64,000 nt of DNA from Mycobacterium sp. Z3061 (GTDB lineage Bacteria > Actinomycetota > Actinomycetes > Mycobacteriales > Mycobacteriaceae). The notes beneath the pieces were generated by a model. The model saw only the letters and a program-made list of their open reading frames with translations. It was not told the origin of the DNA and ran no database searches. A program made the translations under genes and the position numbers. Location of the stretch: positions 1,736,001-1,800,000 of the forward strand of contig NZ_CP134062.1 of NCBI RefSeq assembly GCF_031583025.1. Reading direction: 5' to 3'. This document shows positions 1 to 64,000 of the stretch, in pieces. Positions within the stretch are counted from its first letter, which is position 1. Each line of letters begins with the position of its first letter.

Positions 1-1311
1 GGCTGCGTCGTTCTTGGCAGTACCGCCCAGACCGCCGGTGCCGCCCTTACCCCCGCCGCCGCCGGTGCCGTTGACTCCGCTGCCGCTGGTGTTACCGCCG
101 GCCCCGCCGGCGCCACCGTGGCCGCCCTGGCCACCCTGGCCGGCGTAATCCTGAGCAAAGGAGCCGTCGTTCGAGCCGCCGGTGCCGCCAATACCCCCGG
201 TCCCACCGGTGCCGCCCGCGCCGCCGTTGCCGGCCTGCCCGTAATACCCTCCTCCGGGCGAGACCCCGGCGCCGCCGGCCCCGCCAGCGCCGGCGGCACC
301 GCCATCGCCGCCGATTCCCCCGGCTCCGGCAATTGGTCCGCCGTTTCCGCCGCTGCCGCCGTGGCCGCCCACGCCGCCGTTGCCGCCGAGACCGCCCACC
401 CCGCCGGTGCCGCCAACTAGCGCCAGATTCGCACCGCCGGCACCGCCGTTACCGCCCGCTCCACCCTGATAGCCGTTCCCGCCGGCGCCCCCGGGCGCGG
501 CGTTGTTGACGCCGGCATCGCCGCCGCCGCCGCTGCCACCCGCGCCTCCGGCACCGCCGGCACCGCCGAACAGGGAGAACAACTGCCGGTTGGCCCCGCC
601 GGCGCCGCCATTTCCGCCATGGCCCCCAGGTCCGTTGAAGATGTTCACCCCACCGCCTCCGCCCGCCCCGCCAGCCCCCGGCGCCCCGCCGCCGAGCAGC
701 CCGTTGGCCCCTCCGGCACCGCCGCTTCCGCCGGAGCCACCGAACAGCAGCAGGCCCTTTCCGCCGGCCCCGCCGTCACCGCCGTGGCCCCACAAGCCCG
801 CCGATCCGCCGGCGCCACCGGCCTGCCCGGTTCCGCCGGAGCCCCCGTTGCCGCCGTTGCCGATCAGCCACCCGCCGTCGCCGCCCCGCTGTCCGGTCAG
901 CGCGGCCCCATCGGCTCCGTTGCCGAACAGCGGGCGGCCCGTCAACATCTTGACCGGGTCGTAGTTGAACAACCCCGTGGCCTGGACTTGACCGACCAGG
1001 GTCGTCAGCGGGTCCGCGACCGCTGCCGCATTGGCCGCCTCCGCGGTCGCGTATGCCCCAGCCCCCGACGTCAAGGCCCGGACGAATTGCTCGTGAAACA
1101 GCGCCGCCTGCGCGCTGAGCGTCTGGTACTGCAGGCCGTAGGCGCCGAACAACTGAGATATCGCAGCCGAAACCTCGTCCGCACCCGCTGCCAGCACCGC
1201 CGTCGTCGAGCCCGACGCCGCCGCCCTGGCGGCCTGAAGCGTCGTCCCGACGCTGGCCAAATCTCCTGCAGCCGAATCGATTAGCTCCGGTGCCACGCTC
1301 ACAAACGACAT
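1..1311 (-). CDS. PE_PGRS family protein (3' end outside window)
   Basis: Reading the minus strand from ATG at 1311 gives an N-terminal PE domain of about 95 residues beginning [21 protein letters not shown] linker with the typical [11 protein letters not shown] motif follows, then uninterrupted Gly-Gly-Ala/Gly-Gly-Asn repeats that run off the window edge, so at least 437 residues are present. PE domains direct export through type VII (ESX-5) secretion, and PGRS tails are surface-exposed and fast-evolving (family knowledge). A strong ribosome site (aggggagg, about 1319-1326) overlaps the end of the upstream PPE gene, whose stop lies only 15 bp before this start. The two are therefore probably co-transcribed. 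The C-terminus and total length cannot be seen. Confidence 0.93.
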
Positions 1312-1326
1312 GATGTCCAACCTCCC

Positions 1327-3717
1327 CTAGGACGAGGTGCCCTGTTGGAAGATGCCGGCGAGGTTGTGGCCGATGTTCTCTACGCCCGACACAAAGTTGT
1401 ACGCAAGCCCGGCGCCCAGTTCGCCGACGTTGCCCATGCCTGATACGGCGTTGCCGAAGTTCATGAATCCCGAGGAAATCTGGCCTGTGACGTTGACGCC
1501 CGAGGTGCCAAAGTTCAAGAACGGGAACGGATTTGTGTTCTGGTAGCCCGAGACGAAATCGCCGCTGTTGGCAAAGCCGGAGCTGCCGCCGAGGCCTGTG
1601 TTGAAGAAGCCCGACGAGGGAGCGGCGGTGGTGTTGAAGAACCCGGGTGCTGCCGGAATGTTGATTTGCGCGATCGTGACGGGGTCCGTTGTGACGCTCG
1701 GGACGTCGATGGCCGGCGCGTCGAAGGGGAAGATGTTGACGCTCTGAATAACCACCGTCGGCGTGAGGGGGCCCGGGGGGATGGTGATTGTCGGCGTGTC
1801 GAATCCGCCCAGGTTGATGGGCGGGACGGTGAAACTATTCGTCGAAATCACCGGTGTGTTGTAGCCTCCGGGCGCCCCAATGGTGATGATCGGGGCGTTG
1901 AACGACGTCAAACCGATCGTTGGCAGGTTGAAGGCGGAGATGAAACCATTGGAGCCGAATTGAGTGATCTCGTTACCGCTGTTATTCATTGAAAAGTATT
2001 TTATTGGAACCCCCGGGTCACCTATCAGGATCGGCGGGATAAAAACGTTGGTGAGATTAATGTAGGTGCCGAGCCCGTCCAATTTCCCGAATGTCTGGGC
2101 CGGATCGCCACCGACTTGGAAGTTCGCCGCGAGCGGAAGATACATGGACGGTAGTTGTACGAAGGGGAGGTTGAACTTCCCGATAGATATCGTCGGTGCG
2201 GTGAAACCGCCCACTGCTATCGGCGGTGTCTGGAACTGCGGAATGTGCACGCTCGGAAGGTTTATTCCCGGAATCGTTATTGTCGGCGCCGAGAACCCAC
2301 CTATGTGAAATGAGGGAATGGAGAACTGTGAGTTGTTTATGATCGACGGTATGACCATCTTCGGCGCGAAGAATCCGCTCAGGTGCGCGGAAGGGATGTG
2401 GATCGGGGGCAGGGTGAGGGCGGGTACGCCGATCTGAACGTGCAGACTGCCCTGGAAATTGCCGGTATAGAACATGCCGTTGTTGAAGTTGCCCATGTTG
2501 AACATGCCGTTGTTGAAACTGCCGGTGTTCAATGCGCCGGTGTTGACGTTGCCGGAGTTGTAGGAACCGGTGTTGAAGCTGCCGATGTTGAAGTCGCCGG
2601 TGTTCACCCAGCCCGGGTTGAAAGAGCCGGTGTTGTAGCTACCCGCGTTGTAAGCACCCGTGTTGACGGCACCCGAGTTGAAGATGCCCGTGTTGAGGTT
2701 TCCGGCGTTGAAGAAGCCGGTGCTGGCTAAGCCCGAATTCCCGATGCCGGTGCTGAAGTCTCCCGAGTTGAAGAAGCCGAAGCTGCCCTTGCCCGAATTG
2801 AAGAATCCCACGCTTCCGTCGCCGGAATTGAACAGGCCAAAGCTGTTGACGCCCGTGTTCAGCTGGATGCCGACCTGGTTGTTGCCGGTCAGGCCGATGC
2901 CGATGTTGTGGTCGCCCTTGTTGGCGATACCGATATTGAAGTTGCCCAGGTTGGCGATGCCCTGGTTGTTGCTGCCCAGGTTTCCGAATAAGAAGTTGTG
3001 GCTGCCGACGTTCGCCGAGCCGACGTTTCCGTCGCCGATGTTTGCGGATCCGACGTTGGAATTACCGAAGTTCGCGTTGCCGATATTTCCAAAGCCGAAG
3101 TTTCCCATGCCCAGGTCGTTCATCCCGGCGTTCGCCAGGCCGAGGGCGAAGTCAAGTGACCTCGTGGACGCGGCGGGCAATGCGGCAGCGGATGCGGCCG
3201 CCGGCGATCCGGCGATCGGCAGCAACGCGGCAACAGCGCTCGATGCGTCGGCGTAGTAGCCGAGCATCGCGGCGATGTCCTGGGCCCACATCTCCGCATA
3301 ATCGGCCTCGACTGCCGCGATGGCCGGGAAGTTCAGACCGAACAGGTTTGTCCGCGCGAGCGATGACACCACCACACGGTTCAGTGCGATCAGGTCAGGG
3401 TGAACCGTCGCCGCCTGCACCTTCTCGAACGCCGCCACCATAGTGCGCGCAGCCGCGGCCGTCTGATCGGCTTGTGCGGAAACCGTTGTGAGCCAGCCGA
3501 CATAAGGCGCGGCGGCCTCCATCATCGCCTGCGATGCCGCGCCCTGATAGGACGCGCTGGTCAGCGTCGAGGTCACCCCGTCGAAAGACGTTGCCGCTGA
3601 ACCTAGTTCCGCGGCCAGATTGCCCCAAGCTTGCGCGGCGCCATACATCGGTTCGATCCCGGCACCGCCGAATATCTGGGCCGAGTTGATCTCCGGTGGC
3701 AACACTAGAAAGCTCAT
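1327..3717 (-). CDS. PPE-MPTR family protein
   Basis: This 796-residue protein starts MSFLVLPPEINSAQIFGGAG, the classical PPE N-terminus. An in-frame ATG 36 bp upstream exists, but the PPE signature and a purine-rich site (gaaggaag) favour 3717. The PPE domain covers roughly residues 1-175. It is followed by MPTR repeats (NxGxGN/FNSG type, about residues 210-430) and then a long region of alternating hydrophobic PxIxIP/GGF segments seen in many MPTR PPE proteins. PPE proteins are ESX-5 substrates located at the cell envelope. The gene lies 15 bp ahead of a PE_PGRS gene. No specific M. tuberculosis orthologue is claimed. DNA for about residues 460-590 is visibly richer in A and T than the rest. 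Confidence 0.93.
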   Translation of the reverse strand: MSFLVLPPEINSAQIFGGAGIEPMYGAAQAWGNLAAELGSAATSFDGVTSTLTSASYQGAASQAMMEAAAPYVGWLTTVSAQADQTAAAARTMVAAFEKVQAATVHPDLIALNRVVVSSLARTNLFGLNFPAIAAVEADYAEMWAQDIAAMLGYYADASSAVAALLPIAGSPAAASAAALPAASTRSLDFALGLANAGMNDLGMGNFGFGNIGNANFGNSNVGSANIGDGNVGSANVGSHNFLFGNLGSNNQGIANLGNFNIGIANKGDHNIGIGLTGNNQVGIQLNTGVNSFGLFNSGDGSVGFFNSGKGSFGFFNSGDFSTGIGNSGLASTGFFNAGNLNTGIFNSGAVNTGAYNAGSYNTGSFNPGWVNTGDFNIGSFNTGSYNSGNVNTGALNTGSFNNGMFNMGNFNNGMFYTGNFQGSLHVQIGVPALTLPPIHIPSAHLSGFFAPKMVIPSIINNSQFSIPSFHIGGFSAPTITIPGINLPSVHIPQFQTPPIAVGGFTAPTISIGKFNLPFVQLPSMYLPLAANFQVGGDPAQTFGKLDGLGTYINLTNVFIPPILIGDPGVPIKYFSMNNSGNEITQFGSNGFISAFNLPTIGLTSFNAPIITIGAPGGYNTPVISTNSFTVPPINLGGFDTPTITIPPGPLTPTVVIQSVNIFPFDAPAIDVPSVTTDPVTIAQINIPAAPGFFNTTAAPSSGFFNTGLGGSSGFANSGDFVSGYQNTNPFPFLNFGTSGVNVTGQISSGFMNFGNAVSGMGNVGELGAGLAYNFVSGVENIGHNLAGIFQQGTSS

Positions 3718-3784
3718 CGCCTCAAACCTTCCTTCTCCCAGCACTTTCGGCATTCAGGGTGGCGCGCGCAGCCGCCGCGGTAAA

Positions 3785-3800
3785 GGGGTCGAAATACCCC
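3785..3800. repeat. Small inverted repeat upstream of the PPE gene
   Basis: GGGGT (3785-3789) and ACCCC (3796-3800) flank CGAAAT in the divergent space between the PPE gene and the DinB-like gene. It could be a hairpin or protein site. Nothing else supports a function. Confidence 0.3.
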
Positions 3801-3885
3801 ATCGGCGGGACGCCCGGCCGTGTGGGTATTTATGACGCTGGTCGGGAGCGGATCGCACAGAGGGAGGCGCGGGGCACGCGCAAGT

Positions 3886-3899
3886 GACAGACTTCTGTC
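3886..3899. promoter_or_regulatory. Perfect inverted repeat, candidate operator
   Basis: GACAGA (3886-3891) and TCTGTC (3894-3899) form a perfect 6-bp palindrome around CT. It lies 27 bp upstream of the GTG start at 3927, where a promoter or operator would be expected. No regulator gene is adjacent, so the binding protein is unknown. Confidence 0.4.
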
Positions 3900-3926
3900 T
3901 ACCGACTGGCGTTAGGAAGTGATGCC

Positions 3927-4550
3927 GTGGATGGTCTGGAGATGGCCACCGCCGAGCGCACGGACCTGGCTGATCTTTTGGAGAATCTGACGCCCGCGCA
4001 GTGGGAGGCACCGTCGCTGTGTCAGGGCTGGCGGGTACGGGACGTGGTCGCTCACGTCATGAGCTTTGACGGAGTCAGTCTCGGCGGCATGTTTCGCCGC
4101 GCCATCCGCGGTCGGATTTTCCACATCAACCAGGCGGGTGTCGACGAACTCGCATCCCTCACTGCCGAACAGCTCCTGCACAGGCTGCGGGCTGGTCTCC
4201 GACCGCAGGGGCTGGCCACGATTCTCGGGGGCCGACTCGCCCTGCTGGACGTCACCATCCATCACCAGGACATCCGCCGTCCACTGGGTATGCCCCGCCA
4301 GATCCCGGCCGAACGGCTGCGGTGGGTCCTGGGGGCCTGTTTGTACAGTCCCGAACTGCCGGCGTGGCGCCTTGCCCGCGGTTTACGCCTGACCGCGACG
4401 GACCTGGACTGGACTCACGGCTCAGGACTTGAAGTCGCCGGACCGGCGGAAGCCATGCTGATGGCGATCACCGGCCGGCCAAGTGCCATCGGGGAGCTGG
4501 CCGGCCCGGGGCAACCGGTGCTGAACGCCCGGCTTGGAAATCGAGGGTGA
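3927..4550 (+). CDS. DinB/maleylpyruvate isomerase-like (TIGR03083-type) protein
   Basis: The 207-residue product has the layout of the actinobacterial mycothiol-dependent maleylpyruvate isomerase/DinB-like four-helix family: an early Asp/Glu-rich helix (ERTDLADLLENLTPAQW), the VVAHVM motif with His43, and a second His pair at 112-113 (IHHQDIRRPLG). Such histidines bind a divalent metal in family members. Most mycobacterial members have no known substrate, and mycothiol-dependent chemistry is inferred from the family only. GTG at 3927 is preferred because AGGAAG (3914-3919) sits 7 nt upstream. The gene ends 5 bp from the convergent LAL regulator. Confidence 0.8.
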   Translation: MDGLEMATAERTDLADLLENLTPAQWEAPSLCQGWRVRDVVAHVMSFDGVSLGGMFRRAIRGRIFHINQAGVDELASLTAEQLLHRLRAGLRPQGLATILGGRLALLDVTIHHQDIRRPLGMPRQIPAERLRWVLGACLYSPELPAWRLARGLRLTATDLDWTHGSGLEVAGPAEAMLMAITGRPSAIGELAGPGQPVLNARLGNRG

Positions 4551-4555
4551 GCGGC

Positions 4556-7500
4556 CTATCGGGCCAGGCGCAGAGTTGTGGCCCCGGCACGCGGGTGTTC
4601 GTGCCCGACTTGCTCTTCCAACAGGCCCAATTCCATTGCCAAGAGGGTTAATTGGGGGCGGCGTCGGCGCCCGGTCTTGTCGCGGATCCGATCCAGGTGC
4701 GATCGCACCGTGCGCAGCGATATGACCAAGGTCTGGGCGATCTGCTGATCTGTGTTGCCGTGGGCAAGCAACGCCAGAAGCTCCAACTCGCGCCGGCTGA
4801 GCTTGTGGGGCGCGCGGGCTTCTTTCGCCGACGCGGCCGCCGGCGTCAGCCTGGGGGCCTCGGCGAGCCGGTTGCGGTAACCCGCCGCAATCGCGCGGTA
4901 TCCCGTGGCCGAGGCGGCATCGGCGGCCTCTTGGTACAGCGCGACGGCATCCTCCAAGTCGCCGCGGTAGGCAGCGAGGTCGGCCGCCGCGCCTACGGCC
5001 AGCGGATGGCGGTCCGGACCAAGGGTGGCGTTGACACAGTGCTCGGCCTCGGCTGCGGACCCGGCTGCCAGCAAGGCGGGCACCACGGTGCTCACGACGA
5101 AGGGATCTTTGGCCAGCACGGGCACCTGTGCCAGCAGGGTTCTCGCCACATCGGCAGCCACCTGTGGGTCCCCACCCCGGGCGGTGGCCAGTTCCACCCG
5201 GGTAGGGCCGCACATGCGGTGCCACCAGCCGTCCCGCGGCCCGAGGTCGTCCAGCAGCGCCTCGGCCTCGGAGAGCCTGCCCTGCTGCAGCCGCACCCAG
5301 GCCAGGAGTTCGCGCCCGAGGAAGGACGACATTCCGGTGGGAACGGCTTCGGAGGCCTCGAGCACAGCCAGGGCGGCCGCCTCGGTTCGGTCGATGTCGC
5401 CCAGGAACCGGCCCGCCACTGCCTCGACCAGCGAAGCCAACACCTCGGGGGCCGGGCCGACGTTGAGCGCGCGGGCGCCGCTGCGGATCAGGCCGACTAC
5501 CGACGAAAGCTCGCCGGCCCGCATCGCCAATGCCTTCTGCAGAACGCTGATGATGACGCCGGCGCCGAATTCCTCGGGCAGCCTCAGCCGCACGGCCTCC
5601 GCGATTCCACGGTCGATCACCGCAATGCCCTCGTCGCGGCGGCCCAGCTCACACAGCGCTGCTCCGCGGTAGATCAACGCCGCGGCGCGGGCATGCTTGG
5701 CATCGGATTGCTCGGCCAGCGCCAGCGCGCGATCGGCGCAGGCCAGACCAGCCTCACCTTCGAGGTTCGAGTCGTGCCACATCGCCAGGCGCGCGTACAG
5801 CAAGGCCAGATCCGGCCCCGGCAAAGCGGTTTCGAGTATCAGACGCGCCCGCTCGAATGCATCGAGCGCGCCCTGCTGCTGGCCAAGAGCCAGCTGCACG
5901 GATCCGAGAACGATGAGAAGCTTTGCCGCCAAGCCGTTTCCGGCTCCTTCCAGCAGTTCCACGCCCTCTTCCAGTGGCGCGATCGCCGCCGCCGGATCCC
6001 CGCTGGCCAGCAGCATGCGACTCCGCTCGCACAGCAGATTGCCGCGCTCGACAGGATTGTCGACGTTGACCAACGCGTGGTCGTACAGTGCCGCCGCCTC
6101 GGCGAATGCCCCCGCCCGCGAGTTGATCTCAGCCGCCTGCGCGCACAGGGGCGCGGCGTCGGCCGCACGCCCGGCGGCCAGGAGATGACGGCTGCGCTCG
6201 ATCACCGGCGCCGGCGGAACCGCCGCCGCGAGCGCGTCGGCGGCCCGGCTGTGCAGCGTTGTGGCTTCCCAGACCGGCACCGCGTCACGCACGGCCTCAT
6301 GGGTGAGGGCGTGCCGAAACCGCACCCGGCCGCGGTGCGCCGGATCGGACTCCACCAACCGTGCGCGGGTCGCGGCGGTCAGCGCTGCCCACACCACCGA
6401 CGCCCGCAGCCCGGTCAGCTCCGACAGCAACCCGGGATCGAAGGTGTTTCCCAGCACCGCCGCGGCCATCACGACGCGCTGGTGTTCGGGCTCGAGGCGA
6501 CCAAGTCGCCGCAAGACGCCGAGCGCCAGCGTGTTGGGCAGATGAAACCCGGAAAGCTCCGAGCACTGCCACCCACCGTCGCGCCGGATGACATGGCCCG
6601 ATCTGATCGCCGCTTCCAGCAACTCCTCCACGGCGTACGGCACACCCTCACTGCGGTGCACCAGCATGTCGACCAACTCGCTGCTGACCCGCTCGGCATC
6701 GAGGCGGGCGCACACCAGGCGCTGGACATCGCCTCTGGCCAGCGGCGACAAATCCACCACGCCGGCCAGGCCGGCGCGCCGCCACCCGTCGAGCATCACC
6801 CGCACCGGGTGGGTCGCACCGCCTTCGTCGGAGCGGTCCGTCACCACCAACAGCAGCGGAAGCTTGCGGGTGCGCCGGGCAACGAAGTCGATCAGCGCAC
6901 GGGTCGATGCATCCGCCCAGTGCACGTCCTCGACCACCAACAGCGCACCCGACGGGGCCGCCACGGTGCGCAGCACCGTCACCACACCCTCAAAGAGCCG
7001 CAGCCGGATCGGGGCACCGAAAAGATCGTCCACCGGGGGCGCCCCGTCGGACAGTTCCGGGACGATCGCGCCCACCGCACCGGCCGCCGGCCCGAGCTGT
7101 TCTCGAAACGCCGCCACATCGGCGGTGGCCAGGTAGCTGTCGATCGCTTCGGAGAAGGGCAGAAACGGCAGCGCGAGCTCCAGCTCCCGACATCCACCCC
7201 ACAGCGCGGCGCAGCCGCGCTCCTCGGCCCGGCGGCTGAGCTCGCGGGCCAGGCGCGTCTTGCCCATGCCGGCATCGCCGGCCAGCACCCGCACCCGGCC
7301 CGTTCCCCGTCGGGCATCGTCGAGTGTTTCCTCCAGCGCCGCAAGGTCTGCGTCCCTCGCGATAAGCGGGATCACCGGAGCCGACCAGACATGCCGCTGC
7401 GGCTCAGCATCGCGATGGTGTTGTGCATGCCAGGTCCCTTCGTCGCACTTCTGTCCCGAATGCGCAGTGCGGGTTGGCCAAGCTTTGACGACAGAGCGGG

Positions 7501-7567
7501 CTACCGATCCCAAGTCGCAGTTCAGGTAGCTCACATCATCGTGCGTCCGAATGTGGATATTCGGCAC
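4556..7567 (-). CDS. LAL-type transcriptional regulator (AAA ATPase, TPR-like, LuxR HTH)
   Basis: A large regulator of about 1000 residues. The Walker A motif GDAGMGKT lies near residue 100, a Walker B-like stretch (LLVVEDVHWAD) follows, then a long helical TPR-like middle. The C-terminus carries a LuxR helix-turn-helix (LSRRELELLALLAHGNTDQQ, then ISLRTVRSHL). LAL proteins act as ATP-dependent activators that sense a ligand through the central region. The GTG at 7567 is the furthest upstream start. The first 60 or so residues look unlike family members and GTG at 7534 is an alternative, so the true N-terminus is uncertain. The gene lies 161 bp downstream of the SigF-type sigma gene on the same strand, and they may be functionally linked. 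Confidence 0.88.
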   Translation of the reverse strand: MPNIHIRTHDDVSYLNCDLGSVARSVVKAWPTRTAHSGQKCDEGTWHAQHHRDAEPQRHVWSAPVIPLIARDADLAALEETLDDARRGTGRVRVLAGDAGMGKTRLARELSRRAEERGCAALWGGCRELELALPFLPFSEAIDSYLATADVAAFREQLGPAAGAVGAIVPELSDGAPPVDDLFGAPIRLRLFEGVVTVLRTVAAPSGALLVVEDVHWADASTRALIDFVARRTRKLPLLLVVTDRSDEGGATHPVRVMLDGWRRAGLAGVVDLSPLARGDVQRLVCARLDAERVSSELVDMLVHRSEGVPYAVEELLEAAIRSGHVIRRDGGWQCSELSGFHLPNTLALGVLRRLGRLEPEHQRVVMAAAVLGNTFDPGLLSELTGLRASVVWAALTAATRARLVESDPAHRGRVRFRHALTHEAVRDAVPVWEATTLHSRAADALAAAVPPAPVIERSRHLLAAGRAADAAPLCAQAAEINSRAGAFAEAAALYDHALVNVDNPVERGNLLCERSRMLLASGDPAAAIAPLEEGVELLEGAGNGLAAKLLIVLGSVQLALGQQQGALDAFERARLILETALPGPDLALLYARLAMWHDSNLEGEAGLACADRALALAEQSDAKHARAAALIYRGAALCELGRRDEGIAVIDRGIAEAVRLRLPEEFGAGVIISVLQKALAMRAGELSSVVGLIRSGARALNVGPAPEVLASLVEAVAGRFLGDIDRTEAAALAVLEASEAVPTGMSSFLGRELLAWVRLQQGRLSEAEALLDDLGPRDGWWHRMCGPTRVELATARGGDPQVAADVARTLLAQVPVLAKDPFVVSTVVPALLAAGSAAEAEHCVNATLGPDRHPLAVGAAADLAAYRGDLEDAVALYQEAADAASATGYRAIAAGYRNRLAEAPRLTPAAASAKEARAPHKLSRRELELLALLAHGNTDQQIAQTLVISLRTVRSHLDRIRDKTGRRRRPQLTLLAMELGLLEEQVGHEHPRAGATTLRLAR

Positions 7568-7728
7568 GAATTTAATAAGGAGACGGGAGACGGCCCGGCC
7601 GCAGCGGCTTAGGTAACCAACATGGATCGACGCCGCGACTCGAACGGCTCAAGCCGAGCACGCCTGAAGGGCGCAATCGACTCAGTCGCGCAGCCCGACA
7701 ACGAAAGTGACGACGTAGGCCCTTCGCG

Positions 7729-8568
7729 TCAGCCAGTCGCGGCGAAGCATGACGGGCCGGCGCCGGTGCGTAAAGTATGCAAGGCCTTCGCGAGTAGGCG
7801 CGAGACCTGCATCTGTGAACATCCGATGCGTTCAGCAATCTCGGACTGCGTCAACTCGTCGAAGAATCGAAGCCTGATGGCAGTCCGTTCCCGCTCCGGG
7901 AGCGCAGCAATCATTGGGCGGACTGTCTCCACGCTGAGAACTTTTTCCAGGCGAGGGTCGATTTCGCCGAACGTTTCCACCAACGCCTGCTGCACGTCGC
8001 TTTCCCGCGGTGAGACATCGAAGGATAACACCGAATAATTGCTGCCGGCAATCATCGCATCGATTATCAGCGCACGGTCCATGTTCAAATATTCAGCGAT
8101 TTCTGATGCGTTCGGAGCATGGTGCAGCTGACGCGATAGTTCCTCGCTGGCGACTTTCAAATGCATCTGCAGGTCTTTGATCCTCCGCGGTACCTTGACT
8201 GCCCAGCCGTGATCACGGAAATGGCGGCGGATTTCGCCGGTGATGGTAGGAACGGCGAAAGACAGGAAGTCCGTACCGGTGTCGAGGTCGAACCGGTTGA
8301 CCGCGTTGAGCAGCCCCATTCGTGCTACCTGCACGAGATCGTCGAGAGGCTCGCCGCGGTCTCGATACCTACGTGCCATATTGTCAGCCAACGGCAGGCA
8401 GCGTCTTATTATCAAGCTCCGCTGCTTTTGGTACGCATGAGATGCTGGATCAAGCGTGCGCAAATGACCAAATAGGCCTTCAACATCTGCATATTCGTCG
8501 TTAGTTCCCACGTCGAGCCCTCCAACCACAAAACAGGGTGCTTGCGGGCTCTGGTTTGAACTCGACAT
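7729..8568 (-). CDS. SigF-type (group 3) RNA polymerase sigma factor, orphan paralogue
   Basis: The 279-residue protein aligns by eye along its length with mycobacterial SigF. It has NEYADVEGLF at the start, region 2 (CLPLADNMARRYRDRGEPLD, DLVQVARMGLLNAVNRFD, SFAVPTITGEIRRHFRD), region 3, and a region 4 helix-turn-helix (LTQSEIAERIGCSQMQVSRL). SigF directs stress and stationary-phase transcription and is normally held by the anti-sigma factor RsbW (UsfX). No rsbW gene lies beside this copy, unlike the canonical locus, so it is probably an extra SigF paralogue. Codon use is visibly less GC-rich than in neighbouring genes, which may indicate acquisition. Translation is probably leaderless (see the promoter entry). 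Confidence 0.93.
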   Translation of the reverse strand: MSSSNQSPQAPCFVVGGLDVGTNDEYADVEGLFGHLRTLDPASHAYQKQRSLIIRRCLPLADNMARRYRDRGEPLDDLVQVARMGLLNAVNRFDLDTGTDFLSFAVPTITGEIRRHFRDHGWAVKVPRRIKDLQMHLKVASEELSRQLHHAPNASEIAEYLNMDRALIIDAMIAGSNYSVLSFDVSPRESDVQQALVETFGEIDPRLEKVLSVETVRPMIAALPERERTAIRLRFFDELTQSEIAERIGCSQMQVSRLLAKALHTLRTGAGPSCFAATG

Positions 8569-8600
8569 TGGCGGATACCCCGAAAGCCACTGGGCGAAAC
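8569..8600 (-). promoter_or_regulatory. SigF-type promoter, leaderless start of the sigma gene
   Basis: On the minus strand GTTT (8600-8597), 16 nt, then GGGTAT (8580-8575) matches the mycobacterial SigF consensus GTTT-N15-17-GGGTAT. Only 6 nt separate the -10 box from ATG at 8568, and there is no Shine-Dalgarno sequence. The mRNA is therefore predicted to be leaderless and the gene to be driven by a SigF-class holoenzyme, possibly by its own product. Confidence 0.7.
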
Positions 8601-8708
8601 ATCTTGATGTCAGAACGGTACCGATTGGTGGTACTAGACGCTGAGACGCGGGTCCAGTGCCTACTCCGGTTGGGCAGGTTCGGGAAGCTGTTGTCAGAAC
8701 GGCTGAAT

Positions 8709-10016
8709 CTACTGGGTCCGAGCGCTCATGCCATCCGGCATCCCTAACCTATTAGCCAGCCACGGCAGCGTTTCCGCAAAAGCCCCGGCCGCCGACGGCC
8801 AGTCGTGCTTGCCCGGCAGTGCCATCAGCTCGCACGAAATTCGGCTGCCTCGGGCGGCCTCGCACAACGCCTCTGCCGCATCCTGCCCGACTCCGTCGCG
8901 TTCCCCGGAAGACCCGGGAACCGCGAACAGGCCCGACATGCCGGTGTACGGACCATGCCGGCTGATCGCGGTCCTCGGGTCGAAGCGCCAGTACGCGTCG
9001 GCGTCGCCGCCGAACAGTCGGTCGATCGTCTGTTCCTGCGTGCCCGCGTTCGGACCGATGTCACCGCCGATGTCCACGAAGGCGCTGAACGTTTCGGGAT
9101 GCATGACCGCCAAGTCGACGGCGCAGGTGCCGCCGGAGGAAAAACCGACGACGCCCCATTTCGGTTGTCCGCCAAGGCCGAATAGTTCCCCGATCTCCGG
9201 AATGACCTCCGCGGTCAGGTGCAGCGCGGCGTTGCCGCGCGGGCCGTCGACGCACTCGGTGTCGACCGTGAATCCACCGGTGGCGTCGGCGAAAACGGCG
9301 ATCGGGGCGTTGCCGGCGTGAGCGGCTGCATATGCATCGAGGGCATCGGTAGCATTTCCCACCCGAATCCAGTCGGCAGGAGTGCCGAATTCACCCCCGA
9401 TCATCAGGACCGCCGGGAGCTGCGCTCCGGTGAACCAGGCCGGCGGCAGGTAAACCCAGTCGCGACGGTGCGAAAACCCCGACACCCCACTGCCCGTGGT
9501 TACCGCCACCAGCTTCCCCCGTTGCACTGCAACGTTTTTGCGCTGCATCGCATAGGCGGCGCCGATGTGAACCTGACCCCGCAGTGGTCGGTTGGTGAGT
9601 TGGCTCCACGCGGCATCAACGGTGGGGAAGTAGCCCAGCCAGCCGTTGATCGTCAATCCCGCACTGAGCAAGCAGAACGACGTCGCGAATACCGCCGCGT
9701 TGCGTCGCCAGCCGCTCGCACCCGACCAGCCCGCGATAACGGTGGCGGTACCCAGCCCGAAGAGAAAGATCCACAGCCAAAGGTGCCACGGCGCGGGCTC
9801 ACTGGCGATTCCGAGCGTCTCGTACGTCCAGTGCGCCACCGCGACGGTCGCCGCTCCCGCGATCACGCCGACCGCGACAACTCGCCCACGCCATCCGATG
9901 GCATAGAGAAGCGCCGCGACGGTGACGAATTGCACCACGGCGGGAATCAATCCGTGCATGAGCGAGGTGTTCAGACCGAGAGTTTTACCCGCAGCCGGGC
10001 GCCGAAAACGTGGCAC
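8709..10016 (-). CDS. Membrane-anchored esterase (esterase D / mycolyltransferase-like fold)
   Basis: The 435-residue protein starts with about four hydrophobic segments (roughly residues 20-135). A C-terminal alpha/beta-hydrolase of the PF00756 esterase type follows. The nucleophile motif is GFSSGG (near residue 297), and a late KHDW motif supplies the likely catalytic His. Antigen 85 and S-formylglutathione hydrolase share this fold, but the substrate here is not evident. The catalytic domain is probably on the outer face of the membrane (inference from topology). GTG at 10016 is the longest start; ATG at 9959, just before the first membrane segment, is possible. It is divergent from the KasA-like gene with 173 bp between them. 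Confidence 0.85.
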   Translation of the reverse strand: MPRFRRPAAGKTLGLNTSLMHGLIPAVVQFVTVAALLYAIGWRGRVVAVGVIAGAATVAVAHWTYETLGIASEPAPWHLWLWIFLFGLGTATVIAGWSGASGWRRNAAVFATSFCLLSAGLTINGWLGYFPTVDAAWSQLTNRPLRGQVHIGAAYAMQRKNVAVQRGKLVAVTTGSGVSGFSHRRDWVYLPPAWFTGAQLPAVLMIGGEFGTPADWIRVGNATDALDAYAAAHAGNAPIAVFADATGGFTVDTECVDGPRGNAALHLTAEVIPEIGELFGLGGQPKWGVVGFSSGGTCAVDLAVMHPETFSAFVDIGGDIGPNAGTQEQTIDRLFGGDADAYWRFDPRTAISRHGPYTGMSGLFAVPGSSGERDGVGQDAAEALCEAARGSRISCELMALPGKHDWPSAAGAFAETLPWLANRLGMPDGMSARTQ

Positions 10017-10189
10017 GCAGCACGCCGAGTTCGACGATGGCCTTTTCGGCCTCGGCGGCGCTGTTTATCATGATGCCGATTGCCGATATCAGGTTTTTGT
10101 CGGCACTTCTTGGGAAGGTGATACCTGTAGCGGGCGTGGCTCCTGGAGGGGGACGTGACGTCGATGTTCGACACAAGGAAACGACCGGC

Positions 10190-11440
10190 ATGACCGCGTT
10201 GAGAACGGGCGAGGGGTTCCCAGACGTCGTCGTCACCGGGGTGGCGTCCACGACGTCACTCGCGCCGGATGCCGAGGAGACCTGGCAGCAACTGCTGCAG
10301 GGCAGTAGCGGAATTCGTAAATTGGACAAAGATTTCGTCACCGAATTCGACTCACCGATACGTATCGGCGGTCCGTTGCGCGAAGACCTGGACGAGCAAT
10401 TCGGTCGCGTCGAGCTGCGCCGGTTCGCATTCATGCAGAAACTGTCCGCGGTGGTGAGCCGGCGGCTGTGGGAGCAGGCCGGATCGCCCGAAGTCGATAC
10501 CAACCGGCTGATGGTGTCGGTCGGTCTGGGCCTGGGCAGCACCGAGGACATTCCGCTCTGGCACAACATCTGGAAGGTGAAAGGCCTCAAGGCGATCTCG
10601 CCGATCTCGGTGCAGAAGTACATGCCGAACGCGCCCGCCGCCGTGATCGGGCTCGACCGTGAGGCCAAGGCCGGCGTCGAGACGTCGGTGATGGCCGACG
10701 CGTCGGGTACCGCGGCCATCGCTCAGGCCTGGCAGAACATCGTCCTCGGAGAGGCCGACATGGCGATCTGCGGCGGCGTGGAGACGGTTATCGAGGCCGT
10801 GCCTATGGCGACGTTCTGGCAACTGGGCATGCTGTCCACCAACAACGACGACCCGACCGGAGCCTGCCGGCCGTTCGACAGGCACCGCGACGGCATGGTG
10901 TTGGCGGAAGGCGGCGCGATGCTGCTGGTCGAAACCGAGGAGCATGCCAAGGCACGGGGCGCGCCCGTCCTGGCCCGGCTGATGGGTGCCGCCATCACGT
11001 CGGACGGATGCGACGCCGTGATGCCGGACCCGCGCGGCGAGCGCGCCGGTGACGCGATTGCCCGGGCGATCCACCTGGCCGGACTGGCCCCGAGCGACAT
11101 CGACCTCGTCAAGGCGCACGCCGTCGGCACCACGTTCGGCGATTCAGCCGAGGCGCGCGCCATCCGCCGGGCACTGGGTGACCACTCACCGGCGGTGTAC
11201 GCGCCCAAGGCGGCGCTGGGCAATTCACTGGGTGCGGCCGGCGCGGTCGAGGCCGTGCTCACGGTCCAGGCTTTGCGGGACCAAATCGTGCCGCCCACTT
11301 TAAATTTCACGGAATCCGATCCCGAGATCGATCTCGACGTGGTGGCCGGTGAGGCACGTCGCGGGAATTACCGCTATGCCGTCGCGGAGTCGTTCGGCTT
11401 GGGCGGAAACAACGTCGCAGTGGTCTTCGGCGCGGCCTGA
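10190..11440 (+). CDS. KasA/KasB-like beta-ketoacyl-ACP synthase homologue lacking the active-site Cys
   Basis: The 416-residue length equals that of KasA. Downstream stretches such as VLGEADMAICGGVET, NNDDPTGACRPFDR and DPEIDLDVVAGE are KasB-like, so this is a thiolase-fold FAS-II elongating synthase homologue. The nucleophile Cys (KasA Cys171) is replaced by Asp170 (gac, 10697-10699, in MADASGT). The first catalytic His is kept (His310, KAHAVGT). The second (KasA His345) is Asn345 (aat, 11222-11224, in ALGNSLGA). Condensation is therefore not expected; a chain-length-factor-like partner or regulatory role is inferred. ATG 10190 has AAGGAA about 10 nt upstream. The gene ends 1 bp from convergent ctaD. 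Confidence 0.9.
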   Translation: MTALRTGEGFPDVVVTGVASTTSLAPDAEETWQQLLQGSSGIRKLDKDFVTEFDSPIRIGGPLREDLDEQFGRVELRRFAFMQKLSAVVSRRLWEQAGSPEVDTNRLMVSVGLGLGSTEDIPLWHNIWKVKGLKAISPISVQKYMPNAPAAVIGLDREAKAGVETSVMADASGTAAIAQAWQNIVLGEADMAICGGVETVIEAVPMATFWQLGMLSTNNDDPTGACRPFDRHRDGMVLAEGGAMLLVETEEHAKARGAPVLARLMGAAITSDGCDAVMPDPRGERAGDAIARAIHLAGLAPSDIDLVKAHAVGTTFGDSAEARAIRRALGDHSPAVYAPKAALGNSLGAAGAVEAVLTVQALRDQIVPPTLNFTESDPEIDLDVVAGEARRGNYRYAVAESFGLGGNNVAVVFGAA

Positions 11441-11441
11441 G

Positions 11442-13187
11442 TCAGGAGCGCACCTCGACGTCGTCGACTCTGGTGACGTCTTTGTCTTTAGGGCCGTGCG
11501 CACGCCCGATGTGCGCTTCTTCACGTATGCGCTTGACCATGTGCGGGTAGTGCAACTCGAAAGCCGGGCGCTCCGAACGGATTCGGGGCAGCTCGGTGAA
11601 GTTGTGCCGTGGCGGCGGGCAGCTGGTCGCCCACTCCAGCGAGTTGCCGTAACCCCACGGGTCGTCGACGGTCACCACCTCGCCGTAGCGCCAGCTCTTG
11701 AAGACGTTCCACACGAACGGAAACATCGACAATCCCAGGATGAAGGCCCCGACGGTGGAGACGATGTTCAGCCCCTGAAAATTGTCGGTCGCCAGATAGT
11801 CGGCGTAGCGACGCGGCATGCCCATATCGCCCAGCCAGTGCTGCACCAGGAACGTGGTGTTGAACCCGATGAAGGTCAACCAGAAGTGCAGTTTGCCCAG
11901 CCGCTCGTCAAGGAGTCGACCCGTCATCTTCGGGAACCAGAAATACGTCCCCGCGTAGGTGGCGAACACGATGGTGCCGAACAGGACGTAATGGAAGTGG
12001 GCGACCACGAAATAGCTGTCCGTCACGTGGAAGTCAAGCGGCGGGCTGGCCAGCATCACTCCGGTCAGCCCGCCCAGCAGGAAGGTGAGCAGAAAGCCGA
12101 TGGAGAAAAGCATCGGCGTCTCGAAGGTCAACTGGCCCTTCCACATGGTGCCGATCCAGTTGAAGAACTTGATTCCGGTCGGCACCGCGATCAGATACGT
12201 CATGAACGAGAAGAACGGCAGCAGAACGGCTCCGGTGGCGAACATGTGGTGCGCCCACACCGCTACTGACAAGGCCGCGATCGACAGCGTCGCGTAGACC
12301 AGCGTGGTGTACCCGAAGATCGGCTTGCGTGAAAAGACCGGGAAGATCTCGGTGACAATGCCGAAGAACGGCAGTGCCACGATGTAGACCTCCGGGTGTC
12401 CGAAGAACCAGAACACGTGCTGCCACAGCAGAACTCCGCCGTTGGCGGGGTCGTAGATGTGGGCGCCGAGGTGCCGGTCGGCGGCCAGGCCGAACAGCGC
12501 CGCCGTCAGCAGTGGGAAGGCGATCAGCACCAGCACCGAGGTCACCAGGATGTTCCAGGTGAAGATCGGCATCCGGAACATCGTCATGCCCGGTGCGCGC
12601 ATGCACACGACGGTGGTGATCATGTTGACCGCGCCCAGGATGGTGCCCAGACCGGCGATGATCAGACCGGTGATCCACAGATCGCCACCGGCGCCCGGAG
12701 AGTGGACGGCGTCACTGAGCGGGGTGTAGGCGGTCCAGCCGAACTCCGCCGCGCCGCCGGGTGTGATGAAGCCCGCGAGCACGATCAGCCCGCCGAACAG
12801 GAACAGCCAGAACGACAGGGCGTTCAGGCGCGGGAACGCCACGTCGGGCGCACCGATCTGGAGCGGCAGCACCAGGTTGGCGAAGCCGAACACGATCGGG
12901 GTGGCATACAGCAGCAGCATGATCGTGCCGTGCATGGTGAAGAGCTGGTTGTATTGCTCGTTCGACAGGAACTGCAGGCCGGGCGCGGCCAGTTCGGCGC
13001 GCATCATCAGGGCCAGGAGTCCACCGATGAAGAACATCGTGAAGCAGGTGACGACGTACATGATGCCGATCAGTTTGTGATCGGTGGTGGTGACGAGCTT
13101 GTAGATCAGGTTGCCCCTGGGGCCGAGCCGGGCCGGGAAGGGACGACGTGCGGTGAGCTGGGCAGCCTGCGGCTCCGCGATCGACAT
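11442..13187 (-). CDS. ctaD: Cytochrome c oxidase subunit I (aa3-type)
   Basis: The 581-residue membrane protein is a heme-copper oxidase subunit I with about 12 membrane helices. Haem and copper ligands are visible: the TMHGTIM His for low-spin haem, WFFGHPEVY with the cross-linked His-Tyr pair, the VWAHHMF double His for CuB, and [10 protein letters not shown] for both haems. It reduces oxygen to water and pumps protons, working with subunits CtaC and CtaE and the bcc complex, none of which are encoded here. [10 protein letters not shown] at 13187 is the usual mycobacterial CtaD start, although the ribosome site is weak. The context is not that of M. tuberculosis ctaD (next to serB2 and fecB), so this may be a second copy. 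Confidence 0.97.
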
Positions 13188-13301
13188 AGCGCTGCGGATT
13201 TCCGCCTTTTGCCGCCTCAAACATCGCCGGCGTGTTTGACCGTGGACGTAACGGTTAGGTGGGCATCGGCCCGATCTTGCCCTAGACCCCAACCTGACAC
13301 T

Positions 13302-13307
13302 TATTAT
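13302..13307 (+). promoter_or_regulatory. -10 element of a leaderless promoter for the PAP2 gene
   Basis: TATTAT fits the mycobacterial -10 motif TANNNT. Exactly 7 nt separate it from GTG at 13315 and there is no Shine-Dalgarno sequence, the arrangement of leaderless mRNAs. Confidence 0.6.
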
Positions 13308-13314
13308 TCGTCGG

Positions 13315-14664
13315 GTGTTCACCGGCGACCTGCGAAGCGTGCAATGGCGCTCTCAGGCGGCCCGCCTGTGGGGGCCGACCGCCGTCGTGCTCATCGCCGC
13401 CGTGGTGATCGGCCTGCAGATCACGGCCACCGGTGCGGGGTTCGTGGGTCCGCTGCGCAGCCTGGCCGGCGACTATTTCGGCACCCCGACATCGGCCACC
13501 GTGCCGTGGGTGGGCCTGGGTGTGGCCATGGTCGGGCTATCCCGCCGGTACCGGGTCTGGTCGCTGTCGGTGGCGGTGGCGCTCGATGTCGTTCTCGCGG
13601 TGCTGAGGGTGGCGCGCGGCGGTGCCTGGACGGTCGGCAACGGTCCGCTGATCGTGCTCACCGGCTTGGCGGTGATCGTCGGGTGGCGGCGCTGGGCCAG
13701 GGACGAACAGGGCACGGCCCTGCGGGGAGTCGCTTTCGGTCTGCTGCTCGTCATCGCCACCAAAGTCGGCGACAGTTGGTTGCGTATCACCGCGATCCTG
13801 CGGCCGGTTGTCCTGGACGAGTACGCACTGCTGGCCGATCACGCTCTCGCGCAACCGTCGTGGCTGCTGGGCCGGCTCCTGCACGCGGGCGGCCCTGTTC
13901 TCAATGCGGCGTTTCACTGGGTGTACATCGAATTGCCCGTCGCGGCAATGGTGGTCGCGATCTATCAATTGCGCAACGTCAGCATCGGCGGCTGGCCGCG
14001 GCACTTTCTGATCCCGACATTCCTGGTGCTCGGCCTGATCGGGCCGCTGATCTACGTGTTCTTCCCGTTGGTCGGCCCGGACTTCGCCTTTGGAAGCGAG
14101 GGCCGGGGATTCGAAATCGGCGACTTCTGGCCGCACGCCGTGCCGCGGATCAATCTGTCGCCCAGAGCAATTGCCTTCGACGGGTCGACTCCACGCAACT
14201 GCATGCCCTCGATGCACACGGCGTGGGCGCTGGCGGTGTTCCTGCACTCCCGTGGGGGACCACGCTGGCTGCGGATGGGCGGCGCGCTGTGGCTGGTCTG
14301 CACCGTCGCGGCGACCCTCGGCTTCGGGTACCACTACGGCGTCGATCTGCTGGCGGGCGGATTGCTCTGCCTGACGGTGGAATCGGCGCTACGGGAGCCG
14401 GTGCGCGACCGGGTCGGGTGGCGAATAGGAATGACGGCTTTTGGAGCCGCATTTCTGGTTGCGCTGCTGGTGTGTTGCCGGTACTTCGCGTCGGAGATGG
14501 CGCGCTACGCGGTGCCGTTCGGCGTGCTCATCATCGGCACGCTGGTGGCATTCAGCACCGCTTTCTACGTGACGTATTTCGCCCGGCCGGCCATGCCGGC
14601 CGAGGACCGAAGTCTGCCGGTACGGGGCGTCTTCGTACGTCAGGGTTCCTCGGCTGTGTCCTGA
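13315..14664 (+). CDS. PAP2-superfamily membrane protein (AUR1/inositol-phosphoceramide-synthase-like)
   Basis: The 449-residue protein has about ten hydrophobic helices. The PAP2 phosphatase motifs lie in its C-terminal half: [14 protein letters not shown] (SxxxH-type motif near residue 300) and [13 protein letters not shown] (HxxxxxD motif near residue 345). These carry the catalytic His/Asp of lipid phosphatases and phosphotransferases. Related actinobacterial proteins are thought to dephosphorylate or transfer lipid head groups on the outer membrane face, but the substrate is unknown. GTG at 13315 follows a leaderless-type promoter. It is divergent from ctaD and converges on an amine oxidase 14 bp after its stop. 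Confidence 0.85.
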
Positions 14665-14678
14665 TGAACACGCTACGG

Positions 14679-15965
14679 CTATAGGGCGGCGATCACTTCG
14701 GCGGCGGCCCGCCGGCCGGCTTCGATCGCCCCATCCAGATACCCGGGATGCCCAGTGGCGGTTTCCGATCCACCCCAATGGATGTCGCCGACCGGCCCGC
14801 ACGGCATCGGCACGAATCCCTCGGTGGTGCCGGGTTTCGGCAGCGCCACATAGCCGCCTTCGACGAATTCGTCGAGGTGCCAGGACTTCTCCTGCCAGTC
14901 GGCCGGCTCCAGCACTTCCCGGCCGATGTGCGGCACCAGCGGTCTCAGCACGGCCTCGCGGCGCGCCGCGGCGTCCAACGCGGACAGCTCGCGTGCGTCG
15001 GGACCGCCGACCAGCACACACAGATGGCCCGGCCCGCCTGGCGCGGTGGTGTCGAAGACCGCGCTGCCCGGTCTGTCCAGGACGATGAACTCTCCGCCGC
15101 CCCGCTCTCGCCAGAACGGCCGGTGATAGACCGCGACCGCCTTGTACACCGACCCCATATATGTATTGCGCTGCAAAGCAACGAGATTCGGGGGTAGCGC
15201 GGGCTCGAACGCGATCCGGGAAGCCACCGGCGGCGGCGGCGTGACGATCGCCTTGTCGGCCTGCACGTCGCCCGACGCCGTGCGCACCAGCACCCGATCG
15301 CCACACACGATCGAGGTCACCCGATGTCCGGTACACACCCGCGGGCCCAACTCTGCCGCCAACCGCTCGACCAGCGCCCCGGCGCTCTCAACCAGCAACG
15401 ATTCCTGGGCGCCGCCTTTGGTGCCCAGAATCGTCAACAGGCCTCCCTGGTAGCGGATCATGTCCGTGGCGGCGCGCACCGACAGCCGGTCGAGGTCCCC
15501 GGTCCACGAGATCAGGGCCACCACCTCGAGCAGTCGCCGAGCGGTGCGACCCGGCACCCTGCTCAGCCAGCGGTCGAGGGTCGACGCGTTGAGTCTGGCC
15601 GGTGCTCCGACCCGCGCCAGCACGCCGATCCCGGCCAAAGCCAGTGCCGAGACGAGCATCGAGGGCCCCAGTGGTGAGACCCGCCGCTCCCCGTCGATCA
15701 CGGTGGGCAGGGTCCCGGTGTGCATCGGGAACATTGTCACCCCGAGTTCGGCGGCCAGCTCCGGGACCAGGTGGTGGTCGTGGCCGATCCACTGCCCGCC
15801 CAGGTCGAAACGCGATCCCAGCGCACTGGTCCGGCCCAGCACGCGTCCGCCCACCCGATCGGCCGCTTCGAGGACGATCACGTCGATGCCCCGCCGATGC
15901 AGCTCACGCGCCGCGGTCAGTCCGGACAGTCCGGCGCCCACCACCGCCACCGTCGAGTCCCGCAT
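14679..15965 (-). CDS. Flavin-containing amine oxidase family protein
   Basis: The 428-residue protein begins MRDSTVAVVGAGLSGLTAAR, the GxGxxG dinucleotide-binding fold for FAD. EAADRVGGRV follows, and a C-terminal FAD motif (GDIHWGGSETA...GYLDGAIEAGRRAA) is typical of monoamine-oxidase-type enzymes. These oxidise amines to imines/aldehydes with release of H2O2. The substrate cannot be told from sequence. ATG 15965 has GGAGG at good spacing. The TetR gene lies upstream on the same strand, and a palindrome similar to that upstream of tetR lies between them, so TetR probably regulates this gene. Confidence 0.92.
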   Translation of the reverse strand: MRDSTVAVVGAGLSGLTAARELHRRGIDVIVLEAADRVGGRVLGRTSALGSRFDLGGQWIGHDHHLVPELAAELGVTMFPMHTGTLPTVIDGERRVSPLGPSMLVSALALAGIGVLARVGAPARLNASTLDRWLSRVPGRTARRLLEVVALISWTGDLDRLSVRAATDMIRYQGGLLTILGTKGGAQESLLVESAGALVERLAAELGPRVCTGHRVTSIVCGDRVLVRTASGDVQADKAIVTPPPPVASRIAFEPALPPNLVALQRNTYMGSVYKAVAVYHRPFWRERGGGEFIVLDRPGSAVFDTTAPGGPGHLCVLVGGPDARELSALDAAARREAVLRPLVPHIGREVLEPADWQEKSWHLDEFVEGGYVALPKPGTTEGFVPMPCGPVGDIHWGGSETATGHPGYLDGAIEAGRRAAAEVIAAL

Positions 15966-15985
15966 CGGGTACCTCCAAGTTCCGC

Positions 15986-16013
15986 ACTAAGTCGGTCAAC
16001 CGACTGATTTAGT
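15986..16013. promoter_or_regulatory. Candidate TetR operator between tetR and the amine oxidase gene
   Basis: AGTCGGT (15990-15996) and ACCGACT (15999-16005) are perfect 7-bp arms around CA. They are framed by ACTAA (15986-15990) and TTAGT (16009-16013). The core GTCGGnCAACCG is shared with the palindrome upstream of the TetR gene at 16697-16712, which suggests the same repressor binds both. Confidence 0.6.
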
Positions 16014-16047
16014 AAGCCACAGGGAGGTCATGCGGCGCAACACCGGG

Positions 16048-16665
16048 TCACCGTGCCCCTTTGACCGGCTGCGGGTCGGCGAACATCACCAGCATGTCGA
16101 CGGCGCGTTCGAGATCATGCCGGGCGCGGGCGGCGTCGGTGCTGGCCACGTACTGCACGATCAGGCCGTCCAGCACTGCCAGCGTCAACCGGCCGAGCGT
16201 CGGGAAATCCACGGCGCACCGCTCGCCGGCCGTCCGTGCAGCTTGCTCGAACAGCGTGCTGACCAGCTCGGTATACCGGTGGTACTGCAACTGGGCCAGA
16301 CCGCCCGCGCCTTCGGTGCGCACCGAATACATGGCCAGCTCATATTGCATGACCTGCAGTCCGATCTCACGCTCGACCAGCTTGCTCCAGAACATGGTCA
16401 TGCTCTCCCGCAGCGCGTGCGCGACCCCGCGGTCAGGCTGCAGGCCGGGCCGCACGGCCGACACCACGTCGTCGATGACCGCCGTGATGACCGCGCGCAA
16501 CAGCAGGTCCTTCGTCGGAAACACATAGTGCAACGTGCCGAGCGGGATGCCGGCCTCGGCTGCCACCGCGCGCAGAGTCGTGCCCGGAACCCCGACGTCG
16601 CTCAATACCCGGACCGCGGCGGCCACGATCTCTTCCTGGCGACGTTCCACCCGCACGTATGCCAT
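16048..16665 (-). CDS. TetR family transcriptional repressor
   Basis: The 205-residue protein has an N-terminal helix-turn-helix (EEIVAAAVRVLSDVGVPGTT, then AAEAGIPLGTLHYVFPTKDLL) and an all-helical ligand domain, the classical TetR layout. ATG at 16665 is chosen because AAGGAG lies 7 nt upstream and the HTH begins immediately. It probably controls itself, the amine oxidase gene downstream (83 bp gap holding a palindrome) and the divergent WS/DGAT run, because a second matching palindrome lies between 16665 and 16771. The inducer is unknown; lipid or amine ligands are possible from the neighbours. Confidence 0.93.
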   Translation of the reverse strand: MAYVRVERRQEEIVAAAVRVLSDVGVPGTTLRAVAAEAGIPLGTLHYVFPTKDLLLRAVITAVIDDVVSAVRPGLQPDRGVAHALRESMTMFWSKLVEREIGLQVMQYELAMYSVRTEGAGGLAQLQYHRYTELVSTLFEQAARTAGERCAVDFPTLGRLTLAVLDGLIVQYVASTDAARARHDLERAVDMLVMFADPQPVKGAR

Positions 16666-16696
16666 GCACGGCTCCTTTCGTGATCGGGGTTGATAG

Positions 16697-16712
16697 TCGG
16701 ACAACCGTCCGA
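16697..16712. promoter_or_regulatory. Candidate TetR operator in the tetR / WS-DGAT divergent region
   Basis: TCGGAC (16697-16702) and GTCCGA (16707-16712) form a perfect palindrome around AACC, 32 bp before the tetR start and 58 bp before the WS/DGAT start. It shares GTCGGnCAACCG with the site at 15990-16005. Confidence 0.6.
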
Positions 16713-16770
16713 AGTGTACGGCCGGGATCGGGGTCTGGCATCCAACTCCGTGACGGGGTGGAATAGGCGT

Positions 16771-18195
16771 GTGAAGCGACTCACTGGTGTGGACGCCCTG
16801 ATGCTGTACACCGAGACACCCGAGATTCACATGCACACGCTGAAGATCGGCATCCTCGACGTGTCAAACATGGAGCGGGACTACGACTTTGAGATCTTCC
16901 GCGAGGTGGGTTACCAACGGCTGATGGCGCTCGAGCCGCTGCGGTACCAGTTGCTGGACATCCCGCTGAAGTTGCACCACCCCATGTGGCTGGTCAACGA
17001 AGACATCGACCTCGACTATCACGTACGCCGCGCGCGGGTGCCGGCGCCGGGCGGGCGACGAGAGCTCGACGAGTTGATCGGCCACATCGCGAGCACACCG
17101 TTGCGCCGCGATCACCCGTTGTGGGAGATGTACGTCGCCGAGGGGCTGGCCGACAACCGGATTGCCATCATTCACAAGGTCCACCACGTACTGGCCGACG
17201 GCAAGGCTTCGGCGAACCAGATGGCTCAGGCGCTGTCGCCGCACCAGCCCGAACCCCGGCGGTTGCCACGCGAACTGCCGACCCGCTCGCACCTGCTCAA
17301 GGAGGCCGCCAAAGATCACGCGGGCCTGATCCGCAAGCTGCCGCGCCTGCTCGGCGAGACGGCCTCGGGGGTCTCCCGGGTGCGCCGCCGATCGAAGGAG
17401 CGGGGTCCCACCCCCGACCTCGCCCGCAACTTCGCCCCGCCGCCGTGCTTCATCAACCACCGGGTCAGTCCCGGTCGCCGGTTCGCCACCGCGCCGTTGG
17501 CGTTGGCCGACGTCAAGGAGACCAGCAAGCATCTCGGCGTCACGCTCAACGACGTCGTGCTGGCCACCGTGGCCGGGGCACTGCGCCGACTGCTGTTGCG
17601 CTACGACGGCCAGGCCGATGTCCCGCTGATCGCCGGGGTGCCGGTGAGTTACAACCCGGCACCAGACCGCATGGCGGGCAACGAATTCACCTACATGACG
17701 CCGTCACTGCCGGTGCATGTCGAAGACCCGATGCAACGAGTTCGGCTGACGGCCATGGCAACCAGGATCGCGAAGGAGAATCACCAGCTGCTCGGCCCCA
17801 CCGTGCTGCCCGCCTGGATGTCCTATCTCCCGACAGGGTTGGCGCCGCGCATGTTTCGGGCCCAGGCCCGACGCATGGAGTCCGCCAGCGTGATGAACCT
17901 GGTGGTGTCGAACGTGCCCGGGCCGCGCGAACGCGGCTGCATCGAGGGAGCGACGCTCACCGAGATCTATTCGGTGGGGCCGATCGTGGCGGGCAGCGGC
18001 ATGAACATCACCGTGTGGAGTTACGTCGACCAATTCGCCATCTCGGTGCTGACCGACGATCGCACCCTGGACGATCCGCACGAGGCTACCGATGCGCTGA
18101 TCGACGCGTTCCGTGAATTGCGGAGCGCTGCCGGGCTTTCCGAGGATCTCACGCCGCTCGAGGCCAGCCTGCCCCTGGCCGCGGCGCTGGGTTGA
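16771..18195 (+). CDS. Wax ester synthase / diacylglycerol acyltransferase (WS/DGAT)
   Basis: The 474-residue protein has the WS/DGAT architecture. The acyl-transfer motif HHVLADG (HHxxxDG) lies near residues 138-144. The C-terminal half carries the mycobacterial conserved blocks NDVVLATVAGALR, MNLVVSNVPGP and GSGMNITVWSY. These enzymes esterify acyl-CoA to diacylglycerol or long-chain alcohols to make triacylglycerol and wax storage lipid at the inner membrane. GTG 16771 gives the usual family N-terminus (KRLTGVDALMLYTETPE). It opens a four-gene run with DUF1345, SnoaL-like and MFS genes and is divergent from the TetR gene. Confidence 0.94.
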   Translation: MKRLTGVDALMLYTETPEIHMHTLKIGILDVSNMERDYDFEIFREVGYQRLMALEPLRYQLLDIPLKLHHPMWLVNEDIDLDYHVRRARVPAPGGRRELDELIGHIASTPLRRDHPLWEMYVAEGLADNRIAIIHKVHHVLADGKASANQMAQALSPHQPEPRRLPRELPTRSHLLKEAAKDHAGLIRKLPRLLGETASGVSRVRRRSKERGPTPDLARNFAPPPCFINHRVSPGRRFATAPLALADVKETSKHLGVTLNDVVLATVAGALRRLLLRYDGQADVPLIAGVPVSYNPAPDRMAGNEFTYMTPSLPVHVEDPMQRVRLTAMATRIAKENHQLLGPTVLPAWMSYLPTGLAPRMFRAQARRMESASVMNLVVSNVPGPRERGCIEGATLTEIYSVGPIVAGSGMNITVWSYVDQFAISVLTDDRTLDDPHEATDALIDAFRELRSAAGLSEDLTPLEASLPLAAALG

Positions 18196-18200
18196 CGGCG

Positions 18201-18848
18201 ATGGGCGGTGAGGGCTGGCGCAGGCATGTCGTCATCCGGCTGATCGTCGCGGGACTCGTCGGCGCCGCGGCGGTGTTGCTGTTCGTGACCACATCGGGAT
18301 GGGCGTTCGCGCCGAGCGTGGGATGGATCGCCGCGGCGTTGGTGTATCTGGTGTGGACGTGGATTGTCGTGCTGCCCATGGACGCCGAGAGCACGCGCGA
18401 ACACGTGGTGCCCGAGGATCCGCCGACCGGCTGGGTGATCGACGTGGTGATCCTCTCGGCGAGCGTGGCGAGTCTGGCCGGGGTAGGGCATCTGCTCACC
18501 GCCGGCTCCAGGGCGGGAGTGGAGAAGAATATCGCCGCGGGAACCGGGGTGGTGTGCATCGCCGTCGCGTGGTGCGTCGTCCACACCGTATTCAGCATCC
18601 GCTACGCCGACGTCTACTACTCGAACTCGGCCGGCGGCATTGACTTCGGCGGCAGCGAGAACCCCCGATTTCTGGATTTCTTCTACCTCGGATTCACCAT
18701 CGGGATGACCTATCAGGTTTCCGACACCACACTGCAGACCGGCCAGCTGCGCCGCATCGCGCTCGGCCAGGCGCTGCTGTCCTACCTGTTCGGTGCGGTT
18801 ATTCTGGCTGTCACTATCAATCTGGTTGTCGGACTGAGTAATTCATGA
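18201..18848 (+). CDS. DUF1345 membrane protein
   Basis: The 215-residue protein has about five hydrophobic segments and the DUF1345 hallmark FFYLGFTIGMTYQVSDT near residues 155-172. Function is unknown in the family. ATG 18201 lies 5 bp after the WS/DGAT stop. A TTG at 18192 would overlap that stop and is also possible. Close packing with the acyltransferase suggests one transcript. Confidence 0.85.
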   Translation: MGGEGWRRHVVIRLIVAGLVGAAAVLLFVTTSGWAFAPSVGWIAAALVYLVWTWIVVLPMDAESTREHVVPEDPPTGWVIDVVILSASVASLAGVGHLLTAGSRAGVEKNIAAGTGVVCIAVAWCVVHTVFSIRYADVYYSNSAGGIDFGGSENPRFLDFFYLGFTIGMTYQVSDTTLQTGQLRRIALGQALLSYLFGAVILAVTINLVVGLSNS

Positions 18849-18859
18849 AAGGAGGGCTC

Positions 18860-19264
18860 ATGGCCGATGCCGGCCGGAGCGCACATCAGGAAGCCCGCAG
18901 GGCTCGCGTCATCGAGCACATGCAAAGCGAGAACGTGCAGGAGTGGGATCGCACGATGGCGACTTTCAGCCACCCCCGCTACGAGTTGCCGGACGGCACG
19001 GTGTTCGACGGAGCCGACGAGGTCATGCGGTACTGGATCGACGGGCGCGCGCTGGTACCCGACCAGACCAACGAACTGATCGAGCTCACCCACCTCGATG
19101 ACGGGCAGGTCCAGATCGAGTTCTGGCTTCGCGGTACTCCGACCACGGCAACCGAGCCGTTCGAGGTCCGGCTGTGGGCCGTCTTCGGCTTCGATGAGTC
19201 CGACCTGATCACCGGGGAACGCGTATTCGTCGCGCCGCCGACCGCCGAGCAGCTCGCGGGATGA
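18860..19264 (+). CDS. SnoaL/NTF2-like small protein
   Basis: The 134-residue product has the cone-shaped alpha+beta pattern of SnoaL-like/ester-cyclase proteins: helix, then HPRYELPDGTVFDGADEVMR, followed by beta strands. Members bind small hydrophobic ligands or act as isomerases and cyclases, and no substrate can be assigned here. ATG 18860 is preferred over ATG 18845 because AAGGAGGG precedes it at ideal spacing; 18845 would overlap the DUF1345 stop. It is probably co-transcribed with the WS/DGAT and DUF1345 genes. Confidence 0.8.
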   Translation: MADAGRSAHQEARRARVIEHMQSENVQEWDRTMATFSHPRYELPDGTVFDGADEVMRYWIDGRALVPDQTNELIELTHLDDGQVQIEFWLRGTPTTATEPFEVRLWAVFGFDESDLITGERVFVAPPTAEQLAG

Positions 19265-19300
19265 ATGTTTCCCGCCGCTCCCTGAAGGGAACGAGGACGT

Positions 19301-20755
19301 GTGCCGAATAGTGAGGAGCAGTCGGGTCCGATCCGCAGCCTGATTCCCGCCCGCATCGACCGATTGCCCTGGTCGCCGTTCCACACCCGCATGGTGGTGG
19401 CTCTCGGCGTGGCGTGGATCCTGGACGGCCTCGAGATCACGGTGGCCAGCGCGGTGGCCGAGACGCTGACCGAACCGCAGACACTGCATCTGTCTTCGGC
19501 CGCCGTCGGGTTCGTCGCCACCGTCTATCTGGCCGGCGAGGTCGCCGGGGCGCTGTTCTTCGGCCGCTTGTCCGACAAGCTGGGGCGGCGCAACCTGTTC
19601 ATGATCACCCTGGGCGTGTATCTGCTCGGCAGTGCACTGACCGCGGCGACGCTGGGCAACAGCGCGGCCTGGATCGCCTTCCTCTACCTGACGCGATTCA
19701 TCGCCGGGATGGGCATCGGCGGGGAGTACGCGGCCATCAACTCGGCGATCGACGAACTGATCCCGGCCCGCTTCCGGGGCCGCGTCGACATCGCGGTGAA
19801 CGGGACGTACTGGGCCGGGGCGGTGTTGGGCACGCTGGGCACGTTCATCTTCCTGCGGGCGATCGATCTCAGCCTGGGCTGGCGCCTGGCGTTCCTTATC
19901 GGCCCGGTCCTGGCGCTGGTGATTCTGCTGGTCCGGCGCAACCTGCCGGAGAGCCCGCGCTGGCAGGTGATGAACGGCCGCACCGAGGACGCCGAGCGCA
20001 CCATCTCCCACATCGAGGAGGAGGTGCGGGCCACCGGGGCCACCCTGCCGCCGGTCGACGAATCCACCGCCATCGAGTTGCGGCCCGCTCAGGAGATCGG
20101 TTACCTCGCGTTGACGCGCGTGCTGTTCCGCGACTACCCGAGTCGCGCCGTCCTGGGTGCCGTGCTGATGATCAGCCAGTCGTTCCTGTACAACGCGATC
20201 TTCTTCACCTACACGCTGGTTCTGGGCAAGTTCTACGGCGTGCCCTCGGCCTCGACACCGCTCTACCTCATCGCATTCGCGGTGGGTAATCTGCTCGGAC
20301 CGCTGACCATCGGGCACTTCTTCGACACGATCGGCCGGCGCAAGATGATCGCCGGGACCTATCTGGCGTCGGGGCTGCTGCTGGCGCTCAGCGCGGCCCT
20401 GTTCCAGGCCGGTGTGCTGAACGCCATCACTCAGACCATCGCCTGGTGCGTCATCTTCTACATCGCCTCGGCCGGGGCGAGCGCGGCCTACCTCACCGTC
20501 AGCGAGATCTTCCCGCTCGAGGTGCGCGCCAAGGCGATCGCGGTGTTCTTCGCCATCGCGCAGTGTTTCGGTGCGCTCGGGCCGGTCATCTACGGCGCAC
20601 TCATCGGCGACGGCTCCAGGCCGCTGCTGCTGTTCCTGGGTTACCTGCTGGGCGCGGCGGTGATGATCGCCGGCGGCCTGGTGGCCTGGTTCCTCGCGGT
20701 GGACGCCGAGGGCAAATCCCTGGAGGACATCGCCACACCGCTGGCAGCCAGGTGA
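19301..20755 (+). CDS. MFS transporter (sugar/metabolite:H+ symporter type)
   Basis: The 484-residue protein has about 12 membrane helices. The MFS motif A appears as GRLSDKLGRRN after helix 2 and again in degenerate form as GHFFDTIGRRK in the second half. The PESPRW motif after helix 6 is typical of the sugar-porter and metabolite:H+ symporter families. The substrate is not determined. The GTG start has GAGGA upstream. It follows the SnoaL-like gene by 36 bp and ends 11 bp before the hybrid kinase gene, so read-through into that gene is plausible. Confidence 0.9.
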   Translation: MPNSEEQSGPIRSLIPARIDRLPWSPFHTRMVVALGVAWILDGLEITVASAVAETLTEPQTLHLSSAAVGFVATVYLAGEVAGALFFGRLSDKLGRRNLFMITLGVYLLGSALTAATLGNSAAWIAFLYLTRFIAGMGIGGEYAAINSAIDELIPARFRGRVDIAVNGTYWAGAVLGTLGTFIFLRAIDLSLGWRLAFLIGPVLALVILLVRRNLPESPRWQVMNGRTEDAERTISHIEEEVRATGATLPPVDESTAIELRPAQEIGYLALTRVLFRDYPSRAVLGAVLMISQSFLYNAIFFTYTLVLGKFYGVPSASTPLYLIAFAVGNLLGPLTIGHFFDTIGRRKMIAGTYLASGLLLALSAALFQAGVLNAITQTIAWCVIFYIASAGASAAYLTVSEIFPLEVRAKAIAVFFAIAQCFGALGPVIYGALIGDGSRPLLLFLGYLLGAAVMIAGGLVAWFLAVDAEGKSLEDIATPLAAR

Positions 20756-20766
20756 GGTCATACTGA

Positions 20767-23700
20767 GTGTCCGGTTCCGATGACAGGAAAGGCAGGTCAG
20801 TGGTCTTTCGCGCAGACCAGGAGATAGGCCGCGATCTGGCTGCCGTCGACTGGGCGGCCACTCCGCTTGGGCCAGTTGAGGACTGGCCGCAGAGCCTGCG
20901 CACCGCCGTCGACATTCTGCTGTCGTCCCAGTTCTCCATGTGGATGGGCTGGGGACCGGAACTCACCTTCTTCTGCAACGCGGCCTACCGCCGGGACACC
21001 CTGGGCCGCAAATACCCCTGGGCACTGGGCCGGCCCGCCAGCGAGGTCTGGGCCGAAATCTGGCCGGATATCGCCCCCCGCGTCGAGCGCGTCCTTAGCG
21101 AGGGTGAGGCGACCTGGGACGAGGCGCTGATGCTCATCCTGGGCCGGTCCGGTTATCCGGAGGAGTCCTACCACACGTTCTCCTACAGCCCGCTGCGCGA
21201 TGACGACGCGAGCGTCGTCGGTCTGCTCTGTGTGGTCAGCGAGGACACCGACAGGGTCATCGCAGAGCGGCGCATGGCGACCCTGCGCGATCTGGGTTCG
21301 GACCCCAGTGTCATCCGCACCGAGCGGCAGATGCTCGATTTCGCCGCCGACCAGCTCAACAAGAACCCCTACGATCTCCCGTTCACCCTCACCTACCTGT
21401 TCGACGAACAGGGAGACGCACAGCTGGCCGGGGTCAGTGGCATCGCCCCCGGGCATCCCGCGGCCCCGGAAACACTGCCGAGCGGCGGTGACTCGCTGTG
21501 GCCGACCGACAAGGCGGCGCAGGGCGACTGCGAGGTGATCGAACTCGACGGCCTCGCAATGAATCTGCCCACCGGCGCATGGCCCGAGCCACCGAAACAG
21601 GCGTTGACGGTGCCGCTGCAGCAGCAGGGTGGGCCGCCGGTCGGATTCCTGGTGGCGGGCCTCAACCGGTACCGCGAACTCGACGACGGCTATCGCGGAT
21701 TCGTCGAACTGGTGGCCGGTTACCTCGCGACTGGGGTGAGCAGCGCGCGCAGCTACCAGGCTCAGCAGCAGCGCGCCGAGGAACTCGCCGAACTGGACCG
21801 CGCGAAGACCACCTTCTTCTCCAACATCAGCCACGAGTTCCGCACCCCGCTGACCTTGATCCAAGGCCCTATCGACGAATTGCGGGCCCGGGCCGACGGT
21901 CTGGACGAGACCGCCCGCCAGGAACTGGAGTTGGTGCACCGCAACGGATTACGGCTCGCAAAGCTGGTCAACACGTTGCTGGACTTCTCGCGCATCGAGG
22001 CAGGGCGGATGCAGGCCCGGTTCGAACCGGTGGACCTGGCGTCGGTGACGGCCGAACTCACCAGCGTGTTTCGCTCGGCGATCGACCAGGTCGGCCTGAC
22101 GCTCACGGTGGACTGCCCGCCGCTGGACGAACCGGTGTACGTGGACCGCGGGATGTGGGAGAAGGTGGTGCTCAACCTGCTCTCGAACGCGCTGAAGTTC
22201 ACCTTCGACGGCGAGATCACCGTGCGGGTCGCCCGCGACGACCGGCAGGCGTTGGTCACCTTCGCCGACACCGGGGTCGGTGTGGCGGCGGCCGAAATGC
22301 CGCGGCTGTTCGAACGTTTTCACCGCATCGAGACCACTCGCGCGCGATCCACCGAGGGCAGCGGCATCGGGCTGGCCCTGGTGCGGGAACTGGTCGGGTT
22401 GCATGGAGGCACCATCGCCGCCGACAGCCGGGAGGGCGAGGGGACCACCTTCACCATCCGGTTGCCGTTCGGCACCGCGCACCTGCCCCCCGACGAACTG
22501 GCCGAACCGCGCGACACCCGCGTGGCCGCCAGCGCGGTCGCCGAGCCGTACGTGCAGGAGGCGCTGCGTTGGCTGCCGGACGAATCCGGCTCGGCGACAA
22601 CGATTCTGGAGGCCCAGCCGGCCAAGGTCGGGGGCGGCGGCCCGCGGGTACTGGTGGCCGACGACAACGTTGACATGCGCGCTTATCTGACGAACCTGCT
22701 GGGTGCGTCCGGGTATCAGGTGAGCGGCGTGGGTGACGGTGAGCAGGCGCTCGATGCGATCCGCGCCCAGCTGCCCGATCTGGTGATCAGCGACGTGATG
22801 ATGCCGAAGCTGGATGGTCTGCAGTTGCTGGCCGCGCTGCGGGCCGATCAGCGCACGGCGGCATTGCCCGTGCTGCTGCTGTCGGCGCGGGCCGGCCAGG
22901 AAGCGTCCATCGAAGGCTTGCTGGCCGGCGCCGACGACTATCTGGTCAAGCCGTTCGCCGCCGCGGAACTGCTGGCGCGGGTGCGCGCCAACGTCGAGTT
23001 GGCGCGGATACGCAACTACCACGTCCGGTGGCGCACGGCGCTGGTGGACTCGCTGCAGGAGGCCTTCTTCGTCATCGACGAACAGGGCGCCGTCATCGAG
23101 GTCAACGCGGCTTTCGCCGATATCCTCGGCTACGGCCCCGAAGGACTGCCGTACGAAGCGCCTCACGCCTGGTGGCCGGACCCCGAAGTCGACATCGTGG
23201 CCCGTCGGCTGGTCGAGGACGAGTTCGCCAAGTCGCTCGGCGAATCTGAGGGCAGCTTGAGCATTCCGGTCACCCACCGCGACGGGCACCGGTTGTGGAT
23301 CGCGGTCAACTTCAACCACGCCCATGACCCCGATTCCGGGCGCCGGGTCATGGTCGGGACCTTCCGCGACATCACGGCCGAGCACTATGCCGTGCAGAGT
23401 CAGAGCGCGCTGGCCGAGCTCAATCAGCAACTCGTGCAAGCTGATACGCTCACCGATGCGCTGCAGGGCGCCGCCGAGGTGCTGCGCCGGGTGTGGCAGG
23501 CGCGGCGCGTTTTGGCGGTCACGTTCGCCGGCGCCACCGAAAGCGCGCCGCACGTGGTCTGCGCCGGAGAGCCGGCGCAGTGGGCCGACCTCTCGCCGCA
23601 ACTGCGGCAGCAGATCGGGTCGCTGCGCGAGACGGATCTACTGAGCACCGTCACCGTCGACGCCGGCGCGGCCGGTATCGCGTCGCAGCATCCCCGCGGC

Positions 23701-24903
23701 CTGCTGGTCATCTGGGTCGAATTGTCCGAGCACCGCCGGTTCACCCGGGAAGATCAGACCCTGCTCGCGGTGCTGGCCGGCCGGCTCGGTCAGGGGCTGC
23801 AGCGCGTCTACCAGCTGGACGAGCAACGGGAAACCGCGGTGGCACTGCAGCATGCGATGTTGGGGCCGGCGTCGCTGCCCGAGGGTTTCGCGGTGCGGTA
23901 TCTGCCCGCCAGCCATCCACTGCAGGTGGGCGGCGACTGGTACGACGTCGTCGATCTCGACGACGATCGCGTCGCGTTGATCGTCGGCGACTGTGTCGGT
24001 CACGGTCTGGCGGCGGCCACCGTCATGGGTCAGCTGCGCAGCGCCTGCCGCGCGCTGCTGCTCGAGCAGCCCAGCCCCGGCGCAGTCCTCACTGCCCTGG
24101 ACCGTTTCGCCGCGCGACTGCCCGGCGCCCGCTGCACGACCGCATTCTGTGCGGTGCTGACTCAGCAGACGGGCGAACTGGTGTACTCCAGCGCCGGACA
24201 CCCGCCGCCGATCATGGTCTACGCGGACGGCAGCACGGTGCTGCTGGGCGAGGAACACGGGCTTCCCCTGGCGCTGCGTCCGAGTTGGCAGCGACTCGAA
24301 AGCCACATCACGATGCCGCCGCGTGCGACGCTGCTCCTCTACACCGACGGTCTGGTGGAGCGGCGCGGGCACTCTCTCGACGACGGCATGACGCGGGCGG
24401 CCGACCTGGTGCAAAGCGGGCGATCGCAAGCGCTCGAAGAAGTGGCCGATCGGCTCATGTCCCAGTTGGAGCCCGGCGGCGGGTACCCCGACGACGTGGC
24501 GATGTTGCTCTACCGCCAGCCCGCGCCGTTCTCACTGGAATTCGTTGCCGATGCGAGCAACCTGGCCGATAGCCGAAATGCGCTGCGCGGCTGGCTGACC
24601 CGTGCGGGCGTCGAGCCGGATCAGATTCAGGACGTGCTCATCGCGACGGGTGAAGCCGTCGCCAACGCGATCGAGCACGGTCACCGCGACCAGCGGGTCG
24701 GCACCGTCTCGCTGCGTGCGACCGCGATCGTCGACCGGTTGCAGGTGACCATCAGCGATACCGGAGCCTGGAAGACGCCGGCCCACACTGCCGAATTCAG
24801 CCGCGGGCGTGGCATTTCCCTGATGCGAGTCCTGATGGAGGACTGCAGCATTGAATCCAGCGAAGCCGGCACGACCGTTTCCATGCATGCAAGGATCACG
24901 TAA
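20767..24903 (+). CDS. Hybrid sensor kinase-receiver fused to SpoIIE phosphatase and RsbW-like kinase
   Basis: The 1378-residue protein has, in order: a PAS-like domain (about 20-145), GAF (about 175-345), HisKA with phospho-accepting His356 (SNISHEFRTPL), HATPase_c (N-box LLSNALKF near 470; DTGVGV; GSGIGLALV), a receiver (acid pocket VADDN near 631, phospho-acceptor Asp676 in ISDVMMP, LVKPF Lys), PAS (about 760-880), GAF (about 895-1015), SpoIIE/PP2C (about 1021-1245; VGGDWYD, GDCVGHG, DDVAML) and an RsbW-type HATPase (about 1255-1375; GEAVANAIEHGH). It joins two-component sensing to sigma-factor partner switching, resembling Rv1364c with a kinase-receiver added. Its stop overlaps the STAS gene by one base. 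GTG 20800 is an alternative start. Confidence 0.93.
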   Translation: MSGSDDRKGRSVVFRADQEIGRDLAAVDWAATPLGPVEDWPQSLRTAVDILLSSQFSMWMGWGPELTFFCNAAYRRDTLGRKYPWALGRPASEVWAEIWPDIAPRVERVLSEGEATWDEALMLILGRSGYPEESYHTFSYSPLRDDDASVVGLLCVVSEDTDRVIAERRMATLRDLGSDPSVIRTERQMLDFAADQLNKNPYDLPFTLTYLFDEQGDAQLAGVSGIAPGHPAAPETLPSGGDSLWPTDKAAQGDCEVIELDGLAMNLPTGAWPEPPKQALTVPLQQQGGPPVGFLVAGLNRYRELDDGYRGFVELVAGYLATGVSSARSYQAQQQRAEELAELDRAKTTFFSNISHEFRTPLTLIQGPIDELRARADGLDETARQELELVHRNGLRLAKLVNTLLDFSRIEAGRMQARFEPVDLASVTAELTSVFRSAIDQVGLTLTVDCPPLDEPVYVDRGMWEKVVLNLLSNALKFTFDGEITVRVARDDRQALVTFADTGVGVAAAEMPRLFERFHRIETTRARSTEGSGIGLALVRELVGLHGGTIAADSREGEGTTFTIRLPFGTAHLPPDELAEPRDTRVAASAVAEPYVQEALRWLPDESGSATTILEAQPAKVGGGGPRVLVADDNVDMRAYLTNLLGASGYQVSGVGDGEQALDAIRAQLPDLVISDVMMPKLDGLQLLAALRADQRTAALPVLLLSARAGQEASIEGLLAGADDYLVKPFAAAELLARVRANVELARIRNYHVRWRTALVDSLQEAFFVIDEQGAVIEVNAAFADILGYGPEGLPYEAPHAWWPDPEVDIVARRLVEDEFAKSLGESEGSLSIPVTHRDGHRLWIAVNFNHAHDPDSGRRVMVGTFRDITAEHYAVQSQSALAELNQQLVQADTLTDALQGAAEVLRRVWQARRVLAVTFAGATESAPHVVCAGEPAQWADLSPQLRQQIGSLRETDLLSTVTVDAGAAGIASQHPRGLLVIWVELSEHRRFTREDQTLLAVLAGRLGQGLQRVYQLDEQRETAVALQHAMLGPASLPEGFAVRYLPASHPLQVGGDWYDVVDLDDDRVALIVGDCVGHGLAAATVMGQLRSACRALLLEQPSPGAVLTALDRFAARLPGARCTTAFCAVLTQQTGELVYSSAGHPPPIMVYADGSTVLLGEEHGLPLALRPSWQRLESHITMPPRATLLLYTDGLVERRGHSLDDGMTRAADLVQSGRSQALEEVADRLMSQLEPGGGYPDDVAMLLYRQPAPFSLEFVADASNLADSRNALRGWLTRAGVEPDQIQDVLIATGEAVANAIEHGHRDQRVGTVSLRATAIVDRLQVTISDTGAWKTPAHTAEFSRGRGISLMRVLMEDCSIESSEAGTTVSMHARIT

Positions 24904-25232
24904 TGGCAACACCGCTCACCTTGAACACCGACCGCGGCTCCGACGGGGCGCACCGCTTGACCGCGGTCGGCGAGATCGACCTGAGCAACATCGAGGTGTT
25001 CAAGCGGGCCCTTTCCGACGCCAACGCCGGCACCCGCGACCCGATCACCATCGATCTCAGTGCCGTCAAGTACGTGGACAGTGCGGGCATCAACGCGCTG
25101 TTCGATCAGGCCGACGCGGTCGACCAATTACATGTGATCGTCCATCCTCTTCTCGTCCGTGTGCTCACCGTCAGTGGGTTCAGCAAGATCGCCACCGTCG
25201 AGGCCGCGGCCTCCGACGGCGAGCGCAATTGA
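24903..25232 (+). CDS. STAS-domain anti-anti-sigma factor
   Basis: The 109-residue single STAS domain has the phosphorylatable Ser in KYVDSAGINALF, near residues 58-69. In partner switching an RsbW-type kinase phosphorylates this Ser and a SpoIIE-type phosphatase removes it. The unphosphorylated form frees a sigma factor by binding the anti-sigma kinase. The start ATG overlaps the hybrid kinase stop (TAATG at 24901-24905), so the two are translationally coupled and this is the likely substrate of both catalytic ends of that protein. In Rv1364c the STAS domain is fused instead. Confidence 0.93.
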   Translation: MATPLTLNTDRGSDGAHRLTAVGEIDLSNIEVFKRALSDANAGTRDPITIDLSAVKYVDSAGINALFDQADAVDQLHVIVHPLLVRVLTVSGFSKIATVEAAASDGERN

Positions 25233-25516
25233 ATTCTGCTGCTGGCCGGTGGCTTTCGCGCGGATTATTTTCACCGTGACTTTTACCGGCGCAAACACGA
25301 AGCCGAAGAACGCATTTGGCTTTCGTGTGCGAAGGATGTGAGTCTGCGGCGCCATCGTGACGCAGCAGATCGCGTCGACCAGTGTTTTTACCGGCACGGT
25401 GGTTCACTGCCTGCCAGGACTGGGAACCCCCCGCTTCGACCGGGCCGGGGCACCGTGTGTTCACCGCCCCGCGGCATCTCGGCAACTTCGAGATGCCCGG
25501 GCCGGCAACGCTCTGT
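25233..25516. other. Intergenic stretch after the STAS gene
   Basis: No convincing gene is seen. The stretch holds a stem-loop (25295-25328) and a 10-base direct repeat, TTTTACCGGC, at 25281-25290 and 25386-25395. Its A+T content is locally higher near 25255-25330. Confidence 0.5.
25295..25328 (+). terminator. Stem-loop, candidate terminator of the kinase-STAS operon
   Basis: ACACGAAGCC (25295-25304) pairs with GGCTTTCGTGT (25318-25328) with one bulged base and a 13-nt loop, 62 bp after the STAS stop. There is no U-tract, which is common for mycobacterial terminators. Confidence 0.5.
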
Positions 25517-25522
25517 TAGGTT
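25517..25522 (+). promoter_or_regulatory. -10 element of a leaderless promoter for the Cys leader and sulfate genes
   Basis: TAGGTT (TANNNT) lies exactly 7 nt before ATG at 25530, so the transcript should begin at the A of the start codon. No Shine-Dalgarno sequence is present. Confidence 0.65.
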
Positions 25523-25529
25523 TCGCCCC

Positions 25530-25586
25530 ATGCAACCGACGACCGGCGTTTCGCAGCGTTGCGCCGTCGCGTGCTGTTGTCGCTGA
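25530..25586 (+). CDS. Polycysteine leader peptide upstream of subI
   Basis: An 18-residue ORF, MQPTTGVSQRCAVACCCR, has Cys codons at positions 11, 15, 16 and 17 (TGC, TGC, TGT, TGT). It begins at a predicted leaderless start 183 bp before subI. Leaderless short ORFs with consecutive Cys codons upstream of sulfur genes are known in mycobacteria as cysteine-responsive attenuators: low Cys-tRNA stalls ribosomes on the Cys run and raises expression of the genes behind. Position, leaderless start and sulfate-uptake context all match that class. The peptide itself need not have a function. Confidence 0.8.
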   Translation: MQPTTGVSQRCAVACCCR

Positions 25587-25609
25587 CCCCCCGAACCCGG
25601 GTGCGGGGT
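25586..25609 (+). promoter_or_regulatory. Hairpin beginning at the Cys leader stop codon, candidate attenuator
   Basis: ACCCC (25586-25590) can pair with GGGGT (25605-25609), enclosing a CCCGGG core. The first base is the last base of the leader stop codon, so a ribosome stalled at the Cys codons or terminating there would affect folding. No U-tract follows, so control of translation or Rho access is more likely than intrinsic termination. Confidence 0.45.
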
Positions 25610-25712
25610 GGCGATGCGTCGGTGAGACCTTTTCCCATTTCGAACGCCGTTCCGCAGCATCGGGACCCACATGCCGATTCCTATTTCCGTGTCCCGCACT
25701 GGAAGGCCACTC

Positions 25713-26741
25713 ATGATTCGCAGCGCGACCCGCTGGCGTCAGGTCATCGGCCTGACGCTGACGGCAGTCGTGGTCGCGGCGTGCCACGGCGGAGCCAGCG
25801 ACGCGGTGGACGGCGGGGGCCTGCGAGATGTGGACACCAACATCACCCTGGTCGCCTACTCGGTGCCAGAACCGGGCTGGACCAAAGTGATCGCCGCGTT
25901 CAACGGCTCCGAGGAGGGGCGCGGCGTCCAGGTGGTCACCTCCTACGGAGCCTCCGGTGACCAGTCGCGCGGCGTCGTGGCGGGTAAGCCCGCCGACATC
26001 GTGAACTTCTCGGTACAACCCGATATCACCCGACTGGTCAAGGCCGGCAAGGTCGCAGCGGACTGGGACACCGAGGCGTCCAAGGGCATCCCGTTCGGGT
26101 CGGTGGTGACGCTGGTCGTTCGCAAGGGCAATCCCAAACACATCCGGGATTGGGACGATCTGCTGCAGCCCGGTGTGGAGATCATCACGCCGAGCCCGCT
26201 CAGTTCCGGCTCGGCGAAGTGGAACCTGTTGGCCCCCTACGCCGTCAAGAGCGGTGGTGGCCGTAACAGACAGGCCGGCGTCGACTTCATCGCGAACCTG
26301 GTGCGCGACCACGTCAAGCTGCGCCCGGGGTCGGGCCGGATCGCTACCGACGTGTTCATCGAAGGCAGCGGTGATGTGTTGATCAGCTACGAGAACGAAG
26401 CCATTGCGGCTGAACGGCAGGGGCATCCGGTGGAACACATCAACCCGCCGCAGACCTTCAAGATCGAAAATCCGGTTGCGGTGGTGTCGACCAGTCCGAA
26501 CCTCGACGCCGCCGTCGCGTTCAAGAACTTCCAATACACCGCTGTGGCACAGCGTCTTTGGGCGCAGGCGGGATTCCGCCCGGTTGATCCGGCCGTCGCT
26601 GCCGAATTCCGCGACCAGTTCCCGACGCCGGTGAAACTCTGGACCGTCACCGACCTCGGTGGCTGGGGCAGCGTCGACCCGCAGTTGTTCGACCGCAGGA
26701 CCGGCGCCATCACCAAGGTGTACCTGGAGGCGACCGGATGA
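25713..26741 (+). CDS. subI: Sulfate ABC transporter substrate-binding lipoprotein
   Basis: The 342-residue protein begins with a lipoprotein signal (lipobox VAAC, Cys24). The sulfate/thiosulfate-binding protein fold follows (NITLVAYSVPEPGWTKVIAAF, then SYGASGDQSRGVVAGKPADI and ITPSPLSSGSAKWNLLAPY). It captures sulfate outside the membrane and delivers it to CysT/CysW. ATG 25713 is preceded by GGAAGG. An upstream in-frame ATG at 25671 would add 14 residues before the signal peptide and is unlikely. The stop overlaps the cysT start (ATGA). Expression is probably controlled by the Cys leader at 25530. Confidence 0.95.
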   Translation: MIRSATRWRQVIGLTLTAVVVAACHGGASDAVDGGGLRDVDTNITLVAYSVPEPGWTKVIAAFNGSEEGRGVQVVTSYGASGDQSRGVVAGKPADIVNFSVQPDITRLVKAGKVAADWDTEASKGIPFGSVVTLVVRKGNPKHIRDWDDLLQPGVEIITPSPLSSGSAKWNLLAPYAVKSGGGRNRQAGVDFIANLVRDHVKLRPGSGRIATDVFIEGSGDVLISYENEAIAAERQGHPVEHINPPQTFKIENPVAVVSTSPNLDAAVAFKNFQYTAVAQRLWAQAGFRPVDPAVAAEFRDQFPTPVKLWTVTDLGGWGSVDPQLFDRRTGAITKVYLEATG

Positions 26742-27574
26742 CGGCCGCGGTAGTCACCCCGGAACAGGAATCGCAGCCGGCACCCAAGGTCGTCGTCCCC
26801 GAACCGCCGGGTGGCACGGCGCTGCGGGTCGGAGTGGTCACGCTGTGGCTGTCGGTGATCGTGCTGCTGCCGCTCGCCGCGATCGCATGGCAGGCGGTCG
26901 GCGGCGGCTGGCAGCACTTCTGGCTGGCCGTCACCTCGCATGCCGCGCTGGAGTCGTTCAAGGTGACGCTGATCATCTCCGTGGTGGTCACCGTCCTGGA
27001 CGTGATTTTCGGTGTGCTGGTGGCCTGGATGCTGGTGCGTGACGACTTCGCGTGGAAGGGCTTGCTGGACGCCGTCATCGACCTGCCGTTCGCCCTGCCG
27101 ACCATCGTCACCAGCCTGGTCATGCTGGCGCTGTACGGCCCGAGCAGCCCGATCGGCCTGCATCTGCAGCACACCCCGCCGGGAGTGGCGATGGCGCTCG
27201 CGTTCGTGACCCTGCCGTTCGTGGTTCGCGCCGTCCAGCCGGTGTTGCGGGAGATCGACCGGGAAGTCGAAGAGGCCGCCGCGTCGCTGGGTGCCGGCGG
27301 CCGCAAGGTCTTCACGTCCATCGTGCTGCCGTCGCTGTTACCGGCGGTGCTTTCCGGTGCGGGACTTGCATTCTCACGATGCATCGGTGAGTTCGGTTCG
27401 GTGGTGACGATCGGCGGCGCGGTGCCGGGCAGCACCGAAGTGTCGTCGCAGTGGATCCGCTCACTGATCGAGAACGACGACCGTCCAGCCGCCGCCGCGA
27501 TATCGATTGTGCTGCTGTCGGTTTCGTTCAGCGTGCTGTTCATCCTGCGGATCATCGGGGGGCGGAAGCGGTGA
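26738..27574 (+). CDS. cysT: Sulfate ABC transporter permease CysT (CysU)
   Basis: The 278-residue protein has six predicted membrane helices. The permease EAA-type loop appears as EIDREVEEAAASLGAGGRKV near residues 170-190, where the ATPase docks. LPFALPTIVTSLVMLALYG is a CysT family block. With CysW it forms the membrane channel for sulfate. Its ATG overlaps the subI stop and its stop overlaps the cysW GTG, so subI-cysT-cysW are coupled. Confidence 0.95.
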   Translation: MTAAVVTPEQESQPAPKVVVPEPPGGTALRVGVVTLWLSVIVLLPLAAIAWQAVGGGWQHFWLAVTSHAALESFKVTLIISVVVTVLDVIFGVLVAWMLVRDDFAWKGLLDAVIDLPFALPTIVTSLVMLALYGPSSPIGLHLQHTPPGVAMALAFVTLPFVVRAVQPVLREIDREVEEAAASLGAGGRKVFTSIVLPSLLPAVLSGAGLAFSRCIGEFGSVVTIGGAVPGSTEVSSQWIRSLIENDDRPAAAAISIVLLSVSFSVLFILRIIGGRKR

Positions 27575-28383
27575 CGTCCTCCAGCTGGGCGCGCTACCTG
27601 ATCCGCTACGTGGCGTCCGGCTACATCATCGTGATGCTGATCGTGCCCGTGTCACTGATCCTGTGGCGGACGTTCCGGCCGGGCTTCCACCAGTTCTACA
27701 TCTGGATCACCACGCCGGCCGCAATCTCCGCGCTGCACCTCTCGCTGCTGGTGTTGGCGATCGTGGTGCCGCTGAACGTATTATTTGGAGTCCCCACGGC
27801 ACTGCTGTTGGCCCGCAACCGATTCCGCGGCAAGGGTGTGCTGCAGTCCATCATCGACCTGCCGTTCGCGGTGTCGCCGATCATCGTCGGCGTGGCGCTG
27901 ATCTCGGCGTGGGGGTCGGCCGGCGCGCTGGGGTTCATCGAGCGGGACACCGGCGTGAAGATCATCTTCGGAGTTCCGGGCATCGTGCTGGCCAGCATCT
28001 TCGTCACCCTGCCGTTCGTGGTGCGCGAGGTGCAACTGGTGCTCAGCGAGGTGGGCACCGAGCAGGAGCAGGCGGCGGCGACGCTGGGATCGAGTTGGTG
28101 GCAGACCTTCTGGCGGATCACCTTGCCCTCGATCCGCTGGGGTCTGACCTACGGTGTGGAGCTGACCGTGGCGCGCACGCTCGGTGAGTTCGGCGGCGTC
28201 ATCATGGTGTCGTCGAATCTCCCGGGCAGCACTCAGACCCTCACGCTCCTCGTCAACGACCGGTACAACCGCGGACACGTCTACGGCGCCTATGCGTTGT
28301 CGTCGCTGATGATGGCGGTGGCCATCGCCTTCCTGATCGTCAAAGTGATCCTGCACCTGCGGCGGGCGCGGAAGGCCGACTGA
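27571..28383 (+). CDS. cysW: Sulfate ABC transporter permease CysW
   Basis: The 270-residue protein has six membrane helices and the EAA-type loop (EVGTEQEQAAATLGSSWWQT). The block ARTLGEFGGVIMVSSNLPG is typical of CysW. GTG at 27571 overlaps the cysT TGA and sets the reading frame. In M. tuberculosis the ATPase gene cysA1 follows cysW. Here no cysA is present, and the convergent cupin gene overlaps the last 44 bp of cysW, so the transporter must borrow an ATPase encoded elsewhere. Confidence 0.95.
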   Translation: MTSSSWARYLIRYVASGYIIVMLIVPVSLILWRTFRPGFHQFYIWITTPAAISALHLSLLVLAIVVPLNVLFGVPTALLLARNRFRGKGVLQSIIDLPFAVSPIIVGVALISAWGSAGALGFIERDTGVKIIFGVPGIVLASIFVTLPFVVREVQLVLSEVGTEQEQAAATLGSSWWQTFWRITLPSIRWGLTYGVELTVARTLGEFGGVIMVSSNLPGSTQTLTLLVNDRYNRGHVYGAYALSSLMMAVAIAFLIVKVILHLRRARKAD

Positions 28384-29314
28384 ACTGCATGTCGAGGCTG
28401 CGCAGGTAAGTCTGCAGACCCGCATCCTGGACGGGAATCAGATGCGCCGGCGCGCCGGACTCGTTGTAGTGCGCGTGCCACATGCCGGGCGGGGTCGTGA
28501 ACGCGCCGCCGGCCTGCCAGTCCACCCGGATCGGATCGGCGATCTGACCGCGGTAATCGAGTTCGGTGCCCAGCAGCGTGTAGCACCCGGGCTGGGCGTC
28601 CAGGATCAGGTCCAGGGCGACCGACTGGTGGCGGTGCGGGCGCTGCTCCCGACCGGGCGGCAGCACGCCGAACATCGCCCACAACACGTGCGTCAGCGTG
28701 AGCGTCTGCTCCTGCTCGGCGTTGGCCAGCAGCACGCTGACCCGGTTCTTCTCGTTGGCTCCCGGTTGCGAGGCGATGTGCTCGAGTTCGGCGATCACGT
28801 CCGCCCCGCGGAACTTGGTCGGACGGAAGCGGGGTTCGGATGCCCGGACGCCGAGGTGACGAAGCAGCGGCTCGTCGTGCACCCAGTACATCGCCGCGTC
28901 GTCGTCGGCGTGGAACGTCGCCTCGGCGCCGGCCGGCAAGGTCAGGAAATCGCCCTGCTCCCAACGCACCTGGCGGCCGTCAACCACGATGGCGCCGCGG
29001 CCGGACAGCACGTAGTACATCTGGGAAGTGGCGTTGGGGCAGGTGCCGATCCGCTCGCCCGCGCGGATCCGCACGAAGTTCGCCAGCAGTGCGGGACTGG
29101 TCGCCGCGCCCGTGCTGATGCCGAGGTCGGCGGAAAGGTCCAACGGCACGACACCGGTCGGCCGGTCCAGGTAGATCTCCGGGCCGAACTGCGCGATCGG
29201 CACCCGGGGTGTGTGGCCGGACCCGATGGGGTCGGCGGCCTGGGTGTATTCGAAATAGCGGGCGTCGCGGGCCCACGTCGTTTCCAGGTTGGAAGTTCCG
29301 AGGGTGGAAGTCAT
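28340..29314 (-). CDS. Bicupin protein (gentisate dioxygenase-like superfamily)
   Basis: The 324-residue protein contains two cupin domains. The N-terminal one (about 85-140) lacks the usual metal HxH (GTCPNATSQMYYVLSGRG). The C-terminal one (about 215-295) keeps a probable metal site: His-x-His in RPHRHQS and a late His in MWHAHYNE. Gentisate dioxygenases use their N-terminal metal centre, so that activity is doubtful. Single-metal bicupins such as (S)-ureidoglycine aminohydrolase are another model. It is divergent from a GntR regulator and is predicted to be leaderless. Its 3' end overlaps cysW by 44 bp tail to tail. Confidence 0.82.
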   Translation of the reverse strand: MTSTLGTSNLETTWARDARYFEYTQAADPIGSGHTPRVPIAQFGPEIYLDRPTGVVPLDLSADLGISTGAATSPALLANFVRIRAGERIGTCPNATSQMYYVLSGRGAIVVDGRQVRWEQGDFLTLPAGAEATFHADDDAAMYWVHDEPLLRHLGVRASEPRFRPTKFRGADVIAELEHIASQPGANEKNRVSVLLANAEQEQTLTLTHVLWAMFGVLPPGREQRPHRHQSVALDLILDAQPGCYTLLGTELDYRGQIADPIRVDWQAGGAFTTPPGMWHAHYNESGAPAHLIPVQDAGLQTYLRSLDMQFSRPSAPAAGAGSL

Positions 29315-29342
29315 GTCTATATCGTATCTATCTTGTATCTAT
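29315..29342. promoter_or_regulatory. Divergent promoter with direct repeats between cupin and gntR
   Basis: GTATCTAT occurs at 29324-29331 and 29335-29342, an 11-bp period, with a partial GTCTAT at 29315-29320. On the minus strand TACGAT (29326-29321) lies 6 nt before the cupin ATG, a leaderless promoter. On the plus strand TTGTAT (29333-29338) and TAGAGT (29355-29360), 16 bp apart, fit a gntR promoter. The repeats overlap both, as expected for a GntR operator. Confidence 0.55.
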
Positions 29343-29391
29343 GCTGCAAGCCGTTAGAGTTTCCGGTACCACGCAGGCGCAGAGGAGGGCC

Positions 29392-30066
29392 ATGACGTTG
29401 GAAGTCACCAGCGGTCCGGGTGCGGCCAAGGATCGTGCGCTCGACTACGTCAAGGCCAAGGTGCTGACCGGGGAGTTTCCCGGCGGGGAACTGATCAGCG
29501 AGGGGGAGGTGGCTTCCGCCCTCGGGATGTCGCGAACCCCGGTCCGCGAGGCGTTCCTGCAACTGGAGGCCGCCGGCCTGCTGCGGCTCTATCCGAAACG
29601 CGGGGCGCTGGTGGTGCCGGTCTCGCCGGGTGAGGTCCGCGCGGTCCTGCAGGCCCGGCTGGTGCTGGAAGAGTTCGCGGTGCGGGCGGTGATCGAGCGC
29701 GGTCCCGAGGCGTGTGCGGCTGTCTACGAACGGCTTTCGGCCCAGGTGCAGCGCCAGCGCAAGGCCGCGGCCGCATCCGGACTGCACGAATTCCTGGAAT
29801 CCGACCGTGCCTTTCATAACGCCACGCTGGAGGCCGCCGGCAACGACATCCTGGCCGGCTTCTACTCCACCCTGCGGGACCGGCAGATGCGGATGATCGG
29901 CGAATCGGCGCGCAATCCTCAGCGCCTGGCCACCATCATCGAGCAACACGAAGGCATCGCCCGGGCGCTTCGCGACGGGGACGGTGACGCCGCGCGAGCC
30001 GCGGTGCGGGCGCATCTGGCGGGCACCATGCGGGCGCTGGGCCTGGCCAGCGAGGGGGAACTGTGA
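29392..30066 (+). CDS. GntR family regulator (FadR/FCD subfamily)
   Basis: The 224-residue protein has an N-terminal winged helix (SEGEVASALGMSRTPVREAF LQLEAAGLL in two consecutive stretches) and a C-terminal helical FCD domain with metal/ligand-type residues (ESDRAFHNATLEAAGN and later EQHEGIARALRDGD). ATG 29392 is chosen because AGAGGAGGG precedes it and the predicted promoter -10 (29355-29360) lies downstream of the earlier ATG at 29341. It heads a tight operon whose next gene overlaps its stop, and it probably regulates the divergent cupin gene and itself. Confidence 0.92.
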   Translation: MTLEVTSGPGAAKDRALDYVKAKVLTGEFPGGELISEGEVASALGMSRTPVREAFLQLEAAGLLRLYPKRGALVVPVSPGEVRAVLQARLVLEEFAVRAVIERGPEACAAVYERLSAQVQRQRKAAAASGLHEFLESDRAFHNATLEAAGNDILAGFYSTLRDRQMRMIGESARNPQRLATIIEQHEGIARALRDGDGDAARAAVRAHLAGTMRALGLASEGEL

Positions 30067-31415
30067 AGCAGCGTGTTGTCGTGGTGGGCGGCGGGTTGGC
30101 GGGCCTGGCCGCCACGGTGTGGCTGGCCGAACTCGGCTACGCCGTCACGCTGGTGGAAGGCAACGGCAGGCTGGGCGGACGCACGATCGGCCTGACATCC
30201 GGGCACGGCGATGCGATCGAAAACGGGCAACACGTGCTGGCCGGTTCCTACGACTGCATCTTCCGCTATCTGGATTCGGTTGGCACGCGCCATCTTCTGA
30301 AGTTTCCCGACGAGTTCGGCGTGCGGTATCCCGGCGGGCACGTCGAGACGTTCGGTCTGCGGGCGCGTAATGCCCGGCGGATGTTCCTCGGTCAGGTACG
30401 GGGCCTGGGGTTGGTGGATCTGCTGCGTGCCGCGCCGGCATGGGCCCGGTTGATGCGTGACGTGGTGCGCTTCGACGATGCGCTGGACGACATCACCGTG
30501 GACGAGTGGTTCGACCGTCTCGGGTTTCCCGCCGCGGTTCGCCGAATCATGCTCAATTCCATGGTGATCGGTCTGCTGAACGAGTTACCCGAGTACGCGT
30601 CGGCGCATGCTTTCGCCGCTCTGTTGCGGACCGGCGCCGACCGCGTTCGTCGCGGCGGCGGGACGGCCATGCGCATCGGCTATCCCACCGTCGACCTGGA
30701 AACCTTGTACCTCAACGGCGCTCGCCGCGTGATGGCCGAACGCGGGGTCCAGGTGCGGTTGCGGACCCGGGCGTTGGCGGTCGCGGTGGACGACGGTCGC
30801 GCGTCGGGGGTGCGGTTGGCCGACGGTTCGGTGATCGACGCCGACGCGGTGGTGCTGGCAGTGCCGTCCTGGAATCTGCGGTCGCTGCTGGACGAGGTGC
30901 CCGGGTCCGAGGACGTCCGGTTGGCGGCCAAGCAACTCGAGCCGATCCCGATCATGAACGCCTACGTGTTGCTGGATCGACCGCTGGGCACCGTGGCGCC
31001 GTGGGAATCGTTGCTGGACAGCGACATCGGCTGGGTCTTCGACCGCGACCGGATGCACGGGCCGCGCAGCGACGGCAACCATCTCTACGCGCTGACCACC
31101 TGCGCCGCCTACGACCTGATGACGTTGAAGAACCCGGAGGTGGCCGACCGCCTGGTCGGCGCACTGCGCGCCAGCTACCCGGCCGCGCGCGAGGCCCGGG
31201 TCCTCGACGTCACCGTGGTGCCCTGGCCGAAGGCCACGTTCTCGTCCCGGGTCGGCATGTCGACCATCCGCCCCGGCAACCGCACGTCGTTGCCCAACCT
31301 GGTGCTGGCCGGTGACTGGACGCACAACGACTGGCCCACCACGATGGAGGGCGCTGCCCAAAGCGCCTCGTATGCAGTCGATCTCGTCCACGAAGTGCTG
31401 CGGTCCGGGAGTTGA
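30063..31415 (+). CDS. FAD-dependent hydroxysqualene dehydroxylase-like (HpnE / phytoene-desaturase family)
   Basis: The 450-residue protein has the N-terminal FAD fold (VVVGGGLAGLAATVWLAELG), the GGRT motif, and DAIENGQHVLAGSYDCI, a signature of HpnE-like enzymes. The C-terminal FAD motif is LPNLVLAGDWTHNDWPTTMEGA. HpnE reduces hydroxysqualene to squalene, and related enzymes act on carotenoids. Without hpnC or hpnD nearby the substrate is only a guess. GTG 30063 overlaps the gntR TGA, so it is translationally coupled. Confidence 0.85.
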   Translation: MKQRVVVVGGGLAGLAATVWLAELGYAVTLVEGNGRLGGRTIGLTSGHGDAIENGQHVLAGSYDCIFRYLDSVGTRHLLKFPDEFGVRYPGGHVETFGLRARNARRMFLGQVRGLGLVDLLRAAPAWARLMRDVVRFDDALDDITVDEWFDRLGFPAAVRRIMLNSMVIGLLNELPEYASAHAFAALLRTGADRVRRGGGTAMRIGYPTVDLETLYLNGARRVMAERGVQVRLRTRALAVAVDDGRASGVRLADGSVIDADAVVLAVPSWNLRSLLDEVPGSEDVRLAAKQLEPIPIMNAYVLLDRPLGTVAPWESLLDSDIGWVFDRDRMHGPRSDGNHLYALTTCAAYDLMTLKNPEVADRLVGALRASYPAAREARVLDVTVVPWPKATFSSRVGMSTIRPGNRTSLPNLVLAGDWTHNDWPTTMEGAAQSASYAVDLVHEVLRSGS

Positions 31416-31453
31416 GCGCAACCGGGCGCCCGCGGTATGAGATTCTGGGCCGC

Positions 31454-32287
31454 ATGGCGAAGCTGCGGGGCCGACGGGTGGCCATCACCGGAGGGGCCCA
31501 GGGCATCGGCCGGGCGATCGGTGAGGCGCTGATCGCAGCGGGCGCCACGGTCGCCCTCGGCGACGTGCAGGAAGCTGCTGTCCGGCAGACCGCCACCGAC
31601 ATCGGGGCCGAGGGCTATCACCTCGACGTGACCGACGCGGCGAGCTTCGAGGCCTTCCTGGACCAGTCCACCGCGGATCTCGGGGGCCTCGACGTCCTGG
31701 TCAACAACGCGGGCATCATGCCGATCGGGCCGTTCCTGCAGGAAAACCCCAAAGTCACCCGGCGCACCATCGAGATCGACGTGCTGGGTGTGCTGACCGG
31801 CACCCGGCTGGCCGGTGCCCGCTTCGCCGAGCGCGGATCGGGCCACATCGTCAACATCGCCTCGGTGATGGGCACCCTGGCCTCCCCGAACGCGGCCACC
31901 TACTGCGCGTCCAAGTACGCCGTCGTCGGGTTCAGCGAGGCGCTGCGTCAGGAGTGGCGGGGTAGCGGCGTCAAGGTGTCGGCCATCTGCCCGGGTTTCG
32001 TCCGGACCGAGTTGATCGCCGGGATGTCGGCGCCCGGACTGCTGGAGCGTTTCCTGGTGGTCAACCCCGAGGATGTCGCCACCGCCGTGGTGGCCGAACT
32101 GGCCAAGGGAGCTTCCCGCACGGTGTTCGTGCCCAAGTTGGTGGGTCTGGTTTCCCGCGGAACGGTCACGCTGCCGGCGCCCCTGGTGGACGCGGCCTTC
32201 CGGTTGTCGGGCGGTAACAAGGTCACCGCGGAGCTCGACCGCGAGCAGCGGGCCGCCTATCAGGCGCGTATCGAGGATCAGGAGTAG
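31454..32287 (+). CDS. Short-chain dehydrogenase/reductase
   Basis: The 277-residue SDR has the TGGAQGIG cofactor motif near residues 12-19, NNAG, catalytic Ser in NIASVMG and the YCASK active-site motif. These enzymes oxidise or reduce alcohols and ketones with NAD(P)H. ATG 31454 gives the usual SDR start; a TTG at 31412 overlapping the previous stop is possible. It is third in the GntR operon and precedes an ADC-fold protein by 2 bp. The substrate is probably an isoprenoid, steroid or fatty keto/alcohol compound, by context only. Confidence 0.92.
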   Translation: MAKLRGRRVAITGGAQGIGRAIGEALIAAGATVALGDVQEAAVRQTATDIGAEGYHLDVTDAASFEAFLDQSTADLGGLDVLVNNAGIMPIGPFLQENPKVTRRTIEIDVLGVLTGTRLAGARFAERGSGHIVNIASVMGTLASPNAATYCASKYAVVGFSEALRQEWRGSGVKVSAICPGFVRTELIAGMSAPGLLERFLVVNPEDVATAVVAELAKGASRTVFVPKLVGLVSRGTVTLPAPLVDAAFRLSGGNKVTAELDREQRAAYQARIEDQE

Positions 32288-32289
32288 GC

Positions 32290-32994
32290 ATGGGGGACAA
32301 CGACACTCGGATCGAGCTGACCGGACTGCGGGGTGTGCCGGAAAGCGCGCTCAGTCAGGCGCTGGTCGCGACGCTGCCGCGCAATGAAGCGCCCGCGCCG
32401 TGGGAGTGCCGCTGCTCGGCCCTGCTGTGGCTGGGCCGCGGCGGTCGCGCCGCCGCCTCGGTCCTGCCGCCGGCGCTGGCGGGCAGTCCGGCGCTGGTCA
32501 CACTCGGTGCGTTCGTCCGCTACACCGACACCCCGGTCGGCGCCTACGACGAGGTGCTCGGCATCGTCGGCTCGCGGAGCGGCCTGCGCCCCTGGGGCAA
32601 TGTGGCCTTCATGTCGGTCGACTCCGAGACCAGCCTGGTCGGCGGCCGCACCAACTGGGCGATGCCGAAGACGCTGGCCCGCTTCGACGGGGAGTTGGCC
32701 GACGGCAACCTCATCACCGGCAGCAGCACCGATGAGCCGTCGTGGACGGTCAGCGCGACGCCGCGGATCAAGGGGCCTGCGCTGCCGTTGAAGGTCAAGG
32801 GCAGCGCGCGCCAGCAGTTCGCGGACGGTCGCATCGGTGATTCGCTGCTGACGTTCAACGGCCGGATCCGGCCGGCCCTGGTGACCGTCGGCGTGTCGTC
32901 GTCGGGCCCGCTGCCGACGTGGTTGCGTCCCGGACTGCACCTGGGCGCCTTCGTCGAAGAGGCGACCTTCACCCTGGGCGAACCGCGGTTCTGA
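32290..32994 (+). CDS. Acetoacetate decarboxylase-like (ADC-fold) protein
   Basis: The 234-residue protein belongs by eye to the ADC superfamily: a conserved core block MSVDSETSLVGGRTNWAMPK with a single Lys near the Schiff-base position, and FNGRIRPALVTV. True acetoacetate decarboxylases use a Lys-Lys pair to decarboxylate a beta-keto acid. The pair is absent here, so another carbonyl-directed activity is possible. It begins 2 bp after the SDR stop and is the last gene of the GntR operon. Confidence 0.75.
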   Translation: MGDNDTRIELTGLRGVPESALSQALVATLPRNEAPAPWECRCSALLWLGRGGRAAASVLPPALAGSPALVTLGAFVRYTDTPVGAYDEVLGIVGSRSGLRPWGNVAFMSVDSETSLVGGRTNWAMPKTLARFDGELADGNLITGSSTDEPSWTVSATPRIKGPALPLKVKGSARQQFADGRIGDSLLTFNGRIRPALVTVGVSSSGPLPTWLRPGLHLGAFVEEATFTLGEPRF

Positions 32995-32996
32995 CG

Positions 32997-33041
32997 GCGG
33001 CGACCCGCTGCGCCCGGCTGCGCCGCGCTTGCGATCGCCGC
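32997..33041. terminator. Possible bidirectional terminator between convergent genes
   Basis: GCGGCGA (32997-33003) and TCGCCGC (33035-33041) can close a long GC-rich stem-loop in the 57-bp gap between the ADC-like gene and the antiporter gene, which converge. No U-tract is present. Confidence 0.35.
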
Positions 33042-33051
33042 GGTTTGCGGG

Positions 33052-34548
33052 CTAGTCGAGCTCGCCGTACTCGTCGAACCAGTGCGCAAGCTTGCCGCGC
33101 CGGCTGACGGCGCGCAGTCTGGCCTCGGCCGCGGCGCGGGTCTTGCTGGTGGTGATGATCAGTAGCTCGTCGCCACTCTCGATGCGGGTATCGGGCTCAG
33201 GGACGAAGGTGTGGCCGTCGCGGATGATCAGGGTGATGACGGCCGGGTCGGGTAGCCGCAGTTCCAGGATGGTGACGTTGTGCAGCCGCGACGGCCGCTG
33301 CACCCGCATGGTCAGCAGTTCGGCGTCGAGCATGTCCAGCGGCGCGGCTTCCACCTGAATCTCGCGGGTCGCCTCGCGCGAAATCAGGCCCAGGACGCGG
33401 GCGATGGGCCGCAGGCTGGGGCCCTGGATCAGGGTGAACACCACGACCAGCACGAACACGATGTTGAGCAGCCGGGAGCTGCCCGGCACGCCTTCCACGA
33501 TCGGGAAGGTCGCCAGCACGATCGGGACCGCGCCGCGCAGGCCTGCCCAGGACAGGAAAGCCTGATCTCGCCAGGGCGTTCGGAACCAGATCAGCGTTCC
33601 CACCACCGACAGCGGCCGCGCGACCAGCAGCAGCACCAGCCCGATCACGATCGCCGGGATCAGGTCAGCCGCCAGATCGCTCGGGTTGACCAGCAGGCCG
33701 AGCAGGACGAACAGGCCGATCTGGGCCAGCCACCCGACCCCTTCGGCGAAGGATCGGGTCGCCGAACGGTGCGGCAGCCCCGAGTTCGCCAGGACCACCG
33801 CGGCCAGGTACGCGGCGATGAAGCCACTGGCGTGGGCGTCACCGGCGGCGGCGAACGCCACCAGGCCCAGGCCGAACGTGGCGATCGGGTACAGGCCGGA
33901 CGCCGGCAACGCGATGCGCCGCAGTCCGAACGAGCCGAGGTAGCCGACCAGCAGCCCGATCACGGACCCGCCGAGCAGCTCGTACAGCAGGTCGGTGACG
34001 GCGCCCTCCGGTTTGAACACGAAGGGCACCACGCTGAACATCAGGACCAGGATCACCCCGGGTGCGTCGTTGAACCCGGACTCCGCCTCCAGCAGCCCGG
34101 CCAGCCGGCGCGGCAACGGCAGCACCCGCAGCACCGAGAACACCGCCGCCGCGTCGGTCGAAGACACGATGGCGCCCAGCAGCAGAGCGAGTTGCCAGTC
34201 GAAGTGCAGCAGCAGGTGCGCGCCGACGGCGGTGACCACCGTGCTGATGACGACGCCCACCGTGCCCAGAGCGGCCGCCGGCGCCAGGACCTTGCGGATG
34301 TCGCTGAACCTGGTGGTCAGACCGCCTTCCACCAGAATGACGGCCAGCGCCGCGATGCCCACGTTGCGGGACAGGATCACGTCGTCGAACTGCAGGCCCA
34401 ACCCGTCCTCGCCGATGACGACACCGACGAGCAGGAACAACAACAGACTCGGGAAGCCCACGACGGTGGCCACGCGGGTACCGACGATGCTGGCCAGCAG
34501 CACGAGGCCGCCGACCGACACGGTCAGGTACAGCTGTTCCAGGGTCAT
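33052..34548 (-). CDS. K+/H+ (cation/proton) antiporter, CvrA/NhaP2 type with RCK_C domain
   Basis: The 498-residue protein has about 12-13 membrane helices of the CPA family. The ion-binding motifs are visible: SSTDAAAVFSVLRVLPLPRR and ESGFNDAPGV. A cytoplasmic TrkA-C/RCK_C domain occupies about residues 400-485. Such proteins expel K+ (or Na+) in exchange for protons and are gated by nucleotides bound to RCK domains. ATG 34548 (MTLEQLYLTVSVGG) is preferred over far-upstream starts because the membrane domain begins here. It is divergent from a CeoC-like RCK protein gene. Confidence 0.93.
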   Translation of the reverse strand: MTLEQLYLTVSVGGLVLLASIVGTRVATVVGFPSLLLFLLVGVVIGEDGLGLQFDDVILSRNVGIAALAVILVEGGLTTRFSDIRKVLAPAAALGTVGVVISTVVTAVGAHLLLHFDWQLALLLGAIVSSTDAAAVFSVLRVLPLPRRLAGLLEAESGFNDAPGVILVLMFSVVPFVFKPEGAVTDLLYELLGGSVIGLLVGYLGSFGLRRIALPASGLYPIATFGLGLVAFAAAGDAHASGFIAAYLAAVVLANSGLPHRSATRSFAEGVGWLAQIGLFVLLGLLVNPSDLAADLIPAIVIGLVLLLVARPLSVVGTLIWFRTPWRDQAFLSWAGLRGAVPIVLATFPIVEGVPGSSRLLNIVFVLVVVFTLIQGPSLRPIARVLGLISREATREIQVEAAPLDMLDAELLTMRVQRPSRLHNVTILELRLPDPAVITLIIRDGHTFVPEPDTRIESGDELLIITTSKTRAAAEARLRAVSRRGKLAHWFDEYGELD

Positions 34549-34666
34549 GTGGTTCCAGTCAGACGAGGCGATGTGGTGCGGACGAGGCCGCCGGCATCGG
34601 CGTGCTGCCAGTAAATCAGCCCGCAGCCGACGGCCGCGCGTTGCACAGCGGGAAGTGCCGGGTGTC

Positions 34667-34693
34667 ATGGCATACGCAAAGATGGTCGTGTGA
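34667..34693 (+). CDS. Possible 8-codon leader ORF overlapping the CeoC-like start
   Basis: ATG at 34667 opens an 8-residue frame (MAYAKMVV) whose TGA (34691-34693) overlaps the GTG start at 34690. GGGAAG lies upstream. It could couple translation to the next gene, but so short an ORF may be chance. Confidence 0.3.
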   Translation: MAYAKMVV

Positions 34694-35403
34694 CCAAGCG
34701 GAAGTTGCGTATCGGGATTGCCGGCGCCGGCAATGTCGGCCGCTCGGTCGCGCAGGAATTGCTCGACGCCGGGCACAAGGTCCTGCTGATCGAGCGGCAG
34801 CGGCGCAACTTCGAGCCGTACAAGGTGCCCGACGCGGACTGGCTGAACGCGGACGCCTGCGAGATGTCGGCGCTTCAGGAGGCCGGCGCTCAGACGTGCG
34901 ACGTGGTGATCGCGGCGACCGGAGACGACAAGGCCAACCTGGTGGTCGGGCTGCTGGCCAAGTCCGAGTTCGGCGTGCCCCGGGTGGTGGCCCGGATCAA
35001 CGACGTCCGCAACGAGTGGCTGTTCGGCCAGGCGTGGGGGATCGACGTGTCGGTCTCGACGCCGGGTGCGATGGTTGCGGGGATCGAGGGCGCCATCGAC
35101 GTGGGGCACCTGGTGCGATTGATGGGGCTGCAGGAAGGCCGCACCGCGCTGACGAAACTGACGCTGCCCGACGACAACCCGGTGGTGGGCAGGCAGGTGG
35201 GCGAGCTGGGCCTACCCAAGAACACCGCACTGGTCACCGTGGTGCGGGGCGGGGACGTGATCGTTCCCCGCGACGACGAGGTGCTCGAGGGCGGCGACGA
35301 GATGCTGTTCGTCGCCGACAATGCCCGCGAGCGCGCCCTGTGGGCCGCCATCAACCGGGTCAAGCCGAAACCCCGGATGCCGATGCGTCCCGACGCGTGG
35401 TGA
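34690..35403 (+). CDS. TrkA/CeoC-like K+ uptake regulatory protein (RCK_N + RCK_C)
   Basis: The 237-residue protein has a Rossmann RCK_N domain (IAGAGNVGRSVAQELLDAGH) followed by RCK_C. It resembles mycobacterial CeoC closely (ATGDDKANLVVGLLAKSEF, RINDVRNEWLF). These cytosolic proteins bind NAD(H) or ATP and gate potassium transporters. Here it stands apart from a ceoB partner and is divergent from a K+/H+ antiporter that carries its own RCK_C domain, which suggests joint potassium control. The start is GTG at 34690. Confidence 0.9.
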   Translation: MTKRKLRIGIAGAGNVGRSVAQELLDAGHKVLLIERQRRNFEPYKVPDADWLNADACEMSALQEAGAQTCDVVIAATGDDKANLVVGLLAKSEFGVPRVVARINDVRNEWLFGQAWGIDVSVSTPGAMVAGIEGAIDVGHLVRLMGLQEGRTALTKLTLPDDNPVVGRQVGELGLPKNTALVTVVRGGDVIVPRDDEVLEGGDEMLFVADNARERALWAAINRVKPKPRMPMRPDAW

Positions 35404-35412
35404 GATGCCCGG

Positions 35413-35790
35413 ATGTCGGTTCCCCTGCTGCGCGAGATGTTCGAGCGGATGGTGGTCGCCAAGAACGGCGACCTGATCGAGCACTACTACCACCCCGACT
35501 TCGTGATGTCCTCCGATGGACTGACGCAAGATTTCGCCGATTTTCGCGACAGTCACCGCAAGCTCTATGCCACCCCTATCGCCTATTCGGTCGAGTACGA
35601 CGAGCAGGCCTGGGTGGAGGCGGGCGACCGGATCGCCGGCCGGTGCTGGATCACCACGTCACGCCCCGGTGAGGAGCCGACGCGGATCGAGGTGATCCTG
35701 ATCGCCACCTACCGCGACGGGCTGATTCACCGGATCTGGGAGACCACCTGGCCGAGTTGGCGGGGCGTGGACGCACTGGAAAACTATTGA
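35413..35790 (+). CDS. SnoaL/NTF2-like small protein
   Basis: The 125-residue protein has the NTF2-like pattern: an N-terminal helix, [20 protein letters not shown], then strands ending [16 protein letters not shown]. No catalytic assignment can be made. ATG lies 9 bp after the CeoC-like stop, so it is probably in the same transcript. Confidence 0.8.
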
Positions 35791-35803
35791 GCCGCGGTTC
35801 TAT

Positions 35804-37180
35804 TCACGGTTTCGGCAGGCGTTGCATCAGTTCCGCGGCGGCGTGTCGTCCGCTGAGCAGGGCGCCGTGGACCGTCGCGGGATTGTCGGCTCCCACTGCC
35901 TCACCGGCCAGGTAGAGGCGGTCGCCGATCGGTTCCTGCAGTCGGCGCCGGTCGTCGAGACCCGAACCTGGTGCGTGGAAGGAATACGATCCCAACGCCA
36001 AGGGGTCGGTGGTCCAGCTCGACGACCGTACCTCGACGACGTCGCTGCCGAACAGCTGCCGGGCTACGGGCTGGGCACTGGCCACCAAATCTGTTGGGGG
36101 AGTGCACTCTACCGTGCGACCGCGGGACCCGGGGTTGAACGCCAGGACGATCGGCCCGGCGGCGGCGGGCAGGGTGAACCACTGGGCCCACATCCCTTTC
36201 CCGGAGCCGTCGCCGGAACTCAGATATTCGTAGAAGGCGTTCTCGGTGTCCCAGGCTCTTTTCTGAAAACGGAAGTAGCTCTTGGACAGCACGCCGAAGC
36301 CCAGCGCGTTCACCGCGTGCGTATGTCCTTCGGGCAGCGGCGGATCGAAGGTGATGCTCGCGGCCTTCAGCACGCCGAGCGGCACGGTGACGATGGCCGC
36401 GGGCCCCTCGAAGGTATGGTCGCCCGCCCGGACCTGCACTGAATTCTGTTGGTGTGAAATTGAATTGACGGTGGTGTTCAGTGTGATCGGAAGTCCGTCG
36501 GCCATCAGCCGCGGGATGGCGTCGTAGCCGCTGGTGATCACCGACTGCGGCCCGTCGGTGAACTTGCCCAAGTCGAAGGTGGTGGCCGAAAGCTGGCCCG
36601 CATCGGCGGCGTACTCGTCCTCGATCTCGGTGGTGACGTAGAAGTCCAGTTCGGCGCGCTCCCGGTCGGTGAGATCGCCGGACTGGGCGGCAATGGCCGC
36701 GCCCAGCGAACCACCGGTCGCCTCGTCGCGGGCGTCGGACACCAACCGGCTCCAGGTTTTCGGGTTGAACGTCATCGGCTGCAGCCGCGGATCGATCACC
36801 AACTTGGTCGAGTCGTCGTAGTCCGTGGGTGCGACGTCGGCGTGCACCCGCTGCGCCAACTCCGTCAACGGGTTGTTGGTGGTCCCGTGGATCCAGGACG
36901 CCCCCATCTCTAGCGGCACCCCCCAATCGCGGGTGGTGTGCACCCGCCCGCCGATCCGATCACGGGCTTCGAGCACCCGCACCGGCCAGCCCGCGTCGGC
37001 GAGACTGCGCGCGGCCCCCAAACCGGCCATTCCGGCACCGATGACCAGGACGGATCTGGTGTCCGGGGGCGCGGTGGAGTTCGGCGCCGTCGACCGCTGG
37101 GCCGGTCGGGTGGGTGTCGCGCACCCACCGGCCAGCAGGGTCGTGGCCGCTAAAAACCCTCGGCGGGATAACTCCGGCAC
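35804..37180 (-). CDS. Flavin amine oxidase with Tat lipoprotein signal
   Basis: From GTG 37180 the 458-residue product begins with a twin-arginine signal (SRRGFLA, Arg6-Arg7) and a lipobox ending at Cys20 (LLAGGC). It should be exported folded with FAD and anchored outside the membrane. The mature part has VLVIGAGMAGLGAARSLADA, DRIGGRV and the C-terminal LYLAGEAVGADNPATVHGAL typical of MAO/polyamine-oxidase enzymes. A polyamine or similar extracellular amine is a plausible substrate. Longer in-frame starts exist but would bury the signal peptide. It is divergent from an alpha/beta hydrolase. Confidence 0.9.
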   Translation of the reverse strand: MPELSRRGFLAATTLLAGGCATPTRPAQRSTAPNSTAPPDTRSVLVIGAGMAGLGAARSLADAGWPVRVLEARDRIGGRVHTTRDWGVPLEMGASWIHGTTNNPLTELAQRVHADVAPTDYDDSTKLVIDPRLQPMTFNPKTWSRLVSDARDEATGGSLGAAIAAQSGDLTDRERAELDFYVTTEIEDEYAADAGQLSATTFDLGKFTDGPQSVITSGYDAIPRLMADGLPITLNTTVNSISHQQNSVQVRAGDHTFEGPAAIVTVPLGVLKAASITFDPPLPEGHTHAVNALGFGVLSKSYFRFQKRAWDTENAFYEYLSSGDGSGKGMWAQWFTLPAAAGPIVLAFNPGSRGRTVECTPPTDLVASAQPVARQLFGSDVVEVRSSSWTTDPLALGSYSFHAPGSGLDDRRRLQEPIGDRLYLAGEAVGADNPATVHGALLSGRHAAAELMQRLPKP

Positions 37181-37237
37181 GGTTTCGCCGTTATCTGATC
37201 GTGTTCTGGTTTGTGACGGACCGCACATTACGGTCAG

Positions 37238-37243
37238 GTAAAG
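37238..37243 (+). promoter_or_regulatory. Candidate -10 element for the alpha/beta hydrolase gene
   Basis: TAAAGT matches TANNNT in the 94-bp divergent spacer, 31 bp before the GTG at 37275. This leaves room for a short leader with a CGGAG ribosome site. Confidence 0.4.
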
Positions 37244-37274
37244 TCGCGGGCAACTGGATGGCGGCAACGGAGCC

Positions 37275-38270
37275 GTGACCAAGGCGGGAGCGGTGATGAG
37301 TGCTCGGATGACTACCCGTGAAAGATCGGTCCGGCAGTTGCCGGCCGAGTTGCCCGAGAGCCGTACCGTCAAGGTTCGCGCAGCTGACGGCACCGTTTTG
37401 CACGCCGAGGTGTTCGGCCCGCCAGAGGGTTACCCCATCGTCCTGACGCACGGTTTCGTCTGCGCCATCCGGGCGTGGTCGCACCAGATCGCCGACCTGG
37501 CCGGCGACTACCGGGTGATCGCCTTTGACCACCGCGGCCACGGCCGCAGCGCCATCCCCCGCCGCGGCGGATACAGCCTCAAGCACCTTGCCTCCGACCT
37601 GGACTGCGTGCTGGACGCGACGCTGGCCCCGCACGAGCGTGCGCTGATCGCCGGGCACTCAATGGGTGGCATGACGATCCAGGCGTGGTCGGAACGCTAT
37701 CGCCACAAGGTCCGGCGCCGCGCCGACGCCGTCGCGCTGATCAACACGGCCAGTGGCGACCTGCTGGACAAGATCAAGCTGTTGTCCGTGCCGCGCGGGT
37801 TTTCGCCGGCGCGGGTGGTGGCCGGGCGGACGCTGATCAGCGCGGTCGGCGGTCTGCCGCTGCCCGGAGCGGTCCGGATTCCCAGCCGGTACCTGGTGTC
37901 AATGATGGCGGTCGGCGCCGGCGCCGACCCGGCGGTCGTCGAGCTCGTCTACGAACTCTTCGCGCAGACCTCACCGATGGGCCGCGGCGGTTGCGCGCGC
38001 ATGCTCATCGAAGAGATCGGCTCGCGACACCTCAACCTCGAAGGCCTGACCGTGCCGACGCTGGTCATCGGCAGCGAACACGACCGGTTGACGCCGATCA
38101 GCCAGGCTCGCAAGCTCGCGCGCACCGCCCCCAACGTCGTCGACCTGGTCGAGCTGCCCGGCGGGCACTGCTCCATGCTGGAACAGCCAGACGCGGTGAA
38201 CCGGCAGTTGCGTGGGCTGGCCGAAGCGGCCATCGAGCGCCAGGCCCGCGTCACGCTGATCAGCTCATAG
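37275..38270 (+). CDS. Alpha/beta hydrolase (Hpx-like, non-haem haloperoxidase family)
   Basis: The 331-residue alpha/beta hydrolase has an oxyanion-hole HG motif ([12 protein letters not shown]), nucleophile motif GHSMGG (Ser near residue 131), an acid in GSEHDRLTP and a late His in GGHCSMLE. It lies tail to tail with aofH, as M. tuberculosis hpx (Rv3171c) does with Rv3170, so orthology is likely. Members are esterases or cofactor-free haloperoxidases, and the physiological substrate is unknown. GTG 37275 and ATG 37296 both have ribosome sites. Its stop overlaps the aofH stop region by 6 bp. Confidence 0.88.
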
Positions 38271-39611
38271 CAGAGCGGCGACCTCGGCGGCGGCCCGCTG
38301 GCCGGACCTGACCGCACCGTCGAAGTATCCGGTCCATTCGTCGGCGGTCTCGGTGCCCGCCCAGTGAATCGGGCCGACCGGTTGGCGAAGCAACCTGCCG
38401 TACTTGGTCCATGACCCCGGCGGCACTGCCGCGGTGGGTCCGCCCGGTGCGAATTCTTCTGTGCCCCAACGAAAATCGGTGTAATCGAGTGGGTTGAGCG
38501 CTTCCTCGCCGTACAGCGAGGCGAAGCAGCGCAGCGCGTCCCGGCGTCGCTGGTCGGGCGGTAGCGAGTCGAAGGCGCGCGGGTCGACGAAGCCCAGCAG
38601 GACGCCGGGACCGTCCGCCTGCGGGCTGACGTCGAAGGTGATGAACACCGGTCCGCTGTCCAGCAGGGCCTGGCCGGAGAAGCCCTTGGCCCGCCAGAAC
38701 GGTGTCTCGTAGGCCGCGTAGGCCTTGGTGAGCCTGCCCTGCGGCCAGTTGCGGGCGAGTTCGGTGTACTCGGGCGGCAGCGGGGGACTGAACTCGATGG
38801 CGGCGCGGTGGGCGGGCGGAATGGCGACGATGACGAACCCGGCCTCGGCCCGGCCCTGGTCACAGGTGACCGTCACGCCAGACCCGTGCCGGTCGATACG
38901 CCGGACAGGGGCGTCCAGCACGACGCGGTCGCCGAGTTCGGCCGCCGCCCGATCGGCGATCTGCTGAGTGCCCCCCGGTATCAGGTCCTGCTGGGCACCG
39001 TTCTCGGTGTCGAGTAGGCGGTTGAGTCCGCCGGCCGCACGCACATACCGGGCGGCGTGCAGCATCGACACGTCATCGGGTTCGCAGCCCCAGGTCACCC
39101 GGGTCATGATGGCCATCAGATCCCGCGACGATGCGGTGGCGCGCACCATGCCCAGCCACTGTCCGAGCGAGACGCCGTCGAGCTGGCGGGCCCGCTTGGC
39201 ATGCCAGGGCGCCGCAATCGGGACGGTGCGCGAGATGCGCTCGAACTGCCACTGCAACCGGCCGATGTCGAGCAGTCCGACCAGCGAGAGCCGGGGAATG
39301 GTGCCGCTGTAGGCGCGGGCGGCGCCGCGCCAGTGGATCACGTTCTTGCCGTCGTGGTAGGTCGGAACGGTGGGCAGCCCGAGCTCGCTGATCAGCTTGA
39401 GCACCGCGTCCTGGGTGGGGCCGACGAAGGAGCCGCCCCGGTCGATCGGCAGGCCGGCGACGCTCCCGCTGAACGAGCGGCCGCCGACCCGGTCGCGGCC
39501 TTCCAGCACCAGCACGTCATGGCCCTGTTGCGTCAATTCCCGAGCTGCGGCGAGTCCGGCGAGGCCGGCGCCCACCACGACGATGTCGACATTCCAGGGT
39601 GGGTTCGGCAC
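38265..39611 (-). CDS. aofH: Putative flavin-containing monoamine oxidase AofH
   Basis: From GTG 39611 the product is 448 residues, which I recall as the length of M. tuberculosis AofH (Rv3170). It has the FAD fold [28 protein letters not shown] and the C-terminal motif [20 protein letters not shown] of MAO-type oxidases. It oxidises amines to aldehydes with H2O2 release; the natural amine is not known. GGAG stands 5 nt before the GTG. Adjacent hpx-like and Rv3169/Rv3168-like genes support the assignment. Confidence 0.93.
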
Positions 39612-39684
39612 GTGCTCCAGTGAACAGCATCGGCCGCCGGTTCCGTAGGGTGACTTGCGTGCCGGATTTCCTGGTAGGCGTGCG

Positions 39685-40677
39685 ATGAGGGTGTTTACCG
39701 CTTTATACGGGCTGGGCGACGCGGCCGAGCGCGCGCGCGAGCTGCGCGAGGCCGGGGCAAGCGGTGTGGCCACCTTCGAAGGCCCGCACGACGTGTTCGC
39801 GCCGTTGACGCTGGCCGCCACGGTGGGTGGCCTGGACCTGATGACCAATGTCGCGATTGCGTTTCCGCGCAACCCGATTCACCTGGCGCACCAGGCCAAC
39901 GACCACCAGCTGCTCAGCGAGGGCCGCTTTCATCTGGGGCTGGGCACGCAGATCCGTCCGCAGATCGAGAAGCGGTTCGGCGCGCAGTTCGACCGCCCGG
40001 TGCAACGGATGACGGAGCTGATCGCGGCGCTGCGCGCGATCTTCGAGGCCTGGAATTCCGGCGGGCGCTTGGATTTTCGCGGTGATTTCTACCGGCACAC
40101 GCTGATGACGCCGACGTTCAATCCCGGCCCGAACCCGTACGGCCCGCCGCCGATCTACGTGGGAGCGCTGGGGCCGCGGCTGACCCGGGCCACTGCCGAG
40201 CACGCCGACGGCCTGCTGGTGATGCCGTTCGGTTCGAAGCGTTTCCTGCACGGCAGCACCATGCCGGCGGTTCGGGAGGGTCTGGAGGCCAGTGGCCGGG
40301 GCGCGCAGGATTTCCGGATCATCCCCGAAGTCATCGTCTCCGGCGACTCGCCGGAGGCGGTGGCGGGTACCCGGCGGCTGCTGTCGTTCTACGGGTCGAC
40401 CCCGGCGTATCGACCGGTGCTGGCGGCGCACGGCTGGGAGGACCTGCAGCCCGAGCTCAACGCGATGTCCAAGCAGGGCCGTTGGCAGGAGATGGGCTCA
40501 CTGATCACCGACGAGATGATGCACACCATCGCCGCGTGCGGCACGCCGGCACAGATCGCCGCGCATATCCGCGACCGTCTCGACGGCGTCTCGGACACGG
40601 TGTTCCTGTATCAGGCTGCGCCCATCGGCCTGTCCACGCTGGCCGAGATCATCGACGAGTTAGGGCGCGACGGTTAG
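39685..40677 (+). CDS. Luciferase-like F420-dependent oxidoreductase (TIGR03617-type)
   Basis: The 330-residue TIM-barrel protein has the luciferase-like monooxygenase layout: [41 protein letters not shown] and [20 protein letters not shown]. Mycobacterial members of this subfamily generally use coenzyme F420, and the substrate here is unknown. ATG 39685 is preferred. Its last 18 bp overlap the convergent Rv3169-like gene. It lies between aofH and the Rv3169 homologue, where M. tuberculosis has no such gene, so it appears to be an insertion relative to that genome. Confidence 0.88.
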
Positions 40678-41774
40678 CCAGTCGGCGAACCCCGACGGGT
40701 CGTGCCGGCCCAGCGCGCCGTGTTCGTAGAGGCCCCAGCCCTCCACCGGCTCGCCGTCTCCGTCCCGGCAGACCGCCCGTCCGACGTGATCGATGACGCC
40801 GAAGCCCGAGCGGGCGATGATGCCGGGGTCGGTCATGTCGTAGGTCAGCCGCTCGGCGAACTTCTCGCCCTTCCACAGGCCGTGTGTCCAGTCCGAGTCG
40901 CCGCCGTAGCCGCCGCCGACATGGATCGGCACCGGCAGCTTGGACTCCACGTCGAAGTGGACCGGGGTGCCGTCGGGCGTGGTCGCGTCGATGGTGGCGC
41001 CGGTCGGGATCCGGGTGCCGGAGCGGTAGTGGATCTTGACCCGCGGCCAGCCCAGCTGCTCGACACGGCCGTCGCGCCACACCCGGGTGCAGTCGTTGAG
41101 CGAGCGGAACCCGTTGGGCTCCTCCTGGATGATCAGCACGATCGCGAAGTCCTCGAACGCAATCGGCACGTAGAGCCACCACATGCCCTCGAACGGCGGG
41201 TCCGCGGGCCGGCCGGCCGGCTCCGGCTCGCCGATCGGGCGGATGCCCCAGGACCGGTCGCGGCTGCCGATCCAGACGGCGGGGTCGACGGTGATGTCTT
41301 CTCCATCGATGCTCAGCTGTCCGCTCCAGCTGCCGAGCTGGGCGAACCGCTGGGCGTTGAGCGTGACCCGATTGCCCGATCGCAGGATGTGCGGCTGCTC
41401 CTGGACCACGTCGAACAGCCCCTCCCAGGTGAGATCGGCTGCGATACCTTCGGTTTCGTCCAGCACGATGCGCAGTTTGCGCAGCGGCTCGACAACTTCG
41501 ATGCGGTAGCCGTTGACATGCTGGTTCAGCCGGTCCTGGTCGATGGCATCGGAAAGGTGCACCGCCGTCTGGGTTTCCCCGCGCCGGACGAGCAGGAACG
41601 CGTCCTTGACCCCGAGGTTGGGGTAGTAGCCGATACCCGTGATGACGAAGATCTCTCCAGTGCGGTCGTGGGCGTTGAAGTAGGAGCGGTCGTAGAAGTT
41701 GCGGTCGGACGAGCCGGGCCAGGCGATCGGCTGGGGAATCTGGTGTACGGGGTACTCGTCTAGTGGGCCGAGCA

Positions 41775-41775
<1 letters not shown>
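40660..41775 (-). CDS. Conserved hypothetical protein, Rv3169 homologue
   Basis: The 371-residue soluble protein is rich in beta strands (SYFNAHDRTGEIFVITGIGY, GMWWLYVPIAFEDFAIVLII). It resembles the mycobacterial Rv3169 family, whose structure is reported as beta-sandwich/lipocalin-like but whose function is not established. The ATG overlaps the stop of the phosphotransferase-like gene (TGATG at 41777-41773), so the pair is translationally coupled as Rv3168-Rv3169. Both are probably controlled by the adjacent TetR. Confidence 0.85.
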
Positions 41776-42935
<1,160 letters not shown>

Positions 42936-42937
42936 TT

Positions 42938-43540
42938 ATGAAAGCAGACCCGTCCACCCTTGACAAGATCCCCGGCGCCGGGCGGCCGCGGGATCCACGT
43001 ATTGACTCTGCCATCCTGGCGGCGACCGCGGAACTGCTTGTCAACATCGGCTATTCGAATCTGAGTCTGGCCGCGGTGGCCGAGCGGGCCGGAACGACGA
43101 AGTCGGCGCTGTACCGCAGGTGGTCGAGCAAGGCGGAACTGGTGCACGAGGCGGCCTTCCCGGTGGCGCCGACGGCGTTGGTCGCCCCGGCCGGCGATTT
43201 CGCCGCCGACATCCGGATGATGATCGAGGCCACCCGTGACGTGTTCACCACTCCGGTGGTGCGGGCCGCGCTGCCGGGTCTGGTGGCCGACATGACGGCC
43301 GATGCCGAGCTGAACGCGCGGGTGATGTCGCGCTTCGCGGGGTTGTTCGCCGCGGTGCGGATACGGCTGCGCGAGGCGATCGAGCGCGGCGAGGCGCATC
43401 CCGACGTTGACCCGGATCGCCTCATCGAATTGATCGGAGGAGCCACCATGCTGCGGATGATGCTGTACCCCGACCAGAAGCTGGACGACGCCTGGGTGGA
43501 GCAGACCGCGGCCATCGTCGTGCACGGGGTGACCCGTTGA
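42938..43540 (+). CDS. TetR family regulator, Rv3167c homologue
   Basis: The 200-residue protein has an N-terminal HTH (LLVNIGYSNLSLAAVAERAG, TTKSALYRRWSSKAELV) and a helical ligand domain. Position next to Rv3168/Rv3169-like genes matches Rv3167c, a TetR repressor linked in M. tuberculosis to lipid (PDIM) and host-interaction phenotypes. ATG 42938 lies 2 bp after a palindrome, so the leader is very short. The next gene, an SDR, starts with TTG overlapping its stop. Confidence 0.92.
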   Translation: MKADPSTLDKIPGAGRPRDPRIDSAILAATAELLVNIGYSNLSLAAVAERAGTTKSALYRRWSSKAELVHEAAFPVAPTALVAPAGDFAADIRMMIEATRDVFTTPVVRAALPGLVADMTADAELNARVMSRFAGLFAAVRIRLREAIERGEAHPDVDPDRLIELIGGATMLRMMLYPDQKLDDAWVEQTAAIVVHGVTR

Positions 43541-44334
43541 CCGCCATCGTCACCGGTGCCAGTCGCGGTCTGGGGCGGGCGATCGCGCTCGCGCTGGCGG
43601 CCGACGGCGAGGCGGTGGCCGTCGTCGGGCGCACCGAGGCCGTCTGGGATGAGCGGTTGCCCGGGACCATCGGCGAGACCGTCGCCGACATCGAAGCGGC
43701 CGGCGGCCGGGCGGTGGCGATCCGGGCCGACCTGACCGAACATGACGACATCGTCAAGCTGGTCGACGAAGCGCGAGATGCTCTGGGACCCATCAACATT
43801 CTGATCAACAATGCCGCGTTCACCGCGCCGGGACGGCCGGGTGGCACGCCGCGGGCCAAGAGAACTGCAACGGACAAGGCCCGGTACCCGGGCTTCGTGA
43901 GCGTCCCCTTGGCCGCCTACCGCCGGCATTTCGAGATCGCGGTGTTCGCCGCGTACGAATTGATGCAGCTGGTCAGCCCGGACATGATCAGTGCCGGGGG
44001 CGGTTCGATCGTCAACATCACCTCTATCGCATCCCGGCTGGGCGGGGGTCTGCCCGGATACGGTGGTTCCAAGGCGGCGCTGGAACACCTCACCGGTTGT
44101 GCCGCACTGGATCTCGCTGACCACAACATCGCGGTCAACGCACTGGCGCCGTCCAAGCCGATCATGACTCCCGGCCTGTCCTACTACGCCCACGGTTTCG
44201 ACGACGAGAGCACCGCCGAGGAATTCGCGCAGGCGGCACTGCAACTCGCGCGGGTGAGCCCCAGCGTCGTGACCGGCCGCACGATCGGGCATCTGGAAGT
44301 GCTCGACGGGAGCTTCGCGCCGTTCATGGTGTAA
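43537..44334 (+). CDS. Short-chain dehydrogenase/reductase
   Basis: The 265-residue SDR has TGASRGLG, ILINNAA, catalytic Ser in NITSIAS and YGGSK at the active site. TTG 43537 overlaps the tetR TGA and places the cofactor motif at residue 6, the normal SDR distance, so translational coupling is likely. An insert (about residues 100-130, rich in Pro, Arg and Lys) distinguishes it from typical SDRs. No counterpart is recalled at this position in M. tuberculosis. The substrate is unknown. Confidence 0.9.
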   Translation: MTAIVTGASRGLGRAIALALAADGEAVAVVGRTEAVWDERLPGTIGETVADIEAAGGRAVAIRADLTEHDDIVKLVDEARDALGPINILINNAAFTAPGRPGGTPRAKRTATDKARYPGFVSVPLAAYRRHFEIAVFAAYELMQLVSPDMISAGGGSIVNITSIASRLGGGLPGYGGSKAALEHLTGCAALDLADHNIAVNALAPSKPIMTPGLSYYAHGFDDESTAEEFAQAALQLARVSPSVVTGRTIGHLEVLDGSFAPFMV

Positions 44335-44338
44335 GCGT

Positions 44339-45619
44339 TCAGGCGGCATGGTGGTAGACGAGTCGGACGCCGATCGCGTCTTCGATCTCACTGACGTCGA
44401 AGCGCTGGTATATCGGTGGCGCGACAGATCGGTACCGCGCGTCGGTGGGGGTGATGTATTCGGTGGTGTGCACACCGTTTTCGTCGTGCGCGGTGACGCG
44501 CCAGCCGGGTGATTCTTTGACGTAGTTGCAGCGTTCGCACAGGCCTTCGCCGTTGGTGGCGGTGGTGGGCCCGCCGTGTTGGGCGGGGGTGATGTGGTCG
44601 CGGTGGCGGATGGGGGCGTCGCAGTAGGGGGTGCGGCAGGTTTGGTCGCGCAGGTTGATGAACTCGGCCAGCCCGCGGGGGAAGGTGCGGGCGCGTGATT
44701 CCATGGCGACCAGGGCGCCGGTGGTGGGGCTGGCGTAGAGGCGGCGCAGGGTGGCCAGCGACGTGTGGTCGGCCAGGGCAGCGTTGAGCCATCGGCGGGC
44801 GACTTCGGCGGGGATGGGTCCGTAGCCCTCGAGCAGGGCGGGATCGGTGTCATCGCCGAGTAGTGCCCGGTCGGACATGACGAGGTTGAGCGCGATCGGG
44901 GCCGGTGTGGTGGCGGGGGCGGCGGTGATGCGTTCGAAGGCGGTGTCGGCCATGACTTGTCCCCGGGAGCGGCCGTCGAAGGTGGTGTCGGCGGTGCGGC
45001 GTAGCGCGGCGTAGACACCGACGCCCTGGGCGACGGGCAGCAGGATGCTGACCCAGGTCATGGTGTCGGGGGCGGGGCGGATGGTGACGGTGCGGTCGTG
45101 CACGGCCCGGGCGGCGCGGTCGACGACGGCTTGCGCGTTCAGGCGGTAGGCGATCTTTTGGGCCGCGGCGGTGATCCGCTTGTCACCCAGGCCCACCAGC
45201 GTGTCCATCTCGGCGCACAGTTCGCGGTCCAGTGCGCGGCGGTCCTCGACGTCCAGGCAGGCTGATTCCCGCACGATCAGGGTGGCGCGCCATTCGCTGA
45301 GCGCGCCGTGTTCCAACGCGGCCAGGGTGTGGGGCATCTCGTGCACCAGGGCGTTGGCGAACCCCAGATACCGGCCGCCGCGCGCGGGAGAATCCCGGCG
45401 GGCCAGGGCGACCTCGCTGGCCACCCCGCGGCCCCGCTTGCCCGCCGGCACTCCCGCGGCCGATTCCGCGGCACGCCGGACCGCATCCAGGGCGGCCGCC
45501 GCCCGCGCCTGCCCCGCAGCCGCGGCGGATTTCACCCGCTCCAACTCGGTGATGCGCGCGACCAGTTCGGCTTCGCTGGCACCCGGGTCCACCTGCGAGA
45601 ACCGCATCAAATCGAACAC
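44339..45619 (-). CDS. 13E12-family DUF222 protein with HNH endonuclease domain
   Basis: The 426-residue protein has an N-terminal DUF222 region with an Ala/Arg-rich coiled start. The C-terminal HNH domain contains CRTPYCDAPIRHRDHITPAQ, then HGG and CERCNYVKE, providing Cys pairs for zinc and the His-Asn-His site. 13E12 genes are repeated many times in mycobacterial genomes, are often mobile or recombinogenic, and several are LexA-controlled. GTG 45619 is the predicted leaderless start, inside a perfect SOS box. It interrupts the region corresponding to Rv3167c-Rv3166c. Confidence 0.93.
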   Translation of the reverse strand: MFDLMRFSQVDPGASEAELVARITELERVKSAAAAGQARAAAALDAVRRAAESAAGVPAGKRGRGVASEVALARRDSPARGGRYLGFANALVHEMPHTLAALEHGALSEWRATLIVRESACLDVEDRRALDRELCAEMDTLVGLGDKRITAAAQKIAYRLNAQAVVDRAARAVHDRTVTIRPAPDTMTWVSILLPVAQGVGVYAALRRTADTTFDGRSRGQVMADTAFERITAAPATTPAPIALNLVMSDRALLGDDTDPALLEGYGPIPAEVARRWLNAALADHTSLATLRRLYASPTTGALVAMESRARTFPRGLAEFINLRDQTCRTPYCDAPIRHRDHITPAQHGGPTTATNGEGLCERCNYVKESPGWRVTAHDENGVHTTEYITPTDARYRSVAPPIYQRFDVSEIEDAIGVRLVYHHAA

Positions 45620-45632
45620 ATGTTCGAATATA
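45612..45632 (-). promoter_or_regulatory. LexA (SOS) box overlapping a leaderless promoter
   Basis: TCGAACACATGTTCGA (45612-45627) is a perfect match to the mycobacterial SOS box TCGAAC-N4-GTTCGA. On the minus strand the -10 box TATATT (45632-45627) lies 7 nt before GTG 45619. LexA bound here would cover the -10 box, transcription start and start codon. Confidence 0.85.
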
Positions 45633-45728
45633 CCATAGCCGGGCGGCGATCGCCCGCGACTGGACCCGGGCAGCCCCGCGCCACTAGCCTTCGGCTATGG
45701 GGCGCAAGCCGCCAGGAGACTGCCGCTG

Positions 45729-46679
45729 ATGTTCGACAAGCCCACCACCCGTGTGGTGGCTTTGGTCGCTCTGCTGATGCTGGTCGCTGCCGCGCTGCGT
45801 GGGTATCTCCCGGCGCATCAAGGACGCCGCATTGCCGAGGAGGGGCCCAGCAAGACGGCGCTGATGTTTCTCGTCGCTGCCATCGCGGCCACACTGGCGT
45901 TGCTGGCGTTCTCGATCATCGCCAGACTGCGCGACCCGCGCACGGCGGCGCCCAGTGCCGGTGCGTTGCCCGACATGCTGGGCGGCGGCAGTGCCCGGCC
46001 GAGCTGGCGCGTGGTGCTGATCGCGCTGGGAGTGATCGCGGCCTGGCTCCTGGTCGCGATACTGATATCTCGGTTGTTCACCCCGCCCCAGATCGGTCTC
46101 GATGCGCCGCAACTGGATTCGGGTGCCACTCCGTCGGGCGCCGGACGCGCCCCGCAACCCAAACAGCCTGCACGGCCAAAAGACAGCCCGGGCATGTTGG
46201 GGTCTCTGCTGGCATTCGTGCCGGTGCTGCTGATGCTGTTCGTCGGCGGCTTCATCGTGTCGCGCCGGCGCCGGCCGACGGCGCCAACAGGATTGGCAAC
46301 CGACGATCCCACCGAATTGCCGTCGCCGGAGGTCGCTTCGGAGTCATTGGTGCGTGCCGCCGAAGTCGGGCTGGCCGAAATGGCGGACCTCAGCCGCGAA
46401 CCGCGTGAGGCGATCATCGCCTGCTACGCGGCGATGGAACGTGAGCTCGCCAACGTCCCGGGGGCGGTGCCCCAGGAATTCGACACGCCCACCGAGGTGC
46501 TCGCCCGCGCTGTCGAACAGCGCGCGCTGCGAGCCGAAAACGCCGTTCAGTTGGTGAATCTTTTCGAAGAGGCGCGGTTCAGCCCGCACGTGATGGACGA
46601 AGAGCACCGCGAGACAGCAGTCCGCGTACTTGAACTGGTTCTGGACGAGATCGCTCCGCGATCCGGCAGGGCCGCATGA
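45729..46679 (+). CDS. DUF4129-domain membrane protein, Rv3166c homologue
   Basis: The 316-residue protein has four membrane segments (about 8-25, 43-63, 93-113, 158-178). A C-terminal DUF4129 domain (about 215-300: REPREAIIACYAAMERELAN, then TPTEVLARAVEQ) follows. DUF4129 proteins are found with MoxR ATPases and DUF58 proteins in gene clusters thought to act in envelope protein maturation or stress. AGGAG stands before the ATG. It is first in a five-gene run with overlapping stops and starts. Confidence 0.88.
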   Translation: MFDKPTTRVVALVALLMLVAAALRGYLPAHQGRRIAEEGPSKTALMFLVAAIAATLALLAFSIIARLRDPRTAAPSAGALPDMLGGGSARPSWRVVLIALGVIAAWLLVAILISRLFTPPQIGLDAPQLDSGATPSGAGRAPQPKQPARPKDSPGMLGSLLAFVPVLLMLFVGGFIVSRRRRPTAPTGLATDDPTELPSPEVASESLVRAAEVGLAEMADLSREPREAIIACYAAMERELANVPGAVPQEFDTPTEVLARAVEQRALRAENAVQLVNLFEEARFSPHVMDEEHRETAVRVLELVLDEIAPRSGRAA

Positions 46680-47158
46680 AAAGACTGATAGCACTCGGCA
46701 TCTGCCTCATCGTGGGCATCGAGTTGCTGGGCCTGATATTGCAGGACCGCCGATATGTGCTGGTCGGCGCCGGCGTGGCCCTGGCGTTGGTGTTGCTCAA
46801 TGTCCGCCGAGTGCTGGGCCATCCCCGTGAACCGGAAGCCGAAGCGGAGTCCGACGATCTCGGCGACTCGCTGCGTCGCTGGTTGTCGAACACGGAGACG
46901 ATGATCCGGTGGTCGGATTCCAGCCGCAAGGACTGGGATCGTCACTTGCGCCCGATGCTGGCCCGCCGCTTCGAGCTCACCACCGGTCAACGACAGTCGA
47001 AGGATCCGGCGGCGTTTCGTGCGACCGGCGAAATGCTGTTCGGCCCGGAACTATGGGAATGGGTTAACCCGAACAACGTCCGGCATGCCGATGGCGGCCA
47101 ACCGGGACCGGGCCGCGCGGCGCTGGAGGAGATTCTGCGAAGGTTGGAGAAGGTATGA
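46676..47158 (+). CDS. Small membrane protein of the MoxR operon, Rv3165c homologue
   Basis: The 160-residue protein has two N-terminal membrane segments (about 5-22 and 27-43) and a soluble, charged C-terminal part (WLSNTETMIRWSDSSRKDWD). It has no known domain. Its ATG overlaps the DUF4129 gene stop and it precedes moxR by 13 bp. Function is inferred only from the cluster. Confidence 0.85.
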   Translation: MKRLIALGICLIVGIELLGLILQDRRYVLVGAGVALALVLLNVRRVLGHPREPEAEAESDDLGDSLRRWLSNTETMIRWSDSSRKDWDRHLRPMLARRFELTTGQRQSKDPAAFRATGEMLFGPELWEWVNPNNVRHADGGQPGPGRAALEEILRRLEKV

Positions 47159-47171
47159 CGATGGAGCACAG

Positions 47172-48152
47172 ATGACGACCCCGGCGGCGATGCCAGTTGG
47201 TTCGACCACTGCCCAGTGTGAGGCGGTCCTGGATGAGATCGAACGCATCGTGGTCGGGAAGCGCTCGGCCCTCACGCTCATCCTGACCGCCTTGCTGGCC
47301 CGCGGGCACGTCCTGATCGAGGATCTGCCCGGACTGGGCAAGACGCTGATAGCGCGGTCGTTCGCGTCGGCGCTGGGGCTGGAATTCACCCGAGTGCAGT
47401 TCACGCCCGACCTGTTGCCGGCCGACCTGCTCGGTTCGACGATCTACGACATGCAGTCGGGGCGTTTCGAATTCCGCCGGGGCCCGATCTTCACCAACCT
47501 GCTGCTCGGCGACGAGATCAACCGCACACCTCCCAAGACGCAGGCGGCACTGCTCGAGGCGATGGCCGAGGGGCAGGTTAGTATCGATGGCCAAACCCAC
47601 AAGCTGCCAACGCCTTTCATCGTGCTGGCCACCGACAACCCGATCGAGTACGAGGGCACCTATCCGTTGCCGGAGGCCCAGTTGGACCGCTTCGCCATCC
47701 GGCTGGAACTGCGCTACCTCTCCGAACAGGACGAGGCGGCAATGCTGCGCCGGCGCCTGGACCGAGGTTCGGCGGAACCGGTGGTCAATCAGGTTGTCGA
47801 CGCGACCGACCTGCTGGCCATGCGCGAGGCGGTCGAGCAAGTCACCGTGCACGAAGACGTGCTGCAGTATGTTGTGTCGCTGGCCACCGCGACGCGCCAC
47901 CATCCTCAGGTCGCCGTCGGCGCCAGTCCGCGCGCCGAACTGGACCTGGTGCAACTCGCCCGTGCCCGCGCGCTGTTACTCGGCCGCGACTACGTGATCC
48001 CCGAAGACGTCAAGGCGCTCGCCGTTCCCGCTGTCGCCCATCGCATCACGCTCCGTCCGGAGATGTGGGTGCGCAAGATTCAGGGCGCCGACGTGGTCGG
48101 GGAATTGTTGCGGCGCCTACCCGTACCCCGCGCCGACCGCCCGCCCACGTGA
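47172..48152 (+). CDS. moxR3: MoxR-type AAA+ ATPase
   Basis: The 326-residue protein has Walker A (EDLPGLGKT), Walker B (LLLGDEINR), sensor-like LATDNPIEYEGTYPLPEAQ and the C-terminal helical lid of MoxR AAA+ proteins. MoxR ATPases are chaperones that help assemble or activate partner proteins, often via DUF58/VWA proteins such as the product of the next gene. The position matches M. tuberculosis moxR3 (Rv3164c). ATG 47172 has GGAG upstream. Its stop overlaps the DUF58 GTG start. Confidence 0.93.
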   Translation: MTTPAAMPVGSTTAQCEAVLDEIERIVVGKRSALTLILTALLARGHVLIEDLPGLGKTLIARSFASALGLEFTRVQFTPDLLPADLLGSTIYDMQSGRFEFRRGPIFTNLLLGDEINRTPPKTQAALLEAMAEGQVSIDGQTHKLPTPFIVLATDNPIEYEGTYPLPEAQLDRFAIRLELRYLSEQDEAAMLRRRLDRGSAEPVVNQVVDATDLLAMREAVEQVTVHEDVLQYVVSLATATRHHPQVAVGASPRAELDLVQLARARALLLGRDYVIPEDVKALAVPAVAHRITLRPEMWVRKIQGADVVGELLRRLPVPRADRPPT

Positions 48153-49399
48153 TCACGCAGCGCGACGTCGAGATCCGCTGGCGTGCATCCCCACTGACGT
48201 TGGCGATCGCCACCTGCGCCGGAGTGGCGCTGGCGGCCGCGGTGATGGGCGGACGGTGGCAGCTCATCGCATTCGCGGCGCCGCTGCTCGGGGTGCTGTG
48301 TTCGCTCAGTTGGCAATCTCCGGTCCCGACGGTCCGGGTGAACGCGGAGCCCGATGCGCAACGATGTTTCGAGAACGAGGAATCGCGGGTGCGGGTGTGG
48401 GTCACCACGGACGCCGGCCCGGCCGCCGTCGACCTCGCGGTCTCGGCCGTTGACGGGATGGAACTGGAGGAGATCGAAACCGATCCTCAAGCGAAAACGG
48501 TTGCCGCGGTGGCGAAGCGGTGGGGACGCTACCACCTGCGGGCCCGGGTCGACGTCGTTGCGCGTGGTGGGCTGCTCAAAGGGGTCGGAACCGCCGATGT
48601 CGCCGACATCATCGTGTTTCCGCTGACACCGCCGCAATCGACCTCGATCCCGCAGATCGAGTTGCTCGACCGGTTAGGAGCCCACCTCACCCGGCACATC
48701 GGACCCGGCGTGGAATACGCCGACATCCGTCTGTATGTTCCGGGTGATCAACTGCGCGCAGTGAATTGGGCGGTGAGCGCCCGGCGGGGACGACTGCACG
48801 TGACCCAGCGGCTGACCGACCGCGCCGCCGACGTGGTGGTGCTGATCGACACCTATCGCCAGCCCGCAGGGCCCGCGACCGCGGCCACCGAACGCGTCGT
48901 GCGCGGTGCGGCCCAGGTGGTGCAGACCGCGCTGCGCAACGGCGACCGGGCCGGCATCGTCGCCCTCGGCGGCAACCGCCCCCGCTGGCTCGGCGCGGAC
49001 ATCGGCCAGCGTCAGTTCTACCGGGTGCTCGACACCGTGCTGGATGCCGGCGAGCGGTTCGAAACGACCACCGGCACCCTGGCTCCCCGCGCGGCAGTGC
49101 CCTCGGGTGCGATCGTCATCGCGTTCTCGACGCTGCTGGACACCGAATTCGCCCTGGCGCTCATCGATCTGCGCAAGCGCGGGCATGTCGTGGTGGCGGT
49201 GGACGTGCTGGACAGCTCCCCGTTCGAGGGCGAGCATGACCCGTTGGTGGTCAAGATGTGGGCGCTGCAGCGCTCGGCGATGTACCGCGACATGGCCACC
49301 GTCGGTGTGGATGTGCTGTCCTGGCCGTCGGACCGCTCACTCGAGCAGTCGATGGGCGCGCTCCCGGACCGCCGGGTACGCGTGCGGGGCAGGCGCTGA
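48149..49399 (+). CDS. DUF58 protein (VWA-like), Rv3163c homologue
   Basis: The 416-residue protein has two N-terminal membrane segments (about 18-34 and 40-54). A DUF58 domain follows with the signature YVPGDQLRAVNWAVSARRGRLHV in parts, and a VWA-like region (VVVLIDTYRQP). DUF58 proteins partner MoxR ATPases. GTG 48149 overlaps the moxR TGA, indicating coupled translation. Confidence 0.92.
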   Translation: MITQRDVEIRWRASPLTLAIATCAGVALAAAVMGGRWQLIAFAAPLLGVLCSLSWQSPVPTVRVNAEPDAQRCFENEESRVRVWVTTDAGPAAVDLAVSAVDGMELEEIETDPQAKTVAAVAKRWGRYHLRARVDVVARGGLLKGVGTADVADIIVFPLTPPQSTSIPQIELLDRLGAHLTRHIGPGVEYADIRLYVPGDQLRAVNWAVSARRGRLHVTQRLTDRAADVVVLIDTYRQPAGPATAATERVVRGAAQVVQTALRNGDRAGIVALGGNRPRWLGADIGQRQFYRVLDTVLDAGERFETTTGTLAPRAAVPSGAIVIAFSTLLDTEFALALIDLRKRGHVVVAVDVLDSSPFEGEHDPLVVKMWALQRSAMYRDMATVGVDVLSWPSDRSLEQSMGALPDRRVRVRGRR

Positions 49400-49400
49400 C

Positions 49401-49835
49401 GTGCTCGCCGCGTCCGGTATCCGGGTCTTCTCGGTGGCGTTCGGTCTGCTGATGGTGGCGGCGGCGGCCATCGGATCCCACGGGCTACCGCTGATGGCAG
49501 CCGCCGCGGCCGTGCTCGCCGTGGGGATCGGAACGGTATTTCGTTCTGCCGCAACGGTTGCCGTGTTGCTGGCAGTGACCGTCATCGTGGCGTCGGACCC
49601 GTCGCACATTCTCGCCGCGCTGTCGGGACTGTGTGCCGCGGCCTACCTGGTGTGCCGGCACGCGTCTGGCGACGTCGTCACGGGCAGTTGGCCTACGATC
49701 GTCGCCGCGGTCGGCTTCACCTTTGCGGGACTGGTGGCGACGTCCTTCCCGGTGCAGGTGCCCTGGTTGCCGTTGGTGGCGCCGGTCGCGGTGCTGGCGA
49801 TTTACGTCTTGGCGACCCGTCCGTTTCTGAATTAG
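49401..49835 (+). CDS. Small integral membrane protein, Rv3162c homologue
   Basis: The 144-residue protein is almost wholly hydrophobic, with about five to six membrane segments and no recognised domain. GTG 49401 lies 1 bp after the DUF58 stop, so it is the last member of the MoxR operon. Function is unknown. PPE53-like follows 126 bp later. Confidence 0.85.
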   Translation: MLAASGIRVFSVAFGLLMVAAAAIGSHGLPLMAAAAAVLAVGIGTVFRSAATVAVLLAVTVIVASDPSHILAALSGLCAAAYLVCRHASGDVVTGSWPTIVAAVGFTFAGLVATSFPVQVPWLPLVAPVAVLAIYVLATRPFLN

Positions 49836-49960
49836 GCGGAATTTGACGGAACCGCATAAAGCGGCCACCGGTTTCTTCTATGGTTCGTGCTGACGAAACG
49901 TGTCGGGCGCGAATCTCAGTGCTTAGAGGCTGCGCCCTGTTCTGCGGAAGGGGTCGCCTG

Positions 49961-52900
49961 ATGAGTTTCTTTATGTTGCCGCCGGAGATCAATTCACTGC
50001 GGATATTCACGGGTGCGGGTCCGGCGCCGATGCTGGAGGCCGCGTCGGCCTGGGACGGTCTGGCGCAGGAACTGGCAACGGCGGCGCAGTCGTTCCAGGC
50101 GGTCACGTCCGGCCTGGCCGGTCAGGCGTGGCAGGGTGCCGCCGCGGAGCAGATGGTCGCGGCCGCCACCCCCTACGCCGGGTTGCTGAGTGAATCGGCG
50201 CTCCGAGCGGCCTCGGCGTCCTCGGCGGCCAAGGCGGTCGCGAGTGTGTTCGAGGCGGCACGGGCGGCCGTGGTGCATCCGCTCGCGGTGTCGGCGAATC
50301 GAAACGCGTTCGTGCGATTGGTAATCAGTAATCTGTTCGGTCAGAATGCCCCGGCCATCGCGGCCGCCGAGAGTGTGTACGAGGAGTTCTGGGCCGCGGA
50401 CGTGGCGGCGATGGTGAGCTATCACAGCGGCGCGTCGGCGGCGGCCGCTGCGTTGTCGTCGTGGGGCGATGCACTGGCCGGCCTGCCCGGGTTGGGTCAG
50501 GCAGCTGCCGCCGCGGCCACTATTCCCGACGTGAACACAGGTCTGGGCAACATCGGCTCGTGGAACTTCGGTGGCGGCAACAACGGATTTTTGAATCTGG
50601 GCAACGGGAATACCGGAAGCGTCAACGTAGGGGGCGGCAACCTCGGCAACCTGAACCTGGGCAGCGGCAACTTCGGGTCCTTCAACCTGGGCTTCGGGAA
50701 CACCGGCTACACCAACCTCGGCCTCGGAAATGCGGGCCGACTGAACGTGGGATTCGGCCATTCCGGCAGCGGCAACGCCGGTTTCGGGAATCTCGGAAAC
50801 AGCAACCTCGGCGGTGGCAACCTCGGCACCCTGAACTTCGGCAGTGGCAATCTGGGCTCGTTCAACCTGGGCAGCGGCAACCTGGGCTCGTCCAACATCG
50901 GTTTCGGCAACAACGGCAACTTCAACTTCGGCTTCGGGAACCACGGCAACAACAACATCGGGTTCGGGCTGACCGGAGACAACCAGATCGGTATCGGCGC
51001 GCTCAACTCCGGAACCGGAAATATCGGCTTCGGGAACTCGGGCAACAACAACGTCGGCTTCTTCAACTCCGGCAACGGCAACGTGGGTTTCTTCAACTCC
51101 GGCGACAACAACTTCGGGTTCGGTAACGCGGGTGGCGTCAACACGGGCTTCTGGAATGCCGGCGACACCAACACCGGTTTCGGTAATGCGGGCATTGCCG
51201 ACTTCGGGGTGGGCAACGCGGGGAATGTCAACGCTGGCATTGGGCATTCCGGCACGCATAATGCGGGCTTCGGCAGTTCCGGGGGCTTCAACACCGGCTC
51301 CTTCAATTCGGGTGACTGGAACACCGGCATGTCGAACAGCGGGGGACTCAACACCGGCTTCGGCAATTCCGGGAACACCAACACGGGTTTGCTCAATTCC
51401 GGGACCTTCAATACCGGCGTCGGGAGCGCAATCACGCCGCCGGGCGTGACGGGTTCCGGCATCGGCAACACAGGAGTCAACAGCTCAGGCTTTTACAACA
51501 CGGCCAGTTTCTCATCTGGTTTCCAGAATTCTGACGCCGGTGTGGGAGCCACTTTGATGTCGGGCTTCAACAATTCTGCGACCTCCGCTGTCGGGTGGTT
51601 CAACACCCAGACCGCGGTAGGAATACTTAACTCCGGCAGCCTCAGCGCCGGCATCTCGGTCGCAGGAGGCGGCAGCACCGGCATCGGAGTTTCCGGTAAC
51701 TCGAGTTCCGGTTTCTACATCGCGGGCAGCAACAGTGCGGGCTTCGGCTCCGCTGTGGCGCCCGCGGTCCTGCTCGGCCTCGGACCGCTGGCCCCGGTTC
51801 TGGCGGCGTTGCCTCAAGCGCCGGCACTGGGCCTTGCCCTGCCCGACGTCAACACCGGCCTGGGCAATCTCGGCGTCTGGAACCTGGGCGGCGGAAACAT
51901 CGGCGACTTCAACCTGGGCGTCGGCAACATCGGGAACGTCAACCTGGGCGGCGGAAACCTCGGCAATCTCAACCTGGGCAGCGGTAACTGGGGCTCCTAC
52001 AACATCGGCAGCGGCAACGTCGGCAGCACCAACTTCGGCAGCGGCAACTACTTCGGGAATCTGAACTTCGGCGGCGGGAACTACGTCGGCAGCGGCAATT
52101 TCGGCTTCGGCAACCACTTCGGCGACGGAAACTTCGGCAGCGGAAACTCGGGCAGCGGCAACATCGGCAGCGGAAATCTCGGCGCGTTCAACCTCGGCAG
52201 CGGGAACTTGGGATCGTCCAACTTCGGGTTCGGCAACAAGGGCAGCTTCAACTTCGGAATCGGGAACAACGGCAACAACAACATCGGCTTCGGACTCACC
52301 GGCGACAACCAGTTCGGCATCGGTGCGTTGAACACCGGCACCGGCAACGTCGGCTTCGGCAACTCCGGCAACAACAACGTCGGTTTCTTCAACTCCGGTG
52401 ACGGGAACTTCGGTTTCTTCAACTCCGGCAACACCAACACCGGCTTCGGGAATGCCGGAAACGTGAACACCGGCTTCTGGAACGGGGGTGGGCTGAACAC
52501 CGGCTTCGGCAACGGCGGGTTCACCAACGTCGGATTCAGCAACGGCGGCTTCGACAACGTCGGCGTCGGCAACGCCGGCGCGAGCAACATGGGCTCCTTC
52601 AACGCGGGCTACGCCAATACCGGCGACTTCAACTCGGGCGGGATTTCCGGGGGGGTCGGGGCCAATACCGGATCATTCAACGCCGGCTCGCTGAACACGG
52701 GGTTCGGCAATTCCGGCGACCTGAACACGGGGCTGTTCAACGCCGGCAACGTCAACACCGGTGTCGGCAGCGCGACCGATCAGGCCGGGACCGTGTCCGG
52801 ATTCGGCCACGCCGCCGGAGCCACGAATGTCTCCGGATTCAACAACTCGGGTGACTCCATATCAGGATTCCAAAACGTCAAACCCAGTGGCTTCCTGCCG

Positions 52901-53137
52901 ATCTCGGGCATCAACAACAATGGCTCAGGTTTGGTCGGGTTCAACAACATCGGAGACTTCAACGTCGGATTCGGCAATACCGGATCATTCAATGCCGGGT
53001 TCAACATTTCGGGCAAGTTCAGTTCCGGCATCGGCATATCCGGCGACGCAAGTTCCGGCATCTCGAACTCGGGCAACAACAGTTCGGGGTTCTACAACAA
53101 GGCCGACGACCAGTCCGGATTCTTCGACCAGACGTAA
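49961..53137 (+). CDS. PPE-MPTR protein, PPE53-like, with duplicated repeat array
   Basis: The 1058-residue protein begins [20 protein letters not shown]. It has a PPE domain (about 1-175, WxG motif in [10 protein letters not shown]), then nearly 870 residues of MPTR repeats (NxGxGN, FNSG, GFGNxG). ATG 49961 has GGAAGGGG upstream. Its place just beyond nuoN matches M. tuberculosis PPE53 (Rv3159c), which I recall as about 590 residues, so this copy is nearly twice as long. The array is present twice: PDVNTGLGN recurs at about residues 189 and 628, and GFGLTGDNQ recurs with the same offset. It is expected to be an ESX-5 substrate. It ends 1 bp from convergent nuoN. Confidence 0.93.
50518..53137 (+). 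repeat. Tandem duplication of about 1.3 kb within the PPE gene
   Basis: The block starting near 50518 (PDVNTGLGN) recurs near 51835. Landmarks such as LTGDNQ (about 50969 and 52295) are displaced by 1317-1326 bp. Within each copy, degenerate 15-bp MPTR units run throughout. Confidence 0.75.
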
Positions 53138-53138
53138 G

Positions 53139-54710
53139 TCAGTTCAGGAACGTTGCCGCGCGCTCAGCCAGGTCCAGCACCGGCTGCGGGAAGATGCCGA
53201 GCAGCACCGTGACCAACGCGCACACCGCGATGGCCGCCTTGCTCAGCACCCCGGGCGTCATGACATGCGGTGTGTCATCGGTGGGTTCGGTGAAGAACAT
53301 CGAGACGATCACCCGCACATAGAAGTACGCGGCCACCCCGCTGGAGATCACACCGATCACCACCAGCGGCACGGCACCGCCCTGGGCTGCGGCTTTGAAC
53401 ACCGCGAACTTGCTGATGAAGCCACTGGTCAGCGGGATGCCGGCAAAGGCCAGCAGGAACATCGAAAGCATCACGCCCACGATGGGGGAGCGCTGACCCA
53501 GGCCGGCCCAGCGAGACAGGTCGGCGTCCTCGACGTCCTCGGAATTGCGTACCAGGCCCACGATCGCGAATGCGCCCACCGTGCTGAAGCTGTAGGCGAT
53601 CAGATAGAACAAGGTGCCGGAGAGTCCGGCCGGGTTGTCGGCGATCACACCGGTGAGGATGAATCCGACGTGTGCCACCGACGAATACGCCAGCATCCGT
53701 TTGACATTCGTCTGGGTCACCGCGGTGATGGTGCCCACGGTCATGGTCAGGATCGCGATTCCCCACAGCACCGGGCGCCAGTCGTGATGCAGCGGAGGCA
53801 GCGCGACGTAGACCACGCGCAGTAGCGCACCGAACGCCGCGACCTTGGTCGCCGCCGCCATGAAGCCGGTGATCGGGGTGGGCGCCCCCTGATACACGTC
53901 CGGGATCCACGAATGGAATGGGACGGCTCCCACCTTGAACAACAGACCGACCGACAGCAGCGCCACACCGACCAGCGCCATGGACGTATCGCTCTCGCCC
54001 GCAAGCGAATCGCGGATCCCACCGAGTGTGAGCGTGCCGGTCGCCCCGTAGAGCAGGGCGACACCGTAGAGGAAGAAGGCCGACGAGAACGCGCCCAGCA
54101 GGAAGTACTTCAACGCCGATTCCTGCGACACCAGGCGGCGATGCCGGGCCAGCCCGCACATCAGGTACAGCGGGAGCGAAAGGACTTCCAGCGCAACGAA
54201 CATGGTCAGCAGGTCGTTGGACGCGGGGAACACCATCATGCCGCCGACCGAGAGGGTCAGCAGCGGGAAGAGCTCGGTCTGAGCCACACCGGCGCGTTCG
54301 GCTTCGTGCTCGGTGTCGCTGCCGGGCACCGCGGAGGCTTGTGGGGTGAAGGAATCCAGACCCGCGAACACCTTCTGTTTGGCGTCAACAGTTCGCTGGC
54401 TGCGCTCGGCGACGAAGATGACGGCCAGCACCGAGACCAGAACGATGGTGCCCTGGAGGAAGAGCGTCGGCCGGTCCACGGCCACCGCCCCGAGCACGGC
54501 ACGGCGCCCCTCGGCCGGAACCGATTTCGCCACTGCCACAACGGCGACGAACGCGGCGGTCAACCCGGCGAGGGCCAGCACCAGCTGCGCGCCGTAACGG
54601 AGCCGGCGGGGGAGGAAGGCCTCGACCAGCACCCCGACGACCGCGATGCCGAAGACGATGAACATCGGGGACAGCAGGAAGTACTCGATGCTGGGGCTGG
54701 GCAGCGTCAT
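53139..54710 (-). CDS. nuoN: NADH-quinone oxidoreductase subunit N
   Basis: The 523-residue membrane protein has about 14 helices and the antiporter-like proton-channel fold: ALKYFLLGAFSSAFFLYG, FKVGAVPFHSWIPDVYQGAP with the conserved Lys and a second Lys in NVKRMLAYSSVAHVGF. NuoN is one of three proton-pumping modules of complex I. The ATG overlaps the nuoM stop, so it is the last gene of the operon. Confidence 0.97.
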   Translation of the reverse strand: MTLPSPSIEYFLLSPMFIVFGIAVVGVLVEAFLPRRLRYGAQLVLALAGLTAAFVAVVAVAKSVPAEGRRAVLGAVAVDRPTLFLQGTIVLVSVLAVIFVAERSQRTVDAKQKVFAGLDSFTPQASAVPGSDTEHEAERAGVAQTELFPLLTLSVGGMMVFPASNDLLTMFVALEVLSLPLYLMCGLARHRRLVSQESALKYFLLGAFSSAFFLYGVALLYGATGTLTLGGIRDSLAGESDTSMALVGVALLSVGLLFKVGAVPFHSWIPDVYQGAPTPITGFMAAATKVAAFGALLRVVYVALPPLHHDWRPVLWGIAILTMTVGTITAVTQTNVKRMLAYSSVAHVGFILTGVIADNPAGLSGTLFYLIAYSFSTVGAFAIVGLVRNSEDVEDADLSRWAGLGQRSPIVGVMLSMFLLAFAGIPLTSGFISKFAVFKAAAQGGAVPLVVIGVISSGVAAYFYVRVIVSMFFTEPTDDTPHVMTPGVLSKAAIAVCALVTVLLGIFPQPVLDLAERAATFLN

Positions 54711-56287
54711 TGGTGCGGTCCTTCGGCTTTACGGGGGACGGCGTTGATCGGAACGGTGGGTGCGGGATCGTGCTGACCGATGGTGGTCATGGTGCTCTCG
54801 ACTGCCGGGTTGATGATGTCCAGCACCGGCTTGGGGTAGACGCCGAGCACGAACAACAGCGCGAGCAGCGGTGCGACGACGATCATCTCGCGTCCCACGA
54901 GATCACGGATCTTCTCGTTGCCCTTGGCGACCGGGCCGGTCATCACGCGCTGGTAGAGCCACAGCATGTAGATGGCCGCGAGCACCAGGGCCGTCACGCC
55001 GAAGGCAGCCGCCACCCAGTACCGGTTGAATGTGCCCAGCAACACCAGGAATTCGCTGATGAACGGCGCCAGGCCGGGTAGCGACAGGGTGGCCATGCAG
55101 GACACCAGGAAGGTGCCGGCCAGGATCGGGGCCACCTTCTGCACGCCGCCGTAATCGGCGATGTTGCGGCTGCCACCGCGGGAGACCAGGAACCCGGCGA
55201 TCAGGAACACCGCGGCGGTGGAGATGCCGTGGTTGAGCATGTAGAGCGTCGAGCCGCTCTGCCCCTGGGTGGTCATCACGAAAATGCCGGCGATGATGAA
55301 GCCGAAGTGGGAGATCGAGGTGTAGGCGATCAGCCGCATCATGTCGGTCTGGCCGATCGCCACGATGGCGCCGTAGATCACGCCGATGATGGCCAGCGTG
55401 ACGATGGCGGGACGGAAATAGGTTGAGGCGTCGGGGAACAGCTGCAGGCAGTACCGCAGCATGCCGAAGGTGCCCACCTTGTCCATCACCGCGGTGATCA
55501 GCACCGCGGTGGCGGGAGTGGACTCGACCGCCGCGTCGGGCAGCCAGCGGTGCAGCGGCCACAGCGGGGCCTTGATCGCGAACGCGAACATGAAGCCCAG
55601 GAACAGCGCCTTGAACACCGCCGGGTCGACACCGGCGAGGCGGCCGGCCTTCACGTCGTCGACGATCCGGACGAAATCGAAGGTGCCGCCGCCGTGCTGG
55701 CTGGTGACCACGTAGAGGCCGATGACCGCGGCCAGCATGATCAACCCGCCGAACAGGTTGTACAGCAAGAATTTCACCGCGGCCCGCGAGCGCTCCTTGC
55801 CCTGTCCGAACCCACCGATGAGGAAGTACATCGGGATGAGCATGGCCTCGAAGAAGACATAGAACAGCAGCACGTCCAGCGCGACCACGGAGATCAGCAC
55901 CATCGACTCGATGGCCAGCGTCAGTGCGACATAGGCGTGCGGGCCACGGGGATTGGTTTCTCCGCCGTCGTTCCAGCCGGCGACCAGCAGCAGCGGGATC
56001 AGCACCGTGGTCAGCACCACCAGGATCAGTGCGATGCCATCCACACCCAGGGAGTAACCGGCACCGAAAGCCGGTATCCAGGTGCGCTTTTCGACGAACT
56101 GATAAGTGTCACCACCGGGCTTGAACCCAACGGCCACCACGAGGGAAACGGCCAACGTCGCAACGGCGACCGCCAGGCCCGTCCACTTGGCGACCTGGCG
56201 CAGGCCCGGAGGCAACAGAATCACCAGCACCGCACCGGCCAACGGCACCAGCCAGAGCACACTCAGCCAGGGCACATTACTCACCAC
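54707..56287 (-). CDS. nuoM: NADH-quinone oxidoreductase subunit M
   Basis: The 526-residue membrane protein is antiporter-like, with the key Glu in [13 protein letters not shown], the Lys motif in [16 protein letters not shown] and the broken-helix region [17 protein letters not shown]. NuoM moves protons in complex I. GTG 56287 and the next GTG codon (56284) both overlap the nuoL stop, so the exact start is ambiguous by one codon. Confidence 0.97.
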
Positions 56288-58170
56288 AGGTTCACCGCCA
56301 ACAGCGCTCCGGCGACCAGGGCCGCACCCGCCAGCATCGACAGCGCGTAGTTGCGGGCGAAGCCGGTCTGCAAGCCCCGCAACCCATTTGATGTCCGGCC
56401 GACCAGTGCGGCCAGTCCGTTGACCGACCCGTCCACGCCGGCGTTGTCGACGGCGACCAGCCTGTCCGTCAGGTGCGCACCCGGGCGCATGAAGACCTCC
56501 TCGTTGAAGGCATCGCCGTAAGCGTCGGCGCGTGCGGCCGTCGTCAGTACCGAAACCTGAGCCGGGGCGACCCGCGGAATCTCCGCCTTGCCGCCGTACA
56601 TCCGGTAGGCCACCGCGATACCCACGACCACCACCCCCAGGGCCAGCGAGGTGCTGACCCAGGCCGGTACGGCGTGCGCGGTCTCCTCATGCGTGCCGAC
56701 GACCGGCTCGAGCCAGGTCTTCAGCGTCCCGCCGATCGCGAACAGGGCGCCGGAGAACACCGAACCGAATGCCAGGATGATCATCGGCCATGTCATCAGG
56801 GCCGGCGATTCGTGCGGATGGGAGCTTGGCGCCCAACGCTTCTGGCCGAAGAAGGTCATCAACATCACGCGGGTCATGTAGAAGGCGGTGATACCCGCGC
56901 CCAGCAGTGCCGCTCCGCCCAGCACGTAACCCCGGGCACCGCCGGCGCCCAGCGCGGCTTCGATGATCGCGTCCTTGGAGAAGAAGCCCGCGAACGGCGG
57001 CACACCGATGATCGCCAGGTAGCCCAGGCCGAACGTGACGAAGGTGACCGGCAGGGCCTTGCGCAGCCCGCCATAGCGGCGCATGTCCTGCTCTTCGTGC
57101 ATCGCGTGAATGATCGATCCGGACCCGAGGAACAGGCCGGCCTTGAAGAACCCGTGGGTGAGTAGGTGCATGATCGCGAACGCGTAGCCGGCCGGGCCGA
57201 GGCCGGCCGCGAGCACCATGTAGCCGATCTGGCTCATCGTGGAAGCGGCCAGCGCACGCTTGATGTCGTCCTTGGCGCAACCGATGAACGCCCCCAGCAT
57301 CAGGGTGACGGCTCCGACGATGACCACGGCCAGTTGTGCGTCGGGAGCGAGGTTGAACACCGGGTTGGACCGCACGATCAGGTACACACCGGCGGTCACC
57401 ATGGTGGCGGCGTGGATCAGCGCCGACACCGGGGTGGGGCCCTCCATCGCGTCGCCCAACCAGGCCTGCAGCGGGACCTGGGCGGATTTGGCGCAGGCGC
57501 CCATCAGCAGCAGCAAACCCATCGCGTTCAACACGCCCTGGCTGGCGGCGGGCGCCCCGGCGAACACGCCGGCATAGGACACCGTCCCGAAGGTGGCGAA
57601 CATCAGGAACATGGCCAGGGCCAGGCCGGCGTCCCCGACGCGGTTCATCACGAACGCTTTCTTGGCCGCCGTGGCCGCCGACGGCTTGTGGTACCAGAAG
57701 CCGATCAGCAGGTAGGACGCCAGGCCGACGCCTTCCCAGCCGACGTAGAGCAGCACATAGTTGTCGGCCACCACCAGCAGCAGCATCGAGGCCAGGAACA
57801 GGTTGAGGTAGCCGAAAAACCTTCTGCGGTCTTCGTCTTCGGCCATGTAGGCGATCGAGTAGATGTGGATCAGCGACCCGACGCCGGAGATGAGCAGGAT
57901 GAAGCACATCGACAGCTGGTCGATCTGCAGCCCGAAGTCGACCTGCAACTGGGCCACCGGCATCCACGTGTAAACCGTCTGATGGATGACGCGGTCGTCG
58001 GCCGACCGGCCCAGCAGTTCGGTCAGCAGCGTGACGCCCACGCCGAACGCCGAGAGGGCGGCCAGCGTGCCGAGCCAGTGGCCCCACGCGTCGGTACGTC
58101 TGCCGCCGAACAGCAGGATCGCGGCACCCGCCAGCGGCAGCGCCACCAGCAGCCAGGTGTAGTGAATCAT
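56281..58170 (-). CDS. nuoL: NADH-quinone oxidoreductase subunit L
   Basis: The 629-residue membrane protein has the antiporter fold ([59 protein letters not shown]) and a C-terminal extension corresponding to the long lateral helix that ties the proton modules together. ATG 58170 ([15 protein letters not shown]) is preferred over one 60 bp upstream. Ten bp separate it from the nuoK stop. Confidence 0.97.
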
Positions 58171-58180
58171 CTTGGCGTTC

Positions 58181-58480
58181 TCAGCCTTTGAGTAGATTCG
58201 CGTCGTCGACCGACGCCGATTTGCGGGCACGGAAAATCGTCATGATGATGGCCAGCCCGATGACGACCTCGCATGCGGCGACCACCATGGTGAAGAACGC
58301 GATCATCTGTCCGTCGAGCTTGCCGTGCATCCTCGCGAACGTGACGAACGCCAGGTTGACGGCGTTGAGCATCAACTCGACGCACATGAACATGACGATC
58401 GCGTTGCGCCGCAGCAGCACGCCGGAAGCCCCGATGGTGAACAGCAATGCCGAAAGGTATAGGTAGTTGGCCGGATTCAC
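58181..58480 (-). CDS. nuoK: NADH-quinone oxidoreductase subunit K
   Basis: The 99-residue, three-helix protein ([20 protein letters not shown]) has the conserved membrane Glu residues in [10 protein letters not shown] and [10 protein letters not shown], which form part of the proton path linking to NuoL/M/N. GTG 58480 overlaps the nuoJ stop by four bases. Confidence 0.97.
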
Positions 58481-59253
58481 GAGGCACCGCCCTTCACGGC
58501 TTCCGGTGAGGGTGTTTCCAGCCCGTCGGCCCCGCGGGTGCGCAGGATCTTGGAGACCGACAGGTCCGAGTAGGAGCCGTCGGGCAGCAGCGCTGCCACG
58601 TCGACGGCGTTGTGACGCGCGTAGACGCCCGGGTTGGGCATCGGGGTGGCGTGACCGCCGGGGCGGAAGCGCTCTTCGGAGAGTTCGCGCTGGGTCTTGC
58701 GTCGCTCGAAGCGCTCCCGGTGCGCCAGGATCATCGCGCCGACCGCGGCGGTGATCAGCAGCGCGCTGGTCAGCTCGAAGGCCCACAGGTAGCGCGAGAA
58801 GATCAGCGCCGCAAGCCCTTCGACGTTACCGTTGGCGTTCGCGCCGGCCAAGCCGGAGAAGCCCCCGGTCGCGACGTTGCCGATGCCGGCGATCAATAGC
58901 ACGCCGAACCCGACACCGGTGACCACCGCGGCCACCCGCTGTCCGCGCAGGGTCTCTTTCAGCGATTCCGCAGAGTCCACGCCGATCAGCATCAGCACGA
59001 ACAGGAACAGCATCATCACCGCGCCGGTGTAGACCACCACCTGCACGACGCCCAGGAACAGCGCGTCCTGAGCCATGTAAAAGACCGCCAGGATGAGCAT
59101 CGTCATCGCCAGGTACATGGCCGAGTACACGGCGTTGACCGCCAGCACCACCCCGAGCGCGCCGATGACCGCCGCCACGCCCAGCACCCAGAACATGACG
59201 GCTTCACCGGTGGAGGTGTGGGTCAGAGTTTCTGCTGCGAGGGTGACGATCAT
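58477..59253 (-). CDS. nuoJ: NADH-quinone oxidoreductase subunit J
   Basis: The 258-residue protein has five membrane helices with the pi-bulge helix region [21 protein letters not shown] long soluble C-terminal tail (about 180-258) is usual in actinobacteria. It is part of the complex I membrane arm near the quinone site. ATG 59253 overlaps the nuoI stop. Confidence 0.96.
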
Positions 59254-59798
59254 CGGGCGTCCTGGCTCTCGCGCAGGCCCTGGGCCGTCACGTTGCCCAG
59301 GTAGTAGTCCTTGTCGGTGGCGCCCTCGGCCCGGGGATGCGGTGGCGCGAGCATGTCCTGCAGCAGCGGCGCCAGCAGCCGGTCCTTCTCGTAGATCAGG
59401 TCCGCGCGGTTGTCGTCGGCCAACTCGTAGTCGTTGGTCATGGTCAGCGCCCGGGTGGGGCAGGCCTCGATGCACAGCCCGCACCCGATGCAGCGCAGGT
59501 AATTGATCTGGTACACGCGGCCGTAGCGTTCGCCGGGGGAGTACCGCGCCTCTTCGGTGTTGTCCGCGCCTTCGACGTAGATCGCGTCGGCCGGGCAGGA
59601 CCAGGCACACAACTCGCAGCCGATGCACTTCTCCAGGCCGTCCGGGTACCGGTTGAGTTGGTGACGGCCGTGATAGCGCGGGGCCACCGGACCGGGCTTC
59701 TCCGGATACTCCTCGGTGATGTTCTTCTTGAACATCGACCCGAAGGTGACGCCGAATCCGGCTACCGGATCCCAGAGGCGCTTGAAGATGTTAGCCAC
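59250..59798 (-). CDS. nuoI: NADH-quinone oxidoreductase subunit I (2x[4Fe-4S])
   Basis: The 182-residue ferredoxin-like subunit has two CxxCxxCxxxCP clusters: [12 protein letters not shown] and [12 protein letters not shown], which bind clusters N6a and N6b in the electron path to quinone. GTG 59798 has AAGGAGAAGG upstream, and eight bases overlap the end of nuoH. Confidence 0.97.
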
Positions 59799-61062
59799 GT
59801 GCCTTCTCCTTGCTCGCACCTACCGGCCGCTCGAGGGTCTTGAGCGGCAGCGGCGGTGTCGGGAATGCCGGTTGGTCGGCTGCGCCGCTCGGGGTGAGGC
59901 TGACAACCTGCCTGCGGCGCTTGCGGGGACTGGGCGCGCTGAACGGTTTTCGGAGCGTGGCGATCAGCGCCACGGCGAAGACCAGGCTGCTCACCACCAG
60001 CAGGGTGGTCCAGTGCGCGTAGCCCTGGTTGCGCAGCGTGCGGATCACCGCCGCGATCATGATCCACACCAGCGACACCGGGATCAGCAGCTTCCAGCCC
60101 AGCGACATGAACTGGTCGTAGCGGAATCGGGGCAGGCTGGCGCGCAGCCAGAAGTAAATGAACAGGAACGTCCACATCTTGAGGGTGAACCAGAGCACCG
60201 GCCACCAGCCGTGGTTCGCGCCCTCCCACAGGTTCAGCGGCCACGGCGCGTGCCAGCCACCGAAGAACATGGCCGCGGCCAGCGACGACACCGTGAACAT
60301 GTTGACGTACTCGGCCAGCATGAAGATCGCGAACTTCAGCGACGAGTACTCGGTGTGGAAACCGGCGACCAACTCGCCCTCGGCTTCCGGAAGGTCGAAC
60401 GGCGCCCGGTTGGTTTCGCCGACCATTGAGATGAGGTAGATCACGAACGACGGGAGCAGCAGGAACACGAACCACACGCGGTCCTGGGCGGCCACGATCT
60501 GCGAGGTCGACATCGAGCCCGCGAACAGGAACACCGCCGCGAAGGACAATCCCATCGCCACCTCGTAGGAGATGACCTGCGCGGTGGAGCGCACCCCACC
60601 GAGTAGGGGATAGGTGGAGCCGGAAGCCCAGCCGCCCAACACGATTCCGTACACGCCGATGGCCGACATCCCCAGGATGAACAGCACCGCGACCGGAAGG
60701 TCGGTCAGCTGCAGAGGCGTCCAGTGACCGAACACCGACACCTCGGGTCCGAACGGGATGAACGAGAAAGCGGTGAACGCGGGAATCGCCGAGATGGCCG
60801 GCGCCGCGAAGTACACGAACCAGTCAACGCCCTTGGGGGTGATGCTCTCCTTGAGGGCCAGCTTGATGCCGTCGGCGAGGCTCTGCAGCGTGCCCCACGG
60901 TCCGGCCCGGTTGGGGCCCGGCCGCAGCTGCATCCAGCCGAGGATCTTGCGCTCGAGCAGGATCGCCACCAGCACGTTGAGCATCAGGAACACGAAGATG
61001 GCCAGCGCCTTGCCCAGCACCAGCCACCAGGGATCGTGTCCGAAGGCGGCCAAACTGTTCAC
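59791..61062 (-). CDS. nuoH: NADH-quinone oxidoreductase subunit H
   Basis: The 423-residue membrane protein has eight or so helices with conserved blocks [37 protein letters not shown] and [15 protein letters not shown], which line the quinone tunnel and proton entry. A basic C-terminal tail (SPRKRRRQ) is actinobacterial. GTG 61062 overlaps the nuoG stop by four bases. Confidence 0.97.
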
Positions 61063-63476
61063 TTTCCGACCCCGATCTTTACCAAAGCGCCGCTGGTGAC
61101 GCCCAGTTCCTGATGAACCGCCGAGCCGGGTGAATTAAGCGGCAGCCACACCACCCGGTCCGGCATGTCAGTTACGTTGAGCGGCAGGGTGATTGAGCCG
61201 CGGTCGGTGCTGACCGTCACCGACTCGCCGTCGGCGGCGCCGATCTCGGCGGCGGTACCGGCCGACAACCGCACTACGGGTGTGCGTGCGGTGCCCGCCA
61301 GATGCGGTTCGCCGTCCTGCCCGCGGCCCGCGTCCAGCAGCATGCGCCAGCCGGTGAGCACGGCCTGGCCTTCGCCGGGCTGTGCGGCGGCGGCGGGTTC
61401 GACGGTGGGGCTGGCGGCGTGCTTGCCATCCCACGTGCCCAGTCCGGCCAGTTCTTCGCGTGCCGTTTCGACCGTCGCGCAGTTCAGTTGGATGCCCAAC
61501 TCGTCGGCCAGCGTGTCGAGCACCCGGTGATCGGATTGGCCGGCCTGCAGCATGCTGCCCTTGAACGCCGGTTCGAAGGCGCGGTAGCGGCCCTCCCAGT
61601 TGACGAAAGCGCCGGCCTTCTGGGTGGTCGGGGCAACCGGGAACACGACGTCGGCCCGCTCGGTGACCGCGCTGTGCCGCAACTCCAGGCTGACCACGAA
61701 CGGGGCCGCGTCCAGGGCGGCCAGCACCGCGTCCGGGTCGGCGAAGTCGCCGGGTTCGATGCCGCCCACCAACAGCGCGCCGAGAGTTCCGTCGGTGGCT
61801 GCGGCGAGGATCCCGTCGACGTCGCGGCCTGTGGCGGAAGGCAATTCGTCGACGTGCCAGGCGGCGGCGACCTCTGACCGGGCGGTGTCGTCGGCGACCG
61901 GACGGCCACCAGGCAGCAGTGCGGGCAGGGCACCCGCTTCCAGCGCGCCGCGTTCCCCGGCCCGCCGCGGCACCCAGGCCAGCCGGGCTCCGGTCGAGTC
62001 CGCCAACCGGGCCACCGCGGACAACCCGCCGGGCACGGTGGCCAGCCGCTCGCCGACCATGATCACCGCGCCGGGGGTGCTCAGCAGGTCGCCCACTTCG
62101 CCTGTGGCGAGGTCGTCCAGCGCCGCGGGCTCACCGCCGGGCACCGTCTGCAGCAACCGGCCCGACATCTTCTCCAGCGCGCGGGTGGCGAACGGGGCGA
62201 TCGCGTACACCGGCACGTTGTTCTTGCGCGCCGCCTTGCGCAGCCGTAGGAATACGATCGGCGATTCTTCTTCCGGTTCGAATCCGACCAGCAGCACCAC
62301 CGGCGCCGACTCCAGGTCGGCATAGCTGACGCTCACCGGCCGGCCGGCGACGCGGGCCGCCAGGAAGTCGGCCTCCTCGGCGGACTGTGGACGGGCACGG
62401 AAGTCGATGTCGTTGGTGTTCAAGACGATTCGCGCGAACTTGGCGTAGGCGTAGGCGTCTTCCCAGGTGGCCCGGCCGCCGACCAGCACGCCGGTGCGGC
62501 CCCGTGCCGCCTCGAGGCCCTGCGTGGCCGCCACGATCGCGTGGGCCCACGAAGCCGGCGTGAGCTCTCCGTTGGAATCCCGAATCAGCGGGGTGGTGAG
62601 CACGTCCGGTTGGGTGGCGTAGTTGAATGCCCACCGGCCCTTGTCGCAGTTCCACTCTTCGTTGACTTCCGGGTCGTCGCCGGCCAGGCGGCGCGTCACC
62701 TTGCCGCGGCGGTGGTCGGTGCGCTGGGAGCAGCCGGATGCGCAGTGTTCGCACACGCTGGGGCTGGACACCAGGTCGAACGGGCGGGCCCGGAACCGGT
62801 ATGACATGCCCGTGAGCGCGCCGACCGGGCAGACCTGCACGGTGTTGCCGGAGAAGTAGGAGTCGAACGGCTCGTTGGCGTAGATGCCGACCTGCTGCAG
62901 CGCGCCGCGCTCCTGCATGTCGATGAACGGGTCGCCGGCGATCTGGTTGGAGAACCGGGTGCAGCGGGCACACAGGATGCAGCGCTCGCGGTCCAGCAGC
63001 ACCTGCGCGGAGATGTTGATCGGCTTGGCGAACGTGCGCTTGACGTCGGTGAAGCGAGACTCCGCGCGGCCGTTGGACATTGCCTGATTCTGCAGCGGGC
63101 ACTCACCGCCCTTGTCGCACATCGGGCAGTCCAGCGGGTGGTTGATCAGCAGCAGTTCCATCACGCCGTGCTGCGCCTTGTCGGCCGCCGGTGACGTGAG
63201 CTGGGTGCGCACCACCATGTCGTCGGTGCAGACGATGGTGCATGACGCCATCGGCTTGCGCTGTCCCTCGACCTCGACCATGCACTGCCGGCACGCACCC
63301 ACCGGGTCGAGCAGCGGGTGGTCACAGAACCGGGGGATCTGGATGCCCATCAGCTCGGCCGCGCGAATGACCAGAGTTCCCTTCGGAACGCTGATTTCGG
63401 CGCCGTCGATGGTGAGCGTCACCATGTCCGGCGGCTTGACCTCGTCGCCGGTATCCGTCTTGGCCGCACTTGTCAT
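61059..63476 (-). CDS. nuoG: NADH-quinone oxidoreductase subunit G
   Basis: The 805-residue subunit has an N-terminal [2Fe-2S] ferredoxin ([20 protein letters not shown]), the His/Cys-ligated cluster [18 protein letters not shown], then [10 protein letters not shown] and the N7-type CEHCASGC cluster. A molybdopterin-oxidoreductase-like domain without a cofactor makes up the rest. It passes electrons from NuoF to NuoI. It starts 7 bp after nuoF. Confidence 0.97.
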
Positions 63477-63483
63477 TGCAGCG

Positions 63484-64000
63484 TCAGGCCTTTCCGTTCA
63501 ACGTCGCTGGCTTGGAGGTCAGCATGGAATCTTTGGGGTCGAACGGGCACCCGCCGGTCTCGACGTGGGCGATGTATTCGTCGCGGAAATGCTGGATCGA
63601 CGACATCACCGGGCTGGCCGCGCCATCTCCCAACGCGCAGAACGACTTTCCAAGGATCGCATCGGAGATGTCCAGCAGTTTGTCCAGGTCTTCGCGGGTG
63701 CCCTGGCCGTTCTCCAGGCGGGCGTAGATCTTGTCCAGCCAGAAGGTGCCCTCGCGGCACGGCGTGCACTTGCCGCAGGACTCGTGCTTGTAGAACTCGG
63801 TCCAGCGGCGAACAGCTCTCACCACGCAGGTGGTTTCGTCGAAGATCTCGAGTGCCTTGGTGCCCAACATGGATCCCACAGCGCCGACGCCCTCGTAATC
63901 CAGCGGCACATCGAGGTGCTCGTCGGTGAGCAGGGGAGTCGACGAACCGCCCGGCGTCCAGAACTTGAGCCGGTGTCCGGCCCGGACACCGCCGGCGTAG
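63484..64000 (-). CDS. nuoF: NADH-quinone oxidoreductase subunit F (5' part outside window)
   Basis: The reading frame is open to the window edge and ends at 63484. The visible 171 residues include [17 protein letters not shown], the SLBB-like region and the [4Fe-4S] N3 motif [12 protein letters not shown] with the later Cys in SFCALGDG. NuoF binds FMN and oxidises NADH. The N-terminal NADH/FMN-binding part lies outside the window. Confidence 0.97.

What the first reader, a model, noticed from the sequence alone, without database searches (positions are those of the whole stretch)
10190..11440. KasA-length ketosynthase homologue with Cys-to-Asp and His-to-Asn changes in the catalytic triad
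The protein is 416 residues, as KasA, and KasB-like downstream. The nucleophile Cys is Asp170 (codon gac 10697-10699) and the second catalytic His is Asn345 (aat 11222-11224), while His310 and the flanking PK lysine motif are kept. The frame is intact and well conserved, so it looks selected, not decayed. A non-condensing partner of KasA/KasB, a chain-length factor or a decarboxylase-like role are inferences. It lies between an esterase of the mycolyltransferase fold and ctaD, away from any FAS-II cluster.
Basis: partly seen in the sequence, partly recalled or inferred. Interest (0 to 1): 0.75.

Follow-up and report, generated by a model that had tools for sequence, protein, structure and literature searches.

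The report
Mycobacterial KasB-like protein lacking nucleophile
About a quarter of the mycobacterial species sampled carry an extra copy of a mycolic-acid chain-building enzyme whose essential cysteine has become aspartate, mostly near two mycolic-acid methyltransferase genes, which suggests a helper protein that is kept for a purpose but no longer builds chains.

Summary
In detail: an intact 416-aa KAS-fold protein with Asp170, His310, Lys340 and Asn345. It is closer to KasB (own KasB 63%) than to KasA (57%). The Asp is not sporadic: a profile search gave 97 matches in 96 of 396 genus genomes, and all 97 carry Asp. Asp representatives form one clade (100/99) on the KasB side. Asn345 is later: 13 N, 1 T, 87 H in 101 unique Asp-type sequences. 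Selection is purifying (dN/dS about 0.11 in the M. gordonae group) but looser than on KasA or KasB. New here: in 78 of 97 Asp loci read, the gene faces a tandem of mycolic-acid methyltransferases, within 63 bp in 65. The window's lineage lacks that tandem. Four of six AcpM-docking residues are kept; Arg214, Phe237 and His276 are replaced almost throughout. Best reading: a condensation-dead KasB paralogue that still binds AcpM and works with mycolate methyltransferases, perhaps as a KasB partner. That role is inference. No prior description appeared in my literature searches.

The parts
10190..11440 (+). Asp-type KasB paralogue (third Kas), 416 aa, KAS fold
10697..10699 (+). Asp170 at the nucleophile position (KasA Cys171)
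   Evidence: Asp in 97 of 97 profile matches in the genus (read); Ala in one nested relative, L306
10826..10828 (+). Gly213 in place of Arg214, one of six basic residues named as AcpM-docking in KasA (PMC9519891, passage)
   Evidence: No Arg in 101 unique Asp-type sequences (Gly in 89)
10895..10897 (+). Met236 in place of Phe237
   Evidence: Met in 96 of 101; Phe in at least 95% of KasA and of KasB rows
11012..11014 (+). Asp275 in place of His276 (FabF His268 by motif, gating loop 2)
   Evidence: Asp in 99 of 101
11117..11119 (+). His310, kept catalytic His (KasA His311)
   Evidence: 101 of 101; but Ser in L315 and Asp in L306
11207..11209 (+). Lys340, kept
   Evidence: 98 of 101
11222..11224 (+). 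Asn345 in place of the second catalytic His
   Evidence: 13 N, 1 T, 87 H among 101 unique sequences
11399..11401 (+). Leu404 in place of gate residue Phe404
   Evidence: Leu 56, Phe 28, Met 13, Ile 4 of 101

Best explanation
It is a duplicate of KasB that lost the cysteine needed for condensation but kept the KAS fold, part of the AcpM-docking surface and part of the acyl gate. Shown: the residues, the clade, purifying selection, and the location near a mycolate methyltransferase tandem in most loci read. Inferred: it still binds acyl-AcpM (or malonyl-AcpM), pairs with KasB (or with itself), and serves as a non-condensing member of a FAS-II complex that places the AcpM-bound meromycolyl chain for particular methyltransferases. 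In the M. gordonae lineage that tandem is absent; the protein is still under purifying selection and presumably serves another methyltransferase or a KasB dimer.
For: Asp in 97 of 97 profile matches in 96 of 396 genus genomes (read). 45 Asp representatives are one clade on the KasB side, UFB 100 / SH-aLRT 99. Median dN/dS 0.109 in 21 gordonae-group pairs and 0.235 in 171 pairs of other species. Convergent mt1-mt2 tandem in 78 of 97 Asp loci, 65 of them within 100 bp, against no methyltransferase in 10 kasA-kasB operon loci. The two methyltransferases of one representative, L062, are nearest to PcaA/UmaA and CmaA1 among solved structures. Co-occurrence in 396 genomes: both 80, Asp-Kas only 16, mt2 only 58, neither 242 (genomes are related, so the p value is not meaningful as such). 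Cys-type third copies of Mycolicibacter and its neighbour (10 of 10 loci with at least one methyltransferase) and of M. fragae also lie among mycolate methyltransferases. Arg74, Arg78, Arg79, Asp273, Gly318, Asn408 and Thr315 kept in 95-101 of 101. Two clade members facing mt1-mt2 have also lost His311 with uninterrupted frames (L306, L315). Published: in a compilation of yeast two-hybrid and co-IP, KasB scores + with all eight M. tuberculosis mycolate methyltransferases and KasA + or +/- (PMC3245277, section 8 read); a kasB deletion loses trans-cyclopropanation (PMC4014462, passages; its authors also consider that the shortened chains are poor substrates).
Against: No interaction or activity has been measured. 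Of six AcpM-docking residues, Arg214 is lost in all 101 and Lys136 is Ala in 100 (also Ala in own KasB); gate Phe404 is kept in 28 only. The window's own genome has no close orthologue of mt2 (best 63%). 58 genomes have mt2 without a full-scoring Asp-Kas, and 9 of 20 such loci read show no Kas at all. The same slot holds a Cys-type Kas with an intact triad in 7 loci (L255, L298, L301, L304, L307, L310, L316), so loss of the nucleophile is not needed to live beside these methyltransferases. Three other Cys-type third copies that group within KasB (L249, L250, L252) have no methyltransferase in the stretch read. The gene faces the tandem rather than sharing its operon. His311 in 101 of 101 suggests that some chemistry may remain. 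Dimer formation was not tested.
Confidence: 0.5

Rival explanations
1. Malonyl-AcpM decarboxylase, like KSQ domains: no acyl transfer, but the two His and the Lys still decarboxylate malonyl-AcpM to acetyl-AcpM.
For: His311 in 101 of 101, Lys340 in 98 of 101, His345 in 87 of 101 unique Asp-type sequences. His311 and His345 are held to mediate malonyl-AcpM decarboxylation in KasA, and a C171Q variant mimics the acylated state (PMC9519891, passages).
Against: The residue is Asp, not Gln, and an extra negative charge beside malonate seems unfavourable (inference). His345 is lost in several branches including the window, His311 in L306 and L315. Phe237 and His276 are replaced in nearly all. It would not explain the methyltransferase neighbours.
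Confidence: 0.18
2. Chain-length-factor-like subunit: an obligate heterodimer partner of KasB (or KasA) that sets meromycolate length, independent of methyltransferases.
Against: Not encoded with its KS (2.4 Mb away). Asp, not Gln. The commonest conserved neighbours are methyltransferases, not a KS.
Confidence: 0.15
3. A slowly decaying or nearly functionless duplicate.
For: dN higher than that of KasB in 378 of 378 genome pairs. Gene fragments at the slot in L312. Repeated loss of further catalytic residues.
Against: dN/dS well under 1, 411-416 aa in 100 of 100 fetched unique Asp-type sequences as trimmed in my script, and near-complete conservation of the new residues Asp276, Gln361 and Met237.
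Confidence: 0.05

Closest known systems
KasB, mycobacterial beta-ketoacyl-AcpM synthase (PDB 2gp6)
   Same: Fold, length, 63% identity to own KasB, AcpM-docking Arg74/78/79, His311, Lys340
   Different: Cys171 to Asp, Arg214 to Gly, Phe237 to Met, His276 to Asp; Asn345 in the window lineage; separate locus, near methyltransferases in most relatives read
Chain-length factor (KS-beta) of type II polyketide synthases, e.g. actinorhodin KS-CLF 1tqy
   Same: KAS fold without the nucleophile Cys (CLF features recalled)
   Different: Asp instead of Gln; not encoded beside a KS; His311 and Lys340 kept; partner unknown
KSQ loading domains (malonyl decarboxylases)
   Same: KAS fold, nucleophile replaced, His and Lys mostly kept (KSQ features recalled)
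   Different: Asp instead of Gln; stand-alone protein; second His lost in several lineages
Cys-type third Kas of Mycolicibacter and M. fragae (this work)
   Same: Near relatives of the Asp clade in the tree and also among mycolate methyltransferases
   Different: Complete Cys-His-His triad; in Mycolicibacter on the same strand as the adjacent methyltransferases

Membership tests
KasA/KasB family by sequence | Passes the NF005916 cut-off and has both KAS domains over full length | tested here: met
   686 bits against 560; PF00109 and PF02801
Active condensing KAS (KASI/II) | Cys nucleophile | tested here: not met
   Asp170; Asp in 97 of 97 profile matches
Active condensing KAS (KASI/II) | Two catalytic His | tested here: not met
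   His310 kept, position 345 is Asn in the window
Chain-length factor (KS-beta) | Gln at the nucleophile position (recalled) | tested here: not met
   Asp in the window and in 97 of 97 profile matches
Chain-length factor (KS-beta) | Encoded beside its KS-alpha | tested here: not met
   Not adjacent to kasA or kasB
Chain-length factor (KS-beta) | Heterodimer with a KS-alpha | not testable with these tools
   Only single chains can be folded here
KSQ decarboxylase | Gln at the nucleophile with His, His and Lys kept (recalled) | tested here: not met
   Asp; His345 replaced in the window; kept in 87 of 101
KSQ decarboxylase | Malonyl-ACP decarboxylation | not testable with these tools
   Needs an enzyme assay
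Pseudogene | Broken frame or neutral evolution | tested here: not met
   Intact frame; dN/dS 0.109
Mycolate-methyltransferase-associated Kas | Neighbouring mycolate methyltransferase genes | tested here: not met
   Met in 78 of 97 Asp loci of relatives; no methyltransferase in the window

The most novel reading that the evidence does not exclude
The Asp171-His311-His345/Lys340 set is a new active site: the protein binds meromycolyl-AcpM and carries out a non-condensing acid-base step (for example double-bond placement or release) that prepares the substrate for the facing methyltransferases.
Probability: 0.12. Interest if true: 0.85.

Novelty: new variant of a known kind. Interest (0 to 1): 0.62.

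Why it matters
How mycolate methyltransferases find the right position on a growing AcpM-bound chain is, to my knowledge, unsettled; published interaction work points to the condensing enzymes, with the dehydratases, as the docking point (PMC3245277). A naturally condensation-dead Kas genetically tied to two methyltransferases would separate docking from condensation and make that idea directly testable. It is also an annotation trap: the KasA/KasB family model passes the window protein, and Asp-type relatives occur in 96 of 396 genus genomes sampled.

Tried and rejected
Sporadic mutant: rejected, Asp is clade-wide. The 101 unique sequences were picked for having Asp, so they say nothing about the Asp itself, only about the other residues. 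The profile was built from Asp-type sequences and its cut-off misses degenerate members. D/N pair as the defining trait: rejected. KasA origin: rejected; I had labelled KasA and KasB the wrong way round in scripts and notes up to (in one search set A is KasB and set B is KasA; the printed KasA/KasB columns are swapped) and corrected this. One search translated minus-strand loci on the wrong strand; its rows for those loci are void and one search replaced them.

Third-Kas clade with Mycolicibacter: 99/93 but only 89/47 with more rows, so this wider grouping is not firm; the Asp clade itself has 100/99 in both, and the set with M. fragae, G148, M. shimoidei and G030 100/89.

Link between loss of His345 and loss of the methyltransferase pair: 77 of 78 loci with the pair keep His, 8 of 19 without it do (Fisher p 8e-9), but with relatedness taken into account only 3-5 independent pairs exist and nothing can be shown. 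Two of the 19 (L087, L127) have mt2 at about 9-10 kb, beyond the stretch read.

Single origin of Asp: M. shimoidei L168 (cut by the contig end) falls outside the main clade, but one clade is not rejected (p-AU 0.40). The 7 Cys-type genes at the same slot (L255 group) branch below KasB plus the third Kas (100/100 for the 7); holding L255 alone with the third-Kas rows is not rejected (p-AU 0.23), and the Asp+L255 test did not finish.

Asp-type outside the genus: in a family sample of 251 genomes the best match outside the genus scored 613.9 bits against 754.5 or more for the Asp-type members listed, but active-site residues of the outside matches were not read. The 41 non-mycobacterial loci read (Nocardia, Microbacteriaceae) all have Cys.

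Prior description: searches gave no paper on an Asp-type or third Kas in their listings (15, 0, 15, 15, 12, 6 and 1 listed); most subscription papers are not held. Papers seen: PMC3245277 (abstract, sections 8 and 11), PMC9519891, PMC7138838 and PMC4014462 (passages only); all others as search listings. CLF and KSQ features, and the mapping of FabF to KasA residues by motif, are recalled or my own.

Rows dropped: trees used chosen representatives (129, 116 and 100 rows) with active-site columns removed. Gene calls come from a home-made caller; two of 76 loci (L106, L127) gave no Kas gene there but were covered.

Full report

How widespread and how old. A profile of 48 Asp-type proteins (A1) finds 97 matches at E <= 1e-224 in 96 of 396 genus genomes. 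All 97 were read and carry Asp (the window is one of them). The profile and threshold favour Asp-type sequences; G045 (partial match, Asp), L302 (406 aa, Asp), L315 (Asp170 with Ser310) and L306 (Ala170 with Asp310) were found otherwise. In the careful tree, built without the active-site columns, 45 Asp representatives form one clade (100/99) on the KasB side, apart from KasA. It lies in a 58-row clade (99/93) with Cys-type third copies from Mycolicibacter and M. fragae, plus G148 (Cys) and M. shimoidei (Asp). With more rows the Asp clade keeps 100/99 and its tie to M. fragae, G148, M. shimoidei and G030 has 100/89, but the tie to Mycolicibacter falls to 89/47. L306 and L315 are nested inside the Asp clade. 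Asn345 is one change at the base of the gordonae lineage, with a few separate losses (Asn or Thr) elsewhere: 13 N, 1 T and 87 H in 101 unique Asp-type sequences.

Selection. In 21 gordonae-group genome pairs the median dN/dS is 0.109 for this gene, 0.025 for KasB and 0.033 for KasA; in 171 pairs of other species 0.235, 0.100 and 0.102. dN exceeds that of KasB in 378 of 378 pairs (the script's set A is KasB, set B is KasA; pairs share genomes). So the gene is kept by selection but more loosely.

Which residues changed. Of 182 sites at least 95% identical in KasA and in KasB rows, 117 are kept in at least 90% of 45 Asp-type representatives and 20 in under half. The new states are themselves conserved: among 101 unique Asp-type sequences Asp276 in 99, Gln361 in 97, Met237 in 96, Gly at 214 in 89 (KasA numbers by the alignment). 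Kept: Arg74 (101), Arg78 (95), Arg79 (96) and Arg135 (94), four of the six basic residues named as docking AcpM (PMC9519891, passage); Asp273, Gly318 and Asn408 (101 each), by motif the equivalents of FabF Asp265, Gly310 and Asn404, which the gating study ties to the open acyl gate (PMC7138838, passages); Thr315 (100); His311 (101); Lys340 (98). Not kept: Arg214 (0), Lys136 (0, but own KasB also has Ala), gate Phe404 (28), His276 (1). This looks like a remodelled active site on a protein that may still receive acyl-AcpM, rather than random decay.

Genomic company. In 78 of 97 Asp loci read, the gene faces a tandem of two mycolic-acid methyltransferases (mt1, mt2) on the opposite strand; the gap is 5-63 bp in 65, 101-1300 bp in 4 and 2.2-6.0 kb in 9. 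Of the 19 without, two have mt2 at about 9-10 kb. In the representative L062, mt1 is nearest to PcaA and UmaA, mt2 to CmaA1. Ten kasA-kasB operon loci have no methyltransferase in the stretch held. Across 396 genomes: both 80, Asp-Kas only 16, mt2 only 58, neither 242. I removed five genomes with only paralogue-level mt2 matches; G049, counted as Asp-Kas only, does have a 67% mt2 at its locus. Of 20 mt2-only loci read, the slot or its flank holds an Asp-clade member in 3 (L302, L306, L315), a Cys-type Kas in 7 (L298, L299, L301, L304, L307, L310, L316), fragments in 1 (L312) and no Kas in the stretch in 9. Cys-type third copies of Mycolicibacter, M. fragae and G148 lie among methyltransferases, as does the M. 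shimoidei Asp copy; three other Cys-type third copies (L249, L250, L252) do not. The window's lineage is an exception: no methyltransferase in the 64 kb, no close mt2 orthologue in the own genome (best 63%), and esterase and ctaD as neighbours.

How it most likely works. Without the Cys the protein cannot take the acyl chain by the standard mechanism (established for KAS enzymes). What it keeps suggests AcpM binding; what surrounds it in relatives suggests mycolate methylation. Published work found that KasB, and somewhat less evenly KasA, interacts with all eight M. tuberculosis mycolate methyltransferases and proposed that condensing enzymes with dehydratases target them (PMC3245277, sections 8 and 11); loss of KasB abolishes trans-cyclopropanation, perhaps through shortened substrates (PMC4014462, passages). 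I therefore favour a non-condensing KasB-derived partner that places AcpM-bound meromycolate for methyltransferases (0.5). Decarboxylase (0.18), chain-length factor (0.15), new chemistry at the Asp (0.12) and slow decay (0.05) remain. Against my reading: two docking residues and the gate Phe are lost; the same slot holds Cys-type copies with an intact triad in some species and no Kas in others; the window's own lineage lacks the partner genes; nothing has been measured.

What is new. No paper describing this protein appeared in the listings of seven searches of the open-licence library. It fails membership tests for active KAS, chain-length factor and KSQ on the nucleophile residue, so I file it as a new variant of a known kind: a pseudo-condensing KasB paralogue.

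Noticed in passing
L306 (G090) and L315 (G196), facing mt1-mt2: Asp-clade members with uninterrupted frames and further loss: Ala170/Asp310 in L306 and Asp170/Ser310 in L315.
   Followed up: partly
L312, about 5343-6117: Kas remnants in separate pieces beside an mt1-mt2 tandem, apparently a decayed copy of the slot.
   Followed up: no
L255, L298, L301, L304, L307, L310, L316: A separate deep-branching Cys-type Kas clade at the same slot facing mt1-mt2; replacement or retained ancestor is unsettled.
   Followed up: partly
L153-L155 and L157-L163 (Mycolicibacter and relatives): Third, Cys-type Kas with mycolate methyltransferase genes on the same strand, the nearest at about 30-90 bp.
   Followed up: partly
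L168 (M. shimoidei) and L120 (G148): Neighbouring third-Kas branches in a methyltransferase cluster, one with Asp at the nucleophile, one with Cys and Tyr at position 345: a possible second origin of Asp.
   Followed up: partly
G014 (L116, L123) and G270 (L066, L102): Two Asp-type copies in one genome.
   Followed up: no
window 1330-3753 (-): The N-terminus looks like a PPE-family protein (recognised by eye, not tested; sequence).
   Followed up: no
window 13315-18192: PAP2-like protein, flavin amine oxidase, TetR regulator and a wax-ester synthase/DGAT in a row, a lipid-related stretch near the gene.
   Followed up: no
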